From positions 62,001 to 126,000 of the forward strand of contig NZ_QQWG01000006.1 in assembly GCF_003863355.1 (NCBI RefSeq): a stretch of 64,000 nucleotides of DNA, in the 5' to 3' direction. The first letter of the stretch is position 1. Each line of letters starts with the position of its first letter. A program made the translations under genes and the position numbers. Positions 1 through 64,000 of the stretch are shown piece after piece. The notes under the pieces were generated by a model. That model searched no databases. It was not told the DNA's origin and worked only from the letters and a program-made list of their open reading frames with translations. Source of the stretch: Ancylomarina euxina (lineage in GTDB: Bacteria > Bacteroidota > Bacteroidia > Bacteroidales > Marinifilaceae).

Positions 1-1138
1 AAATAGCGACAACTTCGAGCCCTTTACGATGATAAGTTTGATATAAATTCTGAATTCTATCGAGTAATTCAACAGAACCCTCACAATGAGCTGACCAGGC
101 AACCAATAAGGTGATGTCACTATTCACCTTTGAGAGTGATTCAATGTTGATACTCATACAGTTTTGAAGAATAAAATCAGGTGCTTTTGAACCAATAGAA
201 AAAGTCTTTTCATTTTCCATTCGAGTTCTCATGCTCTTATTTGCCAAAACATACTCGCATGAATTGGCCAACTTGTATGTTTTAACAACTGCGGCATATA
301 CGTTTGGAAAACTAATTTCAGGATAAGTCTGCATTAAAAAATTGACTAAACACTCCTGAGCATATTTATTCACTTCAGCTAGCCAGAAGATTTGTTGGAT
401 CATTAGATCAATTTCTTTCGATTCATTGCGTTTAAGAAGAATTTGAATCTCCTTAGTATCGAAAAAACGTTCCAGTTTATTATAAAAACAAGGCGAGCCT
501 ACCATGAGCGTATCTGTAAAATCAAAATATTGAAAATACTGATCAACGAAAAAACGACTCATACTTTTCTGATTCAAGTCGGGTAGTATATCAGCATAAC
601 TTAATGCTAATTTCAAGGACCAATCCTCAGTTCTTTTAGACCACAAATCCTTCACAAGATCTTTATATTCCTTTTGTATTTCTTTATGAATCCTTAAAAT
701 ATCCTTGGTTTCAAGGGAACTATCTATTGCTTTCTGATATTCATCACCTATACGTCTTGCTTCCTGATTGTAATATCCAAATTCTGAAATATAATATTGC
801 AATTGATTGTTCATGTTTCCAGATTCGAAGACAAGCTCAGTCTCTGGGAAATGACCTCTTATCTCAAAAGACAAATGAGGCATCTCCATTCTGAAATCGA
901 CTAGATGTCCATCTTTATCAGATAAACGATATACTCCAGGTTCACCTTCCCAATTAAAAAGTAAAACGCCAAAAGCCTTCACGCGCGAACTATCAATAGT
1001 TACAATCCCCAGATCATCTCCCTTAAGCAAATAAAATTGCTCTGAGATATGATTGTTTGCTTTAACTGACAAGCTCATTTGCTCTTGAGAAAGACTCGAA
1101 AAACTTACAAATAGAAAAATAATTAACAGATATTTCAT
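1..1138 (-). CDS. TlpA/AhpC-like thioredoxin-fold protein, 3' end cut by window edge
   Basis: The reading frame opens at 1138 and stays open to base 1 (379 residues visible), so the C-terminus lies outside the window. It starts with a signal peptide (MKYLLIIFLFVSFSSLSQ). A beta-rich N-terminal part of the DUF4369 kind seen in Bacteroidota redoxins follows, then a helical middle. A redoxin domain begins at about residue 325 (IGSKAPDFIL). The active-site region reads LVAWSAHCEGS: only the first cysteine of the usual WCxxC is present (C352) and the second is serine. Family knowledge predicts a periplasmic or outer-membrane-associated redox protein. The CxxS site suggests a monothiol or non-reducing role, which is inference. 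The ORF was read by hand from the reverse complement. Confidence 0.75.
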   Translation of the reverse strand, partial: MKYLLIIFLFVSFSSLSQEQMSLSVKANNHISEQFYLLKGDDLGIVTIDSSRVKAFGVLLFNWEGEPGVYRLSDKDGHLVDFRMEMPHLSFEIRGHFPETELVFESGNMNNQLQYYISEFGYYNQEARRIGDEYQKAIDSSLETKDILRIHKEIQKEYKDLVKDLWSKRTEDWSLKLALSYADILPDLNQKSMSRFFVDQYFQYFDFTDTLMVGSPCFYNKLERFFDTKEIQILLKRNESKEIDLMIQQIFWLAEVNKYAQECLVNFLMQTYPEISFPNVYAAVVKTYKLANSCEYVLANKSMRTRMENEKTFSIGSKAPDFILQNCMSINIESLSKVNSDITLLVAWSAHCEGSVELLDRIQNLYQTYHRKGLEVVAI

Positions 1139-1198
1139 AAAATGACTGCGGTAATATATATAATCTGGTTACGATGTAAACTAAGAAGATTGATTAAT

Positions 1199-1975
1199 TT
1201 AGCAATCAAACTGTTTTGCTTTCTCCCAAATCACATCCATTTCTTCCAAACTCATTTCCTTTAAACTGCGCCCTAAGCCCATAGTTTGACTCTCCAAATA
1301 ATTGAAACGTTTTGTAAATTTCTGATTCGTTCTTTCCAGTGCATTCTCTGGGTTTACCCCATATAAGCGTGCCGTATTAATCAATGAAAAGAATAAGTCT
1401 CCAAATTCTTGTTCTATTTTATCCTGATTACCTGCTTTAATTTCAACTTCAAGCTCCGAAATTTCTTCCTTCACCTTATCCCATACTTGTTCCTTCTCCT
1501 CCCAATCGAAACCAACACCTCTTACCTTATCCTGAATACGATTAGCTTTCACCATAGCTGGTAAAGATTGTGGTACCCCTTCCAGAACAGTGCCTTTCCC
1601 ATCCTTCTCCTTAAGTTTTAGTTGCTCCCAGTTTTCCTCTACCTCTCGAGCATCAGCCACCTTTACATCAGAGAAAATATGAGGATGACGGTAAATTAAT
1701 TTCTCACTAATGCCTTTACAAATATCAGCAATATCGAAATCATTGGTTTCTGAACCAATTTTTGCATAAAAAACAATGTGAAGCAGCAAATCGCCTAGTT
1801 CCTTCTTTATCTCCTCTTTATCATTCTTTAATATGGCATCAGCCAACTCGTAAGTTTCCTCAATGGTTAATGTACGCAGGCTTTCAAGCGTTTGTTTTTT
1901 ATCCCATGGACATTTCAAACGTAATTCGTCCATAATATTTAGTAGCTCTTCAAAAGCTTTCAAATTCTCATTCAT
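1199..1975 (-). CDS. mazG: nucleoside triphosphate pyrophosphohydrolase MazG
   Basis: Hydrolyses non-canonical or excess NTPs to NMP and pyrophosphate (house-cleaning). At 258 residues it is the normal length for two-domain MazG. The N-terminal domain has the family start CPWD (22-25), the acidic metal-binding helix EETYELAD (39-46) and EEIKKELGDLL. A second MazG domain repeats the pattern at about 150-200 (KEEISELEVEI, EQEFGDLFFSLIN). It lies on the minus strand 36 nt downstream of the ABM-domain gene and could share a transcript with it and the SAM hydrolase-like gene. Identification is secure. Confidence 0.95.
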   Translation of the reverse strand: MNENLKAFEELLNIMDELRLKCPWDKKQTLESLRTLTIEETYELADAILKNDKEEIKKELGDLLLHIVFYAKIGSETNDFDIADICKGISEKLIYRHPHIFSDVKVADAREVEENWEQLKLKEKDGKGTVLEGVPQSLPAMVKANRIQDKVRGVGFDWEEKEQVWDKVKEEISELEVEIKAGNQDKIEQEFGDLFFSLINTARLYGVNPENALERTNQKFTKRFNYLESQTMGLGRSLKEMSLEEMDVIWEKAKQFDC

Positions 1976-2011
1976 TCTTTCAAAATTTAATAAGAGTATT
2001 TACTCTAATAA

Positions 2012-2293
2012 TTATCGCTCAAGACTCCATGCCTCAGGTTTTGCGGCAAACCATGGTTTTACCTGTTCCCAATTTCCTCTAAAAAAAGCTGAATTTCTAT
2101 ATTTATTCAAAGCATTTTCTGACTGCCAATGGCTGTGTGAGAAAAATAGGTTTTTATTATTAACATCTTGAAGAATTTCAAGAAAAGAGCAACCGTCAAA
2201 GGCTACAATCTCCTCTTTTTCTCCAGCTGTCAATCTTTTAAAATCAGCAATATGCTGATCTTGAATTTCTAACTTTACAAATCTAACGATCAT
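2012..2293 (-). CDS. antibiotic biosynthesis monooxygenase (ABM) fold protein
   Basis: A 93-residue single-domain protein. The pattern MIVRFVKLEIQ ... FLEIL ... FFSHSHWQSENALNKYRNS ... FRGNW is typical of the dimeric alpha+beta barrel ABM/YgiN-like family, whose members include quinol monooxygenases and many proteins of unknown activity. No substrate can be inferred. Its start overlaps the end of the upstream SAM hydroxide adenosyltransferase gene by 11 nt, which implies translational coupling. The following gene is mazG. Confidence 0.8.
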   Translation of the reverse strand: MIVRFVKLEIQDQHIADFKRLTAGEKEEIVAFDGCSFLEILQDVNNKNLFFSHSHWQSENALNKYRNSAFFRGNWEQVKPWFAAKPEAWSLER

Positions 2294-3071
2294 GAAATTT
2301 AACTCTTATATCCGAATTTGTGTCTATTTCCAATAATTTAGACAACTCACCTTTATTCATTGCTATCTCAAGCATTCCTGCCGAATTGAAAATAGCCAGA
2401 ATATCTCCCTCTGGCACATCCTTGTAGTGCTGACTTATTTTTGTAATCAAATGTTGGTTACTCTGAACCAATATCTCAAAATCTCTCCCTTCCAGTGTTG
2501 AATAGAAAAGATCCTTCGAAATATTCACAATAGCATTGCTATACGAGTCAATATAAATGACCTTACCTGTTATGGTGTCCCTCTGAATGAGGGCTCGAAT
2601 AGGTACCATATTATATAATGACTTTGCCTTTTTGCCCAAGTTAGATAATTTCCCATTATTATATAGATGAGCAGCTGCAAGTGCAAAAACAGACAATTCT
2701 GGAAAATTCAATAAATGATTCTCCTTATTATTCGCTTTCAGATGTATAATTTCATCTGGCTGGTCCCTAAAAATCAAATTAAACATACCATTGTCAGTCC
2801 CTATAAAATAATGCCCCTTATTGTATACAACAATATAAGGCTGATCAGAAGTGGTTTCAGAATTTACAGTGATGATATGAATACTACCTTCAGGATAATA
2901 ATGATAAGCGTTCTTTACAATAAAAGCAGCTTGCGATATATTATATGATTCGATATTGTGACTCATATCTACTATTTGGGCACCTTCACATAGCGACAAC
3001 AAACGTCCCTTTAATGCTCCCAAATAATAATCACGACCATTCCAGTCGCTGCATATTGTAATAACTCCCAT
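2283..3071 (-). CDS. SAM hydroxide adenosyltransferase family protein (DUF62)
   Basis: Members of this family hydrolyse S-adenosylmethionine to adenosine and methionine. The 262-residue protein shows the family N-terminal block: DYYLGALKGRLLSL (15-28), then IVDMSHNIESYNISQAAF and YHYYPEGSIHIITVN. FIGTDNGMF matches the conserved PDNG-like loop. The usual DFG near the N-terminus is here SDWNG, and the usual VDPGVG is VNSETTS, so active-site details differ from the characterised enzymes. The C-terminal half (ITGKVIYIDSYSNAIVNI) matches the family barrel domain. It heads a likely small operon with the ABM protein and mazG. Confidence 0.85.
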   Translation of the reverse strand: MGVITICSDWNGRDYYLGALKGRLLSLCEGAQIVDMSHNIESYNISQAAFIVKNAYHYYPEGSIHIITVNSETTSDQPYIVVYNKGHYFIGTDNGMFNLIFRDQPDEIIHLKANNKENHLLNFPELSVFALAAAHLYNNGKLSNLGKKAKSLYNMVPIRALIQRDTITGKVIYIDSYSNAIVNISKDLFYSTLEGRDFEILVQSNQHLITKISQHYKDVPEGDILAIFNSAGMLEIAMNKGELSKLLEIDTNSDIRVKFHDR

Positions 3072-3239
3072 GAACTAAATATTTTAATTAGTGTTTGATT
3101 TTCATTCTAAGATTAAACAGAGGCTGTCTATCCTTCAAAATTTAAAGAAATTATGAAAATGCAAATTGATAGACCCTAATTCAATCGAAAAAAATCACTA
3201 ATTTGTAAGCTCAAAAGTAATAAATCTCGAACAATATTT

Positions 3240-4214
3240 ATGATAGAAAGACATATATCTATAGGCTCAATTGACCCACTCGATTTTTATGGAATAAACA
3301 ACTCTAAACTTGATATTCTTAAGGAACTATTCCCAAAACTCCAGATTGTTGGTAGAGGTAACGAACTTATTGTAAAAGGTGAAGAAAAAACTTTAGATCT
3401 ATTTGAAACTAAAATTAATCTTATACTTCAACACTACAACCAATACAATTTGCTAACCGCTGCTAATCTGAAAAGAATTGTACTGGAGAATACTAAAGAG
3501 ATAGAGAATCCTGAAGATCCTAAAAACCTGATACTTTTTGGAAATAATGGAAAACTCATTCGTTCCAGAACACCAAACCAAAGAAAGCTCGTTGAGGAAT
3601 CGGAAAAAAATGACATGGTTTTTGCTATAGGCCCAGCTGGTTCAGGGAAAACTTATACGGCTGTTGCTCTGGCAGTAAGGGCGCTCCGAAACAACGAGGT
3701 AAAACGTATCATTCTGAGTCGGCCAGCTGTTGAAGCTGGAGAAAACCTCGGCTTTCTGCCTGGTGATTTAAAAGAAAAAATTGACCCCTACTTGCAACCT
3801 CTTTATGATGCTCTATTGGATATGATTCCTCCAAGAAAGCTAGCAGGATATTTAGACGCTGAAGTGATTCAAATTGCTCCCCTGGCCTACATGCGTGGAC
3901 GAACACTTAACGAAGCATTTGTGATTTTGGACGAAGCTCAAAATACCACAAGCAAGCAGCTTAAAATGTTCCTGACTCGAATGGGTACTAGCGGCAAGTT
4001 TATGATTACAGGCGATATCACTCAAATAGATCTTCCGAGAAAACAACAATCTGGTTTGGTACAAGCTTTCCGTATTCTTAAGGATATTAAAGGTATTGCC
4101 ATGGTTGAATTCGATAGTTCTGATATTATTCGCCATCATCTTGTGAAAAAAATTGTGAGTGCCTACGAAATAGATGAAGAAAACGAAGCGAAAAAGTGGA
4201 AAAAAGAGGAATAA
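3240..4214 (+). CDS. phoH: PhoH family ATPase
   Basis: A 324-residue PhoH-type P-loop protein. The N-terminal third looks like the KH-like region found in PhoH proteins. The ATPase core has Walker A GPAGSGKT (about 131-138), the PhoH-typical block LSRPAVEAGENLGFLPGDL, Walker B FVILDEAQN (about 227-235) and the sensor-like MITGDITQIDLP. Family members are linked to RNA metabolism, but the exact function is not settled. It is divergent from the DUF62 gene and 85 nt upstream of purC, so the two may be co-transcribed. Confidence 0.93.
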   Translation: MIERHISIGSIDPLDFYGINNSKLDILKELFPKLQIVGRGNELIVKGEEKTLDLFETKINLILQHYNQYNLLTAANLKRIVLENTKEIENPEDPKNLILFGNNGKLIRSRTPNQRKLVEESEKNDMVFAIGPAGSGKTYTAVALAVRALRNNEVKRIILSRPAVEAGENLGFLPGDLKEKIDPYLQPLYDALLDMIPPRKLAGYLDAEVIQIAPLAYMRGRTLNEAFVILDEAQNTTSKQLKMFLTRMGTSGKFMITGDITQIDLPRKQQSGLVQAFRILKDIKGIAMVEFDSSDIIRHHLVKKIVSAYEIDEENEAKKWKKEE

Positions 4215-4299
4215 ATCTTTTAAATTTGCAGACGGAGTATAAATACTCCTCTTAAATTAAAGAATTACCATTTTATAAATAATAAATCTTTCTGTAAAG

Positions 4300-5247
4300 A
4301 TGAACGAAGCAATTGTAAAAACAGATTTCACCTTTCCTAATCAAAAGAACTTATACGTAGGAAAAGTTCGTGACGTATATAATATCAACGATGAATACCT
4401 AGCCATGGTCGTTTCTGATAGAATTTCAGCATTCGATGTAGTTCTACCTGCAGGCATCCCTTTCAAAGGACAAGTTTTAAATCAGATTGCTGCCAAATTT
4501 TTGGATGCAACCGCCGACATCGTACCTAACTGGAAAATTGCGACTCCGGATCCAATGGTAACCGTTGGTCACCTTGCAGAGCCATTCATGGTTGAGATGG
4601 TGATTCGTGGTTATTTAACCGGACATGCCTGGAGAGAATATAAATCAGGGAAACGTACTCTTTGTGGTATGCCAATGCCTGATGGAATGGTTGAAAATCA
4701 AAAATTCGAAAAGCCAATCATTACCCCTACGACCAAAGCTCTTGAAGGACATGACGAAGATATCTCAAGAGAAGAAATTCTTGCTCAAGGAATTGTTAGT
4801 AAAGAAGACTACGAAAAATTAGAAGCTTATACTTTAGCTCTTTTCGAAAGAGGCACTGATATTGCTGCTGAGAAAAACTTAATTCTGGTTGATACAAAAT
4901 ATGAGTTTGGTAAAAAAGATGGCCAGATCTATTTAATTGATGAGATTCATACTCCGGATTCATCTCGTTATTTCTACGCTGAAGGCTATCAAGAAAGAAT
5001 CGACAGAAACGAACCTCAAAAACAATTATCGAAGGAATTTGTTCGCGAGTGGTTGATGGAAAATGGTTTTCAAGGTAAAGAAGGACAGCAAATCCCTGAA
5101 ATGAACTCGGATCGTATCAAGCAAATTTCTGAGCGATATATCGAACTTTATGAGCAAATCATTGGTGAGAAATTTGTGAAAGCGGATACTTCTTGCATTA
5201 ACTCAAGAATCGAAAATGGAATTGCAGATTGTTTAAAAAGCATGTAA
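4300..5247 (+). CDS. purC: phosphoribosylaminoimidazole-succinocarboxamide synthase
   Basis: Joins aspartate to CAIR with ATP in de novo purine synthesis. The 315-residue length fits the longer form of SAICAR synthase. Motifs include [10 protein letters not shown] near the N-terminus (substrate/ATP site), [29 protein letters not shown], and DTKYEFG followed by [15 protein letters not shown] saw no purine riboswitch-like structure in the 85 nt upstream. It is followed by a good terminator. Confidence 0.97.
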
Positions 5248-5271
5248 TATTTCAATATTAAGTTATTATTT

Positions 5272-5302
5272 AAGGCTATTCTCTACCAAAGGGGATAGCC
5301 TT
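5272..5302 (+). terminator. intrinsic terminator after purC
   Basis: An 8-bp stem AAGGCTAT/ATAGCCTT, with some extra pairing inside, is followed by ATTTCTT. It lies 25 nt after the purC stop. Confidence 0.7.
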
Positions 5303-5369
5303 ATTTCTTATTAGCATATTATAGTCAATATAGAATCATTTCTTATGTAAAAAAAAAGCTCATCCAAAA

Positions 5370-5399
5370 TTGGTTTAAACAAAAACAAGCTTATATTTG
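5370..5399 (+). promoter_or_regulatory. Bacteroidota-type promoter for the TonB-dependent receptor
   Basis: The -7 box TATATTTG (5392-5399) matches TAnnTTTG exactly. A partial -33 element TTGG (5370-5373) lies 18 nt upstream. It sits about 85 nt before the chosen receptor start. Confidence 0.55.
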
Positions 5400-5482
5400 T
5401 ACTGACCAAACCCAAAACCGTTTAACTAACTAATACGACTATTTACATAAACAATATGTACATTAGTCAACAAGAACAATCT

Positions 5483-7882
5483 ATGAAACGCCTTATTCCC
5501 CTACTGATTATCCTGCTATTAGGTACAACTACATTTGCAAATAACTCAACAAATAAATTCGGAGTTATAAATGGTACGATTAAAGATATAAAATCGAATG
5601 AAGCCATTGAGTATGCTACAGTTTCTGTTTTCAGCAAGGATAAATCGAAACTGATTGATGGAACCATCACTAACGAGAATGGTTTTTTCGAAATCAATAA
5701 ATTAAAACCAGGTAATTATTATATCGAAGTATCCTTCATTGGTTATGAGAAAAAAATTATTCCTGATATTGCCATTAGGAGCTATCAAAAAATGATGAAT
5801 CTTGATATCATCAAGTTAAATTACTCAACCAAGGCTCTTCATGAAGTTGTTGTAAACTCAGATAATCATGCTATAGATTATCAAATCGACAAAAAGGTAA
5901 TACCAGTTGGGAGTCAACTTTCAGCAGCTGGTGGTACAGCAATTGATGTTTTAGGAACAGCTCCTTCAGTAAGCGTGGATGTAAATGGTAATGTTAGTTT
6001 AAGAGGAAGTACTAACTTCAAAGTTCTTATTGATGGACGTCCCACAATCCGAAGTGCTCAAGAAGTTTTAAGTCAGATACCAACCAATCAAATTGAGAAT
6101 ATTGAGATTATTACCAATCCATCTGCAAAATTCGATGCTGAAGGCGAAGCCGGTATTATTAATATTATCAGTAAAAAGTTTACTCTAAAAGGATCAAGCG
6201 GTTTTATAAATATCACTCCAGGCAGTCATGATAATAGGGCTGGAAGTGCAATGTTTAATCTAAAAAAACAGAAGAGTAATTTCAACTTAGGAGCCAATTA
6301 TACTCAAAAAGCATATTCAGGTGAAAGAAATAATTATCAAACATTATTTACCGAACCCTATACATTTATTAACTCATCAGGAGAATTAGATTATAAGAGA
6401 AATATTTATAAATTTTCTACTGCTTATGATTTCGAAATTGACTCCTTAAATTCATTTTTTATTACTGCTGAAATTGGACGTTCAGATCTAGACAAAAAAG
6501 ATGACTTAACCTACGATACTTTTCAAACAGGAAGTAGTCATTTTTTTGAAGAAAGTTTGGAACAAATAGATACTAGAACGGATCATTACGTTACAACATT
6601 CAATTATCTACGAAAATTCAATAAAAAAGGACATCACCTCAATACCTTTATCGATTATTCTGGCAGAAATTGGAAAAAAATAGTATTAAACAATAGCGAA
6701 ATCACAGGCCAAAGCAATACTTATCATTCATTTATCGAAGAAGAGGCAAAAGGTGTTGTAATTTCATCAGACTACACCCTCCCCTTAGCTGGCAAAAGCA
6801 AATTTGAAGCAGGGTATAAATTTCTTTCATTTGAATTCAATACCGATCGGGATTTTAAGGTAAAAAATATTATTGATCCAGATTTCTCTCAGAATTCCGA
6901 TTATAATAAAACAATGCATAGCCTTTATAGTACATACTTTGGCAAAGTAAATAAACTATCATATCAAATTGGCTTAAGAGCTGAGCATATCAATAGAGAG
7001 AATATATATGCAGGCAATAAATACAAGGTCAACCGTTGGGATCTATTCCCAAGCATTCATACACAAATGGATGTTGGTAAAGTGAGTGAACTATCGGCAA
7101 GTTATTCACGACGAATTAAACGCCCATCAAGTTCACTTTTAGAAGGCTTTGAAATATGGAATGATAGTCATAATCGCACCAAAGGAAATCCTAATCTAAA
7201 ACCGGAATTAATTCATTCATTTGAATTAAATTTCAGCACCAAACTAGGAAAACATTCTCTGTCTTTTGACTCCTATTATAGATCTAAAAAAGGCAAAACA
7301 GAGCGAATTAAGACAATATCCGATGATAATTCGAGTATTGTTATTACAAGCTATGAGAATGTAGGTGAAGACCATACCGTCGGTCTTGAGTCATTTGCTA
7401 GCTTAGCGATTTCTAAATGGTGGAAAAACTTACTGCTTGTAGATGTTTCTCATTATAAAATTGATGGTGAATATTGGGATAGTTCTAATTTGAATAATAT
7501 CGAAAAACATGATTTTTCAACTTCTAGCACCAACTACACTCTACGCAGTATAAGCAATTTTCATTTGAGTAAAATAACCCAACTACAACTTGATCTAGAA
7601 TATAACTCAAAATCGAAATGGGCGCAAGGCGAAAACGGTGATTCATTCCTAGCGACAAGCACACTTAAGCACAGTTTCTTCAAACGAAAACTATCTGCAA
7701 GCTTTATTGTTCGCGATATATTAAATACTGCAAATTTGAAGAAAACATATTACAACAACGACTTTAGTCTAATTAATAAATTCAAACAAAAAGCACCAAC
7801 TTTCAAAATAAGCTTAAGCTATAAGATTAATAATTATAAAAGCATTAGAAGAGCAAAAGGGGCCGATATAGGTCAAATGTAA
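5483..7882 (+). CDS. TonB-dependent receptor (outer-membrane beta-barrel family)
   Basis: A receptor of 799 residues. I start it at the ATG before KRLIPLLIILLLGTTTFA because that gives a proper signal peptide; an ATG 27 nt upstream (5456) would only add nine polar residues. A carboxypeptidase-regulatory-like beta sandwich follows (GTIKDIKSNEAIEYATVSV ... GYEKKII). A plug domain is next (LGTAPSVSVDVNGNVSLRGS, IEIITNPSAKFDAEGEAGIINI), then a long C-terminal barrel. It most likely sits in the outer membrane as a TonB-driven importer or peptide/siderophore-type receptor. No SusD-like partner or regulator is adjacent, so the ligand cannot be predicted. Confidence 0.9.
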   Translation: MKRLIPLLIILLLGTTTFANNSTNKFGVINGTIKDIKSNEAIEYATVSVFSKDKSKLIDGTITNENGFFEINKLKPGNYYIEVSFIGYEKKIIPDIAIRSYQKMMNLDIIKLNYSTKALHEVVVNSDNHAIDYQIDKKVIPVGSQLSAAGGTAIDVLGTAPSVSVDVNGNVSLRGSTNFKVLIDGRPTIRSAQEVLSQIPTNQIENIEIITNPSAKFDAEGEAGIINIISKKFTLKGSSGFINITPGSHDNRAGSAMFNLKKQKSNFNLGANYTQKAYSGERNNYQTLFTEPYTFINSSGELDYKRNIYKFSTAYDFEIDSLNSFFITAEIGRSDLDKKDDLTYDTFQTGSSHFFEESLEQIDTRTDHYVTTFNYLRKFNKKGHHLNTFIDYSGRNWKKIVLNNSEITGQSNTYHSFIEEEAKGVVISSDYTLPLAGKSKFEAGYKFLSFEFNTDRDFKVKNIIDPDFSQNSDYNKTMHSLYSTYFGKVNKLSYQIGLRAEHINRENIYAGNKYKVNRWDLFPSIHTQMDVGKVSELSASYSRRIKRPSSSLLEGFEIWNDSHNRTKGNPNLKPELIHSFELNFSTKLGKHSLSFDSYYRSKKGKTERIKTISDDNSSIVITSYENVGEDHTVGLESFASLAISKWWKNLLLVDVSHYKIDGEYWDSSNLNNIEKHDFSTSSTNYTLRSISNFHLSKITQLQLDLEYNSKSKWAQGENGDSFLATSTLKHSFFKRKLSASFIVRDILNTANLKKTYYNNDFSLINKFKQKAPTFKISLSYKINNYKSIRRAKGADIGQM

Positions 7883-7904
7883 AATTTCTAAAAATATAAA
7901 TGAG

Positions 7905-7953
7905 AATCTGTGAATGATAAAGCTTAATCAGCTTCGTTTCACAGATTTTTTTT
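7905..7953 (+). terminator. intrinsic terminator after the TonB-dependent receptor
   Basis: A 10-bp stem AATCTGTGAA/TTCACAGATT with a 22-24 nt loop is followed directly by a run of T (positions 7946-7953). Confidence 0.85.
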
Positions 7954-8114
7954 GCCTAACACTTTTTATCACGTCAAAATCTATCAATTCTTATATAAAC
8001 CAGAAATTTTATGTCTCAAAATATTTTATTTGAAAAATTCTTATTTGCTTTGTAGTAAGCACATACAAAACTGACGAGAGTGCTCAGCTTACAACCTATA
8101 AACCAACTACTTTC

Positions 8115-9125
8115 ATGGCATTTATTCAAAACGAAAAATTATTCTCAGGCAAATGGTTCTATAATTACGCCCTACTTGTGGCAGGAGCCTTTGTACTAGC
8201 CCTAGGTTATATTTTCTTTATTACACCTCACTTTATAGTCCCTGGAGGGGCTTATGGTATTGGTATTATCGTCCACAAGCTTTCTATTGGTTTATTTCCT
8301 CATGGTCCCTTTGGCGTTCTGGAAGCATCAGAATACTCCGGCTTCTTTTCGAATATCGCCTATTATTTTATGGACTATCAAAACGATATGTTTCATCAAT
8401 ACCAAGGAGGTATTCCAGTTGGTCTCACAGGCCTTGTTATTAATATTATCTTGGTTTTAGCGGGTATAAAGATCTTAGGCCCACGCTTTGGCTTAAAAAC
8501 CTTTTTTGGCTTTTTCCTTAGCTCTCTTTTTATAGATCTGGCGACAAAATGGTGGGGATTGGTTCCCTTAGTTGATGATGTGCTCCTATCCTGCGTTTTT
8601 GGAGGTATTTTTATTGGTTTTGGTTTTGGCCTGATATTAAAAGCAAAAGCGACAACGGGAGGAAGCGATATTATTGGTATGATGGTATCTAAATCTACCA
8701 AATTACCATTAGGGCAAATGATCATTTATATCGACTTACTTATAATACTTTGTAGCCTGTATGTTGATATGGATTGGCAAATCCCTCTCTACTCACTTAT
8801 CGTTCTTTATATTTCGGGTCGAGTAATTGATATCACCATTCAGGGTTCAACTTTTGAGAAAGCTTTATTCATTATCTCAGATAAAACAGAGGAAATCCGT
8901 GATAAAGTTGTAATAGATATGAAACGAAGTGGAACCTATCTTAAGGGACAAGGGATGTATAATGGGCAGGATAAAACAATGATCTTTATCGTTGTCAATC
9001 GTCGAGAATTATCTATTCTTAAAGATTATATTGAATATATCGATCCCAATGCATTCATCACAGTAATGGAAACCAATGAAATCTTAGGAAAAGGCTTTAA
9101 GTCTCTTTCTGATACAATGGAATAA
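8115..9125 (+). CDS. YitT family membrane protein with DUF2179 domain
   Basis: A 336-residue integral membrane protein. Hydrophobic segments are recognisable at about 17-37 (YALLVAGAFVLALGYIFFI), 100-120, 135-150, 155-175 and 195-230. The family loop KAKATTGGSDIIGMMVSK (about residue 176) is present. The soluble C-terminal DUF2179 domain begins near 245 (GSTFEKALFIISDKTEEI) and ends LKDYIEYIDPNAFITVMET. YitT proteins are conserved inner-membrane proteins of unsettled function, possibly transporters. It is monocistronic, between two terminators. Confidence 0.93.
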   Translation: MAFIQNEKLFSGKWFYNYALLVAGAFVLALGYIFFITPHFIVPGGAYGIGIIVHKLSIGLFPHGPFGVLEASEYSGFFSNIAYYFMDYQNDMFHQYQGGIPVGLTGLVINIILVLAGIKILGPRFGLKTFFGFFLSSLFIDLATKWWGLVPLVDDVLLSCVFGGIFIGFGFGLILKAKATTGGSDIIGMMVSKSTKLPLGQMIIYIDLLIILCSLYVDMDWQIPLYSLIVLYISGRVIDITIQGSTFEKALFIISDKTEEIRDKVVIDMKRSGTYLKGQGMYNGQDKTMIFIVVNRRELSILKDYIEYIDPNAFITVMETNEILGKGFKSLSDTME

Positions 9126-9148
9126 ATTCGATTTAGTTTCCTTCTAGA

Positions 9149-9189
9149 AACAACAAATACCTTCATAAATTATGAAGGTCTTTGTTGTT
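9149..9189. terminator. bidirectional terminator between yitT-like gene and yebC
   Basis: A nearly perfect 18-bp inverted repeat (AACAACAAA.ACCTTCAT / ATGAAGGT.TTTGTTGTT, one mismatch) lies between convergent genes. The U-tract is modest on either strand. Confidence 0.7.
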
Positions 9190-9206
9190 AAATGATGATT
9201 TAGGAC

Positions 9207-9914
9207 TTACATCATGTTATGGAAAACATGCTGTACATCGTCATCCTCTTCTAACTTGTCAATTAGCTTTTCAACATCAGCAACTTGCTCTTCACTAAGC
9301 TCTTTTGTATCCATTGGAATACGTTCAAAACCTGAACTAATTGGTGTAATATCATTATCTTCCAAATAAGCTTGTACTCGACCAAAGTCTTCAAATGAGG
9401 CATATAACATGATACCATCTTCTTCAGCAAATACATCTTCAACACCCAAATCAATAACTTCAAGTTCTAGTTCTTCAAGATCCTGACCTGTGTTCTCAAT
9501 TTTGAAATGACACTTATGTTCGAACATGAACTCGACACTACCGGTAGTACCTAAACTACCTTTAGTCTTAGTAAAGTAAGAACGAACATTTGCAACGGTA
9601 CGCAGGTGATTATCAGTAGCAGTCTCTACCAATACAGCAATACCGTGGGGTGCATATCCTTCATATATAATCTCCTTATAGTCTTTTTGATCTTTAGAAG
9701 TCGCTTTTTTAATCGCTCGTTCGACATTATCCTTAGGCATATTAACAGCCTTTGCATTTTGGATTACTGCACGAAGACGAGAATTAGTTACAGGATCAGG
9801 GCCACCTTCTTTAATAGCCATTACAATTTCTTTTCCTATTCGGGTAAAGGCTTTAGCCATTTTATCCCAACGCTTAAACTTGCGTGCCTTTCTAAATTCA
9901 AATGCTCTTCCCAT
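9207..9914 (-). CDS. yebC: YebC/PmpR family protein
   Basis: A 235-residue YebC-family protein. It begins MGRAFEFRKARKFKRWDKMA, a Bacteroidota variant of the usual MAGHSKWANI start. It contains the family blocks IVMAIKEGGPDPVTNSRLR, AKAVNMPKDNVERAIKKA and YEGYAPHGIAVLVE, and ends FHNMM. Family members have been described as DNA-binding regulators and, more recently, as aids to translation of difficult (proline-rich) stretches. The acidic C-terminal region is normal. It is transcribed towards the bidirectional terminator. Confidence 0.95.
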   Translation of the reverse strand: MGRAFEFRKARKFKRWDKMAKAFTRIGKEIVMAIKEGGPDPVTNSRLRAVIQNAKAVNMPKDNVERAIKKATSKDQKDYKEIIYEGYAPHGIAVLVETATDNHLRTVANVRSYFTKTKGSLGTTGSVEFMFEHKCHFKIENTGQDLEELELEVIDLGVEDVFAEEDGIMLYASFEDFGRVQAYLEDNDITPISSGFERIPMDTKELSEEQVADVEKLIDKLEEDDDVQHVFHNMM

Positions 9915-10050
9915 GATTTATGATTATAATTTTCGGCAAATGTAACACTTGCCTTTTATTCTATAAAATTTTTCGCTGATTAAATCGCAGATCTTACGAT
10001 TTACGGTAGGTTTAATACTTATTAATCGCAATATCTGCATTATTTATTGC

Positions 10051-10860
10051 CTATTCCAATCCTGAATTAGGTTCTTTAGCCATATGATTATAGGTCAATT
10101 TTTCCAATAAGCCTGGAAACCATTTTTTCAACCAAACCGTAAATTTACCTTCTACAAAAGTTAAAATCAACTCGCGCTTACGTTTTACAACAGCTTTAGC
10201 AATATGAGCTGCACAAACCTCAGCGGTCATCATCTTAGCTTCATCGCGCGGTGTTTCGCCTTGAGAGCTACCATCTGCTGTTAAAGCTACATTCCTAACA
10301 TTAGAAGCTGTAAAGCCTGGAGCAGCGACCAAAACGTGCACTCCCGTTTTTAAGTTTTCGACTCTAAGTGTATCCAGGAAACCACGAATCGCATATTTAG
10401 AAGCCGAATAACCCGTTCGGCCAGGTAAGCCGACATAGCCCGCTATAGAGATAACACCTACAACAGATCCTTTTGATTGAGTAATGTATGGCATGGCATA
10501 TTTGGTACAATACACGGTACCCCAAAAATTCACATCCATCAAATTTTTAAGAACGGATAGATCACAATCTTTAAATAAGGCACGCATTGAGATTCCAGCA
10601 TTGTTTATTAAAACATCTATACGCCCATATTTAGCAATAGCTTCTGAAACGAGATTCTGACAATCACTTTCAATGCTAACATCAGTTTTTACCGAAAGAA
10701 CTTCGGCGCCTTGTTCGATTAATGCTGTTTCAACCTCTTTTAATTTTTCAAGGTTTCGAGCAGCTAAAACTAATTTTGATCCGCGAGATGCAAATTCAAA
10801 AGCCAAAGCCTTCCCTATCCCAGATGATGCTCCAGTAACAAGAACTATTTTATCGATCAT
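10051..10860 (-). CDS. short-chain dehydrogenase/reductase (SDR family)
   Basis: A 269-residue classical SDR. The N-terminal Rossmann motif is TGASSGIGKA (about 9-18). NNAGIS is at about 86-91, the catalytic serine lies in VISIAGYVG, and the YSASKYA motif supplies the Tyr/Lys pair (about 151-157). The C-terminus (VVKRKRELILTFVEGKFTVWLKKWFPGLLEKL) is basic and amphipathic, as in DltE/YqjQ-like SDRs that act near membranes. Substrate unknown. Confidence 0.93.
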   Translation of the reverse strand: MIDKIVLVTGASSGIGKALAFEFASRGSKLVLAARNLEKLKEVETALIEQGAEVLSVKTDVSIESDCQNLVSEAIAKYGRIDVLINNAGISMRALFKDCDLSVLKNLMDVNFWGTVYCTKYAMPYITQSKGSVVGVISIAGYVGLPGRTGYSASKYAIRGFLDTLRVENLKTGVHVLVAAPGFTASNVRNVALTADGSSQGETPRDEAKMMTAEVCAAHIAKAVVKRKRELILTFVEGKFTVWLKKWFPGLLEKLTYNHMAKEPNSGLE

Positions 10861-11340
10861 ATGCGTTTTATTCCTTTTTTATTTGTGTAGTGTAATTAAG
10901 AAGACTTTTTAATTTTACCGATATCTAATGGAATATTTCGATTGTCTACTTTTCAGAAACACAAATTTAATTTTTTTTCAGCTTTATTGTACAATCTAGA
11001 CTAAATTATAAGTTGAAGCTTGAAAAATTAAAATTTCGGCTCATTTGATGCAAAAAACAACAAAATTGGCCATTTACTAGTCCATTTTTCTCAATCGAAT
11101 ATTGGCAGCTTATTCTCTAACAAAGCTTTAGATAAAGATAAAAAGGTTTTAACTTGCAGGAATCAAAATCAGATTTTATGCTCCTTTTTAAACCTTATCA
11201 TAAGGGCAATATCAGTCATACAAAAGAATGTGCTTTTTTTTATCTTTTTTCAGTTTCTGATATCATTTTACGAACCAGTGCTATAAGGGTACTTGCAGCG
11301 CTCCAACATTAAAAAAACAAGGTATTACAAGCTTTTACGG
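10861..11340. other. intergenic region without recognisable genes
   Basis: About 480 nt between the SDR gene and the tRNA array. It is AT-rich with short oligo-A/T runs. I saw no ORF, RNA structure or repeat that I can name. Confidence 0.5.
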
Positions 11341-11372
11341 TTTGCGTATTTAATTTAAAGGATCTATATTTG
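11341..11372 (+). promoter_or_regulatory. promoter of the tRNA-Lys array
   Basis: TTTG (11341-11344), 20 nt, then TATATTTG (11365-11372) is an exact fit to the Bacteroidota consensus TTTG-N19/21-TAnnTTTG. Transcription would start about 20 nt before the first tRNA. Confidence 0.85.
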
Positions 11373-11401
11373 CAACGCTTTTGAAAACAAAGCTTCTTAC
11401 T

Positions 11402-11474
11402 GATTCCTTAGCTCAGCTGGTAGAGCACATCACTTTTAATGATGGGGTCCTGGGTTCGAACCCCAGAGGGATCA
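11402..11474 (+). tRNA. tRNA-Lys(UUU), copy 1 of 8
   Basis: A 73-nt cloverleaf. Acceptor GATTCCT/AGGGATC has one G-U pair, the anticodon stem is CATCA/TGATG, the loop CTTTTAA carries anticodon TTT, and the T-arm is CTGGG TTCGAAC CCCAG. The discriminator is A and the 3' CCA is not encoded. Confidence 0.97.
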
Positions 11475-11513
11475 CAACAAGACAAGCAAAAGTCTTGCAA
11501 ATAAAATCAGCAC

Positions 11514-11586
11514 GATTCCTTAGCTCAGCTGGTAGAGCACATCACTTTTAATGATGGGGTCCTGGGTTCGAACCCCAGAGGGATCA
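11514..11586 (+). tRNA. tRNA-Lys(UUU), copy 2 of 8
   Basis: Identical in sequence to copy 1 by direct reading, after a 39-nt spacer. Confidence 0.97.
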
Positions 11587-11626
11587 CAATAAGACAAGCA
11601 AAAAGTCTTACAAATAAAATCAGCAC

Positions 11627-11699
11627 GATTCCTTAGCTCAGCTGGTAGAGCACATCACTTTTAATGATGGGGTCCTGGGTTCGAACCCCAGAGGGATCA
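11627..11699 (+). tRNA. tRNA-Lys(UUU), copy 3 of 8
   Basis: Identical to copy 1; the preceding spacer is 40 nt, the only one not 39 nt. Confidence 0.97.
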
Positions 11700-11738
11700 C
11701 AATAAGACAAGCAAAAGTCTTTTAAATAAAATCAGCAC

Positions 11739-11811
11739 GATTCCTTAGCTCAGCTGGTAGAGCACATCACTTTTAATGATGGGGTCCTGGGTTCGAACCC
11801 CAGAGGGATCA
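11739..11811 (+). tRNA. tRNA-Lys(UUU), copy 4 of 8
   Basis: Identical to copy 1, 39-nt spacer. Confidence 0.97.
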
Positions 11812-11850
11812 CAATAAGACAAGCAAAAGTCTTTTAAATAAAATCAGCAC

Positions 11851-11923
11851 GATTCCTTAGCTCAGCTGGTAGAGCACATCACTTTTAATGATGGGGTCCT
11901 GGGTTCGAACCCCAGAGGGATCA
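11851..11923 (+). tRNA. tRNA-Lys(UUU), copy 5 of 8
   Basis: Identical to copy 1, 39-nt spacer. Confidence 0.97.
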
Positions 11924-11962
11924 CAATAAGACAAGCAAAAGTCTTTCAAATAAAATCAGCAC

Positions 11963-12035
11963 GATTCCTTAGCTCAGCTGGTAGAGCACATCACTTTTAA
12001 TGATGGGGTCCTGGGTTCGAACCCCAGAGGGATCA
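11963..12035 (+). tRNA. tRNA-Lys(UUU), copy 6 of 8
   Basis: Identical to copy 1, 39-nt spacer. Confidence 0.97.
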
Positions 12036-12074
12036 CAATAAGACAAGCAAAAGTCTTTCAAATAAAATCAGCAC

Positions 12075-12147
12075 GATTCCTTAGCTCAGCTGGTAGAGCA
12101 CATCACTTTTAATGATGGGGTCCTGGGTTCGAACCCCAGAGGGATCA
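12075..12147 (+). tRNA. tRNA-Lys(UUU), copy 7 of 8
   Basis: Identical to copy 1, 39-nt spacer. Confidence 0.97.
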
Positions 12148-12186
12148 CAACAAGATAAGCAAAAGTCTTTCAAATAAAATCAGCAC

Positions 12187-12259
12187 GATTCCTTAGCTCA
12201 GCTGGTAGAGCACATCACTTTTAATGATGGGGTCCTGGGTTCGAACCCCAGAGGGATCA
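12187..12259 (+). tRNA. tRNA-Lys(UUU), copy 8 of 8
   Basis: Identical to copy 1. The spacer before it reads AAGATAAGC where most others read AAGACAAGC. A terminator follows 4 nt after the 3' end. Confidence 0.97.
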
Positions 12260-12263
12260 CTCG

Positions 12264-12294
12264 AAGAGATTGTTTATAAAACAATCTCTTTTTT
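12264..12294 (+). terminator. terminator of the tRNA-Lys array
   Basis: A perfect 12-bp stem AAGAGATTGTTT/AAACAATCTCTT with a 3-nt loop, followed by T4. Confidence 0.93.
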
Positions 12295-12347
12295 ATATCT
12301 ACTGCGCACAAATCAGACCTACTCATCTTTTATTGTAATAATCCTAC

Positions 12348-12355
12348 TATCTTTG
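12348..12355 (+). promoter_or_regulatory. -7 box of the pyrD promoter
   Basis: TATCTTTG matches TAnnTTTG, 17 nt before the pyrD ATG. A clear -33 TTTG is not seen at the expected distance. Confidence 0.5.
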
Positions 12356-12372
12356 TATAAAAATTACAAAAG

Positions 12373-13413
12373 ATGAGTTTATACAAATTAGCTATACGCC
12401 CCATCCTGCTTCAATTCGATCCGGAAACGATTCACAAGTTTACCTTTAAGTGTTTTAAACTTTTTCAAAAATCAGCTTTGATGCGTTCCATCGTTTCAGC
12501 TCAATTCAATGTGAAACATCCCAAGCTTGAAAGAGAACTCTTTGGTTTAAAATTCCCAAATCCCGTTGGCCTGGCTGCAGGCTTGGATAAAAATGCCGAA
12601 GCTTTCGATTTTTTAGGGAGCATGGGCTTTGGTTTTATAGAAATTGGAACCGTCACACCAAAAGCACAAGCAGGAAATCCTCTACCTCGCCTTTTTCGCT
12701 TTGTAAATGATAAGGCTCTTGTCAATCGAATGGGATTTAATAACGAAGGTGTTGAAGAGGTTGTAAGCCGTCTACGCAAAAAGAAAACGCAGGTTATTAT
12801 TGGTGGAAATATTGGTAAGAATAAGCTAACTCCAAACGAAGAGGCTACAAGCGACTATATTAAATGCTTTAAGGCTCTTTACCCTCTTGTCGATTATTTC
12901 GTTGTGAATGTAAGCTCTCCCAATACACCAAACTTAAGAGAACTTCAGGATAAAGACCCCCTAACCAAATTGCTAACTGACTTAATGGATCTTAATCGTT
13001 CTATGGTAAAGGCTAAACCTATTCTTCTAAAAATTGCTCCAGATCTGAATCAATCTCAACTTGATGATATCATAGATATCGTAAAAGAAACTAAAATTGA
13101 TGGTATTGTTTCAACCAATACAACCATTTCAAGAGATGGCCTGTCTTATCCCGAAGATCAAATCCAAAAAGTAGGTGCTGGAGGTCTGAGCGGGCAACCT
13201 CTTCGTGAACGTGCAACTGAAGTCATTCGATACATTCATAAAAAATCGAATGGTAGCATTCCTATTATTGGTGTAGGAGGTATTATGAGCAAGGAAGATG
13301 CCCTTGAAAAACTGAAAGCGGGAGCTTCACTTATTCAACTATACACCGGTTTTATATACGAAGGCCCAGCCTTGGTTAAGGCCATTAATAAAGAATTACT
13401 CCGTAAACTCTAA
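12373..13413 (+). CDS. pyrD: quinone-dependent dihydroorotate dehydrogenase (class 2)
   Basis: Oxidises dihydroorotate to orotate with FMN, passing electrons to quinone at the inner membrane. The 346-residue protein has the class 2 N-terminal helical extension (residues 1-45, [17 protein letters not shown]). It also has [18 protein letters not shown], the catalytic-loop block [26 protein letters not shown] and the FMN phosphate site [20 protein letters not shown]. Downstream genes start 120 nt later behind their own -7 box. Confidence 0.97.
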
Positions 13414-13498
13414 ACTTACTTGATACTCTCTTTGAATTAACACTTAAAATCGACTTGTGATAATTTATTGATTATATTCTCTTTTATCAAAAAGAGGC

Positions 13499-13506
13499 TA
13501 ACTTTG
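13499..13506 (+). promoter_or_regulatory. -7 box upstream of the small ORF/5'-nucleotidase pair
   Basis: TAACTTTG fits TAnnTTTG, 31 nt before the ATG at 13538. The -33 element is unclear. Confidence 0.45.
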
Positions 13507-13537
13507 TATACCTAACATTTAACAAATACCCCTTTTC

Positions 13538-13741
13538 ATGGAGATTTTCATTAATCACAACAAAGTAAGTACCTTTAAAGGGGCTCGCTTATGCGACGCT
13601 TTGATGTCCTACTCAAAAGAGACTTATAAACTTCTGATAGAAAAGGAAATTTGGCTCGAAGATGAACGCGGCAACCCTATGGATGCTGACGGGCGACTTT
13701 GGGATGGCATTCAACTTTTTATTAAACTCAAAGCGAAATGA
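13538..13741 (+). CDS. 67-residue small protein, possibly beta-grasp fold
   Basis: I do not recognise the family. The pattern MEIFINHNKVSTFKGARLCD (beta strand, turn, strand, helix start) and the ending GRLWDGIQLFIKL resemble the edges of beta-grasp proteins such as ThiS/MoaD or 2Fe-2S domains. There is no diglycine tail and only one cysteine, so a sulfur-carrier or Fe-S role is not supported. Its stop overlaps the start of the 5'-nucleotidase gene (ATGA), so the two are translationally coupled and presumably functionally linked. Confidence 0.75.
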   Translation: MEIFINHNKVSTFKGARLCDALMSYSKETYKLLIEKEIWLEDERGNPMDADGRLWDGIQLFIKLKAK

Positions 13742-15180
13742 TAAAAACAATTAAATCCTTATTCTTCCTCTCACTCCTACTGTTTATTGGAGCATGTAGT
13801 CAGGATTCATCCAATACTATTGTCGTTGAGAATAAGAATGAAGATATTGTGATTCTTCACATGAACGATATTCATGCAGACATCAATAATTTCCCTAAAA
13901 TAGCGGCTTATATCAATAAACTGAGAGAAACCAATGAAAATGTATTTTTGCTTTCGGCTGGTGATTTATTTAGTGGTAATCCAGTAGTCGATCAACATAA
14001 TAAGCCTGGTTATCCCATGATTGATCTGATGAACAAATTAAAGTTTGATGCTTCTGCTATTGGGAATCATGAATTTGATTATGGACAAGATGTTTTAAAC
14101 AAAAGAATCAACCAGGCAAACTTCCCCTTTATCTGTGCTAATATAGAGGCTGAAAATGCTATTTTAAATCAACCAGAACCCTATATCACACTTGAGACTC
14201 AATTGGGATTCCAGATTATTATATTGGGCTTAATTGAAACAGGAACCCAAATTGGTGATCGCTACATTCCCTCTACTCACCCTGACAAGCTTGATGGTAT
14301 TGACTTTCCTTATTACAGATATGAAATTAAAGACTATACGAATCTTAAAAAGTCGAATAACCTCTTTCTGGTCCTTTCTCATTTGGGAGAAGGTTCAGAT
14401 CAGAAATTGGCTGATGAAAATTCTATAATCGATATAATCATGGGAGGTCACTCTCATAAAATTATTCAAACCCCTTATAAACGAAACAATGCTCTGATTT
14501 GCCAAGCGGGTTCGAAGGGGAGATATATTGGCCGAGTTGATATTAAAATTGAAGATGGACTTGTAGTTTCAAAATCGGCCAAACTAATAGAGGTCAACAA
14601 TTTAAATGAAACTGATGAAGAAATTGCCTTATTGACTAACCAATACAATAACAACCCCGTTTTAGAGCGTGTGATTGCTCAAAATTTGGCTGAATTCAGA
14701 AATAAAGATGAGCTTGGTTCACTCATGACTGATGCGATAAATTGGAATTTAAACACGGATATTTCTTTTCAAAATTCAGGAGGAATTCGTTCATGGTTAC
14801 CTTTGGGAGATATAAAAATCAAGCATGTTTATGAACTCGATCCCTTCAATAATGAAATCATTATTTTCGAGATGACTTGCGACGAAATACGTTCTCTTAT
14901 CAATAACTCAGGAAAAGGTGATTTAAAGGTAGCCGGAATGCATTATCAATATATCGAAGAAGGAAATATTCAGCTTGAAAACTACGATGGAAATCTAATA
15001 GATGAAACAAAAACCTATAAGGTTGGTGTCAGCTCTTATATTGCCAGTGCCTATATTTTTGATCACAATGATGAAGGACAAAATTCTTTTATCAGTAGTT
15101 CAGAATGCCTCATTAAGTTTCTCGAATACAAAAAAGTGATTAATTATTCAGGAGTTAAACGTATTTTTGGCACAAATTAA
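13738..15180 (+). CDS. 5'-nucleotidase/metallophosphatase lipoprotein (UshA-like)
   Basis: A 480-residue two-domain protein. The lipoprotein signal has lipobox IGAC (C20). The metallophosphoesterase domain shows HMNDIHAD (metal-binding D and H), SAGDLFSGN, IGNHEFDYG and MGGHSHK. The 5_nucleotid_C domain carries FQNSGGIRSW for substrate binding. It should act outside the cytoplasm, releasing nucleosides and phosphate from nucleotides. It overlaps the small upstream ORF by 4 nt; a 66-residue membrane protein follows after 12 nt. Confidence 0.93.
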   Translation: MIKTIKSLFFLSLLLFIGACSQDSSNTIVVENKNEDIVILHMNDIHADINNFPKIAAYINKLRETNENVFLLSAGDLFSGNPVVDQHNKPGYPMIDLMNKLKFDASAIGNHEFDYGQDVLNKRINQANFPFICANIEAENAILNQPEPYITLETQLGFQIIILGLIETGTQIGDRYIPSTHPDKLDGIDFPYYRYEIKDYTNLKKSNNLFLVLSHLGEGSDQKLADENSIIDIIMGGHSHKIIQTPYKRNNALICQAGSKGRYIGRVDIKIEDGLVVSKSAKLIEVNNLNETDEEIALLTNQYNNNPVLERVIAQNLAEFRNKDELGSLMTDAINWNLNTDISFQNSGGIRSWLPLGDIKIKHVYELDPFNNEIIIFEMTCDEIRSLINNSGKGDLKVAGMHYQYIEEGNIQLENYDGNLIDETKTYKVGVSSYIASAYIFDHNDEGQNSFISSSECLIKFLEYKKVINYSGVKRIFGTN

Positions 15181-15192
15181 AAAAACTCTATT

Positions 15193-15393
15193 ATGAATTT
15201 CAAGAAGATTATAGCAGCAATTCTCGTTGTTTTAGGAATCATCCTCATTGCATACGGCTTTACTGAGCTCAACAGCTTAGAGTCACAATTCACCCGTGCT
15301 CTTGGACAAAAGGACAATAATGCTATGGGGAGTATCATTGGTGGTGCTATATCTGCAATGATTGGTTTATATCTAATGTTACATAAACGTTAA
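15193..15393 (+). CDS. small membrane protein, DUF3185-like
   Basis: 66 residues with two hydrophobic segments: residues 5-24 (KIIAAILVVLGIILIAYGFT) and about 47-63 (SIIGGAISAMIGLYLML). The pattern fits the DUF3185 family of short membrane proteins of unknown function. It lies 12 nt after the 5'-nucleotidase and before a strong terminator, so it is probably the last gene of that operon. Confidence 0.75.
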   Translation: MNFKKIIAAILVVLGIILIAYGFTELNSLESQFTRALGQKDNNAMGSIIGGAISAMIGLYLMLHKR

Positions 15394-15410
15394 ACCAAAT
15401 ATTCAGACAT

Positions 15411-15448
15411 AAAAAAGGGGATAAACCATACAGTTTATCCCCTTTTTT
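15411..15448. terminator. bidirectional terminator
   Basis: A 15-bp stem AAAAAGGGGATAAAC/GTTTATCCCCTTTTT with a 6-nt loop, flanked by A and T runs, between convergent genes. Confidence 0.93.
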
Positions 15449-15475
15449 ATATGTCGTTTTCTATCTATATAATTT

Positions 15476-15751
15476 CTAATTACACATCATTGCAGATTGA
15501 ATTAAGCTAACTCTTAACACAATATGTCCATTAGGTCTATTCCCAATAAACTCTGGTTTAAAACCAGCAGCTTCCAATTCATGCTTTACCAATCTAATTA
15601 AATCAGAGCTTACTTGATTGAAGTGATGAGCAACAACTAAACTTCCTTTATTGAATTTTTGTTCAAACTTATCTAGAATTTTACGCGCTTCAATTTTATG
15701 CTGCTGAATTTCTTTTTCTACAATATGCGAGTATGCGGATACGTTTTTCAT
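15476..15751 (-). CDS. 91-residue hypothetical protein
   Basis: Not recognised. The first half is charged and probably helical (YSHIVEKEIQQHKIEARKIL). The second half alternates helix (DLIRLVKHELEAAGF) and strand (GHIVLRVSLI). No signal peptide or membrane segment. Codon use and its position before a shared terminator support a real gene. The C-terminus ends MMCN with one cysteine. Confidence 0.6.
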   Translation of the reverse strand: MKNVSAYSHIVEKEIQQHKIEARKILDKFEQKFNKGSLVVAHHFNQVSSDLIRLVKHELEAAGFKPEFIGNRPNGHIVLRVSLIQSAMMCN

Positions 15752-16080
15752 AACTAAATAGAATTAAAGGTGAAAAAATAGATTACTGTTTAAACCGAAT
15801 CAACAAGAACTAAAGTTTAAGTTAGTTCCCTCTTTGAGAATCATATTTGACTCTCCTTCCTCTCTTTAAACATTGTTTTAATTTCAAACAGAAATGTTTT
15901 ATCTCAAACTTCTCTATGACAATTATAAACCTTTTTTATTAATAATCGATGATGAAACGCAAATTTATTTAGACTAACAAGCAAATAGTTGTGATTAAGC
16001 AAAATTCACTAATTTTATATCATCCTAAAAAACAAGCATTTGATATCTATAACGTAGCCAGCCTGAAAATATTCTATATT
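15752..16080. other. intergenic region without recognisable genes
   Basis: About 330 nt, very AT-rich, between two minus-strand genes. It presumably holds the promoter of the 91-residue protein, but I could not assign boxes with confidence. Confidence 0.4.
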
Positions 16081-16392
16081 TTAATTCAGAATGCATCTAA
16101 ATTCGACCAGCATTAAAGGGTCTTCTTCCTTCAGATGAGGATAAAAACCAATTAGTGCATTCCAAAGCTCTTCTTTTGATTGAAAACCATCTTTCCGGAT
16201 TTCATTCACACTCATATTATTTATTGTTTTGAATGATAGTCCAGTGACTTCAATTGGCAAAGTCGAACCATCCGAAAAGTCAGCCATAGCTTCACCTAGA
16301 GGATAATGTGGCTCATCAATACGAGCCGTTTGTATTTTTTTACCAAGACGAATGTCTTGGTAAAAACTTTCGTGAAAATGTATTCTTACCAT
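16081..16392 (-). CDS. ASCH-domain protein
   Basis: A 103-residue single-domain protein. It starts MVRIHFHESFYQDIRLGKKIQTARI and has the ASCH-like core GEAMADFSDG ... LPIEVTGLSFKTINNMS, ending with an LxEEDPLMLVEFR strand. ASCH domains have a PUA-like fold and are thought to bind RNA. The exact role is unknown. Confidence 0.7.
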   Translation of the reverse strand: MVRIHFHESFYQDIRLGKKIQTARIDEPHYPLGEAMADFSDGSTLPIEVTGLSFKTINNMSVNEIRKDGFQSKEELWNALIGFYPHLKEEDPLMLVEFRCILN

Positions 16393-16508
16393 TTTATTAA
16401 AATATTATTCGCTTTCAATTTCATTCAATACCTAAAAGGTATTTATCTTAATATAAAATCATTACTTTTAATTAAATAATTCTATGAGTTTCTAGATTCA
16501 ATTTTTTT

Positions 16509-18011
16509 ATGAAAAAATCAATTCTCTGTTTATTAATAGCCTTAAGCTTTCCATTGCTTAGTTTTTCACAAAACTATTCTAATATTGACTTCGCACATCG
16601 TATTTCGGAGAAAGATCTTGAAAAAAATGTCAAAGCTCTTTGCTCCTCAATAATGCAAGGACGTGAAACTGGAACCCAAGGACAAAAAAATGCAGCAGTC
16701 TATATCTATTCGCAATTTAAACAGTTTGGACTGAAAGCAATAGATAAAAGTCAAGATAGTCTCTCCTACTTTCAAGATTTTAATCTTTCAAAACTTAGAT
16801 TACCTTCGGGTAGTATTCGGATAAATACGAAAACCTTTCACAACTATAAGGATTTTGTGGCAGATCCTATACAAGATTCCACATTCTTAAATTTAGATGT
16901 TATTTTCATTGGGAACTCATCTATCGAAGACTATTCTGATATCGATTTCACAAATAAGGCAGTCTTTTTCCTAACATCAAATTTCCATAAAGCCTTTTAT
17001 GAAGCTCATCAAATTTGGAAACATTCAAAACCAAAGTTGATCTTATTTAACGATCCTATAAATGATAAACTCTTTACTCGATTTATTAAAGCAAAAAAGC
17101 TCATTAGAAATAATCGATTTCGCTTTAAAGAGCCAACAAATCTGGCTGATTCTATCCATTCAACTAAAGAATCCGATTTTTTTAAAACTCTGATATCAAA
17201 ACAGATCATCCCCATATCAGCACGCTTAGCTAAAGCCCTAAGTGGGTTAAAACTAAAACAACTCAAAAGAATTGTCAACAATCAAGATAAAATTGAAATA
17301 ATCCAAAACCACTTAACTTTTAAATTGGTTAAAGAAGATGACATAGTCAAGACAGAGAATGTTATAGCAATGATAGAAGGTTCTAAGAAACCAGACGAAT
17401 ACATTCTTATCTCTGCTCATTATGATCATTTAGGAACAAACAACGGCCTGGTCTATACAGGAGCAAACGATAATGCCTCTGGAACTTCGGCACTTATTGA
17501 AATTGCTGAGGCTTTTAAACAAGCTGAATTAAAAGGATTTTCCCCTAAAAAGAGCCTTATTTTTGTTGCTTTTACGGGGGAAGAGAAAGGCTTGCTTGGA
17601 TCCCAATACTTTGTAAACAATTCACCTGTTCTATTACAGTCTATCAAAACGAACTTAAATATGGATATGTTGGGACGTCTAGATGATAAGCATCAAAATC
17701 CAGACTATATCTACTTACTTGGCACTTCAGATCTAAATCCACAACTTAAACCTCTGAGTGACAGCTTAAATAGACTGCAGTCAAATTTGATTCTGAATTA
17801 TAAATACGATCAGCCTCATAACCCACTCTATGGTGCTTCCGATCAAGCTTCTTTTGTAGAAAAGGGTATCCCCTCCATCATGTATTTCAATGGATTACAC
17901 AATGATTATCATACTACAGAAGACACGGCCGATAAATTGAATTATAATAATATTAAACGGGTTGCACAACTCGTATTTCTAACAGCTTGGGAACTTGCCA
18001 ATCAAGACTAA
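16509..18011 (+). CDS. M28-family zinc metallopeptidase, secreted
   Basis: A 500-residue protein with signal peptide MKKSILCLLIALSFPLLSFS. The peptidase domain spans about 270-500. Its zinc-site motifs appear in order: SAHYDHLG (about 301-308), GANDNASG (about 318-325), FTGEEKGLLGS (about 354-364, catalytic Glu), NMDMLGR (about 384-390) and DYHTTEDT (about 465-472). The N-terminal part (residues 30-260) has the inserted PA-like region typical of Bacteroidota M28 enzymes. Likely a periplasmic or surface aminopeptidase. Confidence 0.92.
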   Translation: MKKSILCLLIALSFPLLSFSQNYSNIDFAHRISEKDLEKNVKALCSSIMQGRETGTQGQKNAAVYIYSQFKQFGLKAIDKSQDSLSYFQDFNLSKLRLPSGSIRINTKTFHNYKDFVADPIQDSTFLNLDVIFIGNSSIEDYSDIDFTNKAVFFLTSNFHKAFYEAHQIWKHSKPKLILFNDPINDKLFTRFIKAKKLIRNNRFRFKEPTNLADSIHSTKESDFFKTLISKQIIPISARLAKALSGLKLKQLKRIVNNQDKIEIIQNHLTFKLVKEDDIVKTENVIAMIEGSKKPDEYILISAHYDHLGTNNGLVYTGANDNASGTSALIEIAEAFKQAELKGFSPKKSLIFVAFTGEEKGLLGSQYFVNNSPVLLQSIKTNLNMDMLGRLDDKHQNPDYIYLLGTSDLNPQLKPLSDSLNRLQSNLILNYKYDQPHNPLYGASDQASFVEKGIPSIMYFNGLHNDYHTTEDTADKLNYNNIKRVAQLVFLTAWELANQD

Positions 18012-18147
18012 GTATAATTGCACAAGTCTTCAATATGATTCGTTTCGTGTACAATATTAACTCTTTTATCAAGAAAATAATCAAGCAATAATTTATTAAA
18101 TCTTATTATTTGTTCAATTTAATTCTGATTTTTCAGATAAGAAGCAC

Positions 18148-18155
18148 TATTTTTG
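18148..18155 (+). promoter_or_regulatory. -7 box for the following lipoprotein gene
   Basis: TATTTTTG fits TAnnTTTG and lies 27 nt before the ATG at 18183. It overlaps an in-frame TTG at 18153, which argues against that TTG as the start. Confidence 0.5.
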
Positions 18156-18182
18156 TATAATATAATCAACAACATCCTGTTT

Positions 18183-18968
18183 ATGAGAGCTATTCTACCC
18201 TTATCGATTATTGCCCTGAGTTTATTGTTATTCTCATGTCAAAAAGAATCTAAGCATTCTGGCTATGTAGATGAAAACGAAGCTTTAGTTGAAGATTTAA
18301 AAAAAGTATCTGGTGATTCAAGAACCTATAACTACGATTTTAAAATTCTGGAAGAGCCTAAATCAGAGGGTGTCAGTTACTATGAACCAACCTCTATTAA
18401 TGAAGCCTTTACAAGTATTCCTAAAGAAATGAAGGATGCCATTCACTTGCCAAACGTAGGTAGTTTCCCTTTTACTTCTGGCACTGAGATGGCTAACATT
18501 GTAACATTTTGGAATAAAACGAATAAGCTCATTTTTGAAATTCAGATTTCTTATTTTGAAAATGGAGCTGGATACAAGGCTGACAATCAAGATTTCTTTA
18601 TTATATCAGCAACCCAGTTGGCTGATAATCCATTTATAGACACCAGTTCTGAAGAGGATCCAATCGATTTATGGATTGAAGAATTTAATATGAACGGCAT
18701 AGAAGGTCCCGAAGAAGTTGTAATCTATCGAAAATTAGATCTAACTCCTGACTATCCCTTATTCTTCAAAAATTGGCAACAAAATTGGTCAACCATGTAC
18801 GCATACTATTCATATGATTCAAGCAAAAGCCTGATTGAGCACACGTCAACGGGTTCAAAAATGTATTATGCCTGGCACAAAGGTTTAATATTCCAAATTG
18901 GGTATAAGTTTGCAGATGACACCATCGATATGGAAGCCGTTGTTCGTAATATTATTTTAGGTTCTTAA
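18183..18968 (+). CDS. hypothetical lipoprotein
   Basis: 261 residues from the ATG that gives a clean lipoprotein signal (MRAILPLSIIALSLLLFSCQ, lipobox cysteine 19). The mature part is acidic, rich in aromatic residues and has no motif I recognise. It contains blocks such as FKNWQQNWSTMYAYYSYDSS and YYAWHKGLIFQIGYKF that suggest a beta-rich fold. Its stop is one base from the convergent esterase stop. Confidence 0.75.
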   Translation: MRAILPLSIIALSLLLFSCQKESKHSGYVDENEALVEDLKKVSGDSRTYNYDFKILEEPKSEGVSYYEPTSINEAFTSIPKEMKDAIHLPNVGSFPFTSGTEMANIVTFWNKTNKLIFEIQISYFENGAGYKADNQDFFIISATQLADNPFIDTSSEEDPIDLWIEEFNMNGIEGPEEVVIYRKLDLTPDYPLFFKNWQQNWSTMYAYYSYDSSKSLIEHTSTGSKMYYAWHKGLIFQIGYKFADDTIDMEAVVRNIILGS

Positions 18969-18969
18969 A

Positions 18970-19782
18970 TTATAAACCTTCACAATGCCTTTTTAGGTGT
19001 CGCAAGCCATTCTGTATACCTTCATCAGAATAGTGATGCCAAAAGCTGTCAAAGCCATGCTCTACTCCATGCAGATACTCAAAGCTATGGGGTAGTTTTA
19101 TTTCATCCAGATAGTCATGCATAGCAAAACTCGCTTTTCTATTCTGATCTCTTACAAAACGATCTTCAGTCCCAATTTCCAGATAAAGCTTAACCCCAGA
19201 GTCAATTAATGTTTGACGATTATCACTTACCATTTCTTTGTTTAAGGCAAGGCTGTAATCGCTTACGTAGCCCATAGAAATGACCGATTTAAAACTATTG
19301 GGATATTTAAACAAATAGTGTAGAGCACCTCCTCCTCCTCTGGAGTGACCTTCAATCGAAACACCTTCCTTCACTCCACCTGCTTTAAAATTAGCTCTAC
19401 AAAACTCTATAAACTCACCATTCAGTTCGGGTATTAGCAAAGCTTCATTTTCGGGAGTAAACCATTGAATCAAATCTCTGTTTTCATCCCCCCGAACACC
19501 AGCAATGACAACATCTGGGATTTTTTTCAACTTAATCCATTGATTTAAGTCCTCAGCCCTAACATACTTTGAAAAAGTTTCTTCATCACCTCCCTGACCG
19601 TGTAAAAATAAAATCAATCTATAACTTCGATTAGGATCCCAGTTGGGTGGTAAGTAAACAAAGTACGGTACCTGAGCTCTCACCATTGACTCAAATGAGG
19701 ATATGGTATATTTTCCTATGGCTCTAGTTATATCGAAGGCTAATGTCATTTCTAATAGATCTGTTGAATCGATTAACATCAA
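18970..19782 (-). CDS. alpha/beta hydrolase (esterase/prolyl-oligopeptidase type)
   Basis: 270 residues. The oxyanion region is YRLILFLHGQGGDEETF. The nucleophile elbow is GHSRGGGG (GxSxG), a later acid lies around ETGTEDRF, and the histidine is in GVEHGFDSFWHHY. The fold resembles esterase D/feruloyl-esterase-like hydrolases. No signal peptide is visible, so it is probably cytoplasmic. The start could also be the second or twelfth codon. Confidence 0.88.
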   Translation of the reverse strand: MMLIDSTDLLEMTLAFDITRAIGKYTISSFESMVRAQVPYFVYLPPNWDPNRSYRLILFLHGQGGDEETFSKYVRAEDLNQWIKLKKIPDVVIAGVRGDENRDLIQWFTPENEALLIPELNGEFIEFCRANFKAGGVKEGVSIEGHSRGGGGALHYLFKYPNSFKSVISMGYVSDYSLALNKEMVSDNRQTLIDSGVKLYLEIGTEDRFVRDQNRKASFAMHDYLDEIKLPHSFEYLHGVEHGFDSFWHHYSDEGIQNGLRHLKRHCEGL

Positions 19783-19945
19783 ATCCTATCTTATATATCC
19801 GATGATTTTTCATGATGCTTATCATTCATTGGATAAATTATTGGACTGCTTATTTAAAAAAGCTGTTGAAGTTTAATTGGTATGACAAAAATAGCTTTTT
19901 TCAAAAAAAGAGAGAGATGTTCCAAGCAATTTAAATTTGATACAA

Positions 19946-19981
19946 CAAAAAATCCTGACTGTTCGAAAACGTGTCAGGATT
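19946..19981 (-). terminator. terminator of the arginine/carbamoyl-phosphate operon
   Basis: On the minus strand a 9-bp stem AATCCTGAC/GTCAGGATT with a 13-nt loop runs into T5. It lies 25 nt after the carB stop. Confidence 0.85.
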
Positions 19982-20005
19982 AATTTTGGTTAAACTGTTA
20001 GAAGT

Positions 20006-23000
20006 CTAGGATAAATAGTGGCTATAAGTATTAATATCCAGAGTTTCCAGTGATTTTTTACAGAACGAGTAGATAAATGCACTGGCCAATCTCGCATTCG
20101 TTACTAAAGGTACATTTAGGTCGATTGCGGTACGTCTAATCTGATAGTCGTTAAACAATTCATCTTCGCTTAAATTCTTAGGAATATTGATCACAAAATC
20201 GACCTCTTTACTTCGAATCAAGTCTAGTGCTGTTATTTCCCCTTTTTCATCAGGCCAAGCAACACCTTCTATCTCAACACCATTCTCAGAAAGGAATTTT
20301 GCAGTCCCTCGCGTTCCATATAATTTGTACCCTTTCTTCTGTAGCATCTGAGTACTTTTTAGAAGCTCAATCTTAGAACGAATGGGGCCACTACTGATTA
20401 ACACGCCTTTTTTCGGTATTCGATAACCCACTGATAACATTGATTTTAGTATCGCATCGTAATAATCTGGCCCAATACAGCCTACTTCACCTGTCGAAGC
20501 CATATCAACACCCAGAACCGGATCCGCTTTTGACAATCTTGAGAAAGAGAATTGTGAGGCTTTCACACCAATATTTTCTAATTCAAACATAGATGGCATT
20601 TGAGAAGGAATCGTTCCATTAAGCATCGCTTTGGTAGCCAACTCCACAAAATTGAAGTCCATTACTTTCGAAACAAATGGAAAACTACGGCTAGCTCTTA
20701 AATTACATTCGATCACTTTTATATCGTTATCCTTAGCCAATAATTGCATATTGAAAGGTCCAGTAATATTCAAAGACTTAGCAATCTCTCTTGCAATTTT
20801 ACGAATACGACGAATCGTCTCGAAATAAAGTTTCTGAGGTGGAAATACCAAAGTGGCATCACCAGAATGAACCCCTGCAAACTCGACGTGTTCCGAGATA
20901 GCATCGATCAGGATTTCACCATCTTTTGCGACTCCATCGAACTCAATTTCTTTAGCTTCCTGAATAAACTCACTCACAACCACAGGATATTGTTTAGAAA
21001 CCTGAGTCGCCAAATTTAGGAAATGTTCCAGTTCGTTTTTATTGGATACCACATTCATTGCTGCACCAGACAGTACGTAACTAGGACGAATCAGAACAGG
21101 GAAGTTAACTTCATCAATAAAGGTATGAATGGCCTCAATACTGCTCAATTCCGCCCAACGAGGTTGATCTACACGCAAATCATCGAGCATCGCCGAGAAG
21201 GTTTTTCTATTCTCTGCTCTATCGATACTTTCAGGTGAAGTTCCCAATACCTTCACATCCGAATGATGCAGACGCATAGCAAGATTATTAGGAATCTGAC
21301 CACCCACAGAGACAATCACGCCCTTAGGTTGCTCTAAATCGATAATATCAAGCACTCGTTCAAATGATAGTTCATCGAAATATAAACGGTCACATACATC
21401 ATAGTCCGTACTAACCGTTTCTGGATTGTAGTTAATCATGACCGAACGATAACCTTCTTTCTTCACACCACTTAAGGCATTCACACTGCACCAGTCGAAC
21501 TCGACACTGGAACCAATACGATAAGCTCCCGATCCCAAAACGATAACCGATTTATTGTCATTCTCATAAACCAGATCATTTTCACTACCACTATAAGTTA
21601 AATACAAGTAGTTGGTTTGAGCAGGATATTCAGCTGCAAGCGTATCAATTTGCTTCACAACTGGAGTAATTCCAAGTTTCTTACGGGCATTTCTAACCTG
21701 TAAAAGCTCCGGTTCCATATTGCCATCTTCGGGTTTTAGAACAAAGCGAGCAATCTGAAAATCAGAGAAACCATATACCTTAGATTTTCGGAAGAGATCA
21801 GTACCTAAAGAATTCAATTCATTAACTTTCTGAAGCTCCCATTTTAGCTTGCTAATATTCTCCAACTTACTCAAGAACCACTTATCAATAGCAGTTAGGT
21901 CATGGATTTGATTCACCGTATAGCCTTTTTCGAAGGCTTGAGCAATGGCAAATATCCTCATATCTGTAGGGTTAGCCAATTCTTTATCAACATCCTCGAA
22001 CTTGGAATTTTTGTTGCCTACAAAACCATGCATGCCCTGTCCTATCATTCGAAGTCCTTTCTGAATGGCCTCCTCAAAGTTTCGACCAATGGCCATCACT
22101 TCTCCAACCGATTTCATACTAGATCCGATTTCCTTAGTCACGCCTTCGAACTTGTTCAAATCCCAACGAGGTATTTTACACACCACATAGTCGAGTGCTG
22201 GCTCAAAACAAGCTGTTGTAGTTTTGGTTACCGCATTTTTCAGATCCTGAAGCGCATAACCCAATCCTAACTTAGCCGCTACGAAAGCCAATGGATAACC
22301 TGTCGCTTTTGAAGCAAGCGCAGAAGAACGAGACAGACGTGCATTCACCTCAATTACACGGTAATCCTCCGAGTTTGGATCCAAAGCATACTGGACATTA
22401 CATTCTCCAACCACACCAAAGTGACGAATAATCTTAAGGGCAAGCGATCTTAGCTTGTGATATTCTGAGTTGGTTAGTGTTTGTGATGGTGCAATAACGA
22501 TACTTTCACCCGTATGAATTCCAAGAGGGTCAAAATTTTCCATATTACAAACCGTAATACAGTTGTCATAGGCATCACGAACTACTTCATATTCTACCTC
22601 TTTCCATCCCTTCAGGGACTCTTCAACTAAAATTTGAGATGAGTAGGACAAAGCATTTTCAGCTAAGACTCTTAGCTCATCCATATTGTTACAAAAACCT
22701 GAACCTTGACCACCCAAAGTAAAAGCAGCACGAACAATGATTGGAAAACCTAATGTTCCTGCAGCATTCAAAGCATCATCGATTGAACCTACAGCCATAC
22801 TCTTTGGCGTTTTCACATCGATAGAGCGAAGTTCCTGAGCAAATATTTCTCTATCTTCAGTTTTAATGATGGTCTCAATAGGTGTTCCTAAGACCTTCAG
22901 ATTATATTTTTTAAGCGTTCCAGCATTAAAGAGCTCAATACCGCAATTCAGGGCCGTTTGTCCTCCAAAAGCTAATAGAATACCATCAGGCTTCTCTTTA

Positions 23001-23230
23001 AGAATCACTTGTTCTACAAAATAAGGTGTTATAGGTAGAAAATAGATTTCATCTGCAATACCCTTTGAAGTTTGAACCGTAGCAATATTAGGATTAATCA
23101 GTACCGTTTTGATACCTTCCTCTTTCATCGCTTTAAGAGCCTGAGATCCTGAGTAATCAAATTCACCCGCTTCACCAATCTTAAGCGCTCCTGAACCTAA
23201 TACCAATACTTTCTTTATATTATGAGTCAT
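20006..23230 (-). CDS. carB: carbamoyl-phosphate synthase large subunit
   Basis: Makes carbamoyl phosphate from bicarbonate, ammonia and two ATP for arginine and pyrimidine synthesis. The 1074-residue length is full. The first ATP-grasp half (1-400) starts VLVLGSGALKIGEAGEFDYS. The second half starts at about 555 (VIVLGSGAYRIGSSVEFDW). Both carry the RLSRSSALASKATGYP / NLRASRSFPFVSKV type motifs. The C-terminal MGS-like domain (about 935-1074, GVLISSGPIRSKIELLKST, LYGTRGTAKFL) would bind allosteric effectors. It is the last gene of the operon. Confidence 0.98.
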   Translation of the reverse strand: MTHNIKKVLVLGSGALKIGEAGEFDYSGSQALKAMKEEGIKTVLINPNIATVQTSKGIADEIYFLPITPYFVEQVILKEKPDGILLAFGGQTALNCGIELFNAGTLKKYNLKVLGTPIETIIKTEDREIFAQELRSIDVKTPKSMAVGSIDDALNAAGTLGFPIIVRAAFTLGGQGSGFCNNMDELRVLAENALSYSSQILVEESLKGWKEVEYEVVRDAYDNCITVCNMENFDPLGIHTGESIVIAPSQTLTNSEYHKLRSLALKIIRHFGVVGECNVQYALDPNSEDYRVIEVNARLSRSSALASKATGYPLAFVAAKLGLGYALQDLKNAVTKTTTACFEPALDYVVCKIPRWDLNKFEGVTKEIGSSMKSVGEVMAIGRNFEEAIQKGLRMIGQGMHGFVGNKNSKFEDVDKELANPTDMRIFAIAQAFEKGYTVNQIHDLTAIDKWFLSKLENISKLKWELQKVNELNSLGTDLFRKSKVYGFSDFQIARFVLKPEDGNMEPELLQVRNARKKLGITPVVKQIDTLAAEYPAQTNYLYLTYSGSENDLVYENDNKSVIVLGSGAYRIGSSVEFDWCSVNALSGVKKEGYRSVMINYNPETVSTDYDVCDRLYFDELSFERVLDIIDLEQPKGVIVSVGGQIPNNLAMRLHHSDVKVLGTSPESIDRAENRKTFSAMLDDLRVDQPRWAELSSIEAIHTFIDEVNFPVLIRPSYVLSGAAMNVVSNKNELEHFLNLATQVSKQYPVVVSEFIQEAKEIEFDGVAKDGEILIDAISEHVEFAGVHSGDATLVFPPQKLYFETIRRIRKIAREIAKSLNITGPFNMQLLAKDNDIKVIECNLRASRSFPFVSKVMDFNFVELATKAMLNGTIPSQMPSMFELENIGVKASQFSFSRLSKADPVLGVDMASTGEVGCIGPDYYDAILKSMLSVGYRIPKKGVLISSGPIRSKIELLKSTQMLQKKGYKLYGTRGTAKFLSENGVEIEGVAWPDEKGEITALDLIRSKEVDFVINIPKNLSEDELFNDYQIRRTAIDLNVPLVTNARLASAFIYSFCKKSLETLDINTYSHYLS

Positions 23231-23292
23231 GTTTTTTTGAGTTAATGTTAAGTCACTTTTCCTTCAATTTTTCTCCTTTTACACTTCAACCT

Positions 23293-24375
23293 TTATACTT
23301 TATCCTTGTATGTTTCCATCATTCCAATGAAATCGTCGAATAAGAATTCTGTATCAGTTGGCCCACTTGAGGCTTCAGGGTGGAACTGAGATGCAAAGAA
23401 AGGCTTCGTTTTGTGCTTAATTCCCTCACAGGTATTATCATTAGCATTTTCAAACAAAACCTCCCAATCCGATGGTAATGTTGCCGTATCGATAGCATAA
23501 CCATGATTTTGAGAGGTGATGTAACAACGCTTGGTACCTTTTAAAAGCACGGGTTGATTGTGTGATCGATGACCATATTTTAGTTTATAGGTATCAGCTC
23601 CTGCAGCTAAAGCCATTAGCTGAGTCCCCAGACAAATACCCATAATTGGTTTATCCTGACCAATAGCAGTTTTAACATGTTCTATGGCTTTCACATTCAA
23701 TTTTGGATCACCAGGTCCGTTTGAGATAAACAGGCCATCGTAATCTTCATTCGTAAAGTCAAAATCGTAAGGAACACGGGTGATTGTTGTATCACGCTTC
23801 AACAAGCAACGAATGATATTATTCTTCACACCACAGTCCAAAAGAAGAACTTTGTGTTTTCCCTTACCGTAAGTCTTTATTTCTGTAGTGCTGACTTCAG
23901 AAACAAGATGACGAGAATTTGGATCGATAAAAGGAACGTCCTGATCATCTACAACAATCTTAGCCTTCATGCTTCCTCCATTTCGAAGCTTCTTTGTTAA
24001 TGCTCGCGTATCCACACCATAAATACCTGGAATCTGATGCTCTTTCATCCAATCGGATAGACTTAAACTCGCATTCCAGTGACTAAAATCCTCGGTATAA
24101 TCCGATACGACAAAACCCGAAAGTTGAATCTTCTCCGATTCGAAATGACGAAACAAATCATCTTCTTTTCTGTCTCCTGGCACGCCATAATTTCCAATCA
24201 AAGGAAAGGTTGTCACCAAAATTTGTCCACGATACGATGGATCACTCAAACTTTCAGGATAACCTGTCATAGCCGTATTAAAGACCATTTCTCCTGCCAC
24301 AGATCCTTCATAACCAAAAGAAGTTCCATGATACTCGCTACCATCTTCTAGTATTAACTTTGCTTGTTTCAACAT
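23293..24375 (-). CDS. carA: carbamoyl-phosphate synthase small subunit
   Basis: A glutaminase subunit that feeds ammonia to CarB. Of 360 residues, the N-terminal domain begins AKLILEDGSEYHGTSFGYEG. The class I glutamine amidotransferase domain has the nucleophile in GICLGTQLMALA and the His/Glu pair in FHPEASSGPTDTEFLFDDF. The residue after CLG is Thr rather than the common His. The intergenic distance to carB is 62 nt and to argH 57 nt, consistent with one transcript. Confidence 0.97.
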   Translation of the reverse strand: MLKQAKLILEDGSEYHGTSFGYEGSVAGEMVFNTAMTGYPESLSDPSYRGQILVTTFPLIGNYGVPGDRKEDDLFRHFESEKIQLSGFVVSDYTEDFSHWNASLSLSDWMKEHQIPGIYGVDTRALTKKLRNGGSMKAKIVVDDQDVPFIDPNSRHLVSEVSTTEIKTYGKGKHKVLLLDCGVKNNIIRCLLKRDTTITRVPYDFDFTNEDYDGLFISNGPGDPKLNVKAIEHVKTAIGQDKPIMGICLGTQLMALAAGADTYKLKYGHRSHNQPVLLKGTKRCYITSQNHGYAIDTATLPSDWEVLFENANDNTCEGIKHKTKPFFASQFHPEASSGPTDTEFLFDDFIGMMETYKDKV

Positions 24376-24432
24376 AAATTGTAATTATATAATGGTTGTT
24401 TATTATTCTTTGTTCTATTGTCTTATAAGTTA

Positions 24433-25770
24433 CTAACTTCTCCCCAATAAATTTTGATAGGCTTGATCGATCTTATCGAAATTAAATGCTGAAATCGTTT
24501 TTTCCAGTTTTTGTTTGATCTCATCATTACATAGATTCCCAATACTCCCTTCGTGCTGATGTTTCAAATCTCCTTCAAACTTAAATTCTCCTGATTCAAC
24601 CAATGCACCGACCTCTTTGTAGGCATCACGGAAAGGAACACCCTTAAGAACCAATTCATTGACCATCTCAACGGTAAAGAGATATTGATACCTTTCATCA
24701 TTCAGCAAATCCTCATTAACCTTAACATTCGACAACATAGTTTTAGTCATCTCTAAACAAGAGATTAGCTGATCGAATGCCGGCATAAAAAACTCTTTGG
24801 TGAGCTGATAATCTCTATGATATCCCGAAGGCAAATTTGAGCTTACAGCTTGTATTTGTGTTGGCAAAACCTGTAATGAATTCGCTTTAGCTCTTACCAA
24901 TTCAAAAACATCGGGGTTCTTTTTGTGCGGCATAATGCTACTACCCGTAGTAAACTCGTCAGCAAAGCTGATAAAACCAAAATTCTGAGAGTTATACAAA
25001 CAAGCATCCATGGCCAGTTTACCAATGGTATAGGCCATATTGGATAGAGCAGACACAACGGCAAACTCCATTTTCCCTCTCCCCATTTGTGCGTAAACCA
25101 CATTATAATTCAGGTCATCAAAGCCAAGCAAGTCCGTAGTCATCTTACGATCAAGAGGAAATGATGAACCATATCCTGCACCTGAACCCAGAGGATTCTG
25201 ATCGACAATTTTAAAAGCAGATTGTAGTAGTCTCAAGTCATCGCTCAATGCCTCTGCATAAGCGCCGAACCACAAGCCAAATGAAGATGGCATGGCCACT
25301 TGCAAATGCGTATAACCTGGGATCAATATATCCTTGTATTTCTCGGAATTTCCGATCAGAACATTAAAAAGTTCTTGTGTTTTATTGACAAGCTGCTCAA
25401 TCTTATGACGTGTGAATAGTTTCAAATCGAGTAAAACCTGATCGTTTCTCGAACGGCCAGAGTGAATCTTCTTTCCCACATCACCTAAAGTCTGAGTCAG
25501 AAGAAATTCTACTTGTGAGTGCACATCTTCAATACCCTCTTCAATCACAAAATGACCCTCTTCAATATCAACAAATATCTTTTGTAGCTCCTTCTCAATC
25601 AGAACAAGTTCTTTAGGGTCTAATAAATTGATACTTGCCAACATCTTACAATGCGCTAATGATCCCAATACATCAAAGGGAGCCAATTGCAAATCAAGTT
25701 CACGATCTTTGCCAACTGTAAAGCTTTCAACATTCTGATTAACCTTTGTACCTTTATCCCAAAGTTTCAT
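24433..25770 (-). CDS. argH: argininosuccinate lyase
   Basis: The last step of arginine synthesis: splits argininosuccinate to arginine and fumarate. 445 residues. The fumarase/ASL signature GSSIMPHKKNPD is present, with HSGRSRNDQVLLDL and HLQVAMPSSFGLWFGAYAEAL. It is followed closely by carA. Confidence 0.97.
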   Translation of the reverse strand: MKLWDKGTKVNQNVESFTVGKDRELDLQLAPFDVLGSLAHCKMLASINLLDPKELVLIEKELQKIFVDIEEGHFVIEEGIEDVHSQVEFLLTQTLGDVGKKIHSGRSRNDQVLLDLKLFTRHKIEQLVNKTQELFNVLIGNSEKYKDILIPGYTHLQVAMPSSFGLWFGAYAEALSDDLRLLQSAFKIVDQNPLGSGAGYGSSFPLDRKMTTDLLGFDDLNYNVVYAQMGRGKMEFAVVSALSNMAYTIGKLAMDACLYNSQNFGFISFADEFTTGSSIMPHKKNPDVFELVRAKANSLQVLPTQIQAVSSNLPSGYHRDYQLTKEFFMPAFDQLISCLEMTKTMLSNVKVNEDLLNDERYQYLFTVEMVNELVLKGVPFRDAYKEVGALVESGEFKFEGDLKHQHEGSIGNLCNDEIKQKLEKTISAFNFDKIDQAYQNLLGRS

Positions 25771-25837
25771 ACTTTTCTTTTTTATTTACCAATAACCATT
25801 AGCTATATGCCACCTTTTCACTTTCCCCTTTTCCACT

Positions 25838-26911
25838 TTAACCTTGTATTTCTAGACCATTCAATAGTTGGTAATAGATCTCAACACCTTCTTCTATTTC
25901 AAACAAATAGATAAATTCATTAGCCGTATGTGATCGAGCTGAATCCCCAGGTCCAAACTTTAAAGTTGGAAAACCTTTCATAATGGCCTGATCCGAAGTC
26001 GTAGGTGAACCGTAATAGCTTCGTCCCATCTTAATTCCTGCCTGCACAAGAGGGTGATTCAAATTAATTCCCGATGAATTCATTCGAAAAGATCGAGCTT
26101 TTACATCACTCTCGATTTGCTGATCAATCAGTTCAAAAAGGTCTTGATTGCTATAGTGTTCATTACTTCTCACATCCACAACAAAACGGCAACTATCAGG
26201 TACCACATTGTGCTGGCTTCCTGCAGCAATCTGAGTCACAGTCATTTTCACTGGCCCAAGTATTTCTGATTCCTTATCGAACTTGTAAGTTTGAAACCAT
26301 TGTAAATCCTTCATGGCTTTGTCAATAGCATTAACGCCTTCACCTCTGGCCGCATGACCCGAAACACCCTTGGTTTCAACATCCAAAACCATCAGACCTT
26401 TTTCGGCGATAGCCATCTGCATAAGGGTGGGTTCACCAACAATTCCCAAATCGATTTTCCCAATCTCCTTTTGAATCAATTCAAATCCATTTTTGCCAGA
26501 TATCTCTTCTTCAGCCGAAGCAGCAAAAACCAGATTGTAGTCTTGCTCCTTTTCATCAAGTGCTAGAAATGTTGCCATTAGAGAGCACAAACAACCTCCC
26601 GCATCATTCGATCCCAATCCGTATAATTTCCCATCTTCAACAAGTGGTTGAAAAGGATCCTTAGTCCAGGATGCCGAAGCATTTACGGTATCTAAATGCG
26701 AGTTTAAAAGCAATAAAGCTTTGTCCTCAGCATTATGTTTCCCATAGACCCAAACATTATTCCCTTTTCTATGGGTTTGATATTGGTAGCTTTGAAGCAC
26801 TTGCTCCATCAAATCAGCAGCTAAGTTTTCCTCCTTACTGTAGGACTGTATCGCAATCAAACCCTTTAAGGTTTCAATTGCCAAAGCTTTATATATCTCT
26901 AAATTCTTCAT
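25838..26911 (-). CDS. argE: N-acetyl(or succinyl)ornithine deacylase, M20 family
   Basis: Removes the acyl group from acylornithine or acylcitrulline during arginine synthesis. I chose the ATG at 26911 (MKNLEIYKALAIETL). It overlaps the argB stop as ATGA and avoids an extension into argB, giving 357 residues. The M20 metal site shows LLNSHLDTVNAS, GSNDAGGCLCSL and AAEEEISGKNGFE, and SGHAARGEGVNA is in the dimerisation domain. Some Bacteroidota use succinylated intermediates; the sequence alone does not settle which acyl group is used. Confidence 0.9.
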   Translation of the reverse strand: MKNLEIYKALAIETLKGLIAIQSYSKEENLAADLMEQVLQSYQYQTHRKGNNVWVYGKHNAEDKALLLLNSHLDTVNASASWTKDPFQPLVEDGKLYGLGSNDAGGCLCSLMATFLALDEKEQDYNLVFAASAEEEISGKNGFELIQKEIGKIDLGIVGEPTLMQMAIAEKGLMVLDVETKGVSGHAARGEGVNAIDKAMKDLQWFQTYKFDKESEILGPVKMTVTQIAAGSQHNVVPDSCRFVVDVRSNEHYSNQDLFELIDQQIESDVKARSFRMNSSGINLNHPLVQAGIKMGRSYYGSPTTSDQAIMKGFPTLKFGPGDSARSHTANEFIYLFEIEEGVEIYYQLLNGLEIQG

Positions 26912-27687
26912 GAACATTCGATTAATTGGGTGCCACAACATTCATCTTTAGCGAGTATCAACAGATCTCCAATAATAACTTGTACGCCTTTATCAAAAGC
27001 TCTAAAAGCATTCTCTGCCTTTGGTAGCATTCCCTTGTTTATTGATCCATTTTCTTTCATTTCCTGATATAGATTCATATCTAATCGTTTCAGAAAACTC
27101 ATATCATCCTCAGGATTAATCAAAACCCCCGGCTTTTCAAATGAATAAATCAACTTAACCTGATACTGCTGACTTAATGCAATAGCTAATTCCGTTGCAA
27201 CCGTATCGGCATTGGTATTCAAGAGCTGCCCTTTACCATCGTGTGTGATGGCCGAAAGAACTAAAACTTTATCTTGTTCGATGTAGGTCGCTAGAGCTTC
27301 AGTATTCACCTCAAGAACATCACCTACATAGCCATAATCGATACTGGCATGCTGACGTTTCTCAGCCAAAATCAAATTATCATCCGCACCACAAAGACCG
27401 ATTGCTTGCTGATTCAAAGCTTGAAGACCAGCAACAATCTTTTTATTAATCCAACCGGCATACACCATGCTAACCACCTTTAAAGTCTCGGCATTGGTAA
27501 TTCTTCGTCCATCAATCATTGGCGAGCTAATACCCAACTGTTTGGCCATATCTGTGGCTAATTTGCCTCCTCCATGAACCAAAAGTTTAGCCCCTTCTAT
27601 TTTTGCAAAAGCTTCAAGACTTGCGGACAGCTTACTTTCATCGTCGATCAGATTGCCTCCAATTTTTACTAGCGTTAGTTCCTTCAT
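26908..27687 (-). CDS. argB: acetylglutamate kinase
   Basis: Phosphorylates N-acylglutamate. A 259-residue amino-acid-kinase fold with KIGGNLIDDE (phosphate-binding Lys) at the start, LVHGGGKLATDMAKQLG, DGRRITNAETLKVVSMV, and NTNADTVATELAIAL near the nucleotide site. The gene is 2 nt after argD and overlaps argE by 4 nt. The C-terminus is cysteine-rich (ECCGTQLIECS). Confidence 0.96.
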   Translation of the reverse strand: MKELTLVKIGGNLIDDESKLSASLEAFAKIEGAKLLVHGGGKLATDMAKQLGISSPMIDGRRITNAETLKVVSMVYAGWINKKIVAGLQALNQQAIGLCGADDNLILAEKRQHASIDYGYVGDVLEVNTEALATYIEQDKVLVLSAITHDGKGQLLNTNADTVATELAIALSQQYQVKLIYSFEKPGVLINPEDDMSFLKRLDMNLYQEMKENGSINKGMLPKAENAFRAFDKGVQVIIGDLLILAKDECCGTQLIECS

Positions 27688-27689
27688 CT

Positions 27690-28817
27690 CTATTGCTTTT
27701 TAATTAGGGATGAAAACTCACTAATAAATGTTTCAGACTCTGTCATCGAAAGCGTTAAAGGCGGCAGTAACCTTAAGGTCTTTTTCCCTGATGCACCCGT
27801 AAAATAGCCTTTCTCGAAAAGCAAAGCCGACTTTATTTCAGCCATATTTTCCAAATCAACACCTATCATCAAACCTTGGGCTCTAAGGGCTTTTTCTCCC
27901 ACAAGTTTCTTAAGCTCATCTTCCAAATACTGCCCCACTTTTGCCGCATTATCAATCAGCTTTTCTTCTTTCATTACCTCTAAAACAGCGATTCCTGCAG
28001 CACAAGCCAAGTGATTGCCACCAAATGTGGTTCCTAAAAGTCCTGATTTCCCTTCAATTTTAGGGTGAATTAGCACACCAGCAAGGGGAAATCCATTCCC
28101 CATCCCCTTAGCAGTTGTAATGATATCGGCTTTGATATCTGCGTGCTGGTGTGCAAAAAACATCCCTGTTCTTCCATAACCCGATTGAATCTCGTCGAGA
28201 ATAAATAAGGCACTATATTTTTGACAAAGGCTTTCCGCCTCTTTTAAAAACTTAGTTTCGGGTATGACTACGCCATTAACCCCTTGTATACCTTCGATAA
28301 TGAAACCTGCTACATCGCCCTTTTCAAGTTCAGTTTTTAAGGCTTCGGTATCGTTCATCTCTATAAAAACCACATTGTGCTTGGCATTATAGTTTGAAGC
28401 TAGCTTGGCATCATCTGTAACTGCAAGTGCGCCGCCAGTTCTTCCATGGAAAGCACCCTTTATGGCAATAACCTTTGATTTGCCTGTATGAAAAGCGGCC
28501 AATTTTAAGGCATTTTCATTGGCTTCAGCTCCCGAATTACATAAAAATAAGTTGTAATCGGTATAACCCGAAAGCTCTCCCAACTTCTCAGCTAGTTGAT
28601 CCTGTAATTTATTCTCAACCACATTAGAGTAAAATCCCAAACATTTCATCTGATTTTCAAGACGAAATAAATAGTGTGGATGACTATGCCCAATGGAGAT
28701 GACACCGTGACCTCCATAAAAATCTTTATATTCTTTTCCCTCAACATCAGTAAGGATTATTCCTTCTCCTGAAACCAAGTTGATATCGTATTTTGTATAT
28801 GTGTTGAATAATTGCAT
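27690..28817 (-). CDS. argD: acetylornithine aminotransferase
   Basis: PLP enzyme that converts N-acylglutamate semialdehyde to N-acylornithine. 375 residues, class III aminotransferase. GHGVISIGHSHPHY is at the N-terminus. NSGAEANENALKLA binds the phosphate, FILDEIQSGYGRTG holds the PLP-ring Asp, and TTAKGMGNGFPLAG carries the Schiff-base lysine. It sits between argC and argB. Confidence 0.95.
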   Translation of the reverse strand: MQLFNTYTKYDINLVSGEGIILTDVEGKEYKDFYGGHGVISIGHSHPHYLFRLENQMKCLGFYSNVVENKLQDQLAEKLGELSGYTDYNLFLCNSGAEANENALKLAAFHTGKSKVIAIKGAFHGRTGGALAVTDDAKLASNYNAKHNVVFIEMNDTEALKTELEKGDVAGFIIEGIQGVNGVVIPETKFLKEAESLCQKYSALFILDEIQSGYGRTGMFFAHQHADIKADIITTAKGMGNGFPLAGVLIHPKIEGKSGLLGTTFGGNHLACAAGIAVLEVMKEEKLIDNAAKVGQYLEDELKKLVGEKALRAQGLMIGVDLENMAEIKSALLFEKGYFTGASGKKTLRLLPPLTLSMTESETFISEFSSLIKKQ

Positions 28818-28910
28818 TGCAAAAACTTATTTAGAAATTGAGACTGATGAATTAGAAGTTTGAATGGCGTAGAAACCTCCAATCACCAATCTCAATTCAG
28901 AATTCATAAA

Positions 28911-29876
28911 TTAAAAAGCCACTGGCTTCAACCTTAAACCTGCATCCTCAGCCAATCCAAACATGATATTCATATTCTGTACGGCCTGACCTGAAGCACC
29001 CTTCAATAAATTATCTATTATTGAAACGATCAAGAGTTTATCCCCGTGTTTCTCTAGGTGTAAAATGCATTTATTGGTATTCACAGCTTGCTTAACATCT
29101 GTGTTTTCATCACTAATGACTACAAATGGATGTTCCAAATAATAGTTCTGGTAATGAACCATGGCTTCTATAAGGCTCCACTCACAAGTGGTATAAACCG
29201 AGGCTAAAATCCCACGTGAAAAATTACCTCGTACAGGTATAAAATTCACCGCTTTATTAAAGCTATTCTGTAAGTTACAAAGACTCTCTTTAATTTCTGC
29301 TAAATGCTGATGATCAAAAGCTTTATATAGCGACACATTATTGTTCTTCCACGAAAAGTGAGATGTATCGGTTGCAGCTTGCCCAGCTCCTGTTGATCCG
29401 GTAATAGCCGTCACATGAACTTCGCCTTTCAGGGCTTGTTCCTTTGCCAGTGGCAAAAGAGCTAACTCAATAGCCGTTGCAAAACAACCCGGATTCGCAA
29501 TATACTTAGCGCCTGAAATAGCAGCCTTATTCATTTCAGGTAGGCCGTAAACAAAATCATGATGATCACTTTCTAACCTAAAATCCATACTCAAATCGAT
29601 GACCTTTAAATTCTCAGGCAAGTTGTTCTGTTCAAAAAAGCTTTTGCTTTGACCATGACCTGAGCAAAGAAAAACCACATCGACAGCCGCAAAATCAGCT
29701 TCTGAAAAATTCAAAGAACATTCACCAAGCAAATCTTTGTGTACTTTGGTAATAGCTTGTCCTTTATGGCTACTACTCTGAACAAAAACAATCTCTGCCT
29801 CTGGGTGCCAAAGTAAGAGTCTCAACAACTCGCCTGCGGTATATCCCGCTCCTCCTATGATTCCTATTTTTATCAT
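28911..29876 (-). CDS. argC: N-acetyl-gamma-glutamyl-phosphate reductase
   Basis: NADPH-dependent reduction of acylglutamyl phosphate. 321 residues. The Rossmann start is GIIGGAGYTAGELLRLLL. The catalytic cysteine lies in ANPGCFATAIEL, and VHVTAITGSTGAGQ and PVRGNFSRGI follow. The start overlaps the argG stop by 4 nt, implying translational coupling. Confidence 0.97.
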   Translation of the reverse strand: MIKIGIIGGAGYTAGELLRLLLWHPEAEIVFVQSSSHKGQAITKVHKDLLGECSLNFSEADFAAVDVVFLCSGHGQSKSFFEQNNLPENLKVIDLSMDFRLESDHHDFVYGLPEMNKAAISGAKYIANPGCFATAIELALLPLAKEQALKGEVHVTAITGSTGAGQAATDTSHFSWKNNNVSLYKAFDHQHLAEIKESLCNLQNSFNKAVNFIPVRGNFSRGILASVYTTCEWSLIEAMVHYQNYYLEHPFVVISDENTDVKQAVNTNKCILHLEKHGDKLLIVSIIDNLLKGASGQAVQNMNIMFGLAEDAGLRLKPVAF

Positions 29877-31075
29877 CCTTTTGCATTTACAGTGTGATAA
29901 ATCTTCATCGAGTTGGCAAGAATTGTGGTAAAACCTTTCACATCATCGGCAGTCCATCCCTCATTCTTCTCTCCATATTGTCCAAAAGCATCATTCATTA
30001 AATCGTTTGGAGAATTCACCCCAATCATTTGATAATACTTTGGATATAGCATCAGTTTCACTTCTCCCGAAACAGTTGCTTGTGTGTCTTCAAGGAAACA
30101 CTCTATATTTCTCATTAAGGGCTCCAGATATTGGGCTTCGTGCAGTAACATACCGTAGAAATCACCTAATTGATCCTTCCAGTGCATTTGCCATTTGCTT
30201 AAGCAGTGCTTCTCAAGCATTTCATGAGCTTTTAAAATTAAAACTGGCGCAGCAGCTTCGAATGCAACTCTTCCTTTGGTTCCCAAAATGGTGTCGCCAA
30301 TGTGCATATCTCTGCCAATTCCGTAGGCCGATCCTAATTTTTCTATGGTTTTAATCGCATCAATTGGATTCTCGAACTTTTGTCCGTTTACTGATACGAG
30401 TTCTCCTTTTTCAAAGCCGATACTTAATTCGCTTGCTACCGTTTGAGTCACCTGCGATGGATAAGCCTCTTCGGGTATGGTTTGATCCGATACTAAAGTT
30501 TCTTTTCCACCAATACTGGTTCCCCAGATACCTGCATTGATTGAATAGGCCATTTTCTCAAAGGTATCATCAATGCCATGGTCTTTCAGATATTGAATTT
30601 CTTCTTCACGGCTCAGCTCCAAATCTCTGGTTGGGGTAATGATTTGAGCATTGGGTGCCATAATCTTAAAAATCAGATCGAATCTGATTTGATCATTCCC
30701 CGCCCCTGTGCTTCCGTGGGCAATAAAATCAGCTCCAATTTCATTGGCATATTGGGCTATAGCCATAGCCTGAAAAGCTCTTTCTGAACTTACTGATAAG
30801 GGGTAGCAGTTGTTCTTTAGAACATTCCCCATAATCAGGTACTTGATACATTTCGCGTAATATTCTTCGGTAAGATCGATGCTGGTGTGTTGGATCACGC
30901 CCAGCTTTTGAGTTTTATTTTCTATTGCGCTTAGCTCTTCATCACTAAATCCGCCAGTATTTCCTAATACCGTATAAACCTTCATTCCCAAATCCTTCGA
31001 TAAGTGAAGGGCACAATATGTGGTATCTAATCCGCCACTGTAGGCTAAAACGACTTTTTTATCTTTTGTTATCAT
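29873..31075 (-). CDS. argG: argininosuccinate synthase
   Basis: ATP-dependent joining of citrulline and aspartate. 400 residues. The PP-loop AYSGGLDTTYCAL is at residues 10-22, followed by HGSTGAGNDQIRFD and SINAGIWGTSIGGKE. It is followed by argC with a 4-nt overlap and preceded by the acetyltransferase gene at 25 nt. Confidence 0.97.
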   Translation of the reverse strand: MITKDKKVVLAYSGGLDTTYCALHLSKDLGMKVYTVLGNTGGFSDEELSAIENKTQKLGVIQHTSIDLTEEYYAKCIKYLIMGNVLKNNCYPLSVSSERAFQAMAIAQYANEIGADFIAHGSTGAGNDQIRFDLIFKIMAPNAQIITPTRDLELSREEEIQYLKDHGIDDTFEKMAYSINAGIWGTSIGGKETLVSDQTIPEEAYPSQVTQTVASELSIGFEKGELVSVNGQKFENPIDAIKTIEKLGSAYGIGRDMHIGDTILGTKGRVAFEAAAPVLILKAHEMLEKHCLSKWQMHWKDQLGDFYGMLLHEAQYLEPLMRNIECFLEDTQATVSGEVKLMLYPKYYQMIGVNSPNDLMNDAFGQYGEKNEGWTADDVKGFTTILANSMKIYHTVNAKG

Positions 31076-31100
31076 GATCTATTTTTAACGATGATTGTTG

Positions 31101-31667
31101 CTAAATTTTTTGTTGAGGTTTTTTCGGATCACACAACATGCCTGTACACAAACACATATTGTGATTGGTTCTTTGCAAGATGTCATAATTGATACATGAT
31201 GCACAACCTTTCCAAAAGGTTGCATCTTTAGTAAGTTCCGAAAAAGTAACGGGCTTGTAACCCAGGTCTGAATTGATTTTCATGACCGCCAAGCTGGTGG
31301 TTAATCCGAAGATCTTAGCTTCGGGGAAACGCTTTCTCGATAATTCGAAAGCCTTCTCTTTAATTTGCTTGGCCAATCCAACATAACGGTAGTCGGGGTG
31401 GACTATTAATCCCGAGTTGGCTACATATAACTCATGTTCCCAGGTCTCTATATAGCAAAAACCAATCACCTTGTTCTCGGCAAAGGCAATGATCGCTTTT
31501 CCTTCCTGAAGTTTCTGAGCAATGTATAAAGGATTTCTTTTGGCAATCCCTGTTCCTCTTATTTTAGCAGCTGCTTCAATCATTTCGCATATCTCGGTCG
31601 CATACTCAATATGTATAATTCCCGATTCGATAACAGCTATTTCTTGTTTTATGTCTACAGTTTCCAT
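31101..31667 (-). CDS. GNAT acetyltransferase, probable N-acylglutamate synthase
   Basis: 188 residues. The GNAT core shows IAFAENKVIGFCYIETWEHELYVANSGLIVHPDYR and the acetyl-CoA-binding YVGLAKQIKEKAFELSR. As first enzyme gene of an arginine operon it is most likely the enzyme that acylates glutamate (ArgA role); this is inferred from context. The C-terminal tail has five cysteines in a short stretch (GCASC ... NMCLCTGMLCDP), which is unusual for a GNAT enzyme and could bind a metal. Confidence 0.85.
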   Translation of the reverse strand: METVDIKQEIAVIESGIIHIEYATEICEMIEAAAKIRGTGIAKRNPLYIAQKLQEGKAIIAFAENKVIGFCYIETWEHELYVANSGLIVHPDYRYVGLAKQIKEKAFELSRKRFPEAKIFGLTTSLAVMKINSDLGYKPVTFSELTKDATFWKGCASCINYDILQRTNHNMCLCTGMLCDPKKPQQKI

Positions 31668-31681
31668 TTTATTCTAAATCA

Positions 31682-31822
31682 CTAGGTTTCCCAAAATAGA
31701 GCCACGCCTGTCAGGCTCAACCATTTATTATTAATCTCAATTTCGAAGCTTTCTTTCAAGCCGTTTGTTACACTGTTATATCGGAGCCTTAGCCGATTTT
31801 TCCTGTTAATAAATGTTTTCAT
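31682..31822 (-). CDS. 46-residue arginine-rich small ORF before the acetyltransferase
   Basis: An ATG-to-TAG frame read by hand on the minus strand. It begins MKTFINRKNRLRLRYNSV: four arginine codons (AGG, CGG, AGG, CGA) lie within codons 7-14. It ends 14 nt before the acetyltransferase ATG. A weak hairpin GAGCC/GGCTC followed by TATTTT overlaps its 3' end (31693-31718). It could be a fourth leader peptide, a small coupled protein, or chance. It lies downstream of the third leader terminator. Confidence 0.4.
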   Translation of the reverse strand: MKTFINRKNRLRLRYNSVTNGLKESFEIEINNKWLSLTGVALFWET

Positions 31823-31908
31823 CTTATTTAAATTTATTTTAATTTACTAATCTAACTTCCTTCTCTATACAACTCTTATTCAAACCTATACCACCAATTA
31901 TTAGGCAC

Positions 31909-31939
31909 AAAAAAAGCCCACCGTGGTCGACGGTAAGCT
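31909..31939 (-). terminator. attenuator-type terminator 3 of the arginine leader
   Basis: On the minus strand AGCTTACCGT pairs with ACGGTGGGCT (10 bp, two G-U) around a 5-nt loop and is followed by T7. It starts 12 nt after the stop of leader peptide 3. The arm GCTTACCGT is shared with terminator 2. Confidence 0.85.
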
Positions 31940-31951
31940 TAGGTATCCTAT

Positions 31952-32044
31952 TTAAGTTAATAGCACATCAGACTCATCCGCCCCTTCTGGGTAGCAGTTC
32001 GAACGCAAATGGCGTCGGCTTACTGTGTAGATAGTTGTTGGCAT
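31952..32044 (-). CDS. arginine leader peptide 3 (30 aa)
   Basis: The minus-strand ORF starts MPTTIYTVSRRHLRSN. Three arginine codons (CGA, CGC, CGT) lie at codons 10-14. The TAA stop is 12 nt before terminator 3. Position and content match a ribosome-attenuation leader peptide, although its arginine run is less tight than in leaders 1 and 2. Confidence 0.65.
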   Translation of the reverse strand: MPTTIYTVSRRHLRSNCYPEGADESDVLLT

Positions 32045-32090
32045 ATGAGTGATTGTTATAATTTAAATTTGAATCTTAAAAAAAATTCTA

Positions 32091-32125
32091 AAAAAAAGGC
32101 TTACCGTATAAACGGTAAGCCTTTT
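32091..32125 (-). terminator. attenuator-type terminator 2 of the arginine leader
   Basis: A perfect 10-bp stem GGCTTACCGT/ACGGTAAGCC with a 4-nt loop, flanked by A4 and followed by T7 on the minus strand. It lies 18 nt after the stop of leader peptide 2. An alternative pairing of AAGCGGTGG (32169-32177, inside leader ORF 2) with TTACCGTTT (32110-32118) gives 9 bp including three G-U and would block this hairpin, a candidate antiterminator. Confidence 0.9.
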
Positions 32126-32139
32126 AAAATATATCATGG

Positions 32140-32226
32140 TCAATTCAGACAACACGACAATAAGACATCCACCGCTTTCTTTAAAAGTGCGCTTGGTCTT
32201 CGTCGGATGTTTAAAAATTGATTCAT
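32140..32226 (-). CDS. arginine leader peptide 2 (28 aa)
   Basis: The minus-strand ORF begins MNQFLNIRRRPSALLKK. Three consecutive arginine codons (CGA CGA AGA, 32197-32205) come at codons 8-10, and it ends with TGA 15-20 nt before terminator 2. A ribosome stalled on these codons would leave the candidate antiterminator strand (32169-32177) free. Confidence 0.8.
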   Translation of the reverse strand: MNQFLNIRRRPSALLKKAVDVLLSCCLN

Positions 32227-32276
32227 TGTTCCGTATTTTTTTCTTTTGATACTCGATAATTTTACTGAATGGGCAT

Positions 32277-32305
32277 AAAAAAAGCCTTCCGATATAAAGG
32301 AAAGC
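32277..32305 (-). terminator. attenuator-type terminator 1 of the arginine leader
   Basis: On the minus strand GCTTTCC pairs with GGAAGGC (7 bp, one G-U) with an 8-nt loop and is followed by T7. It lies 30 nt after the stop of leader peptide 1. AAGGGAG at 32330-32336, overlapping the leader stop, can pair with CTTTCCTTT of the left arm (7 bp, two G-U), a candidate antiterminator. Confidence 0.85.
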
Positions 32306-32334
32306 CTGGATAATAATCCACAAACAATGCTCCC

Positions 32335-32385
32335 TTATTGTTGAAATAAAGATCTGCGTCGTCGAATTATCATTTTTGTAGCCAT
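32335..32385 (-). CDS. arginine leader peptide 1 (16 aa)
   Basis: The minus-strand ORF encodes MATKMIIRRRRSLFQQ and then TAA. Four consecutive arginine codons (CGA CGA CGC AGA, 32353-32364) make up a quarter of the peptide. The ATG lies about 24 nt after the -7 box of the promoter. It is followed by terminator 1. This is the classic architecture of a ribosome-mediated attenuation leader for an arginine operon. It was read directly from the sequence. Confidence 0.88.
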   Translation of the reverse strand: MATKMIIRRRRSLFQQ

Positions 32386-32408
32386 GCTTTTTCTGTTTTT
32401 TGTTGAGA

Positions 32409-32441
32409 CAAATGTAGAAACAATTTTTCGATAAAACCAAA
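32409..32441 (-). promoter_or_regulatory. promoter of the arginine operon
   Basis: On the minus strand TTTG (32441-32438), 21 nt, then TACATTTG (32416-32409) is a full Bacteroidota consensus promoter. Predicted transcription start is near 32400, giving a very short 5' end before leader peptide 1. Confidence 0.8.
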
Positions 32442-32909
32442 TCAAGCCCAAAGGGAATATTGACGCAAAGGTTTACGGAAAAACTAAATTAGATTCTTAA
32501 TCACCTCTAAACACAACACTTGCAGTTCATGTTATTTTTTTGAAAAATCTAATATTTAATACTGCTTTTTTTCTATAAAGTCACATAATGAGTCCAAATT
32601 CTTATTTATAACCTTTGCGGAAAAGGTTTTTTACAAATAGAGCAATCATTATTTTTTTTCAAAAATCGATTTGGCTTTTTAAAAAAATTCCCAATTCAAG
32701 TTGGCTAGAATTCTCCCTCTTTAGATCTTTAATATGGACCTGATAAAATTCATCAACAAATGGTCGACTCATCGTTAATTCAGCATAAATCAACTGCTAA
32801 ATGAGAGTTTTTTTTCAAGTATTTTTCTATCAGGAATTCAATAAGATAGTAAGCCACATTCTGATACTTACAGTTTGTCCACAGTCACAAATTGCAGATA
32901 AAAATCCAT
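32442..32909. other. intergenic region without recognisable genes
   Basis: About 470 nt of AT-rich sequence with many T runs between the arginine promoter and the KTSC-gene terminator. I see no ORF or strong structure. An ArgR-type operator could be here but I could not identify one. Confidence 0.4.
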
Positions 32910-32946
32910 AAAAAAAAAAGAGCATCACTCCAATAAAGTGATGCTC
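32910..32946 (-). terminator. terminator after the J-domain/KTSC gene
   Basis: A perfect 10-bp stem GAGCATCACT/AGTGATGCTC with a 7-nt loop and a run of ten T on the minus strand. Confidence 0.93.
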
Positions 32947-32968
32947 TAAATATAATATCGTAAGCGAA

Positions 32969-33433
32969 TTAGGCTACTACTGCTTCCTCAGCAACTGTTG
33001 CTTTCTTCGATTTGCGGTATGTGTATGAGTTGTAGATGCTTCTCTTTGCAAAACGAGCTTGCTTATCAGAGTTAATCATCTTTTGGAAAACATTCTTATT
33101 CACACCAAAGTATTCGTAAGCTGAACCATCTAAAAAGGTCACCTCAAGCAATAAGCCTTTATGCTTTAAATCGGCAATACCAACTTGATTTGTAGTATAC
33201 TCATACTCCTCTAAGTTTGCAGCTTTAGTCTCAGGAGCAATACTCACTAAGAAATGATAAGCATCGATAATCTGACGGCTTTTTAATTCAGCCTCTTCGT
33301 ACAATTCATGTCCTTCAGGAAATTTATCGGTATGCCACTCTTTAACTAAATTTCTGTAAGTTGATTTTAGACTTCTAAGTGTCGTGTCCTGATCAACATT
33401 AAACAATTTCTTGTATTCATTAATACGCTTCAT
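32969..33433 (-). CDS. J-domain-like plus KTSC-domain protein
   Basis: 154 residues. The N-terminal half (about 1-65) resembles a DnaJ J-domain: EYKKLFNVDQDTTLRSLKST, then YRNLVKEWHTDKFPEGHE, with HTD in place of the HPD needed to stimulate Hsp70. The C-terminal half (about 85-145) fits the KTSC domain (LLLEVTFLDGSAYEYFGV ... FAKRSIYNSYTYRK). The tail is Ala/Val/Glu-rich. KTSC proteins have been linked to nucleic-acid or lysyl-tRNA-synthetase-like partners. The function of this combination is unknown to me. Confidence 0.75.
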   Translation of the reverse strand: MKRINEYKKLFNVDQDTTLRSLKSTYRNLVKEWHTDKFPEGHELYEEAELKSRQIIDAYHFLVSIAPETKAANLEEYEYTTNQVGIADLKHKGLLLEVTFLDGSAYEYFGVNKNVFQKMINSDKQARFAKRSIYNSYTYRKSKKATVAEEAVVA

Positions 33434-33588
33434 ATATGCTTCCTTTGTAAATTTCCTCTCAATAGATTCTTAGGTGTTTTTTAAGGCACACCCATGCCTT
33501 TTTTTTTCCAAAACAGCCGCAAAAATATACATTTAAAAGTTATGAATACGATGTATTGGTTCTTTTCTCCTTTTTAATTATTTTCAGC

Positions 33589-33674
33589 TATCCCGCTACC
33601 GCACGATTTCATCGTGTAAGATTTGATTAAAAAGATAAAGGAACGCGATATAATCGCGCACCAGCGGTGCTGGA
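33589..33674. repeat. compact palindromic element with three hairpins
   Basis: Three perfect small inverted repeats lie within 70 nt: CACGAT/ATCGTG (33602-33616), CGCGAT/ATCGCG (33644-33658) and GCACC/GGTGC (33658-33670). An outer imperfect repeat ATCCCGCTACCGC / GCGGTGCTGGAT encloses the region. It is GC-richer than its surroundings and non-coding. It resembles a REP-like intergenic element; other copies cannot be checked here. Confidence 0.55.
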
Positions 33675-33709
33675 TCAAACCCGAAACATTATTTATAGCA
33701 ATATAATCC

Positions 33710-33767
33710 CTAGTCATACCCTGACATGTGCCCCCGATTATTCCCTTAGGTTAGCATAGTCATTACA
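33710..33767. repeat. intergenic repeat, copy A (downstream of gltD)
   Basis: Contains CCTGACATGTGCCCCCGATTATTC, broken here as CCTGACATGTG / CCCCCGATTATTC, then CCTTAGGTT and TAGTCA. The same blocks occur upstream of gltD at 35411-35497. Confidence 0.6.
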
Positions 33768-33843
33768 AAATCTGAGATTGCCACATTCTCATACTTCGGA
33801 CTCGCAATGACAGGTGTGTTGGGATTGGGATTGCAATGACAAT

Positions 33844-33884
33844 AAAAAAACCCCCTTCTCCCTAATGGTTAAAAGGAAAAGGGG
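33844..33884 (-). terminator. terminator after gltD
   Basis: The minus-strand stem CCCCTTTTCC/GGGAGAAGGGG (about 10 bp, one G-U) is followed by T7, 12 nt after the gltD stop. Confidence 0.85.
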
Positions 33885-33895
33885 CTTAGTCTAAA

Positions 33896-35350
33896 TCAAT
33901 CTACCACGGAGATTAGAGAATGTTCTTTTGATTCGAGAACGGAACTACCGCTCAGATAAATATCTACTTTACGCGCTGCCTCACGCCCTTCGCTAATGGC
34001 ATGCACCACGAGGGATTGCCCCCGGCGCATATCACCGGCAGCAAACACACCTACTTTTGAGGTGGCATACTTATGGGTTTTCACATTGCCTCTTTCGTCC
34101 AGTTCCACGCCCAGATCTGATAGCAAGCCCTCGTATTGGGGGTGCAGAAACCCCACGGCCAAAAAGACCAGGTCACAGTCCAGTTCACGCTTACTACCCT
34201 CAATTTCTTTTAATTTGTCATTACCCCACTCAATATCGACAAGTCTTACGGCTTTTAGCTGCCCCTTTTCATCTCCCACAAATTCTTTGGTTAGAACCGA
34301 CCATTCCCGCTCACAACCTTCCTCTTGCGAACTACTTGTTCGTAATATGGCTGGGTATTGTGGCCAAGGTGTTGCCGGGTTAAAACCTTTAGGTGGCTGA
34401 AACAACAGTTCAATTTGAAGAACAGACCGAGCCCCTTGCCTGATAGATGTTCCAACACAATCGGAACCCGTATCGCCACCGCCAATGACCAAGACATGCT
34501 TATCTTTTGCCAAAATGATCTCTTCTTTCTTAATGGCATCGCCCGCATTACGCTCATTTTGCTGACGTAAAAAATCCATGGCAAAATGAACACCTTTCAG
34601 CTCGCGTCCCTTAACATCAACATCTCTGGGGATGGTTGAACCTCCTGAAAGCAATAAGGCATCGTAATCGTTCAAAACACTTTCGACGCCAATATTTTTT
34701 CCGACATAAGCATTGGTTTTAAATTCAATACCCGCTGCTCTCATCACATCCAATCGCCTATCGATCAGGGTTTTTTCCAACTTAAAATCGGGTATTCCAT
34801 AACGCAATAAACCACCAATGCGGTCGCTTCGTTCAAATACAGTAACCCTATGCCCCGCCGAGTTGAGTTGGGAGGCCGCTGCCAAACCTGCAGGACCTGA
34901 ACCAATCACAGCCACTTTCTTATTACTGCGCATTAAAGGGATATTAGGTTGTACCCAGCCTTCTTTGTACGCTCGCTCAATAATGTTCTTTTCAATCATC
35001 TCAATAGCTGTAGCTTCCTTATTGATAGCTAATACGCAAGATGCCTCACAGGGTGCCGGGCAAATTCGTCCAGTAAACTCTGGGAAATTATTGGTAGAGG
35101 CTAAAATTTTATAGGCGGCCTTCCAATTGTCTTTATACACCATATCGTTAAAATCTGGTATATTATTTCCCAATGGGCATCCGCTATGGCAAAAAGGTAC
35201 TCCACAATCCATACAACGTGCTGCTTGTTTTTCAACTTTAATTTTACTTATCGATTCTATAAATTCTTTATGATCGTTAATACGAACTGCCACGGGCTTG
35301 TATGCTGGCAATTCTCTTCTATATTCTAAAAATCCTGTTGGTTTTCCCAT
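33896..35350 (-). CDS. gltD: glutamate synthase small subunit
   Basis: FAD/Fe-S subunit that supplies electrons from NAD(P)H to GltB. 484 residues. The N-terminal cysteine clusters CMDCGVPFCHSGCP (about 41-54) and CPAPCEASC bind [4Fe-4S]. The FAD site VIGSGPAGLAAA is at about 149-160, the second dinucleotide site VIGGGDTGSDCVG near 290, and the C-terminus has FAAGDMRRGQSLVVHAISEGR. It is separated from gltB by 169 nt that hold a repeat element. Confidence 0.97.
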   Translation of the reverse strand: MGKPTGFLEYRRELPAYKPVAVRINDHKEFIESISKIKVEKQAARCMDCGVPFCHSGCPLGNNIPDFNDMVYKDNWKAAYKILASTNNFPEFTGRICPAPCEASCVLAINKEATAIEMIEKNIIERAYKEGWVQPNIPLMRSNKKVAVIGSGPAGLAAASQLNSAGHRVTVFERSDRIGGLLRYGIPDFKLEKTLIDRRLDVMRAAGIEFKTNAYVGKNIGVESVLNDYDALLLSGGSTIPRDVDVKGRELKGVHFAMDFLRQQNERNAGDAIKKEEIILAKDKHVLVIGGGDTGSDCVGTSIRQGARSVLQIELLFQPPKGFNPATPWPQYPAILRTSSSQEEGCEREWSVLTKEFVGDEKGQLKAVRLVDIEWGNDKLKEIEGSKRELDCDLVFLAVGFLHPQYEGLLSDLGVELDERGNVKTHKYATSKVGVFAAGDMRRGQSLVVHAISEGREAARKVDIYLSGSSVLESKEHSLISVVD

Positions 35351-35410
35351 CTTTCAATTCTCTTAATTTGACATTTTTAGTCTGAGTGTCTCACTTTTTT
35401 TTTGTGATTC

Positions 35411-35497
35411 CGATAATTCCCTTAGGTTTGGATAATCAATAGTCAGAACCTGACATGTACCCCCGATTATTCGGGGTGTCTATAGTCAGAGACTGAC
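35411..35497. repeat. intergenic repeat, copy B (between gltB and gltD)
   Basis: Contains CCTTAGGTTTGGATAATCA, AGTCAGAACCTGACATGTA and CCCCCGATTATTCGGGG. The last forms a 6-bp hairpin CCCCGA/TCGGGG at 35460-35475. Blocks match copy A near 33710-33767 in a partly rearranged order. Confidence 0.6.
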
Positions 35498-35519
35498 AAA
35501 CTTGTACAATTCAAAGCAC

Positions 35520-38500
35520 TTAAACCAGCATTGCTTTTTCTAAGGCTTCAGTTTTATTTTTCTGATTATCCAAGGCAAGTTTATATTCCTTAGGAAAAAT
35601 CTTAATGAACTTTAGCATGGCATTATCCCAATCGTCAAGAATTTCCTTGGCTCGCCTGCTCTTTGTGTATATATAATGCTTACTGATGTAGTTGTTCAAG
35701 ACCTCTTCATCTTCCAAATCGATACTTTCGTAATCATCCAACTCGTAGTTTTTATATTTCTCGAAAGTTCCCTCAATATCGTACACATAAGCGATTCCAC
35801 CCGACATACCTGCCCCGAAATTTGAACCCACACTGCCAAGAATAACAACCTTTCCTCCAGTCATATACTCACAAGCATGACGCCCCACACCTTCGACTAC
35901 AGCTGTTACACCCGAATTTCTCACACAAAAACGCTCACCTGCTACACCATTGATATAAGCTTCGCCCGATGTCGCACCATAAAAGGCCACATTACCGATA
36001 ATCATATTATCTTCTGCTTCGTAAGTCGATTTTCTATCGGGATATACAATCAGCTTACTGCCCGAAAGGCCTTTACCAAAATAGTCGTTGGCCTCACCTT
36101 CCAATTCGAAGGAGATTCCCTTAGCCGAAAAGGCGGCATAGCTCTGTCCTGCCGAACCTCTAAACTTCAGTTTGATGGTATCTTCGGCTAAGCCGTCAGA
36201 TTTGTATTTCTTCGATATCTCGTGAGACAGTAATGTTCCTACGGCCCTGTCGGTATTCATCAAATCGAACTCTCCATAAACCGATTCCCCTCTCTCCAGA
36301 GCTGGTTGTGCCAGTTCGATCAGTTTCCAATCGAAAAACTGATCGATACCATGGTCCTGTTCCGTCTTTTTATACAAAGTACCCCCTTTAACCGCCTTTT
36401 CTTTATAAAGGATCGGACTTAAATCGAGGCTTTTAATCTTCCAATGTTCAATATCCTCTCTTACTCTAAGCACATCGACCTGACCAACCATTTCGTTGAT
36501 AGTTCGAAAACCCAATTCAGCCATAATCTGACGCAAATCTTCGGCAAGGAAGGTGAAATAATTCACCACATGCTGCGGATCACCTGTAAATAGCTTACGC
36601 AATTCTTTATTTTGAGTTGCCACACCAACCGGGCAGGTATTTGAATGGCATTTTCGCATCATGATACAACCCGTTGCAACCAAGGCTGCCGTAGCCACAC
36701 CCCATTCTTCTGCACCCAAGAGAGTCGCTATAGCCAAATCTCGACCAGTTCGCATCTGTCCATCGGCTTGTACAGTAATTCTATCGCGAAGCTTGTTTTT
36801 CACTAAGGTTTGATGGGTTTCTGACAAACCTAGCTCCCATGATGTACCGGCATGTTGCACCGAACTAACAGGTGAAGCACCTGTTCCGCCGTCGAAACCT
36901 GAAACCAAAACCACATCGGCATGAGCCTTGGCCACACCCGCAGCAATAGTTCCTACGCCTGCTTTTGCAACCAATTTCACATTGATTCTAGCTTTACGAT
37001 TGGCATTTTTCAGATCGTAAATCAACTGAGCCAAATCCTCAATACTATAGATATCGTGATGTGGTGGCGGTGATATCAAACCCACACCCGGAGTACAATG
37101 TCTCACCTTTCCAATCCATTCATCTACCTTATGCCCTGGCAGCTGCCCCCCTTCGCCTGGCTTAGCACCCTGCGCCATTTTTATTTGAATTTCATCGGCT
37201 TGGCTGAGGTAATAAGAAGTCACTCCGAATCGACCCGAAGCGACTTGTTTAATAGCCGAACGCATACTGTCGCCATTGGCTAGTGGTTCGTATCTCATTT
37301 CGTCCTCACCCCCTTCACCACTGTTGCTCTTACCACCAATACGATTCATAGCAATGGCCAAAGTTGAGTGGGCCTCATGAGATATGGAGCCGAATGACAT
37401 GGCACCCGTTGCAAAACGCTTGAATATATTTTCAATCGGCTCAACCTCTACCAAGGGAACCGATTTACGTTTCTTGAATTCAAACAAGCTTCTGATGGTT
37501 ACTGCTTTTTCGGACTGATCGTTTATCTCACGAGCATATTCGTTGTAGGCTTCCTGAGACTTTCTTCGAGCAGCTTGTTGCAACAAACGAATCGTTGTTG
37601 GGTTAAACAAATGGTGCTCTCCCTTTTTTTTCCACTGATAAAGGCCACCTTCATCAAGGCGGGGTTTTAAACCTGCCTGTTTGGGGAATGCCAATTTATG
37701 TCGAACCAAAACCTCACGTGAAATCCCTTCAAAGTCAATGCCTCCCAATCGGGAAACCGTGCCCTTAAAACATTTATCAACCACCTTATCTGACAAGCCA
37801 ATGGCCTCGAATATTTGAGCCCCATGATAGGATTGCAGGGTAGAGATACCCATCTTCGAAAAGATCTTAAGCAAGCCGCCACCAATGGCTGCAATATAGT
37901 TCTCAAAGGCAAGTTCATTGGTAAGCCCTTTCGGTGTTAATTTATTAGCCTCTAGAGATACAATGGTATCGAAAGCCATATACGGGTTAATCGCATTGGC
38001 TCCATAACCAATAAGAGTGGCAAAGTGATGTGTCTCTCTAACATCTCCAGCTTCCACAATCAGCCCCACACGCACGCGCAATCCATTCTCCACCAAATGG
38101 TGATGAATAGCTCCCACCGCTAATAGAGAAGGAATTGGTGCATACTCTGCGTCAATCTTCCTATCGGATATTAGAATCACGTTGTGCCCATTTTCTATGA
38201 TAGCCTTATCAACTTCCTGACACATTTGAGCTAAAGCTTTTTCCAATTCGCCCGGTTCACCTGTAGCTGAATAAACTGCATCGAGTACTTTGATACGAAA
38301 ATTAGTATCGTGGTAACAACGAAGCTTTTCCATCTGATCATTGGTTAATACAGGCTGATCGAATATAATCTGCTTACAATGCAAAGGCGTCTCTGACAAT
38401 AAATTGTAGAGTTTACCTACTGAAGTGCGCAATGACATCACTATTTTTTCCCTAATAGGATCGATAGGCGGGTTACTAACCTGAGCAAATTGCTGCTTAA

Positions 38501-40079
38501 AATAGTTCGACAAATGCCGGCTTTGATTGGATAGGATAGCCAAGGGCACATCGCTTCCCATAGAACCCAAAGGCTCCTTACCCGTTTCGGCCATACCTGT
38601 AATAATGAAATCCACATCCTCCTGACTAAAGCCAAAAGCTTGTTGACGACTCAGCAGATTATCGGCATCGTATTGAAAGCTCATTTTCTGTTCAGGAATC
38701 TCATCAATATGCAATTGATTCATATCGAGCCAACTTCTATAGGGTGCTCTTTTTGCTATTTCGCTTTTTATTTCCTCATCAAATACAATTCTTCCCTTTT
38801 CCAGATCAGCATAAACCATCTTACCAGGTTGTACTCGCCATTTTCTCACAATCTTTTCAGGAGCTATTGGCAAAGCACCCACTTCCGAAGAAACAATAAT
38901 TCTATCGTCCTTAGTCAGAATCATTCTCGAAGGACGCAGACCGTTACGATCAAGAGTGGCTCCTACAATGTTTCCATCGGTAAAGCAGATGGAAGCAGGT
39001 CCGTCCCAGGGCTCCATAATAGAAGCATGGTACTGATAAAAAGCTTTCTTCTCATCATTCATCTTATGCGTTTGCTGCCAAGCCTCAGGAATCAACATCA
39101 TCAATACATGAGGTAAAGAACGCCCCCCCATCACCAGCATCTCGACCATTGAATCGAGATTACCTGAATCGGAGTTCGTTTCGTCCATCACAGGGCGCAA
39201 CTTGATCATATCCTCATTTGTGAACTTGGTACACTCCAAGAATTTCTCATTGGAACGCATCCAGTTCATATTTCCTCTCACCGTGTTGATCTCACCATTG
39301 TGGGCAATATACCTGAAAGGCTGTGCCAATCGCCACTTGGGAAAGGTATTGGTAGAGAAACGGGAATGAATCAGCGCAATGGCCGATTCAAGATCTTCAT
39401 CGAACAAATCGGTATAATATTGTCGGGTTTGATGTGTTCTGAACTGCCCCTTGTACACAATGGTTTTATACGAAAAGGAGGTAAAATAAAAAGTCTGACT
39501 GTCATTTAAAATCAGTTTATTAATGGTATGTGCGCTGTACTGGCGTAAAACAAAGAGCTTTCGTTCAAGATCCATACCTGTCAGTCCATCCTTATGCCTG
39601 ACAAAAATTTGCTCGGTCTTGGGTTCAGTTTGGCGAGCCGTTTCGCCCACTGAATTGGAAACACCAGGCACATCGCGGTAGCCAATCAACTCAAATCCCA
39701 ACTCCGACAAGTTGATATTTAAAAGTCTTCGGCAATCTTCTCTTTCCTTTACATCATCAGGAAAATAGAGCATGCCCACACCATACTCTCCAAAGGCTGG
39801 TAATTCCAGACCGATTGTTTTCAATTCTTTTCTAAAAAATTTGTCTGGTACCTGGATCAATATGCCGGCACCATCACCCGTTTCCGGATCACTACCAATG
39901 GCTCCACGATGTTCCATATTCTCCAACATGGTCAGGGCATCAAGTACAATCTGGTGAGATTTCTTTCCTTTTACATGAGCAATAAAACCAATACCGCAAG
40001 CATCCGATTCGCATTGGGGCAAATACATCGATTTCTTTTGTTGCTCACATTCATTTTCGGGTAAATTGAACTTTGTCAT
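35520..40079 (-). CDS. gltB: glutamate synthase large subunit
   Basis: Transfers the amide nitrogen of glutamine to 2-oxoglutarate. 1519 residues, full length. A short propeptide should be removed before Cys28 (ACGIGFIAHV), the N-terminal nucleophile of the type II amidotransferase domain. The FMN/synthase domain has GEGGEDEMRYEP, AKPGEGGQLPGHKVD and SGFDGGTGASPVSSVQHAGT. The 3Fe-4S cysteines are in CIMMRKCHSNTCPVG. The C-terminal beta-helix (GXXGXXG-type repeats, about 1240-1440) is present. Upstream is a 1-kb stretch with no gene. Confidence 0.98.
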   Translation of the reverse strand: MTKFNLPENECEQQKKSMYLPQCESDACGIGFIAHVKGKKSHQIVLDALTMLENMEHRGAIGSDPETGDGAGILIQVPDKFFRKELKTIGLELPAFGEYGVGMLYFPDDVKEREDCRRLLNINLSELGFELIGYRDVPGVSNSVGETARQTEPKTEQIFVRHKDGLTGMDLERKLFVLRQYSAHTINKLILNDSQTFYFTSFSYKTIVYKGQFRTHQTRQYYTDLFDEDLESAIALIHSRFSTNTFPKWRLAQPFRYIAHNGEINTVRGNMNWMRSNEKFLECTKFTNEDMIKLRPVMDETNSDSGNLDSMVEMLVMGGRSLPHVLMMLIPEAWQQTHKMNDEKKAFYQYHASIMEPWDGPASICFTDGNIVGATLDRNGLRPSRMILTKDDRIIVSSEVGALPIAPEKIVRKWRVQPGKMVYADLEKGRIVFDEEIKSEIAKRAPYRSWLDMNQLHIDEIPEQKMSFQYDADNLLSRQQAFGFSQEDVDFIITGMAETGKEPLGSMGSDVPLAILSNQSRHLSNYFKQQFAQVSNPPIDPIREKIVMSLRTSVGKLYNLLSETPLHCKQIIFDQPVLTNDQMEKLRCYHDTNFRIKVLDAVYSATGEPGELEKALAQMCQEVDKAIIENGHNVILISDRKIDAEYAPIPSLLAVGAIHHHLVENGLRVRVGLIVEAGDVRETHHFATLIGYGANAINPYMAFDTIVSLEANKLTPKGLTNELAFENYIAAIGGGLLKIFSKMGISTLQSYHGAQIFEAIGLSDKVVDKCFKGTVSRLGGIDFEGISREVLVRHKLAFPKQAGLKPRLDEGGLYQWKKKGEHHLFNPTTIRLLQQAARRKSQEAYNEYAREINDQSEKAVTIRSLFEFKKRKSVPLVEVEPIENIFKRFATGAMSFGSISHEAHSTLAIAMNRIGGKSNSGEGGEDEMRYEPLANGDSMRSAIKQVASGRFGVTSYYLSQADEIQIKMAQGAKPGEGGQLPGHKVDEWIGKVRHCTPGVGLISPPPHHDIYSIEDLAQLIYDLKNANRKARINVKLVAKAGVGTIAAGVAKAHADVVLVSGFDGGTGASPVSSVQHAGTSWELGLSETHQTLVKNKLRDRITVQADGQMRTGRDLAIATLLGAEEWGVATAALVATGCIMMRKCHSNTCPVGVATQNKELRKLFTGDPQHVVNYFTFLAEDLRQIMAELGFRTINEMVGQVDVLRVREDIEHWKIKSLDLSPILYKEKAVKGGTLYKKTEQDHGIDQFFDWKLIELAQPALERGESVYGEFDLMNTDRAVGTLLSHEISKKYKSDGLAEDTIKLKFRGSAGQSYAAFSAKGISFELEGEANDYFGKGLSGSKLIVYPDRKSTYEAEDNMIIGNVAFYGATSGEAYINGVAGERFCVRNSGVTAVVEGVGRHACEYMTGGKVVILGSVGSNFGAGMSGGIAYVYDIEGTFEKYKNYELDDYESIDLEDEEVLNNYISKHYIYTKSRRAKEILDDWDNAMLKFIKIFPKEYKLALDNQKNKTEALEKAMLV

Positions 40080-41094
40080 AAAATTAATCTTGGCTTAAAT
40101 GATTCTGCTCTGAGGCAAAATCATGGGTTAATAGTTTCCCAACCGCTGTTCTGGGATTTGTGGTTAAATGAATAGCAGTCGTTCTAATTTTTATACGATT
40201 TAAGGAAAAGCCAAAATGTGGTGCGTAAATAAAAAGAGTTCTCCTCCACAGGGAAGAAAACCGATATTTAAGCCATTTAAGAAGTGTTGTTGTTTAATGC
40301 TCCCGAATACTTGCATTCTGAATCTTTAAATTTTCATTTGTTTCAATCAAAATAAAGGGATGATTTGATCAAAAAATCAGTTATGCAATCCTAAGAGAAT
40401 CTTCTTTAAAATGACATCAAATTAGTGTTTAGCTTTAATGTCATGTCTTAAATATAGGCGATCAGCACAGGAATTGCAAACCAAAGATTCCCATTCATAG
40501 CTACTTCAAGCAATAAAAACCAGGAATATTTCGATAAATATGAAAGTAAGAATAAAGCCTTAAGCCAATAAAAATGCACCAAAGGGGGAATGAAAGCCGA
40601 AATGAAATAACACGACCGCCAAAGGCCTCTTTTTCTTCATCTTTTTTTGAGAAAAAACACCGGTTTAATCCCGCAAAGGATTCCGAAACACAAGGCTTTA
40701 GAAAATCAACACCTCTGAATTATCACAAAAAACATCTTATCATAAATTAAGCAAACGATTTCGATTTTGGCTTTATAATACCAATCTCACTCATCAATAA
40801 TCGTCATCAGATTAGGCTTGAAAATTTTAGAGGACTAAAAGAAAAAAAGCAGTTACCGTAATTGGGAAAATTCTGTAAATGTATCTCTTGAAAGAACCAA
40901 CACTACTTGAGAGAAGCAAAAATTGAGTCTGTCGTATTTTAAGGAGATGAAGCTGATCCATCAATCGGAACTGTATTAAATACAACTGCATGCCTTACTC
41001 ATTAGCAGCCAGATGTAATCCTTGATTTGTGAAAAATGAACAATGCAAAAACGAATCAGCCCCTGACATTTACAGACTAAGAGTCTGAGCATAC
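40080..41094. other. 1-kb intergenic region without recognisable genes
   Basis: Between the divergent 5' side of gltB and the proC terminator. No ORF over 60 codons is convincing. A 38-codon minus-strand frame near 40328-40212 has no terminator behind it and is not supported. The region probably contains gltB control sequences, or a decayed gene or small RNA, but I cannot assign any. Confidence 0.4.
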
Positions 41095-41129
41095 AAAAAA
41101 AAGCCTGGATACAATTGTATTCAGGCTTT
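41095..41129 (-). terminator. terminator after proC
   Basis: On the minus strand AAAGCCTG.ATACAATTGTAT.CAGGCTTT forms a long near-palindrome followed by T8. Confidence 0.88.
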
Positions 41130-41161
41130 ATGCATTCTAGTAAGTCAATTTTAAATACCCA

Positions 41162-41962
41162 CTACGAAATTTTATCATATGAGGTTACAATTCCCTTAAT
41201 TAAAGATGAACTCAATCCATTATGCTCCATCTCATTCAATCCAAGAATAGTACAGCCTTTTGGCGTCGTTACTTTATCAATCTCAAATTCCGGGTGATTC
41301 TTTCTTTCGATCAACAAATTTGCCGCTCCCTTTACCGTTTGATTTACAATCTCGGTGGCTGTTTTTGAATCCAAACCAATTTGAATTCCCCCCTGTACCA
41401 TCGCGCGGATGAAACGTAGAACAAAGGCCGTTCCACAAGAACCCAAAACCGTCGCTGCATCCATCAATTCCTCATTAATGGTAATACTAGTCCCAATTTT
41501 ATCAAAAAAGTATTGAACCGTTGCAAGCTCCGGTGTACCTGCTTCGTTGTGACAAAGACTCGTCATCGATTCTTTCACATCAGCAGCCGTATTGGGCATT
41601 GCTCTAAAAACCGGCATATTATCAGGTAAAGATTCCTCAAGTTCGTTAACATGCACGTTAGTTGCCAACGAAACAACAATATGTTTCTCTGGCTTCAAAT
41701 GTGCCTTTATATCATTCAGCACACTTATAACCTTATAAGGCTTAACAGCTACTATAATAACATCAGACTCGCCCACTGCCCATACATTATCGGTGGTAAT
41801 CCTTACGCCTTTTTCTTCGTATAACTTTATCGCATCAAGACTTCGCTTTGTTGCAATAATATTTTCAGATGGATAATCCTTATCATCGACTAAACCGTTC
41901 AAAATCGATTTTCCCAGATTCCCACAGCCTATAATACAGACTCTTTTGTTTTTTAAATTCAT
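41162..41962 (-). CDS. proC: pyrroline-5-carboxylate reductase
   Basis: Last step of proline synthesis. I start at the ATG of MNLKNKRVCIIGCGNLGKS, 266 residues; the upstream ATG at 41995 would add eleven polar residues not seen in the family. The NAD(P)-binding GCGNLGKSIL is at about 11-20. The C-terminal signature region includes ATVLGSCGTAFVLRFI and VTTPKGCTILGLNEME. It is monocistronic. Confidence 0.94.
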   Translation of the reverse strand: MNLKNKRVCIIGCGNLGKSILNGLVDDKDYPSENIIATKRSLDAIKLYEEKGVRITTDNVWAVGESDVIIVAVKPYKVISVLNDIKAHLKPEKHIVVSLATNVHVNELEESLPDNMPVFRAMPNTAADVKESMTSLCHNEAGTPELATVQYFFDKIGTSITINEELMDAATVLGSCGTAFVLRFIRAMVQGGIQIGLDSKTATEIVNQTVKGAANLLIERKNHPEFEIDKVTTPKGCTILGLNEMEHNGLSSSLIKGIVTSYDKIS

Positions 41963-42183
41963 TTTGATGTTTTCTTTATTCTCGTATGCGCACAATCAAG
42001 CCTGTTTTGAGTAGACAAAACAGTTAGATTAACTTGAAAATGATAATAGAAAATTGTGTTGTTTCTGTTGAGTTTTCGGGCTGCAAGTTAAGCATATAAA
42101 TTCGAAAAACTTTATGACTGCAGCATTATCAGAGGGTATCAGCACAAAAGCTGCACATCATTTATATCTCCTTAATCAGGATT

Positions 42184-42672
42184 CTAATTTATTAAAACAA
42201 CTGATTTTTCCAATTCTTTTCCTTCAGGTTTTTCGAACCAGTTTTCCATAAAATTGAAATTTTCCTCGCTCACTTCAAACTCAAAGGACTCGCCTTTTTC
42301 CTGATTACGTTGCATAACCCTCTCCCATCTTATTTCCTTAGGGATATCAAGAAAATGAAGCTTGATTTCAAAACCATTTTCATGGGCAAATTTTCTAAAC
42401 TTCTCTCTATGTTCAAATTTAGAGAGACCCAAATCCAGAACTGAATCTCTTCCTACGCTTTCCAATTGCAATACTAAGTCAACAATCATACTTTCAGCAC
42501 GCTCTATGCGTTCAAGAAACCATTCCAAGCCATCATTCTCGGTCTTATCATCTAAGAACAAAGTTTTATTCCACTTGTCTATAGAGAAAATGACAGCCTG
42601 TGTTTCTGCTTTCAACGCCTGAGCATATGTGGTTTTACCCGATCCTGTATTTCCAACGATCAAGTGTATCAT
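42184..42672 (-). CDS. P-loop ATPase/kinase of AAA_33 type
   Basis: 162 residues. The Walker A motif GNTGSGKTT is at residues 7-15. LDLGLSKFEHREKFRKFA and LDIPKEIRWERVMQRNQEKGE form the lid and arginine region. These small kinases phosphorylate nucleosides, sugars or similar small molecules; the substrate here is unknown. It starts 23 nt after the GNAT gene, so the two likely form an operon. Confidence 0.85.
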   Translation of the reverse strand: MIHLIVGNTGSGKTTYAQALKAETQAVIFSIDKWNKTLFLDDKTENDGLEWFLERIERAESMIVDLVLQLESVGRDSVLDLGLSKFEHREKFRKFAHENGFEIKLHFLDIPKEIRWERVMQRNQEKGESFEFEVSEENFNFMENWFEKPEGKELEKSVVLIN

Positions 42673-42695
42673 ATTTATGGGATTGTGTTTACTAT

Positions 42696-43244
42696 TTATT
42701 CATTTCTCAACTTACTATACACCTCTAGATCGGTAAATACGCCACCCGATAACAACTCACCATCTCTTTCAATTCCTTCCAATACAAAGCCAAGTCGTTG
42801 CGGTATTTTTTTACTTGGAAAATTTCGTTCAGCACATTTTAATTGAATCCGGTTCATTCCCAATTCTTCAAAAGCAAATTTACACAGAGTTTGTACCGAT
42901 TTAGTCACAATACCTTTCTTTTGATATTTCTCAGAAAGCCAATAACCAATTTCAGTCTTCTTATTTTGACTATCAGTATCTTTAAACCCTATTAAACCCG
43001 CAAATTTGCTATTGTAGTGGATAACAAAAACGAAATTGTCACTGGGTTTCTCTAACATCTTCTTTATAAAACCCTCAGTATCTCCTAATCTTCTAGTTAA
43101 TTCAACAAAAGGTAACCATTTACCCAGATATGATCTTTGACTATCGATTGTATTAAAGATATCTTTTGAATCCGATAATTGTATTTGCTTAAGAAGGATA
43201 CTATCAGATACTCTAATTTTTTTTGTCAGTTCTTTTATTGCCAT
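42696..43244 (-). CDS. GNAT acetyltransferase, RimJ/RimL type
   Basis: 182 residues. Family blocks are SQRSYLGKWLPFVE, FVIHYNSKFAGLIGFKD, KKTEIGYWLSEKYQKKGIV (acetyl-CoA loop) and LGMNRIQLKCAERNFPSKKIPQRLGF. Such enzymes acetylate protein N-termini or small amines. It is upstream of the P-loop kinase in the same direction. Confidence 0.92.
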   Translation of the reverse strand: MAIKELTKKIRVSDSILLKQIQLSDSKDIFNTIDSQRSYLGKWLPFVELTRRLGDTEGFIKKMLEKPSDNFVFVIHYNSKFAGLIGFKDTDSQNKKTEIGYWLSEKYQKKGIVTKSVQTLCKFAFEELGMNRIQLKCAERNFPSKKIPQRLGFVLEGIERDGELLSGGVFTDLEVYSKLRNE

Positions 43245-43362
43245 TATTTCATTTTTAGGTCACCCTAAAGTAGTCTTTTTATTTCTGATAAAACATAAGA
43301 TGATTTATCAGAAATAAAAAAAAATGACATGAGGTAAATTCATGATTGTTTAGATGAATCGT

Positions 43363-44403
43363 TTAAAATTCAAATACTGCCAAAATGCCTTTATGATCTG
43401 ATGGCCATGTATCTGTGGGCTTACTAAATAAATCTTTGGCTTCAACATAAACCTCCGATTTTACAATTGAGGCATCAGGACCTACAATTATAACCTCCTT
43501 AAGCTTAAGCTGAGACGTCTCATTATAAAAAATGAAGTCGATACGTTCTCTTTCGTCAGACTTTGGAGCCCACGTTAATTTATGAATAGGTATCAGGGGA
43601 TTATATGATGGGTATGTAAAACCAGGATTCTTCAATGGATCTGGATATCGTTCACGATAGGTATCGATGAAACCAGCCTCTTCCAATAGTTTCGTACACT
43701 CCCATTCTATAACCACACCATTGTGATCGTAAAGATCACTGTTCTCAGCAATCCAATCTCTATGAGATGGTTCATTAAAATCGCCTCCAATAATCACCTT
43801 ACTCCCTTTACTCATCTCTTCCTTTGCATCAGCAATAAATACTTTTATAGCATCGTCGCGTTTCGAAGCTTGACTCACAGATAGAAGCTCAACCACATCA
43901 GTAGTTGGCTCAGACAATTCTTCCCATGTATTACCAGAATAACCTCTTGGCATATAATAACTGCAATTCAAATAGTCGAGGTGCGCTGAATAAAAAGCGA
44001 CTATTTCACCATCAATATTAATTCTTGCCTTGGTGATAGAACCATGATCATCCTTAACCGGATAGAGTGCCGAATAACTCTCAATTGGATATCTTGAAAT
44101 CAAACCAGAATCATAACTTTTGCCACCATAGAATTTTAATCCTCGAAGCTCCAATTCTGCAATTATTCTTTCGTTAAAATTGCTATCATCATAATTACGA
44201 ACCTCACTAAAAGCAACAAGGTGGGCATCTGTACGAACAATTTCTTCAACAATTGCATCAAATCCACCAGTAACAACTGTACCTTCCTGCCAAATATTAA
44301 ATTGCAAGACTCTCAATTCTTGTTTCGGCTGACATGCCCACAAACTTGACATAATCACTAATAGGCTTAGGAAAATTAGTTGGTTTTTAACCGGGTGTTT
44401 CAT
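43363..44403 (-). CDS. endonuclease/exonuclease/phosphatase family lipoprotein
   Basis: 346 residues with a lipoprotein signal (lipobox SLWAC, C24). The EEP-fold motifs are LQFNIWQEG, VAFSEVRN (metal-binding Glu), YSAHLD, IGGDFNEPSHRDW and WPSDHKGILAVFEF (catalytic His). This is the DNase I/sphingomyelinase-like superfamily. As an exported lipoprotein it may be a phosphodiesterase acting on lipids or extracellular DNA. Confidence 0.9.
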   Translation of the reverse strand: MKHPVKNQLIFLSLLVIMSSLWACQPKQELRVLQFNIWQEGTVVTGGFDAIVEEIVRTDAHLVAFSEVRNYDDSNFNERIIAELELRGLKFYGGKSYDSGLISRYPIESYSALYPVKDDHGSITKARINIDGEIVAFYSAHLDYLNCSYYMPRGYSGNTWEELSEPTTDVVELLSVSQASKRDDAIKVFIADAKEEMSKGSKVIIGGDFNEPSHRDWIAENSDLYDHNGVVIEWECTKLLEEAGFIDTYRERYPDPLKNPGFTYPSYNPLIPIHKLTWAPKSDERERIDFIFYNETSQLKLKEVIIVGPDASIVKSEVYVEAKDLFSKPTDTWPSDHKGILAVFEF

Positions 44404-44440
44404 TTGGGTTATTTTAAGTTTTTAAGTGGATTCTATGTGC

Positions 44441-44475
44441 AAAAAAAAAGGCGCTTGGGGGAAGCTTGAGACGCC
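44441..44475 (-). terminator. possible terminator after the aldo/keto reductase
   Basis: The minus-strand hairpin GGCGT...GCGCC (5 bp, loop about 16 nt) is followed by T9. Weak stem, good T-tract. Confidence 0.5.
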
Positions 44476-44503
44476 ATATTAAAGTTTTAATCTGAGCCTT
44501 TAC

Positions 44504-45400
44504 TTAGGGCATATTTACTCCTGTTGCTTCATATATTCTAAACCATTGTTCATGACTCATCTCAATAACCAAGGCATCGACAGCCGTTTTAACACGCTCA
44601 ATTTTACTTGTTCCAATAATGGGCAACATGCCTACAGGATGCTTCAATAACCAAGCATAAATAACCTGATCGATATGCTGAAGCTCTAACTCATCAGCAA
44701 TCTCAACCAATACCTTAAAGATCTTCTGTCCTTTTTCTGTTTGAGGATTCAACAAACGGCCTCCTGCCAAAGGTGACCATGCCATTGGCTTAACTCTCTC
44801 CTTTAAGAAAAAATCCAGATTTCCATTTTCGAAGTGATCCAAACAATAAGGCGAAACTTCAACCTGATTGGTTACTAATCTTTCAACAGTATATGAATTT
44901 AGCATCTCAAATTGTTGGCTATTGAAATTAGATACGCCAAAATTCAAAACTTGACCTCTTCTTTTGAGATCAGAAAAAGCTCTTGCAACTTCTTCGGCAT
45001 TAAAAAAGGGTGACGGTCTATGCAGTAGCAATAAATCAAGATAATTAGTCTTCAAATTCTTCAACGAATTCTCAACCGAATCAACAATATGCTCATAAGA
45101 ATAATCGTAGGTCTTTAATTTTCGCTCTGGAAACTTATCCGACTTCAGCTTAATCCCACACTTGCTAATAATTTGAATCTCATTCCGCAATGAAGGCTTC
45201 AAACTTAAGGATTCACCAAATAAAGATTCACAAGAATAATTACCGTAAATATCAGCATGATCAAAACTTGTCACACCCAATTCTATTGCTTGTTCTGTGA
45301 GTTTCAACAATTGCTGATTAGAAAGCTTCCAATCAGCTAATCGCCAATGCCCCTGAACAATTCGAGATAATTTAAGATCGGGAGATAATTGTATTTGCAT
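44504..45400 (-). CDS. aldo/keto reductase
   Basis: 298 residues, TIM-barrel NADPH oxidoreductase of the YdhF type. Catalytic residues are visible: Asp in TSFDHADIYGNY, with its following Tyr, Lys in ISKCGIK and His in LLLLHRPSP. FGVSNFNSQQFEML and LPIIGTSKIERVKTAV belong to the substrate/NADP sites. Confidence 0.94.
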   Translation of the reverse strand: MQIQLSPDLKLSRIVQGHWRLADWKLSNQQLLKLTEQAIELGVTSFDHADIYGNYSCESLFGESLSLKPSLRNEIQIISKCGIKLKSDKFPERKLKTYDYSYEHIVDSVENSLKNLKTNYLDLLLLHRPSPFFNAEEVARAFSDLKRRGQVLNFGVSNFNSQQFEMLNSYTVERLVTNQVEVSPYCLDHFENGNLDFFLKERVKPMAWSPLAGGRLLNPQTEKGQKIFKVLVEIADELELQHIDQVIYAWLLKHPVGMLPIIGTSKIERVKTAVDALVIEMSHEQWFRIYEATGVNMP

Positions 45401-45455
45401 GATGCATCATATTTTAAGAGGGTAAGTAATCTGATATTTGAAAATGCAATTTATC

Positions 45456-45989
45456 CTATTTCTTCAAATCAACAAGCAATCTATTAATCGAAATCATATC
45501 AAACTCTCCAAATTGTTCCTCCTTATAATTCTTAATGAACTCTCTATTGATAAGAAATAACTTACTATTATAGGTATCTTGTGGGTAAGTGTTCTCTGCA
45601 TGAAAATCGTCGAATTTCTTGAAGTTTAAAGGGCAAGCCGATAATTCCCAGGCATCACCTTCCTGGTTCATAAATAATAGTGGCAAACCATGAGTTCGAC
45701 AGATAATAGGTCGGGCTTCGTACATCTGACAGATGTGATCAATCAAAAAATTACAATCGTCATGTTCTGTATCCAAATTCCTAAACTGCCGAGGCGGATT
45801 GGCTTTCAACTGTTTCAATATATTGAAGTATTCAACAGGCAGCACCTGAAAATTCATACAACACGACGAACAGCCTTTCTTGCAAGCCATTTCGTTTTTA
45901 TGTAATGCTCCAAGCTTTTTACTTAACTCGCTAATCTCGGTTCTTAATTGTAGGTATTTATCAACCTCCTGAAGGGCTTTCTCGTTCAT
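45456..45989 (-). CDS. YkgJ-type cysteine cluster protein
   Basis: 177 residues. The signature CKKGCSSCCMNFQVLPVEY (about 36-54), a downstream CRTHGLPLLF and ACPLNF form the zinc/iron chelating cluster of the YkgJ family. Function unknown. Followed 55 nt later by the aldo/keto reductase on the same strand. Confidence 0.92.
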   Translation of the reverse strand: MNEKALQEVDKYLQLRTEISELSKKLGALHKNEMACKKGCSSCCMNFQVLPVEYFNILKQLKANPPRQFRNLDTEHDDCNFLIDHICQMYEARPIICRTHGLPLLFMNQEGDAWELSACPLNFKKFDDFHAENTYPQDTYNSKLFLINREFIKNYKEEQFGEFDMISINRLLVDLKK

Positions 45990-46067
45990 CTTTCTATAAT
46001 TTTCAAATTTTTGATAAAGATAGAATCTTAATTTTGAAATTAGAAGATGAGAGGATATGCTAATGTG

Positions 46068-46811
46068 TTAATGTAGTAACTGATTATTTTTGCTGGCGCA
46101 ACCTTTAACCTTTGTGTAACTCAAATCAATAGGTAATTGCTTAACTAGCTCTATGCCTTCAGGATTAACCTTAGCCTGAAAGGCAAATACCTCAAGCCCA
46201 CTATCAACAGCTTTTCTAAGCGTTTCAGCATAGTCAGGATCAATATCCCATGCAGGACCAAAAACCGAAACATCTGAACGTTGAATCACATAAAACATGA
46301 CAGCACGCATGCCTCCAGCCTTCACCCTCATTAAGGTTTCCAAGTGTTTTTTACCACGTGTAGTCACAGCATCAGGGAAACGAGCGTACTCGCCCACTTT
46401 CATGCTAACATTCTTCACTTCAATAAAACAAACCTCTTGCTCATTTTTAGCATACACATCAAAACGAGAATCTTCAAATTTCACCTCCCTCCTGACTTCG
46501 GTATAAGATTCAAAACCTTCAATTTCCCCATCACAAAAGGCTTCATACGCCAATATATTGGGGCTGCCTGTGTTTATGCCTATCCAATCGCCATTCATAT
46601 AAATCATCTCCCAAGTATACTTCGTTTTTCTTTTCGGATCATCTACGTAAGTGAGATAAACCTCTGCACCTTCTTCTAAGCAGGTTTTCATACTCCCCGA
46701 ATTGGTGCAATGTGCAACAACAATTTCACCAGAATCAAGTTCTACATCTGCTAGAAATCGCTTATATCGTTTGATAAGCTTACCATGTACTAAAGGTTTT
46801 AAGAATTGCAT
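46068..46811 (-). CDS. sfsA: SfsA family nuclease
   Basis: 247 residues. SfsA family blocks are LVHGKLIKRYKRFLADVEL (N-terminal OB-fold), VAHCTNSGSMKTCLEEGAEV, FDVYAKNEQEVCFIEVKNVSM (nuclease-like core with Asp and ExK) and FPDAVTTRGKKHLETL. The family was named for sugar fermentation stimulation and has a nuclease-like fold. It is divergent from the ATP-grasp-like gene. Confidence 0.95.
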   Translation of the reverse strand: MQFLKPLVHGKLIKRYKRFLADVELDSGEIVVAHCTNSGSMKTCLEEGAEVYLTYVDDPKRKTKYTWEMIYMNGDWIGINTGSPNILAYEAFCDGEIEGFESYTEVRREVKFEDSRFDVYAKNEQEVCFIEVKNVSMKVGEYARFPDAVTTRGKKHLETLMRVKAGGMRAVMFYVIQRSDVSVFGPAWDIDPDYAETLRKAVDSGLEVFAFQAKVNPEGIELVKQLPIDLSYTKVKGCASKNNQLLH

Positions 46812-46906
46812 ATATTGGGGTATCTGTTTTAAATATTGAAGTTTGATAGATTAAAGCGAGGGCGTATATCCTTTATAAATTTGCTTTCAGCTTGAATCAG
46901 AAATAT

Positions 46907-46914
46907 TACTTTTG
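46907..46914 (+). promoter_or_regulatory. -7 box of the ATP-grasp-like gene
   Basis: TACTTTTG fits TAnnTTTG and lies 18 nt before the ATG. TTTG at 46880-46883 may be a distant -33 element (23-nt gap). Confidence 0.5.
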
Positions 46915-46932
46915 CGTTAAATATACAATCTT

Positions 46933-48159
46933 ATGAGTTGCAAAGCACCCCAAATATACATTTTCAATGCCACATGTGAGATGGCTATATCCAATGGAAC
47001 TGTTAGTTTTATGCCCAACAAAGTGCTAACTCGTTTTGAACAGGATCTGGATCTATTACCCATGTATTATGCCAAGCCTGACGATGTTATTTTAGTTCAT
47101 CAACTTCCTGATGCTCAATTTTTGAGTTTTATCGAAAGTAAGGGAATTCAAACACCGAGATTTCAACTTTTCCCTCAAGCCCTTACTGATCAGGCCTTCT
47201 TAAAGGAAGCAAAAGCGGGCTTGCAACCTTGGGGCTGGAGTCCTCGTATGCATTACCTACTGGCTCCCTTTAAAGATCAATGTCAACAAAGCTTTTTAAC
47301 TCAGCCCAATGCATACTGGCAACCTAAATTTAAGGAACTTTATAGCAGAGAAATGGCGCTTTCCTGTCTGCAACACTTTCTTCAGAACAATCGCTCTGAG
47401 CATTATATCTCAACCGATCTAATTCCTCAAATTTGTACCACCATTTCTGAAGTTGAAGCGCTACAAAACAAATGGCAACAGATCGTTATTAAGTCTCCCT
47501 GGAGTTCTTCGGGGCGAGGTTTGCAAATCTTACGTAAAGCTTTTATAAACAAATCAGTTGAACAAGCTCTGGGTGGAGTCTTAAAATCGCAGGGTTTTGT
47601 TATGGTTGAAGCTTTTGTTGACAAACAATTTGATTTCTCAATCCAATTTTATGCAGATGGTAATGGAGAACTCGATTTTAAAGGGTTCGCATTTTTTGAA
47701 ACCAATGATAATGGTCAATATCAATCCAATCTTTTAGGATTCATTCCTCACGCATTAAAACAGTTTCTAAATCCTATTATTCAAGAGGAATTAATATCAG
47801 GCTTGAAAGAAGCACTAAAAGCTCACAATATTCCCAATGACTATTGCGGCCATTTAGGAATCGACTGCATGCTTTTTATCGACACAAAGGGTATCGCTAA
47901 AATACAGCCCTGCCTTGAAATCAACCTTAGGTACAACATGAGCGTAATTGCCTCACATCTATCACAGTACTTACACCCTGATGCAAAAGGCAGCTATAAT
48001 ATCTTTGCCGAAAGTAAATCAGTCTTTATAAATTTTAATAAAAGAATGATTCAAGAACATCCTTTTGAATTTAAAGATGGGAAATGGTATAAGGGTTACC
48101 TGCCTCTGACAAGCCCAAACCAAGATAAACTCTTCGGTGCTTACGTTTTTCTTGACTAA
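46933..48159 (+). CDS. ATP-grasp-like protein of unknown function
   Basis: 408 residues, no signal peptide. The N-terminal part begins IYIFNATCEMAISNG and contains a conserved-looking GWSPRMHYLLAPF. The middle and C-terminal part look like an ATP-grasp fold: QIVIKSPWSSSGRGLQIL (ATP-binding lysine and glycine-rich loop, about residue 182), VMVEAFVDKQFDFSIQFY, then LGIDCMLFIDTKG and PCLEINLRYNMS (metal-binding Glu and Asn). Family members usually ligate a carboxylate to an amine or thiol. It has its own promoter and no operon partner. Confidence 0.75.
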   Translation: MSCKAPQIYIFNATCEMAISNGTVSFMPNKVLTRFEQDLDLLPMYYAKPDDVILVHQLPDAQFLSFIESKGIQTPRFQLFPQALTDQAFLKEAKAGLQPWGWSPRMHYLLAPFKDQCQQSFLTQPNAYWQPKFKELYSREMALSCLQHFLQNNRSEHYISTDLIPQICTTISEVEALQNKWQQIVIKSPWSSSGRGLQILRKAFINKSVEQALGGVLKSQGFVMVEAFVDKQFDFSIQFYADGNGELDFKGFAFFETNDNGQYQSNLLGFIPHALKQFLNPIIQEELISGLKEALKAHNIPNDYCGHLGIDCMLFIDTKGIAKIQPCLEINLRYNMSVIASHLSQYLHPDAKGSYNIFAESKSVFINFNKRMIQEHPFEFKDGKWYKGYLPLTSPNQDKLFGAYVFLD

Positions 48160-48410
48160 CAGAAGCTTTAAAACCGATTTCACGACACATTTAGAGTCTT
48201 TTCTAATATTGATTCTAAAAAAAAACTATTTCTTCTTCCATCTATTATGACAATAAATGCACTATGATCAAAAGTTATCGACTCATCTAGAACCCTATGC
48301 CCATGGGATATAGAGATGATTACATTAAGGATTAAGCATGAATAAAGCGATTGCTAAGTCAAACTTTTATCATAAATATTCACTATTTGAATAAAACTAT
48401 TGAAAAATAT
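48160..48410. other. intergenic region upstream of the cold-shock promoter
   Basis: AT-rich, no ORF or structure that I can support. Confidence 0.4.
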
Positions 48411-48442
48411 TTTGGATACTCAAATTATTACTATTACATTTG
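48411..48442 (+). promoter_or_regulatory. promoter of cspA-like gene with long 5' leader
   Basis: TTTG (48411-48414), 20 nt, TACATTTG (48435-48442) is an exact consensus. It leaves about 140 nt of untranslated leader before the cold-shock ORF. Long leaders that refold with temperature are known for cspA genes of other bacteria; that role here is inferred. Confidence 0.8.
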
Positions 48443-48588
48443 TTGCGTTGTGAAGCATTAACAAGAAGATAATATCATTAATATTCGTTACCGCCGTTCT
48501 CTTGAGGACAAAACTTAACTGAATCTTTACTTGTAATTATTGAAAGGAACGCTTTCCACAAATATTTATTATTTTAAAAAACATTACA

Positions 48589-48780
48589 ATGCAAGGAACA
48601 GTAAAATTCTTTAACGAAACTAAAGGTTTCGGTTTCATTAAGCCATCAGATTCAAGTGAAGACATTTTTGTACACTCTACAGGTCTTATTGACGAAATTC
48701 GTGAAGACGACAAAGTTGAGTACGATATGGAAAAAGGCCGTAAAGGTATGAACGCCGTAAACGTAAGAGTAATTGACTAA
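48589..48780 (+). CDS. cspA: cold-shock protein
   Basis: 63 residues, single cold-shock domain. RNP1 is KGFGFI (13-18) and RNP2 is DIFVH (25-29). It begins MQGTVKFFNETKGFGFIKP. Binds single-stranded RNA/DNA and melts RNA structure. The C-terminus GMNAVNVRVID is shared with the second cold-shock protein 0.4 kb away. Confidence 0.96.
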   Translation: MQGTVKFFNETKGFGFIKPSDSSEDIFVHSTGLIDEIREDDKVEYDMEKGRKGMNAVNVRVID

Positions 48781-48805
48781 TTCAGTTACTAAGATACATA
48801 AAGGA

Positions 48806-48830
48806 AACCACCTCTCAAGGTGGTTTTTTT
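48806..48830 (+). terminator. terminator after cspA
   Basis: A perfect 8-bp stem AACCACCT/AGGTGGTT, 4-nt loop, T7. Confidence 0.92.
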
Positions 48831-49123
48831 ATGCCTTTTTTTTTATAAACCAATCTGACTCATTATTGGAATAATAATATTCTCAGATCACTGCTAAAAA
48901 AAATTAGACTTTCCTTAGCGAAGAGAATTTTCAAAATAATTTACTTTATTATCTCTTAACCCGCGAACAACACAATTTGCATAACCTGTATTTTTCTAGT
49001 TGGTCCAGATGAAGCAAGCACAAATCAATTAGTCCTTTCACTAAAATATATAATCAGAAACCACCTTTAGGGGTGTTTTTTTGTACTCTATTTTTCCGTA
49101 CAAATTTTATATATCAATCAGGC
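48831..49123. other. intergenic region between two cold-shock genes
   Basis: No gene. A degenerate second copy of the cspA terminator-like sequence (AAACCACCTTTAGGGGTG, then T7) is at about 49059-49083. It suggests past duplication or a short separate transcript. Confidence 0.4.
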
Positions 49124-49161
49124 AAAAAAAAAGGATACAAATCTTTACGATAAGTATCCTT
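49124..49161 (-). terminator. terminator after the long cold-shock protein
   Basis: The minus-strand stem AAGGATAC/GTATCCTT (15-nt loop) is followed by T9. Confidence 0.85.
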
Positions 49162-49195
49162 GAATATTGAAGAACAGTTTAAAACTGTATCTGTG

Positions 49196-49651
49196 TTATT
49201 TCTTAATTAAAGTTACATTCACAGCATTCATGCCCTTAGGACCACGTTCTGTTTCAAAGTTAACTTTATCATTTTCATTCACTTGATCAACTAATCCATT
49301 GATATGAACAAAAATACTCTCTGCTGTTTCAGAATCCTTAATGAAACCATATCCTTTACTTGTATTAAAGAAAGTGACAGTTCCTTTGCGTAGTGGATCC
49401 TCAACATAACCTGCATTACTATTTCTAGCTCCAAGAACGATGCTTTCAGCATCAATTTCTACTTTTTTAGTTGGATCTGGAGGAGTTGACACAAGCTGTC
49501 CATTCTCATCAACATAGACTAGCATATCTTCAAAAGAAAGACCACCACCACTGGCTTTTCTTTCCTCTTTACGTTGTTCTTTTTCTTTTCTTTTTTTGAG
49601 TTTCTTTTTTTCTAACTCTTTTTTACCGAAAGTTTCTTTTGATCTGGCCAT
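49196..49651 (-). CDS. cold-shock-domain protein with charged N-terminal extension
   Basis: 151 residues. The cold-shock domain occupies about 87-151 (RKGTVTFFNTSKGYGFIKDS, with RNP2 SIFVH). The first 35 residues are extremely Lys/Glu/Arg-rich (GKKELEKKKLKKRKEKEQ) and likely form a helix or a disordered RNA-binding tail. Residues 35-85 form an unknown linker. It probably acts as an RNA-binding or chaperone protein. It faces the simple cspA gene convergently. Confidence 0.9.
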   Translation of the reverse strand: MARSKETFGKKELEKKKLKKRKEKEQRKEERKASGGGLSFEDMLVYVDENGQLVSTPPDPTKKVEIDAESIVLGARNSNAGYVEDPLRKGTVTFFNTSKGYGFIKDSETAESIFVHINGLVDQVNENDKVNFETERGPKGMNAVNVTLIKK

Positions 49652-49920
49652 TTAATTCTTTAGTTCTTTTACAATAATGTACCTATTAAGATTTAATCAC
49701 ATGACTACAGAGGCATCAAAGCCAAATCCTAATGGTGCTGCAAGGTACGGAAATTATTCAACTTTTACTTATTTTTTTTTAACTCATCAGTAAAATGAAA
49801 ATTTATATTTCATTGACTACCATTAAGAAAGTCAATCCTAAGAACAATTATATGTTTAGTTTTACACATTAATTGTGCTCTCAAGCCCTATATACTATCA
49901 ACTTACGCCTTAATATGAAC

Positions 49921-51102
49921 TCAAACTCTTTCATATCTTTTCAATGCAGAAACCATTCTTTCCAAACCTTCAAGTATGACAGCTTGAGGTGATCCAATAT
50001 TTAAACGCATAAAATTGTGCCCATTCAACCCAAATGAGATTCCTTTATTCATGGCTACTTCGGCTTCGTCAATTAGAATCTGATGTAAACATTCATCCTC
50101 TAAATTTAAAGCGGAAAAATCCAACCATAAAAGATATGTTCCTTCAGGCTCTACCACTTTTATAGTTGGTAAATGTTCCGCGAAATAAGACTTTACCAAT
50201 TCAACATTGCCTTTAAGATAAGTTATTAACTGATTAAGCCATTCTTTACCATGAGTATAAGCTGCCTCAAAAGCAACAGTTCCAAAAACATTTCCACTGT
50301 CAAGATGCAGACGAGAAGCTAAAGCTATAAATTGCTTGCGAAGCTTTCTATTGGGAATAATAGCAACCGAAGTTGACAAACCTGCAATATTAAAAGTTTT
50401 ACTAGGCGCCACAAAGGTCAAACTATTGTTGTGGGCATATGAGCTAATACTTGCAATGGGCGTATATTGATTAGGTTCAAACACAATATCGGAATGAATT
50501 TCATCTGCAATAATCAGAATCTTATTTTTCGCACAAATTGCCACCAGTTTTTTCAACTCTTCCTTTGTCCAAACTCTCCCTACTGGATTATGCGGATTCG
50601 ATATAATAATCATTTTGGTATCCTTGTCGATGCACTTTTCCAGATGCTCAAAATCCATCTTATAACATCCATTCTCAAAAGTAAGTTCGTTCTGAACCAA
50701 CACACGATCATTAGATTTTACTAAATGAAAAAAAGGATGATAAACAGGAGGCTGAATAATAATTTTATCCCCAGGATTTGTCAACGCCATAATTGCCATC
50801 GATATTCCTGTTAAAACACCTGGTGTAACTTTCAGCCACGAAGCTTCGATTCTATGATCGTGTTTATCTTTCATCCATTTAATCAGCGAAGAATAAAAGC
50901 TATCACTAAAAAAAGTATAAGCATATACGGGATGATTAAGTCTATCTTTCAAAGCATCACGAATAAAATCAGGAGATTCAAAATCCATATCGGCCACCCA
51001 AAGTGGCAAAATATTAACGGTACCGAAAAAAGTCTGAAGGGCATCATGTTTTACACTATTCGTATTTTTCCGATCTATTATTTTATCAAAATCGTATTGC
51101 AT
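49921..51102 (-). CDS. patB: PatB/MalY-type PLP-dependent C-S lyase
   Basis: 393 residues, fold type I aminotransferase. It starts MQYDFDKIIDRKNTNSVKHD and has LPLWVADMDFESP (typical of MalY/PatB), SNPHNPVGRVWTKEE, IADEIHSDIVF (PLP Asp) and the Schiff-base lysine in APSKTFNIAGLS. The family includes cystathionine beta-lyases and C-S lyases. The substrate could be cystathionine or another cysteine conjugate. Monocistronic. Confidence 0.92.
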   Translation of the reverse strand: MQYDFDKIIDRKNTNSVKHDALQTFFGTVNILPLWVADMDFESPDFIRDALKDRLNHPVYAYTFFSDSFYSSLIKWMKDKHDHRIEASWLKVTPGVLTGISMAIMALTNPGDKIIIQPPVYHPFFHLVKSNDRVLVQNELTFENGCYKMDFEHLEKCIDKDTKMIIISNPHNPVGRVWTKEELKKLVAICAKNKILIIADEIHSDIVFEPNQYTPIASISSYAHNNSLTFVAPSKTFNIAGLSTSVAIIPNRKLRKQFIALASRLHLDSGNVFGTVAFEAAYTHGKEWLNQLITYLKGNVELVKSYFAEHLPTIKVVEPEGTYLLWLDFSALNLEDECLHQILIDEAEVAMNKGISFGLNGHNFMRLNIGSPQAVILEGLERMVSALKRYERV

Positions 51103-51249
51103 ATAGATATTCTTACTTTTTAACTACTCAGGAATTAATTGATCGAAATTACACTTTTTACTTCTATCATTCAATTATTCTTAAAGATTTCAAGTCGTAA
51201 AATCAGATCATATCCTCTCTCTTACTATGTAAAATCATTACAGATAAGA

Positions 51250-51279
51250 TTTGAATTTCATTATTTTGTTTTACCTTTG
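51250..51279 (+). promoter_or_regulatory. candidate promoter of deoB
   Basis: TTTG (51250-51253), 18 nt, TACCTTTG (51272-51279). The spacing is 1 nt below the usual range. The leader to the deoB ATG would be about 175 nt and has no clear structure. Confidence 0.5.
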
Positions 51280-51459
51280 TCTCACTACAAACAACCACGA
51301 GGAAATCCCTCCGATTGAATATTCAGAAATAATATTGTAATCGAAAACAGATAACTAAGAGACCATAAACAATTGTTTTTTTTCAGTCTATGCTGATTTT
51401 TAGCCAGTTTATGATTATCCTACTCACAAGGCTATCTTAAATATATTTAAATTAAAGAT

Positions 51460-52641
51460 ATGATTCCTAAAATTGAACGTGCGACTATTGTAGTTCTTGA
51501 CAGTGCTGGTGTTGGGGCTTTACCTGATGCTGCTGATTTTGGCGATGTAGGCTCAAATACATTTGGAAATATTGCTAGCCATTGTGGCGGAATAAACCTT
51601 CCCAACATGCAAAAATTGGGCTTAGGTAATCTAACCGATATTCAAGGTGTTGAACCAACTAATAACGCAAATGGTGCTTATGGAAAAGCAGCTGAAGCAT
51701 CTAAAGGTAAGGATACAACAACTGGGCACTGGGAAATTGCAGGTGTGGCTATCGACAAGCCTTTCCCAACCTATAGCAATGGTTTTTCAGATGAAGTTAT
51801 TCGTCTTTTTGAAGAAAGAACCGGGCGTAAAGTCATGGCAAACAAACCTGCTTCAGGGACAGCAATTCTTGATGAGTATGGCGAGGAACACATGAAAACA
51901 GGGAACTGGATTCTTTATACATCTGCCGACCCTGTTTTTCAGGTAGCTGCACACGAAGAGATCGTTCCATTAGAAGAATTATATAAAGCTTGTGAAATTG
52001 CTTTAGAAATTTGTACCGAATTGGCTCCTGTAGCTCGAGTAATTGCTCGACCATTCATAGGTAGTGGTGAAGGCAAGTTCACTCGAACTGCTCATCGTCA
52101 TGATTTTTCAGTAACACCTCCTCGTCCAACCCTTCTTGATCGTTTATTGCAAAATAAACTGGATGTGATTGGTATTGGTAAAACCAGCGATATTTTTGCG
52201 GGTCAAGGAATATCTGATTCTCGTGGTACCAATAAAGACAATAATGATGGTGTTGCAAAAACACTTAAAGCTCTTGAGGAAGACACAAAAGGTCTGATCT
52301 TCACAAACCTTGTTGATTTCGACATGGCTTATGGTCACCGTAGAAATCCCGAAGGTTATAAGGCAGCTCTTGAAGAGTTCGACCAACAATTACCAGAAAT
52401 CCAAAGCCGTTTAAAAGAGGATGAAATTCTAATTCTAACTGCTGACCATGGTTGTGATCCAACTTATAAAGGAACAGATCATACTCGTGAATATATCCCT
52501 GTATTGGTTTATGGTAAAAATATCAAGACCAATATCAACCTGGGAACACGTACAACATTCGCTGATATAGCTTCGACTGTTGAAGAGTTATTACTAGGAA
52601 CACAATCAGAAGGTAGTTTCGCAAAAGACTTATACCTGTAA
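51460..52641 (+). CDS. deoB: phosphopentomutase
   Basis: Interconverts ribose/deoxyribose 1- and 5-phosphates in nucleoside salvage. 393 residues, alkaline-phosphatase-like fold. VVLDSAGVGALPDAADFGDVG holds a metal-binding Asp. The catalytic Thr lies in GKDTTTGHWE, FVDFDMAYGHRRNP is present (as NLVDFDMAYGHR), and ILTADHGCDPTYKGTDHTRE binds the second metal set. Followed by a good terminator. Confidence 0.97.
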   Translation: MIPKIERATIVVLDSAGVGALPDAADFGDVGSNTFGNIASHCGGINLPNMQKLGLGNLTDIQGVEPTNNANGAYGKAAEASKGKDTTTGHWEIAGVAIDKPFPTYSNGFSDEVIRLFEERTGRKVMANKPASGTAILDEYGEEHMKTGNWILYTSADPVFQVAAHEEIVPLEELYKACEIALEICTELAPVARVIARPFIGSGEGKFTRTAHRHDFSVTPPRPTLLDRLLQNKLDVIGIGKTSDIFAGQGISDSRGTNKDNNDGVAKTLKALEEDTKGLIFTNLVDFDMAYGHRRNPEGYKAALEEFDQQLPEIQSRLKEDEILILTADHGCDPTYKGTDHTREYIPVLVYGKNIKTNINLGTRTTFADIASTVEELLLGTQSEGSFAKDLYL

Positions 52642-52668
52642 GTTGCATTGTAATATTAATAGCGAAAG

Positions 52669-52696
52669 CCTTGGCATTTATGTCAAGGTTTTTTTT
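52669..52696 (+). terminator. terminator after deoB
   Basis: Stem CCTTGGCA/TGTCAAGG (8 bp, one G-U), 4-nt loop, T8. Confidence 0.85.
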
Positions 52697-52798
52697 GTTT
52701 TTATTTCTCTTCATTCATTAACAAAATAGTTACAATTCAGATTCATTAAATCCATATTTTTCAGTAATTTAAGAGGCAAAATCAATAAACAAGCATCT

Positions 52799-55700
52799 AT
52801 GTCTAGAACAAGATCTATCGTTTTATTCCTTTTTCTACTGTTGCCCCCCCCCCTCGTGGCACAACAACAGCATATCCAATTCAAACGCCTGACAATAAAT
52901 GATGGTCTCTCCTTAAGCTCCGTCTACTGCATTTTTCAGGATTCCAAAGGCTTTATGTGGTTCGGAACGGAGGATGGACTCAATCGTTATGATGGGCAGA
53001 ATTTCACCATATATCGAAGCAAAAGCAATAATGTGAATTCTATAGCCTACAAATGGATTGAAAAAATTATTGAAGACAGTAGCGGGAAACTTTGGTTTGC
53101 ATCACAGGGTGGTTTGACTCACTTTGATATGGAGACGGAGAAATTCACTCAATTCACGACCCTTTCTGATCCCCCAAAACAAATTAGCAACGATACCATC
53201 ACCCAGATTTTTGAAGATGAAAATAAAAACCTTTGGGTAGGTACAAATAATGGGCTAAACCTTATAGATATTCGAAGCTTAAATACTAAAAAGATAAAAA
53301 GTACTAAGGCCAATATATCGTGCAGAATAAACGCTTTCCTTACTTATCAAGATGAAACTCTTTTGATTGCTTCGGATAAAGGGCTTCTTTATTACGATAA
53401 AAATTCAGATGAAATTCGGACTAGCTCTTTTACTGAATTTAACTCAATAGAAGTTAATTGCCTTTATTCTCAAGACAATAAACTCCTAATCGGTTCATCT
53501 ACCGGACTCTTTACATTAAACAGTCAAAACAACTTAAATCAGATCAGTTCTGATATCCTCCTCAATAAACAACATATTGAAAGCATTCATATCGATAAAA
53601 AAGAAAACCTCTGGATAGGGAGCCAGGAAGGGCTTTACAAAAAAAGGAAGGGCGAAAATCAGTTTAAACTATTCCTGGAAGCTCATGATTCTTCAAATAG
53701 CCTAGCGACCAATACAGTCAAGCCTATTATTGAGGACAAAAAGGGCAATATTTGGTATGGTACCTTTGGTTCTGGTCTCTATAAAGTTGATAGTAATAGC
53801 TGTATAATTAGTCATTACAGTCACAATTCAGCCGATCCTCAAAGCTTATCTCAAAATTCTATAAACTGCTTATACGAAGACAAATCAGGTTCGATTTGGA
53901 TTGGAACCTTTGGTGCTGGTATCAGTATTTACGATCCTCAGGCACATAAATTTGAATTACTCAAACACAATGCTCTATCAACTAACAGCCTGGCAAGCAA
54001 TTTTGTTTGGAGTATTTGGGAAGATCACAAGCAAATAGTATGGATTGGAACAAATGATGCTGGACTGAGTGCTTATGACAGATCAACAGGAAATTTTAAG
54101 CATTACACCTTTGATAATACGCCAGCTATTCGCGACGTTTATGAAGATAGCAGGGGACAAATCTGGGTTGGAACCCATGGCGAAGGCCTTTATAAGCTAA
54201 ATCCTGAAACAGGACAAAAAACAAACTACAGAAACCATGCGAACAAAGCCAATAGTCTATCTCATAATTCAGTTCGCGTTATTTTCGAAGATAGTGAAGG
54301 TATCTTATGGATTGGAACCCGCCAGGGCTTAAACCGTTTTGACTCTAAAACAGAAACCTTTAAAAGGTATTTACACTCGAGTTCAGATCCACACAGTATC
54401 TCACACGATTTTATTTATTCTTCGATATATGAAGATCGTAATGGGCAACTTTGGATTGGGAATTATGGCGGTGGCTTTAACATTTTAGATAAGAAGACAG
54501 AAAAATTCACCTCCTATCAATTTATTCCAAACGCTAAAAACTCACTATCTGATAATATTGTCTTCTCTTTTTATGAAGATACTGATGGAGTCATGTGGAT
54601 TGGCACCAATAATCAGCTCAATCGCTTCGATTCCGAGACTAAAATCTTTAAACATTTCTGTGTTAGCGAAGGACTACCTAATAATGTGATTTATGGCATT
54701 TTGCCCGACCATCAAGAGAATATCTGGTTGAGTACCAATTCAGGAATTTGTCGATTCAATACCAAAGATTTTTCAGTTAAAAATTTCACAATCCAGGATG
54801 GACTTCAATCCAATGAATTCAATGGAGGAGCCTTTCATAAGGGTAAATCAGGTCTACTCTATTTTGGAGGTGTTTATGGTTTAAACATTATCGATCCGAA
54901 AAAGGAAATCAAAGCTGAGCCCGTATATAATGCAATCATCACCAAGATGCAAATATTAGGTAAAGAGGTCGTTGTGGCTCAAGAGATAGATTCCATCAAA
55001 GACTATTGTCTGCACTACGACGCCATTAAGGATCGTTACAAGATTCAAAAAAGTATCATTTCTACGGATAAAATTATACTCGACTACCAGCAAAGACATC
55101 TCTCTATGGAGTTTTCATCTCTATCAAGCTTTTCACCTAAACAAATACGATACAACTATAGAATGCTTGGTCTTGATAAAAATTGGATTGATGCCGGGGA
55201 GCGAAATTTTGCATCCTACTCAAACCTAAAACCAGGTAAATATCTATTCCAACTAAAAGCTCTTAATTCTGATAGCATTGGGAGCACAGAGATTCGAGAA
55301 TTAGGCATAAAAATCAATCCGCCTTTTTGGATGGAATGGTGGTTTATTTTGCTTGAGATACTACTGGTGATTGCCATCATCATTTTTAATTACAGATATT
55401 TATTGAAAATTAGAACAAACAAACTGCTTCGTGTTCAGAATGAAAAAATCAGCATTGCCAATCAAAAATTAACAAAATCGGAGCAACATCTCAAGGAACT
55501 CAATACTACAAAAGATACTTTCTTTAGAATTATTTCGCATGACCTTAAGAATCCTTTCACCAGTCTGATGTCGATATCTCAAGTGATACTCGAAAACTAT
55601 GACGCTATAGATAAGGATGAAAAGAAAATGGGTGTTCAAAAAATTAATCAGGGCATCAATCATATTTATGCACTATTGGAGAATCTCTTAACCTGGTCGC

Positions 55701-56191
55701 GATCGCAAACGGGTAAGATTACATATAAACCTGAAAGCTGTGATCTTGCCGATCTGATAAAAGAAAACATCAATCTTTATATGATGAGTGCTCACAAAAA
55801 AGGGATTAAAATCGATTATCAGTTACCTGATAAAGTCATAGGTTATGCAGATAAAGAAATGATTAATACCGTCATTAGAAACCTGCTTAATAATGCCATA
55901 AAGTTCACTAAGCTGGATTCCACAATCAACATTTCGCTTAAATCAGAGGATTCGAACTATAAAGTAGAAATTACTGATAAAGGTGAAGGTATTTCAAATG
56001 AGAATATAGACAAGCTATTCCGAATCGATAAAAAATACAAGACTGTGGGAAGTTCTGGCGAAAAAGGAACTGGTTTGGGCCTACTCCTTTGTAAAGAATT
56101 TGTTGAAATCAATAAAGGTCAGATTGGCGTCAAGTCCACATTGGGGGAAGGCTCTTGTTTTTATTTCACGGTACCTAAGGCATCGAACTAA
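52799..56191 (+). CDS. Reg_prop two-component sensor histidine kinase
   Basis: 1130 residues. The signal peptide MSRTRSIVLFLFLLLPPPLVA is encoded across a C10 tract. About 700 residues of beta-propeller repeats of the Reg_prop type follow, with many copies of the pattern W.GT..GL and WIGT. A Y_Y_Y domain (about 760-838, LKPGKYLFQLKALNSD) and one transmembrane segment (about 842-865) come next. The histidine kinase has its H-box at RIISHDLKNPF (His about 913) and HATPase motifs (NLLNNAIKFT, DKGEGI, GTGLGL). Unlike hybrid HTCS regulators it has no receiver or AraC domain. No response regulator is adjacent, so it is an orphan sensor here. Confidence 0.93.
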   Translation: MSRTRSIVLFLFLLLPPPLVAQQQHIQFKRLTINDGLSLSSVYCIFQDSKGFMWFGTEDGLNRYDGQNFTIYRSKSNNVNSIAYKWIEKIIEDSSGKLWFASQGGLTHFDMETEKFTQFTTLSDPPKQISNDTITQIFEDENKNLWVGTNNGLNLIDIRSLNTKKIKSTKANISCRINAFLTYQDETLLIASDKGLLYYDKNSDEIRTSSFTEFNSIEVNCLYSQDNKLLIGSSTGLFTLNSQNNLNQISSDILLNKQHIESIHIDKKENLWIGSQEGLYKKRKGENQFKLFLEAHDSSNSLATNTVKPIIEDKKGNIWYGTFGSGLYKVDSNSCIISHYSHNSADPQSLSQNSINCLYEDKSGSIWIGTFGAGISIYDPQAHKFELLKHNALSTNSLASNFVWSIWEDHKQIVWIGTNDAGLSAYDRSTGNFKHYTFDNTPAIRDVYEDSRGQIWVGTHGEGLYKLNPETGQKTNYRNHANKANSLSHNSVRVIFEDSEGILWIGTRQGLNRFDSKTETFKRYLHSSSDPHSISHDFIYSSIYEDRNGQLWIGNYGGGFNILDKKTEKFTSYQFIPNAKNSLSDNIVFSFYEDTDGVMWIGTNNQLNRFDSETKIFKHFCVSEGLPNNVIYGILPDHQENIWLSTNSGICRFNTKDFSVKNFTIQDGLQSNEFNGGAFHKGKSGLLYFGGVYGLNIIDPKKEIKAEPVYNAIITKMQILGKEVVVAQEIDSIKDYCLHYDAIKDRYKIQKSIISTDKIILDYQQRHLSMEFSSLSSFSPKQIRYNYRMLGLDKNWIDAGERNFASYSNLKPGKYLFQLKALNSDSIGSTEIRELGIKINPPFWMEWWFILLEILLVIAIIIFNYRYLLKIRTNKLLRVQNEKISIANQKLTKSEQHLKELNTTKDTFFRIISHDLKNPFTSLMSISQVILENYDAIDKDEKKMGVQKINQGINHIYALLENLLTWSRSQTGKITYKPESCDLADLIKENINLYMMSAHKKGIKIDYQLPDKVIGYADKEMINTVIRNLLNNAIKFTKLDSTINISLKSEDSNYKVEITDKGEGISNENIDKLFRIDKKYKTVGSSGEKGTGLGLLLCKEFVEINKGQIGVKSTLGEGSCFYFTVPKASN
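52844..52853 (+). repeat. C10 homopolymer in the sensor signal peptide
   Basis: Ten consecutive C encode Pro-Pro-Pro plus the first base of Leu in the signal peptide of the propeller sensor. In an AT-rich genome such a run is unusual, and it could slip to switch the gene off. Confidence 0.9.
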
Positions 56192-56208
56192 AGAAGCTCT
56201 ATAATAAC

Positions 56209-56239
56209 AACACCTCAAACAATTATAGTTTGAGGCGTT
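56209..56239. terminator. bidirectional terminator between sensor kinase and TlpA gene
   Basis: Stem AACACCTCAAAC/GTTTGAGGCGTT (one mismatch), 7-nt loop, short T/A flanks on each side. Confidence 0.7.
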
Positions 56240-56275
56240 TTGCATTTACATTCATTGCTACTACACGTGTTTTAT

Positions 56276-57094
56276 TTATTTCTCTGAGACCTTCAATAAT
56301 TCATCAATCTTCTTAACCAATTCACTCAATTTCTCTTCGCTATAACCTACCGAAGTGTATACAACTTTTCCATTTTGATCGATAAGAAAGTTTCGAGGAA
56401 TAAAGTCAGTCGCATATTGCTTATAAATAACCTGATTAAGATCTAATCCCGCATTAAATACAATGTCTTTGGTTTTTAACTTCTCCATTCTTTTTCTTAC
56501 CACATCTTCTTGTTCACCTCGTGAAACCGCAAGTAAAACAAAATTATTAGAAGCAAAAGGCTTAATAATTTTATCAGGAAACTCGTAAAGTTCTTTCATA
56601 CATGGTGCACACCATGTAGCCCAAAAATTAAGCAAAACAACTTTCCCTTTCAGATCCTTCAGTTTAATTTTTTGTCCATCTAACATATCAACTACAAAGT
56701 CCGGAGCCATATCACCTGTGCTAATCAATGTCGATTCCTTGATTTTTCTTTCACGCTCATCAGCATTCTTTTTATTAATTACAGCAGCTTCTTCTGGTGT
56801 AATTGATTTTACAGTCTTCATTTCTTCATCGGTGTAAAGATCAAGTATTAACACAGTACTTTCGTTAACTCTTTCGCCGTACTTTTTTATTAGGGCTTCT
56901 TTGGCCTCGCCTGAAACGCCCATATTCATTTGTTTAATTCGTTTAGTATCCAAACTAAACGCATACTCCTGAGTCACCTCTTCACCATTAATGATAAACA
57001 TTTTTGCTGGTTTCTTACTATTGGAATCCTGAGCAAAAGAGCCCAAGGCACAGGCTAGGCTAATTAAAACGACAAATACTAATTTTACTTTCAT
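56276..57094 (-). CDS. TlpA-family thiol-disulfide oxidoreductase
   Basis: 272 residues, exported (signal MKVKLVFVVLISLACALGSFA). The redoxin domain starts at about 125 (GDMAPDFVVDML) and has active site NFWATWCAPCMKELYEF (CAPC about 160-163), then DFIPRNFLIDQNGKVV with the cis-proline region. Residues 25-120 form a Bacteroidota-specific N-terminal region. Likely reduces disulfides in the periplasm. Confidence 0.94.
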   Translation of the reverse strand: MKVKLVFVVLISLACALGSFAQDSNSKKPAKMFIINGEEVTQEYAFSLDTKRIKQMNMGVSGEAKEALIKKYGERVNESTVLILDLYTDEEMKTVKSITPEEAAVINKKNADERERKIKESTLISTGDMAPDFVVDMLDGQKIKLKDLKGKVVLLNFWATWCAPCMKELYEFPDKIIKPFASNNFVLLAVSRGEQEDVVRKRMEKLKTKDIVFNAGLDLNQVIYKQYATDFIPRNFLIDQNGKVVYTSVGYSEEKLSELVKKIDELLKVSEK

Positions 57095-57472
57095 ATCTAT
57101 ATTATTTTTAAAATTGTTACTAAGCTTATTTTATTCTTTTTACAGAAAAAAGAAAAGCTCTATTAAATTAATCATACTAAGACTAACAACAATCATACTA
57201 AACAGTATTTTAATTTAAAGTAAATTTAAAATTCCACATAAAATAGAATGAGTCTTCCTAATTTGCATAAAGATTAAATTGGGATTCCTTACTTAAATCG
57301 ATTTTAAAATACGCCTTAGTGCATGCCTCTTAAAATGCTCTAAATATTCTTCAAGCACAGAGTATGCCTTTCTTCCAACAAACTTGACTACTTCACAGAA
57401 GCCATATAAGCGATTAAGACCTAGCCAATTCAACAATTCAGGCTTGGTAAACTTAATAATCTTATCTACCTT
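57095..57472. other. region upstream of gatE with a possible gene remnant
   Basis: No ORF with a convincing start. The minus-strand frame ending at 57293 reads as a plausible helical, charged peptide (for example RKAYSVLEEYLEHFKRHALR). It has no ATG in the intergenic part and runs backwards into gatE. Confidence 0.35.
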
Positions 57473-59467
57473 ATGGCTTCCAAAATTAAACCCACTATGC
57501 CTAAATTCAACCCAGTTAAAAACTACCAGAATACCCGCAAAACCATAGGGTATGTCACCAGAAAAGAAGCGACAGAAAAGGACTATAAACGAATCGGATT
57601 TATGTCTGGCTTGGAAGTTCATCAGCAGCTTAAAACCGAAAAGAAACTCTTCTGTCATTGTCCAGCAGGTGTCCTGCACAATCACAACGATTTTGATGCT
57701 GAGATTATTCGCCATATGCGTCCTACGCTTTCGGAGCTTGGCGAGTATGACGGAACGGCTTTGATGGAGTTTAAAACCCGTAAAGAGATCACCTATCGTT
57801 TGAATAACAATTCGGCTTGTACCTACGAAATTGATGACACCCCACCATTTATCATAAATAAAGAAGCCCTGGAATATGCGCTTGAAATCTCCTTGCTTTC
57901 CAATCTGAATATTGTGGGAGAAGTCCATATCACGCGTAAGCAGTATTTGGATGGCAGTATCCCCGCAGGTTTCCAGAGAACCGCTATTCTTGGAGTAGAA
58001 GGTCATATTCAGTTGAAAAACAAGAAAGTTCGTCTGATTCAGTTGAGTATAGAAGAAGACTCCTGCCGGGAAATCTCGGATATTGGTCACAATAGAGTCT
58101 ACAAGACAGATCGCCTGGGCATGCCCTTAATTGAAACAGTAACCTATCCTGAATGTTATACACCTGATGAATTGAGGGAAGCAGCGGAATATATCCGTTT
58201 TCTTAATCGAAGTACAGGAAAAGTACGTACCGGCATGGGTGCTGGGCGCGAAGATGTTAATGTGAGTTGTAAAGGTGGTACGCGTATCGAAATAAAAGGT
58301 GTCGCTCATAATAAATGGATACCTGAACTTTCGCACAATGAGGCTTTCCGTCAATGGGCTTTGCTTCATGTGCAAAAACGACTGAAAGACCAGGTTAAAA
58401 ACCCAGAGGCTTGGAAAATCAAAAGTCAAAAGATTGATCCTACTCAATTGAAGCTTGAAAACAAGTTGATGACAACTATCGATTTCTCCGAAAAAGAGGT
58501 TTATGCTGTCAATCTGGAAGGTTTCCAGGGTATACTCTCCCACTTTACCCAACCAGGTCAATGCTTTGCCAATGAAATCACCGATCGATTAAAGGTTGTG
58601 GCTTGTATCGAAAAGCCCAATATGATTCATTCGGAAGAAATTGATGGCTCAAGCATTGAGGCAGACTTTAATCAAATCAAAGAACTTTTAAAAGCAGATG
58701 ATAAGGATGCTCAAATGATTTTCTGGGGTCCCAAAGACGACATACCTACGGCACTTGAAACCATAGAGGAACGCTGCACTATGGCATTCGATACCATCCC
58801 AGAGGAAACTCGTAAATCCTTTAAGGATGGGACGACCATCTTCGAAAGAGTTTTGCCTGGTGCCGATAGAATGTACCCTGACACCGATTCGGCTCCTATT
58901 CCACTGCCTAACGATTATATCGAAGGACTCAACAAGAATTTACCCATTGATATTTCCAAACGATATGAGCAACTCCGAAATTGGGGTATCCCAACTGATG
59001 CCGATCATTATATTTTAAGGAACAATTTGGTTCCGGTTATCGAGAAAATCGAAAAACTAAAGATCCCTGCCAAGTTTGTTGGAACCTTCTTCGCACATAA
59101 CTTAAAATATGCAGAAGGGAAATACAAAAAGCACGACGAGTTCAAATATAATCGTATTGTAAAAATGTTTGAATACATACAAGAGAACAAACTTCATTAT
59201 GCCATCTCCAAGCTGATGCTTCCTGTTCTATTAGAGCACCCTAATATGGATTTCTCATCGATTCTTACCAGCATTAATTTTAAGAAAAGAAATATTGAGG
59301 AATTACTGGCTCCTGTTAATTATCTGATTGAAAAATTCAGAGAGACCAATGGTCAAACTGATAAAAAGAAAACCGTTGATTGGATTATGGGCCAGCTTCA
59401 CAAGCAGGCTACAGGAAATTTAGCATTAAGCGAATTGAAAACTAAAATCGAAAAAGCTATTAAATAG
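57473..59467 (+). CDS. gatE: archaeal-type Glu-tRNA(Gln) amidotransferase subunit GatE
   Basis: Kinase/transamidase subunit that converts Glu-tRNA(Gln) to Gln-tRNA(Gln) with ammonia from GatD. 664 residues, slightly longer than typical archaeal GatE because of about 35 extra N-terminal residues; an inner ATG exists at 57497. GatB/E-type core motifs are GLEVHQQLKTEKKLFCHCPA, YRLNNNSACTYEIDDTPP, IGHNRVYKTDRLGMPLIET and MGAGREDVNVSCKGG. The GatE-specific AspRS-like insert (about 330-450) contains FAVNLEGF-like and ITDRLK blocks. The C-terminal helical/YqeY-like tail ends MGQLHKQATGNL. It forms a pair with gatD 9 nt downstream. Confidence 0.93.
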   Translation: MASKIKPTMPKFNPVKNYQNTRKTIGYVTRKEATEKDYKRIGFMSGLEVHQQLKTEKKLFCHCPAGVLHNHNDFDAEIIRHMRPTLSELGEYDGTALMEFKTRKEITYRLNNNSACTYEIDDTPPFIINKEALEYALEISLLSNLNIVGEVHITRKQYLDGSIPAGFQRTAILGVEGHIQLKNKKVRLIQLSIEEDSCREISDIGHNRVYKTDRLGMPLIETVTYPECYTPDELREAAEYIRFLNRSTGKVRTGMGAGREDVNVSCKGGTRIEIKGVAHNKWIPELSHNEAFRQWALLHVQKRLKDQVKNPEAWKIKSQKIDPTQLKLENKLMTTIDFSEKEVYAVNLEGFQGILSHFTQPGQCFANEITDRLKVVACIEKPNMIHSEEIDGSSIEADFNQIKELLKADDKDAQMIFWGPKDDIPTALETIEERCTMAFDTIPEETRKSFKDGTTIFERVLPGADRMYPDTDSAPIPLPNDYIEGLNKNLPIDISKRYEQLRNWGIPTDADHYILRNNLVPVIEKIEKLKIPAKFVGTFFAHNLKYAEGKYKKHDEFKYNRIVKMFEYIQENKLHYAISKLMLPVLLEHPNMDFSSILTSINFKKRNIEELLAPVNYLIEKFRETNGQTDKKKTVDWIMGQLHKQATGNLALSELKTKIEKAIK

Positions 59468-59476
59468 TCGACTATT

Positions 59477-60859
59477 ATGGAAGATATTTTTCAAGGATAT
59501 AAAGGCGGTGCGTTAGAAGTACTCAAAAAATATAATGTCAGAGTTTGGGGAACGGCAAAGATTACCACAACCCGTGGCGATTTTGAAGGCACCATTCTAC
59601 CTCGATCGGAAAATGATGATGATCAGCATATTGTTTTAAAACTTATAACGGGTTATAATATTGGTGTTGATATCATCACCATAACCGACATGAAGGAAAC
59701 TGGCTATAAAAAGGCCAATTATAAAATTCCCGAAAAGGAATTCCCGACTACAGAAGGCTTGCCTAATGTGAAGCTGTTCGGAACGGGAGGTACAATTGCC
59801 TCGCGTCTTGATTATAGAACTGGTGCTGTTATTCCAGCTTTCTCTCCGGGAGAATTGTATGGTGCTGTGCCCGAATTGGCTGACATTTGTAATTTAACTA
59901 CCGAGAAGGTCTTTGCAGTATTCAGTGAGAATATGGGTCCCAAGCAGTATTTACAACTGGCTAAGGCTATTGGGAAAGAAATTGAAAATGGTATTGATGG
60001 TATTGTTATTGGTCATGGTACCGATACCATGCACCACACGGGAGCTGCCCTAACTTTTATGGTACAAAACTCACCTGTGCCTATTGTTATTGTGGGATCA
60101 CAACGTTCGTCAGACCGCCCAAGTTCCGATGCCGCTTTAAACCTGATGCATGCGATGTTTGCTGCGGGAAATTCGGATATTGCTGAGGTCATGGTTTGTA
60201 TGTTTGGGCCTACTTCTGACGAATATGGCTTATTACATAAGGGAACCCGTGTTCGTAAAATGCACTCCTCCTACCGATCGACCTTCCGTACCATTGGCGA
60301 TACGCCGCTGGCTATGGTTAACCGTCATAAGATTGAGCCTATCAAAAAGGAATATAAACACAGACGTAAAGATAGGAATGTAACGATAAAGCCTTACTTC
60401 AGCGATAAGGTCACCATGTTGTATTACTATCCGGGCATGAAACCTGACGTTTTGGATGCTCTGGTTGACTGTGGTTATAAGGGAATCGTGTTTATTGGAA
60501 CAGGCTTAGGTCATGTGAATAAAGAGCTGTATCCATCCATTGCTAGAGCCAAGAAAAAAGGCGTGTATATGTTTATGACCCTTCAAACCTTGTGGGGCTA
60601 TGTTCAAATGTTTGTTTATGAAACCGGTCGTGAGATGATGGCCAGAGGCATTGTGCCTGGTGGCAATATGCTACCTGAGGTTGCCTATATCAAACTGGGT
60701 TGGGCATTGGGTCAGACTGACGACCTTGAAGAGGTGCACAAATTGATGATAACCCCTATCAACGATGAAATAACTGAAAGAGAACCTTATAATGGTTATC
60801 TGCTGTATCAGGGTGGCATTCCTGAAGTTGAAGCGTTTATTAAGGCAGTTCATAAATAA
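59477..60859 (+). CDS. gatD: archaeal-type Glu-tRNA(Gln) amidotransferase subunit GatD
   Basis: Asparaginase-like glutaminase that supplies ammonia to GatE. 460 residues. The N-terminal GatD-specific beta-barrel (1-85, VRVWGTAKITTTRGDFEGTI) distinguishes it from plain asparaginase. The catalytic domain has GTGGTIAS (102-109, nucleophile Thr106) and GHGTDTMHHTGA (180-191, second Thr/Asp). HKGTRVRKMHSSYRSTF and QTLWGYVQMFVYETGREM follow. Directly downstream of gatE. Confidence 0.94.
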   Translation: MEDIFQGYKGGALEVLKKYNVRVWGTAKITTTRGDFEGTILPRSENDDDQHIVLKLITGYNIGVDIITITDMKETGYKKANYKIPEKEFPTTEGLPNVKLFGTGGTIASRLDYRTGAVIPAFSPGELYGAVPELADICNLTTEKVFAVFSENMGPKQYLQLAKAIGKEIENGIDGIVIGHGTDTMHHTGAALTFMVQNSPVPIVIVGSQRSSDRPSSDAALNLMHAMFAAGNSDIAEVMVCMFGPTSDEYGLLHKGTRVRKMHSSYRSTFRTIGDTPLAMVNRHKIEPIKKEYKHRRKDRNVTIKPYFSDKVTMLYYYPGMKPDVLDALVDCGYKGIVFIGTGLGHVNKELYPSIARAKKKGVYMFMTLQTLWGYVQMFVYETGREMMARGIVPGGNMLPEVAYIKLGWALGQTDDLEEVHKLMITPINDEITEREPYNGYLLYQGGIPEVEAFIKAVHK

Positions 60860-60916
60860 AACAAATTACTACCCTTCGACTCCGATCAGGGATCAGGAAG
60901 ATAGAAATTGTATTAA

Positions 60917-60950
60917 AAACGCCCCAAACTTTAACTAGTTTGGGACGTTT
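60917..60950. terminator. bidirectional terminator between gatD and the RND pump
   Basis: A 14-bp imperfect stem AAACGCCCCAAACT/AGTTTGGGACGTTT with a 6-nt loop, in the space between convergent genes. Confidence 0.8.
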
Positions 60951-60969
60951 GACTCAATACAAAATCGTA

Positions 60970-63900
60970 TTACTTATAATTTTTCTTCTCAGTGATGTAA
61001 TAAATCAATGGGACAATTAACAGAGTTAAGAATGTTGATGCGATAGTTCCACCCATGAGTGAAATAGCTAATCCCTGGAAAATCGGGTCGAATAAAATTA
61101 CTACGGCTCCAATCACAACGGTTCCTGCTGTTAGTAGAATTGGTGTTGTTCTTACGGCTCCCGCTTCAATAACTGCCTCTTTTAAAGGACTGCCCTCAGC
61201 CAGTCGGAGGTTAATAAAGTCGATGAGCAATATGGAATTCCGAACCATGATACCCGCCAGTGCAATCAAGCCAATCATCGATGTTGCGGTAAAGAAAGCA
61301 CCCATCAACCAGTGACCAACCAAAATACCTACAAGTGATAACGGAATAGCAACCATCATCACAAAAGGAACCTTAAAGTTTTGGAACCAGCCAATAATCA
61401 GCATATAGATTACGAGTAGAACCACAGCAAAAGCAGTTCCCAGATCGCGGAACACCTCGTAGGTTATTTGCCACTCACCATCCCACTTCAGACTATAATC
61501 ATCCTCGAATAGAGGCTGTTGTGTATACTCCTCGGTTAAAGAAAAACCTTGTGGTACCTTAATCTCATCCAAGTTTTCTGAGATGTCCATAATACCATAA
61601 ACCGGGCTTTCAAGTTTGCCTGCAACGTCAGCTGTCACATAAACGACACGCTTCTGATTTTTGCGGTAAATACTCTTCTCTTTGGTAATTTCCTTAATCT
61701 CCACGATATCGCCGATGGCAAGCATCTCACCTGTTTGAGTTAAAATGTTCACCTTTTTCAGATCATTCAAGCTTGATCTCTCCTCCTCTTTCAAACGTAG
61801 ATTAATTCCAATTTGGTCATGCTCTTTTTCTCGATAGAACTGAGACACATCCTGTCCATTCAGGGTCATTGCAATAGTCTGAACAACTTGCTGTGTATTA
61901 ACACCTGCCAACATAGCCTTCTCCTTATTCACATCAAACTGGTATTCTTTCTGATCATCTTCAATCAACCAATCCACATCAACCACATCAGGTGTTTTGC
62001 TAAATAGTGTTTTCAATTGAGAAGCAATAGCGATTTGTTCCTGATCATTAGGACCATAAATTTCAGCAACAAGAGTCGACATAACTGGAGGGCCTGGAGG
62101 AACTTCTACAACTTTAACATTGGCATTAAACTTCTTACCAATGGCTTGTAAACCTGGTCGCATCGCCTTTGCAATATCATGTGATTGTTCGTCTCTATCG
62201 TGTTTATGAGTCAGATTCACCTGAATATCGGCCATATTAGCCCCACGACGTAAATCGTAATGACGAACCAAACCGTTGAAATTCATTGGAGCAGCTGTTC
62301 CAATGTAACACTGATAATCCATTACATTGTTTTGCTGTGCTACATAGGCCGCAAGCTCTTTAGTGACCATTGCTGTACGCTCAAGAGTTGTCCCCTCAGG
62401 CATATCAATAATCACCTGAAATTCATTTTTATTATCAAAAGGCAACATCTTAACCGCTACCATTTTGAAATAAACCAAAGTAGTCGAGGCCAATAAAAGA
62501 ACCGTTACTGAAATGATAAATGACCAGCGTAATTTTGGAGATTCCAACATAGGACGCATGGCTTTATTGTACAGTTTGTATATCAAACCATCCTCCAGCT
62601 TAAACTTACTCTCAATATCTTCTTCTTCATGTTCTCCGCCTTTCAATAAACGATAGGCTAAATAAGGCGTAATGGTTAAGGCAACCAATAGTGAAAATAT
62701 CATGGCAATGGATGCACCAATAGGCATAGGGCTCATATAAGGACCCATTAAACCTGATACGAAAACCATAGGAAGAACTGCTGCAATCACAGTAAAAGTT
62801 GCCAGGATAGTTGGATTACCCACCTCGTCTATTGAAGTAAGAGCTGCTTCCATAAAGGATTTCTTCTTCATCTTAAAATGCCGGTGCATATTCTCTGCAA
62901 TAATAATGGAATCATCCACCACAATACCCGTTACAAATACCAATGCGAAAAGGGTAATTCTATTTAAAGTATAATCCAGATAATAGTAGCTAAACATAGT
63001 CAATGCAAAGGTGATAGGCACCGATAGGAAAACCACTAAACCACCACGCCAGCCCATAGCTAACATCACCACAAAAGTCACAGCTAAAATAGCACCTAAA
63101 AGGTGTAATAAGAGTTCTCCTACCTTATCGGATGCAGTCGCGCCATAGTTTCGGGTCACTTCAACGTGAACATCAGAAGGAATCAAATCCTTTTTCAAAA
63201 GCTCCAGTTTATTTAAAATCTGATCTGAGATTTTCATCGCATCGGCACCTCTACGCTTAGCAATAGAAAGTGTTACAGCTGGATATTCACCTTTAAAAGA
63301 GGCCTGTTTATCGTTAACTTCTCCATAACCAAAACTCACATACTGAGAAGGAATTTCTGGTCCATCAACAACCTCAGCCACTTGTTTCAAATATACTGGG
63401 CTACCCATACTTATTCCTATAACCAGATTAGAAAGCTCTTCAGAATTCTCAATAAAACGACCTGTTTTAACAAGAAATTGATTGTCATTATTATTAAAAG
63501 AACCTGAACCCATTTGTTGGTTCGAAGCTTTAATTTGTTGAGCAATACTTAATGCATCAATATGGTAGTTGGCCATCAACTCGCGATTCAAAACAACTTG
63601 CATCTGACGTGAACGTCCCCCACGAATTGATGTTGATGACACTTCGCTAACTTTCTCAACCTCATTATTCAATTCCTGAGCCATTCGACGCAACTGAAAA
63701 TCATCATACTTCTCACTCCAAAGCGTCAATCCTAAAACGGGAACATCATCAATTGCACGCGTTTTGATTAGTGGAAACGAAATACCTTTAGGCATTTCAT
63801 CCATATGTTTCATGATCTCATTGTACATCTTGACAAGAGAACGCTCTACATCCTCTCCCACATAAAATTGCACAATCAGCATAGCCTGTTCCGACATGGA

Positions 63901-64000
63901 AGTTGAATACACATACTCTACACCTGGAATGTTAGCCACCACTTTTTCAAGAGGCTTCACAATTCTGGATTCAACCTCGGCAGGGCTAGCACCTGGATAG
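60970..64000 (-). CDS. RND efflux transporter permease subunit, 5' end cut by window edge
   Basis: Inner-membrane proton-driven exporter of the AcrB/heavy-metal-efflux superfamily. The frame is open to base 64000 (upstream residues YPGASPAEVESRIVKPLEK). The GTG at 63960 is an internal valine of the conserved block YPGASPxEVE, so about 50 N-terminal residues including the first transmembrane helix are missing. Visible are the porter domain, a transmembrane bundle with the proton-relay region (FVTGIVVDDSIIIAENMHRH), the second porter half, and the C-terminal bundle (GIMVRNSILLIDFINL). Partner membrane-fusion and outer-membrane genes would lie beyond the right edge. Confidence 0.95.
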   Translation of the reverse strand, partial: YPGASPAEVESRIVKPLEKVVANIPGVEYVYSTSMSEQAMLIVQFYVGEDVERSLVKMYNEIMKHMDEMPKGISFPLIKTRAIDDVPVLGLTLWSEKYDDFQLRRMAQELNNEVEKVSEVSSTSIRGGRSRQMQVVLNRELMANYHIDALSIAQQIKASNQQMGSGSFNNNDNQFLVKTGRFIENSEELSNLVIGISMGSPVYLKQVAEVVDGPEIPSQYVSFGYGEVNDKQASFKGEYPAVTLSIAKRRGADAMKISDQILNKLELLKKDLIPSDVHVEVTRNYGATASDKVGELLLHLLGAILAVTFVVMLAMGWRGGLVVFLSVPITFALTMFSYYYLDYTLNRITLFALVFVTGIVVDDSIIIAENMHRHFKMKKKSFMEAALTSIDEVGNPTILATFTVIAAVLPMVFVSGLMGPYMSPMPIGASIAMIFSLLVALTITPYLAYRLLKGGEHEEEDIESKFKLEDGLIYKLYNKAMRPMLESPKLRWSFIISVTVLLLASTTLVYFKMVAVKMLPFDNKNEFQVIIDMPEGTTLERTAMVTKELAAYVAQQNNVMDYQCYIGTAAPMNFNGLVRHYDLRRGANMADIQVNLTHKHDRDEQSHDIAKAMRPGLQAIGKKFNANVKVVEVPPGPPVMSTLVAEIYGPNDQEQIAIASQLKTLFSKTPDVVDVDWLIEDDQKEYQFDVNKEKAMLAGVNTQQVVQTIAMTLNGQDVSQFYREKEHDQIGINLRLKEEERSSLNDLKKVNILTQTGEMLAIGDIVEIKEITKEKSIYRKNQKRVVYVTADVAGKLESPVYGIMDISENLDEIKVPQGFSLTEEYTQQPLFEDDYSLKWDGEWQITYEVFRDLGTAFAVVLLVIYMLIIGWFQNFKVPFVMMVAIPLSLVGILVGHWLMGAFFTATSMIGLIALAGIMVRNSILLIDFINLRLAEGSPLKEAVIEAGAVRTTPILLTAGTVVIGAVVILFDPIFQGLAISLMGGTIASTFLTLLIVPLIYYITEKKNYK

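Follow-up and report, generated by a model that had tools for sequence, protein, structure and literature searches.

On the minus strand of the 64,000-nt stretch of DNA analysed here (hereafter the window), an arginine operon is preceded by three short open reading frames (ORFs) with Arg codons, each followed by a terminator, which raises the question of whether and how three such units act on a single operon. We propose that the region very probably comprises three ribosome-mediated transcription attenuators in series, all sensing the charging of Arg-tRNA and leading from one promoter to the arg operon. With charged Arg-tRNA at hand, the ribosome would reach the leader stop codon, the terminator would fold and RNA polymerase would leave; when arginine is short, the ribosome would halt at the Arg codons, the 5′ arm of the terminator would be paired with a strand upstream of it and the polymerase would proceed to the next unit. 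Since the operon would be read only if all three gates opened, we infer an arginine response in which the readthroughs multiply, with lower leak and a steeper course than a single unit would give.

Layout of the leader region

The first-pass annotation had described three Arg leader-ORF/terminator units in series ahead of the arginine genes, headed by a promoter, and our own scans located all of these elements (Table 1). Under our criteria, these are the only Arg-leader plus terminator units on either strand of the 64 kb, and scanning likewise for every other amino acid returned at most two units in the window (Lys). A pattern scan listed terminators 1 and 3 and missed terminator 2, probably because its stem extends into the T-run; our scans recovered all three. 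The surrounding 4 kb contains 12 terminator-like sites versus 3.0 expected, and nine sigma-70-like sites versus 12.1 in shuffled sequence, which is no excess over chance. By position the three-unit chain precedes genes of the matching pathway, namely those for a GNAT N-acyltransferase followed by argG, C, D, B, E and H. The genes from argG to argH were named through Pfam domains, and carA and carB were recognised from their translations. No Rfam family reached its gathering threshold in the leader region, which by this search has no aptamer or T-box RNA domain that would place it among tandem riboswitches or T-boxes; all eight Rfam hits in the window are to tRNAs. A tandem array of eight tRNA-Lys(TTT) genes, spaced by about 112 nt, lies at 11402-12260 of the window.

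Table 1 Features of the arginine leader region and operon, by position in the window.
Feature	Position	Strand	Details
Promoter, Bacteroidota-type	32409..32441	-	TTTG 32441-32438, 21 nt, TACATTTG 32416-32409
Leader ORF 1	32335..32385	-	MATKMIIRRRRSLFQQ, stop TAA; present at 21/21 loci, peptide variable
Unit 1 hairpin 1:2	32333..32351	-	CTTTATT / AATAAGG, directly past the last Arg codon
Terminator 1	32282..32307	-	9 bp, 4 GC, T-run
Leader ORF 2	32140..32226	-	MNQFLNIRRRPSALLKKAVDVLLSCCLN, 28 aa with RRR, stop TGA; 21/21 loci
Terminator 2	32094..32125	-	14 bp, T8
Leader ORF 3	31952..32044	-	MPTTIYTVSRRHLRSNCYPEGADESDVLLT, 30 aa with RRHLR, stop TAA; 21/21 loci
Unit 3 hairpin 1:2 (anti-antiterminator)	31978..31997	-	pair counts
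Unit 3 antiterminator, predicted	31927..31984	-	31984-31971 pairs with 31939-31927
Terminator 3	31914..31940	-	11 bp, T7
ORF 4	31682..31822	-	46 aa, Arg-rich N-terminal half, conserved C-terminal half NNKWLSLTGVALFWET; stop TAG, 14 nt ahead of the GNAT ATG
GNAT N-acyltransferase gene, first of the operon	31101..31667	-	Pfam PF13508/PF00583
argG, argC, argD, argB, argE (M20 peptidase family), argH, carA, carB	20006..31075	-	

The element at 32441-32409 is of the Bacteroidota promoter type. Each of the 21 non-redundant loci described below has, shortly ahead of unit 1, an exact TANNTTTG that is preceded at a distance of 20-21 nt by a TTTG-like element with no more than one mismatch. Among these loci the window genome alone has a second exact TANNTTTG ahead of the GNAT gene, at about 31888, as part of a promoter-like TTTG-19-TANNTTTG motif between unit 3 and ORF 4. 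Transcription starting at such a motif could avoid the three gates in this genome, and the motif counts against reading the region as a chain.

Conservation of the units and distribution of ArgR

The GNAT protein of the window is 87-90% identical to those of its nearest named relatives, Ancylomarina, a genus for which, together with Labilibaculum, a merger into Marinifilum has been proposed (PMC12325347). It has matches in 38 of 58 related genomes, and upstream DNA was read at 30 loci (L001-L030), the other eight GNAT-matching genomes being without a locus. All three units and ORF 4 occur at 14 of these loci (L001-L014) and none at the remaining 16 (L015-L030), two of which, L015 and L024, offered upstream sequence of just 537 and 219 nt. 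Of the 80 best named loci, 13 (L031-L043) carried three units. A strict recount of the same 80 gave three units in 12, two in one (L035, where terminator 2 has one mismatch), one in five (L067, L072, L090, L102 and L107) and none in 62; the unit at L102, 1.1 kb off, is probably a chance occurrence. At L072, L090 and L107, which belong to other Bacteroidota, a single Arg leader and terminator stand before the same GNAT gene, and the series may therefore have grown from one unit. Upstream of GNAT in Ochrovirga and Wenyingzhuangia (L066, L076, L080 and L083), a leader ORF ends in RRRRxRE or PRRRIRE; no terminator was called after it, and these loci share a terminator-like hairpin farther upstream.

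Removal of six duplicates (L007, L031, L032, L033, L037 and L042) reduced 27 triple loci to 21 non-redundant ones, all from the Ancylomarina/Labilibaculum/Marinifilum clade. Conservation of the order of ORFs and hairpins in relatives, which the first-pass annotation had set as a test, is seen at all 21, where units 1-3 follow one another in the same order, and by a relaxed scan each of the 63 unit instances (21 loci, three units each) has a terminator. Across genomes of the family, a model of unit 3 matched 22 of 23 in the clade and none of 33 others at comparable scores; the one clade genome without a match (G074, 80% complete) also lacks ORF 4. Units 1 and 2 were read in those clade genomes that have a locus. 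Outside the clade the unit 3 model gave lower-scoring matches in five of the 33 genomes, three of them to hisG leaders (G006, G077 and G079) and two partial, covering the terminator end only (G005 and G060).

The domain (PF01316) of ArgR, the repressor that usually controls arginine genes, was searched for in 56 genomes of the family and matched in none of the 23 from six clade genera (g1, g5, g7, g9, g10 and g13) and in 24 of the 33 others; a control search gave matches in nine of 14 genomes, a Bacteroides among them. Nine of the 33 other family genomes are likewise without an ArgR match, yet have neither ORF 4 nor a strong unit 3 match, and ArgR and ORF 4 are both missing from ten of the 56. 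In the same order but outside the family, an ArgR match occurs in five genomes, about 0.3 kb upstream of a GNAT match on the same strand in G035, G039, G040 and G044 and about 1.5 kb upstream in G043. Among the matches tabulated, no ArgR match within the family lies comparably close to a GNAT match, so the idea that the chain took the former place of argR is no more than suggestive. Furthermore, the clade is probably one lineage, and the absence of ArgR and the presence of the chain may therefore be a single event. Since no ArgR was found in the clade, arginine synthesis there is probably controlled mainly by the chain, which we infer to have replaced ArgR.

Predicted pairing, Arg codons and alternative readings

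The RNA of each unit was folded up to the end of the terminator 5′ arm in three states, with a ribosome stalled at the Arg codons, with one at the stop codon and with none, and sequestration of the arm was averaged over the 21 loci, with 40 spacer shuffles per unit and locus. For a stalled ribosome, a ribosome at the stop, no ribosome, and a stalled ribosome with shuffled spacer, respectively, sequestration was 0.72, 0.33, 0.65 and 0.47 in unit 1, 0.69, 0.22, 0.39 and 0.52 in unit 2, and 0.90, 0.15, 0.58 and 0.53 in unit 3; the values at the stop are low partly because less RNA remains, which makes that comparison partly trivial, and the unit 1 arm is sequestered nearly as much without a ribosome as with a stalled one. 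Unit 3 is clear locus by locus, with at most 7% of shuffles as high at all 21, and units 1 and 2 are weak, with at most 5% of the 40 shuffles as high at seven and five of 21 loci, respectively. Folding the full alignment to a consensus, truncated at the 5′ arm, recovered an antiterminator in unit 3 only; in unit 2 one appeared within sub-clades. In these sub-clade folds of unit 2 the Arg codons themselves are paired with sequence farther downstream, well in two of the three folds and partly in the third. The attenuation layout that the first-pass annotation ascribed to each unit is thus complete in leader ORF and terminator throughout, with an antiterminator predicted clearly in unit 3 and weakly in units 1 and 2.

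Pair counts covered the three terminators and, for units 1 and 3, hairpins 1:2 and antiterminators. Covariation of the hairpins, which the earlier annotation had named as a sign of function, was found in hairpins 1:2 of units 1 and 3 and in terminator 2, and not in terminators 1 and 3. Hairpin 1:2 of unit 1 has 99.3% of cells paired and a CG to UA exchange in eight sequences; that of unit 3 has 98.6% of cells paired in the helix and 99.0% over the structure, with UA to CG in five sequences. Terminator 2 is paired in 99.6% of cells with changes on both sides in two pairs, and none of 500 shuffles reached the covariation score of any of these three elements. The seven core pairs of terminator 1 are formed in 100% of cells, terminator 3 is paired in 95.7% and the unit 1 antiterminator in 87.7%, in each case with covariation not beyond shuffles. 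The unit 3 antiterminator, with 91.9% of cells paired in its outer helix and 86.4% over the whole structure versus 39-51% when slid, covaries weakly; weak covariation is expected here, and is not proof, because a terminator arm that pairs with two partners can change little.

If the sensitivities of the units differ, the chain could be staged rather than steep, with the strictest gate setting the threshold or each gate sampling a different moment. The units do differ in the number and position of their Arg codons and in terminator strength, which makes this reading plausible, though we regard it as less likely than a steep response. A serial chain passes nothing until all its gates open, such that staging would merely shift the threshold, and codons of the CGN type predominate in every unit (78 of 99 Arg codons in unit 1, 61 of 80 in unit 2 and 61 of 63 in unit 3, over the 21 loci). 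Given the same predominance, the suggestion of the first-pass annotation that the units possibly read different arginyl-tRNA isoacceptors is not supported. CGA, CGC and CGT are normally decoded by a single tRNA-Arg(ICG), and a division of isoacceptors among the units is therefore not apparent. Overall, the 242 Arg codons of units 1-3 at the 21 loci comprise 140 CGA, 44 CGC, 42 AGA, 15 CGT and one CGG, and the 207 in eleven long ORFs of the window comprise 69 CGT, 66 AGA, 38 CGA, 15 CGC, 15 AGG and four CGG; the window's own leaders show a modest excess of CGA (5 of 10, Fisher p 0.028). This preference for CGA may partly stem from the pairing of the codons themselves.

Alternatively, one unit might regulate, with the other two serving as insurance or being remnants of tandem duplication with little effect. 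Other attenuators of the clade bear on this, and also count in favour of the attenuation reading. One Trp leader with a terminator precedes trpE in all seven clade genomes examined, and in the same number ilvD is preceded by a pair of Ile/Val leader ORFs, both followed by terminators of their own (L162-L165 and L167-L169); G006, outside the clade, has two Ile/Val ORFs and one called terminator. A survey of 28 ilvD loci across the order, reading up to 700 nt and dropping one fragment (L201), found single units in 13, a double unit in one (the window's own) and none in 14. A His leader precedes hisG in seven of seven clade genomes; it is double in both Ancylomarina (G000 and G003) and single in five, in four of which a terminator was called (the exception being G016). 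The tandem his units (L133 and L130) share 86% (G000) and 80% (G003) identity across about 150 nt, so whole attenuator units do duplicate in tandem in this lineage. With the model of arginine unit 3, single His leaders such as MITTLHHNHHHCHHCFG, each with a terminator, were found upstream of hisG in other genomes of the family (L121, L122 and L124). Thr-rich leader ORFs stand before thrA in three of four genomes, the window's not among them, with no terminator called.

The clade thus offers a natural series for the stacking of gates, with one unit for trp, one or two for his, two for ilv and three for arg, and the doubled his unit of Ancylomarina shows how stacks can begin. In the arg region, in keeping with duplication, units 2 and 3 aligned above shuffles at the three loci compared (scores of 48, 65 and 67 versus maxima of 34, 44 and 38 in 100 shuffles), and units 1 and 2 did so narrowly. 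Units 1 and 3, however, did not exceed shuffles at any of the three. Moreover, the Arg codons and terminators of all three units are kept at 21 of 21 loci although the spacers and much of the peptides have diverged, whereas remnants should decay. We therefore consider it unlikely that a single unit carries the regulation, and prefer a chain in which all three act.

A third possibility is that terminated leader RNAs or the leader peptides act in trans, as was reported for the leader peptide peTrpL of Sinorhizobium meliloti (PMC7298713). The first-pass annotation had named kept Arg codons in otherwise free peptides as a sign in favour of attenuation; leaders 1 and 2 do vary elsewhere, and leader 3 departs from this in holding a fixed 11-residue core, SRRHLRSNCYP, identical at all 21 loci. 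This core and the C-terminal half of leader 2, which is largely conserved, exceed what a free peptide would need and would suit action in trans. RNA pairing, however, accounts for much of the conservation of the leaders, and we judge a role in trans to be very unlikely. Leader 3 was also considered as an arrest peptide, a candidate that we rejected since pairing explains much of the conservation of its core; amino acid selection on the core may act in addition, given that six Ancylomarina-like loci encode its Ser by TCG and the remaining 15 by AGT. Finally, chance ORFs next to ordinary terminators, conceivable because AT-rich DNA is rich in short ORFs, are refuted to the point of a negligible residual probability, as 299 of 300 dinucleotide shuffles of the intergenic region held no unit, one held a single unit, and the units are conserved at 21 of 21 loci.

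ORF 4 and comparison with known systems

Downstream of unit 3 and ahead of the first enzyme gene lies ORF 4, which the first-pass annotation missed and which is present in 22 of 23 clade genomes and none of the 33 other family genomes. Its C-terminal half has a pS of 0.79 and a pN of 0.18, versus 0.65 and 0.50 in the N-terminal half and 0.74 and 0.50 in the first 20 GNAT codons; by these proportions the C-terminal half is under purifying selection. The stop codon is TAG at all 21 loci and lies 14 nt from the GNAT start in the window and, judged by eye, about 7-17 nt from it elsewhere. ORF 4 shows no conserved RNA structure across the 21 loci. A fourth terminator unit was rejected on this ground and because TTC TGG interrupts the T-run at four of the 21 loci (L002, L005, L006 and L035); a hairpin was called near the end of ORF 4 in five loci (L011, L012, L013, L014 and L043). 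Two ORF 4 peptides gave no match to SpeFL/DUF2618 (PF10940) in a Pfam scan up to E 5, and Pfam returned nothing above threshold, with one sub-threshold match (DEPDC5_CTD, E 0.052). No relatives with solved structures appeared up to E 1, and a search of 395 genomes of the phylum found the window's own copy and one weak match (G216, E 1.7e-4, stop in frame).

Leader genes of Bacteroidetes were reported to peak at 11-14 bp before structural genes, for which Korolev and colleagues proposed reinitiation, a peak that in some other groups is strongest for UAG (PMC4833913). The peptide-level selection on ORF 4 suggests more than reinitiation, and the probable target of ORF 4 is the translation of the first enzyme. 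With TnaC and SpeFL as models for comparison, ORF 4 has the conserved C-terminal residues up to the stop and the variable N-terminus expected of an arrest peptide of their type, and is possibly a candidate new nascent-peptide regulator. A more specific proposal, which we consider doubtful, adds to the three attenuators in series an arrest peptide encoded by ORF 4, which would read arginine or a metabolite of its pathway on the ribosome and gate GNAT synthesis. With arginine plentiful, the ribosome would stall at the ORF 4 TAG and mask the nearby GNAT start, and shortage would bring release. Feedback by arginine often acts via an amino acid kinase domain, and the first enzyme here is a lone GNAT domain without one. 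If the proposal is true, this lone-GNAT enzyme would be controlled at its synthesis by a nascent chain, and the operon would combine three tRNA-charging gates with one gate for a free metabolite.

Single leader-peptide attenuators, such as those of trp, his, leu, ilv and thr, are textbook systems. The three arg units share with them a short ORF with codons for the end product, alternative hairpins, an intrinsic terminator and an operon of the same pathway, and differ from them in responding, as proposed, to arginine and in standing three in series. The nearest tandem case that we found is Salmonella mgtCBR, where tandem attenuators answer two different signals; the authors call the case singular, and as described its stem-loops are unlike intrinsic terminators (PMC3641672). 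Pausing on leader Arg codons reports arginine in Salmonella speF orf34 (PMC6386406) and in Staphylococcus aureus rbfL (PMC13009471), each a single unit working through Rho, masking of the ribosome-binding site (RBS) and RNase G in the former and an RBS block in the latter, and neither is described there as an intrinsic-terminator attenuator of arginine synthesis. Among Bacteroidota, Flavobacterium psychrophilum was reported to show 'strong clues' for attenuation by leader peptides ahead of operons for amino acid biosynthesis (PMC9723704), and long 5′ UTRs of Bacteroides thetaiotaomicron hold small ORFs reminiscent of leader peptides (PMC7366714); the cases described in the relevant parts of these reports include no arginine leader and no series for one signal. 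The rimP leader has a second terminator in tandem before its operon in several Gammaproteobacteria, with no amino acid codon signal in the account given of it (PMC2965389). In the open-licence literature, a scope that leaves most subscription journals outside, we found neither leader-peptide attenuators placed in series for the same signal nor a leader-peptide attenuator of arginine biosynthesis.

If these Bacteroidota depend on several leader-peptide attenuators, their transcription and translation would be expected to be tightly coupled. The closest likeness to the arg chain is with 'pseudo-cooperative' tandem riboswitches, such as the tandem TPP and triple-tandem c-di-GMP riboswitches, in which independent termination switches for one signal likewise stand in series and were reported to give a steeper response (PMC9481103; PMC4759541). 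Those sense their ligand by an RNA aptamer, whereas here the translating ribosome would read the charging of Arg-tRNA. Our best reading is that the arg chain is the leader-peptide counterpart of such riboswitches; if true, leader peptides would yield the same 'digital' serial logic, in a clade where no ArgR was found.
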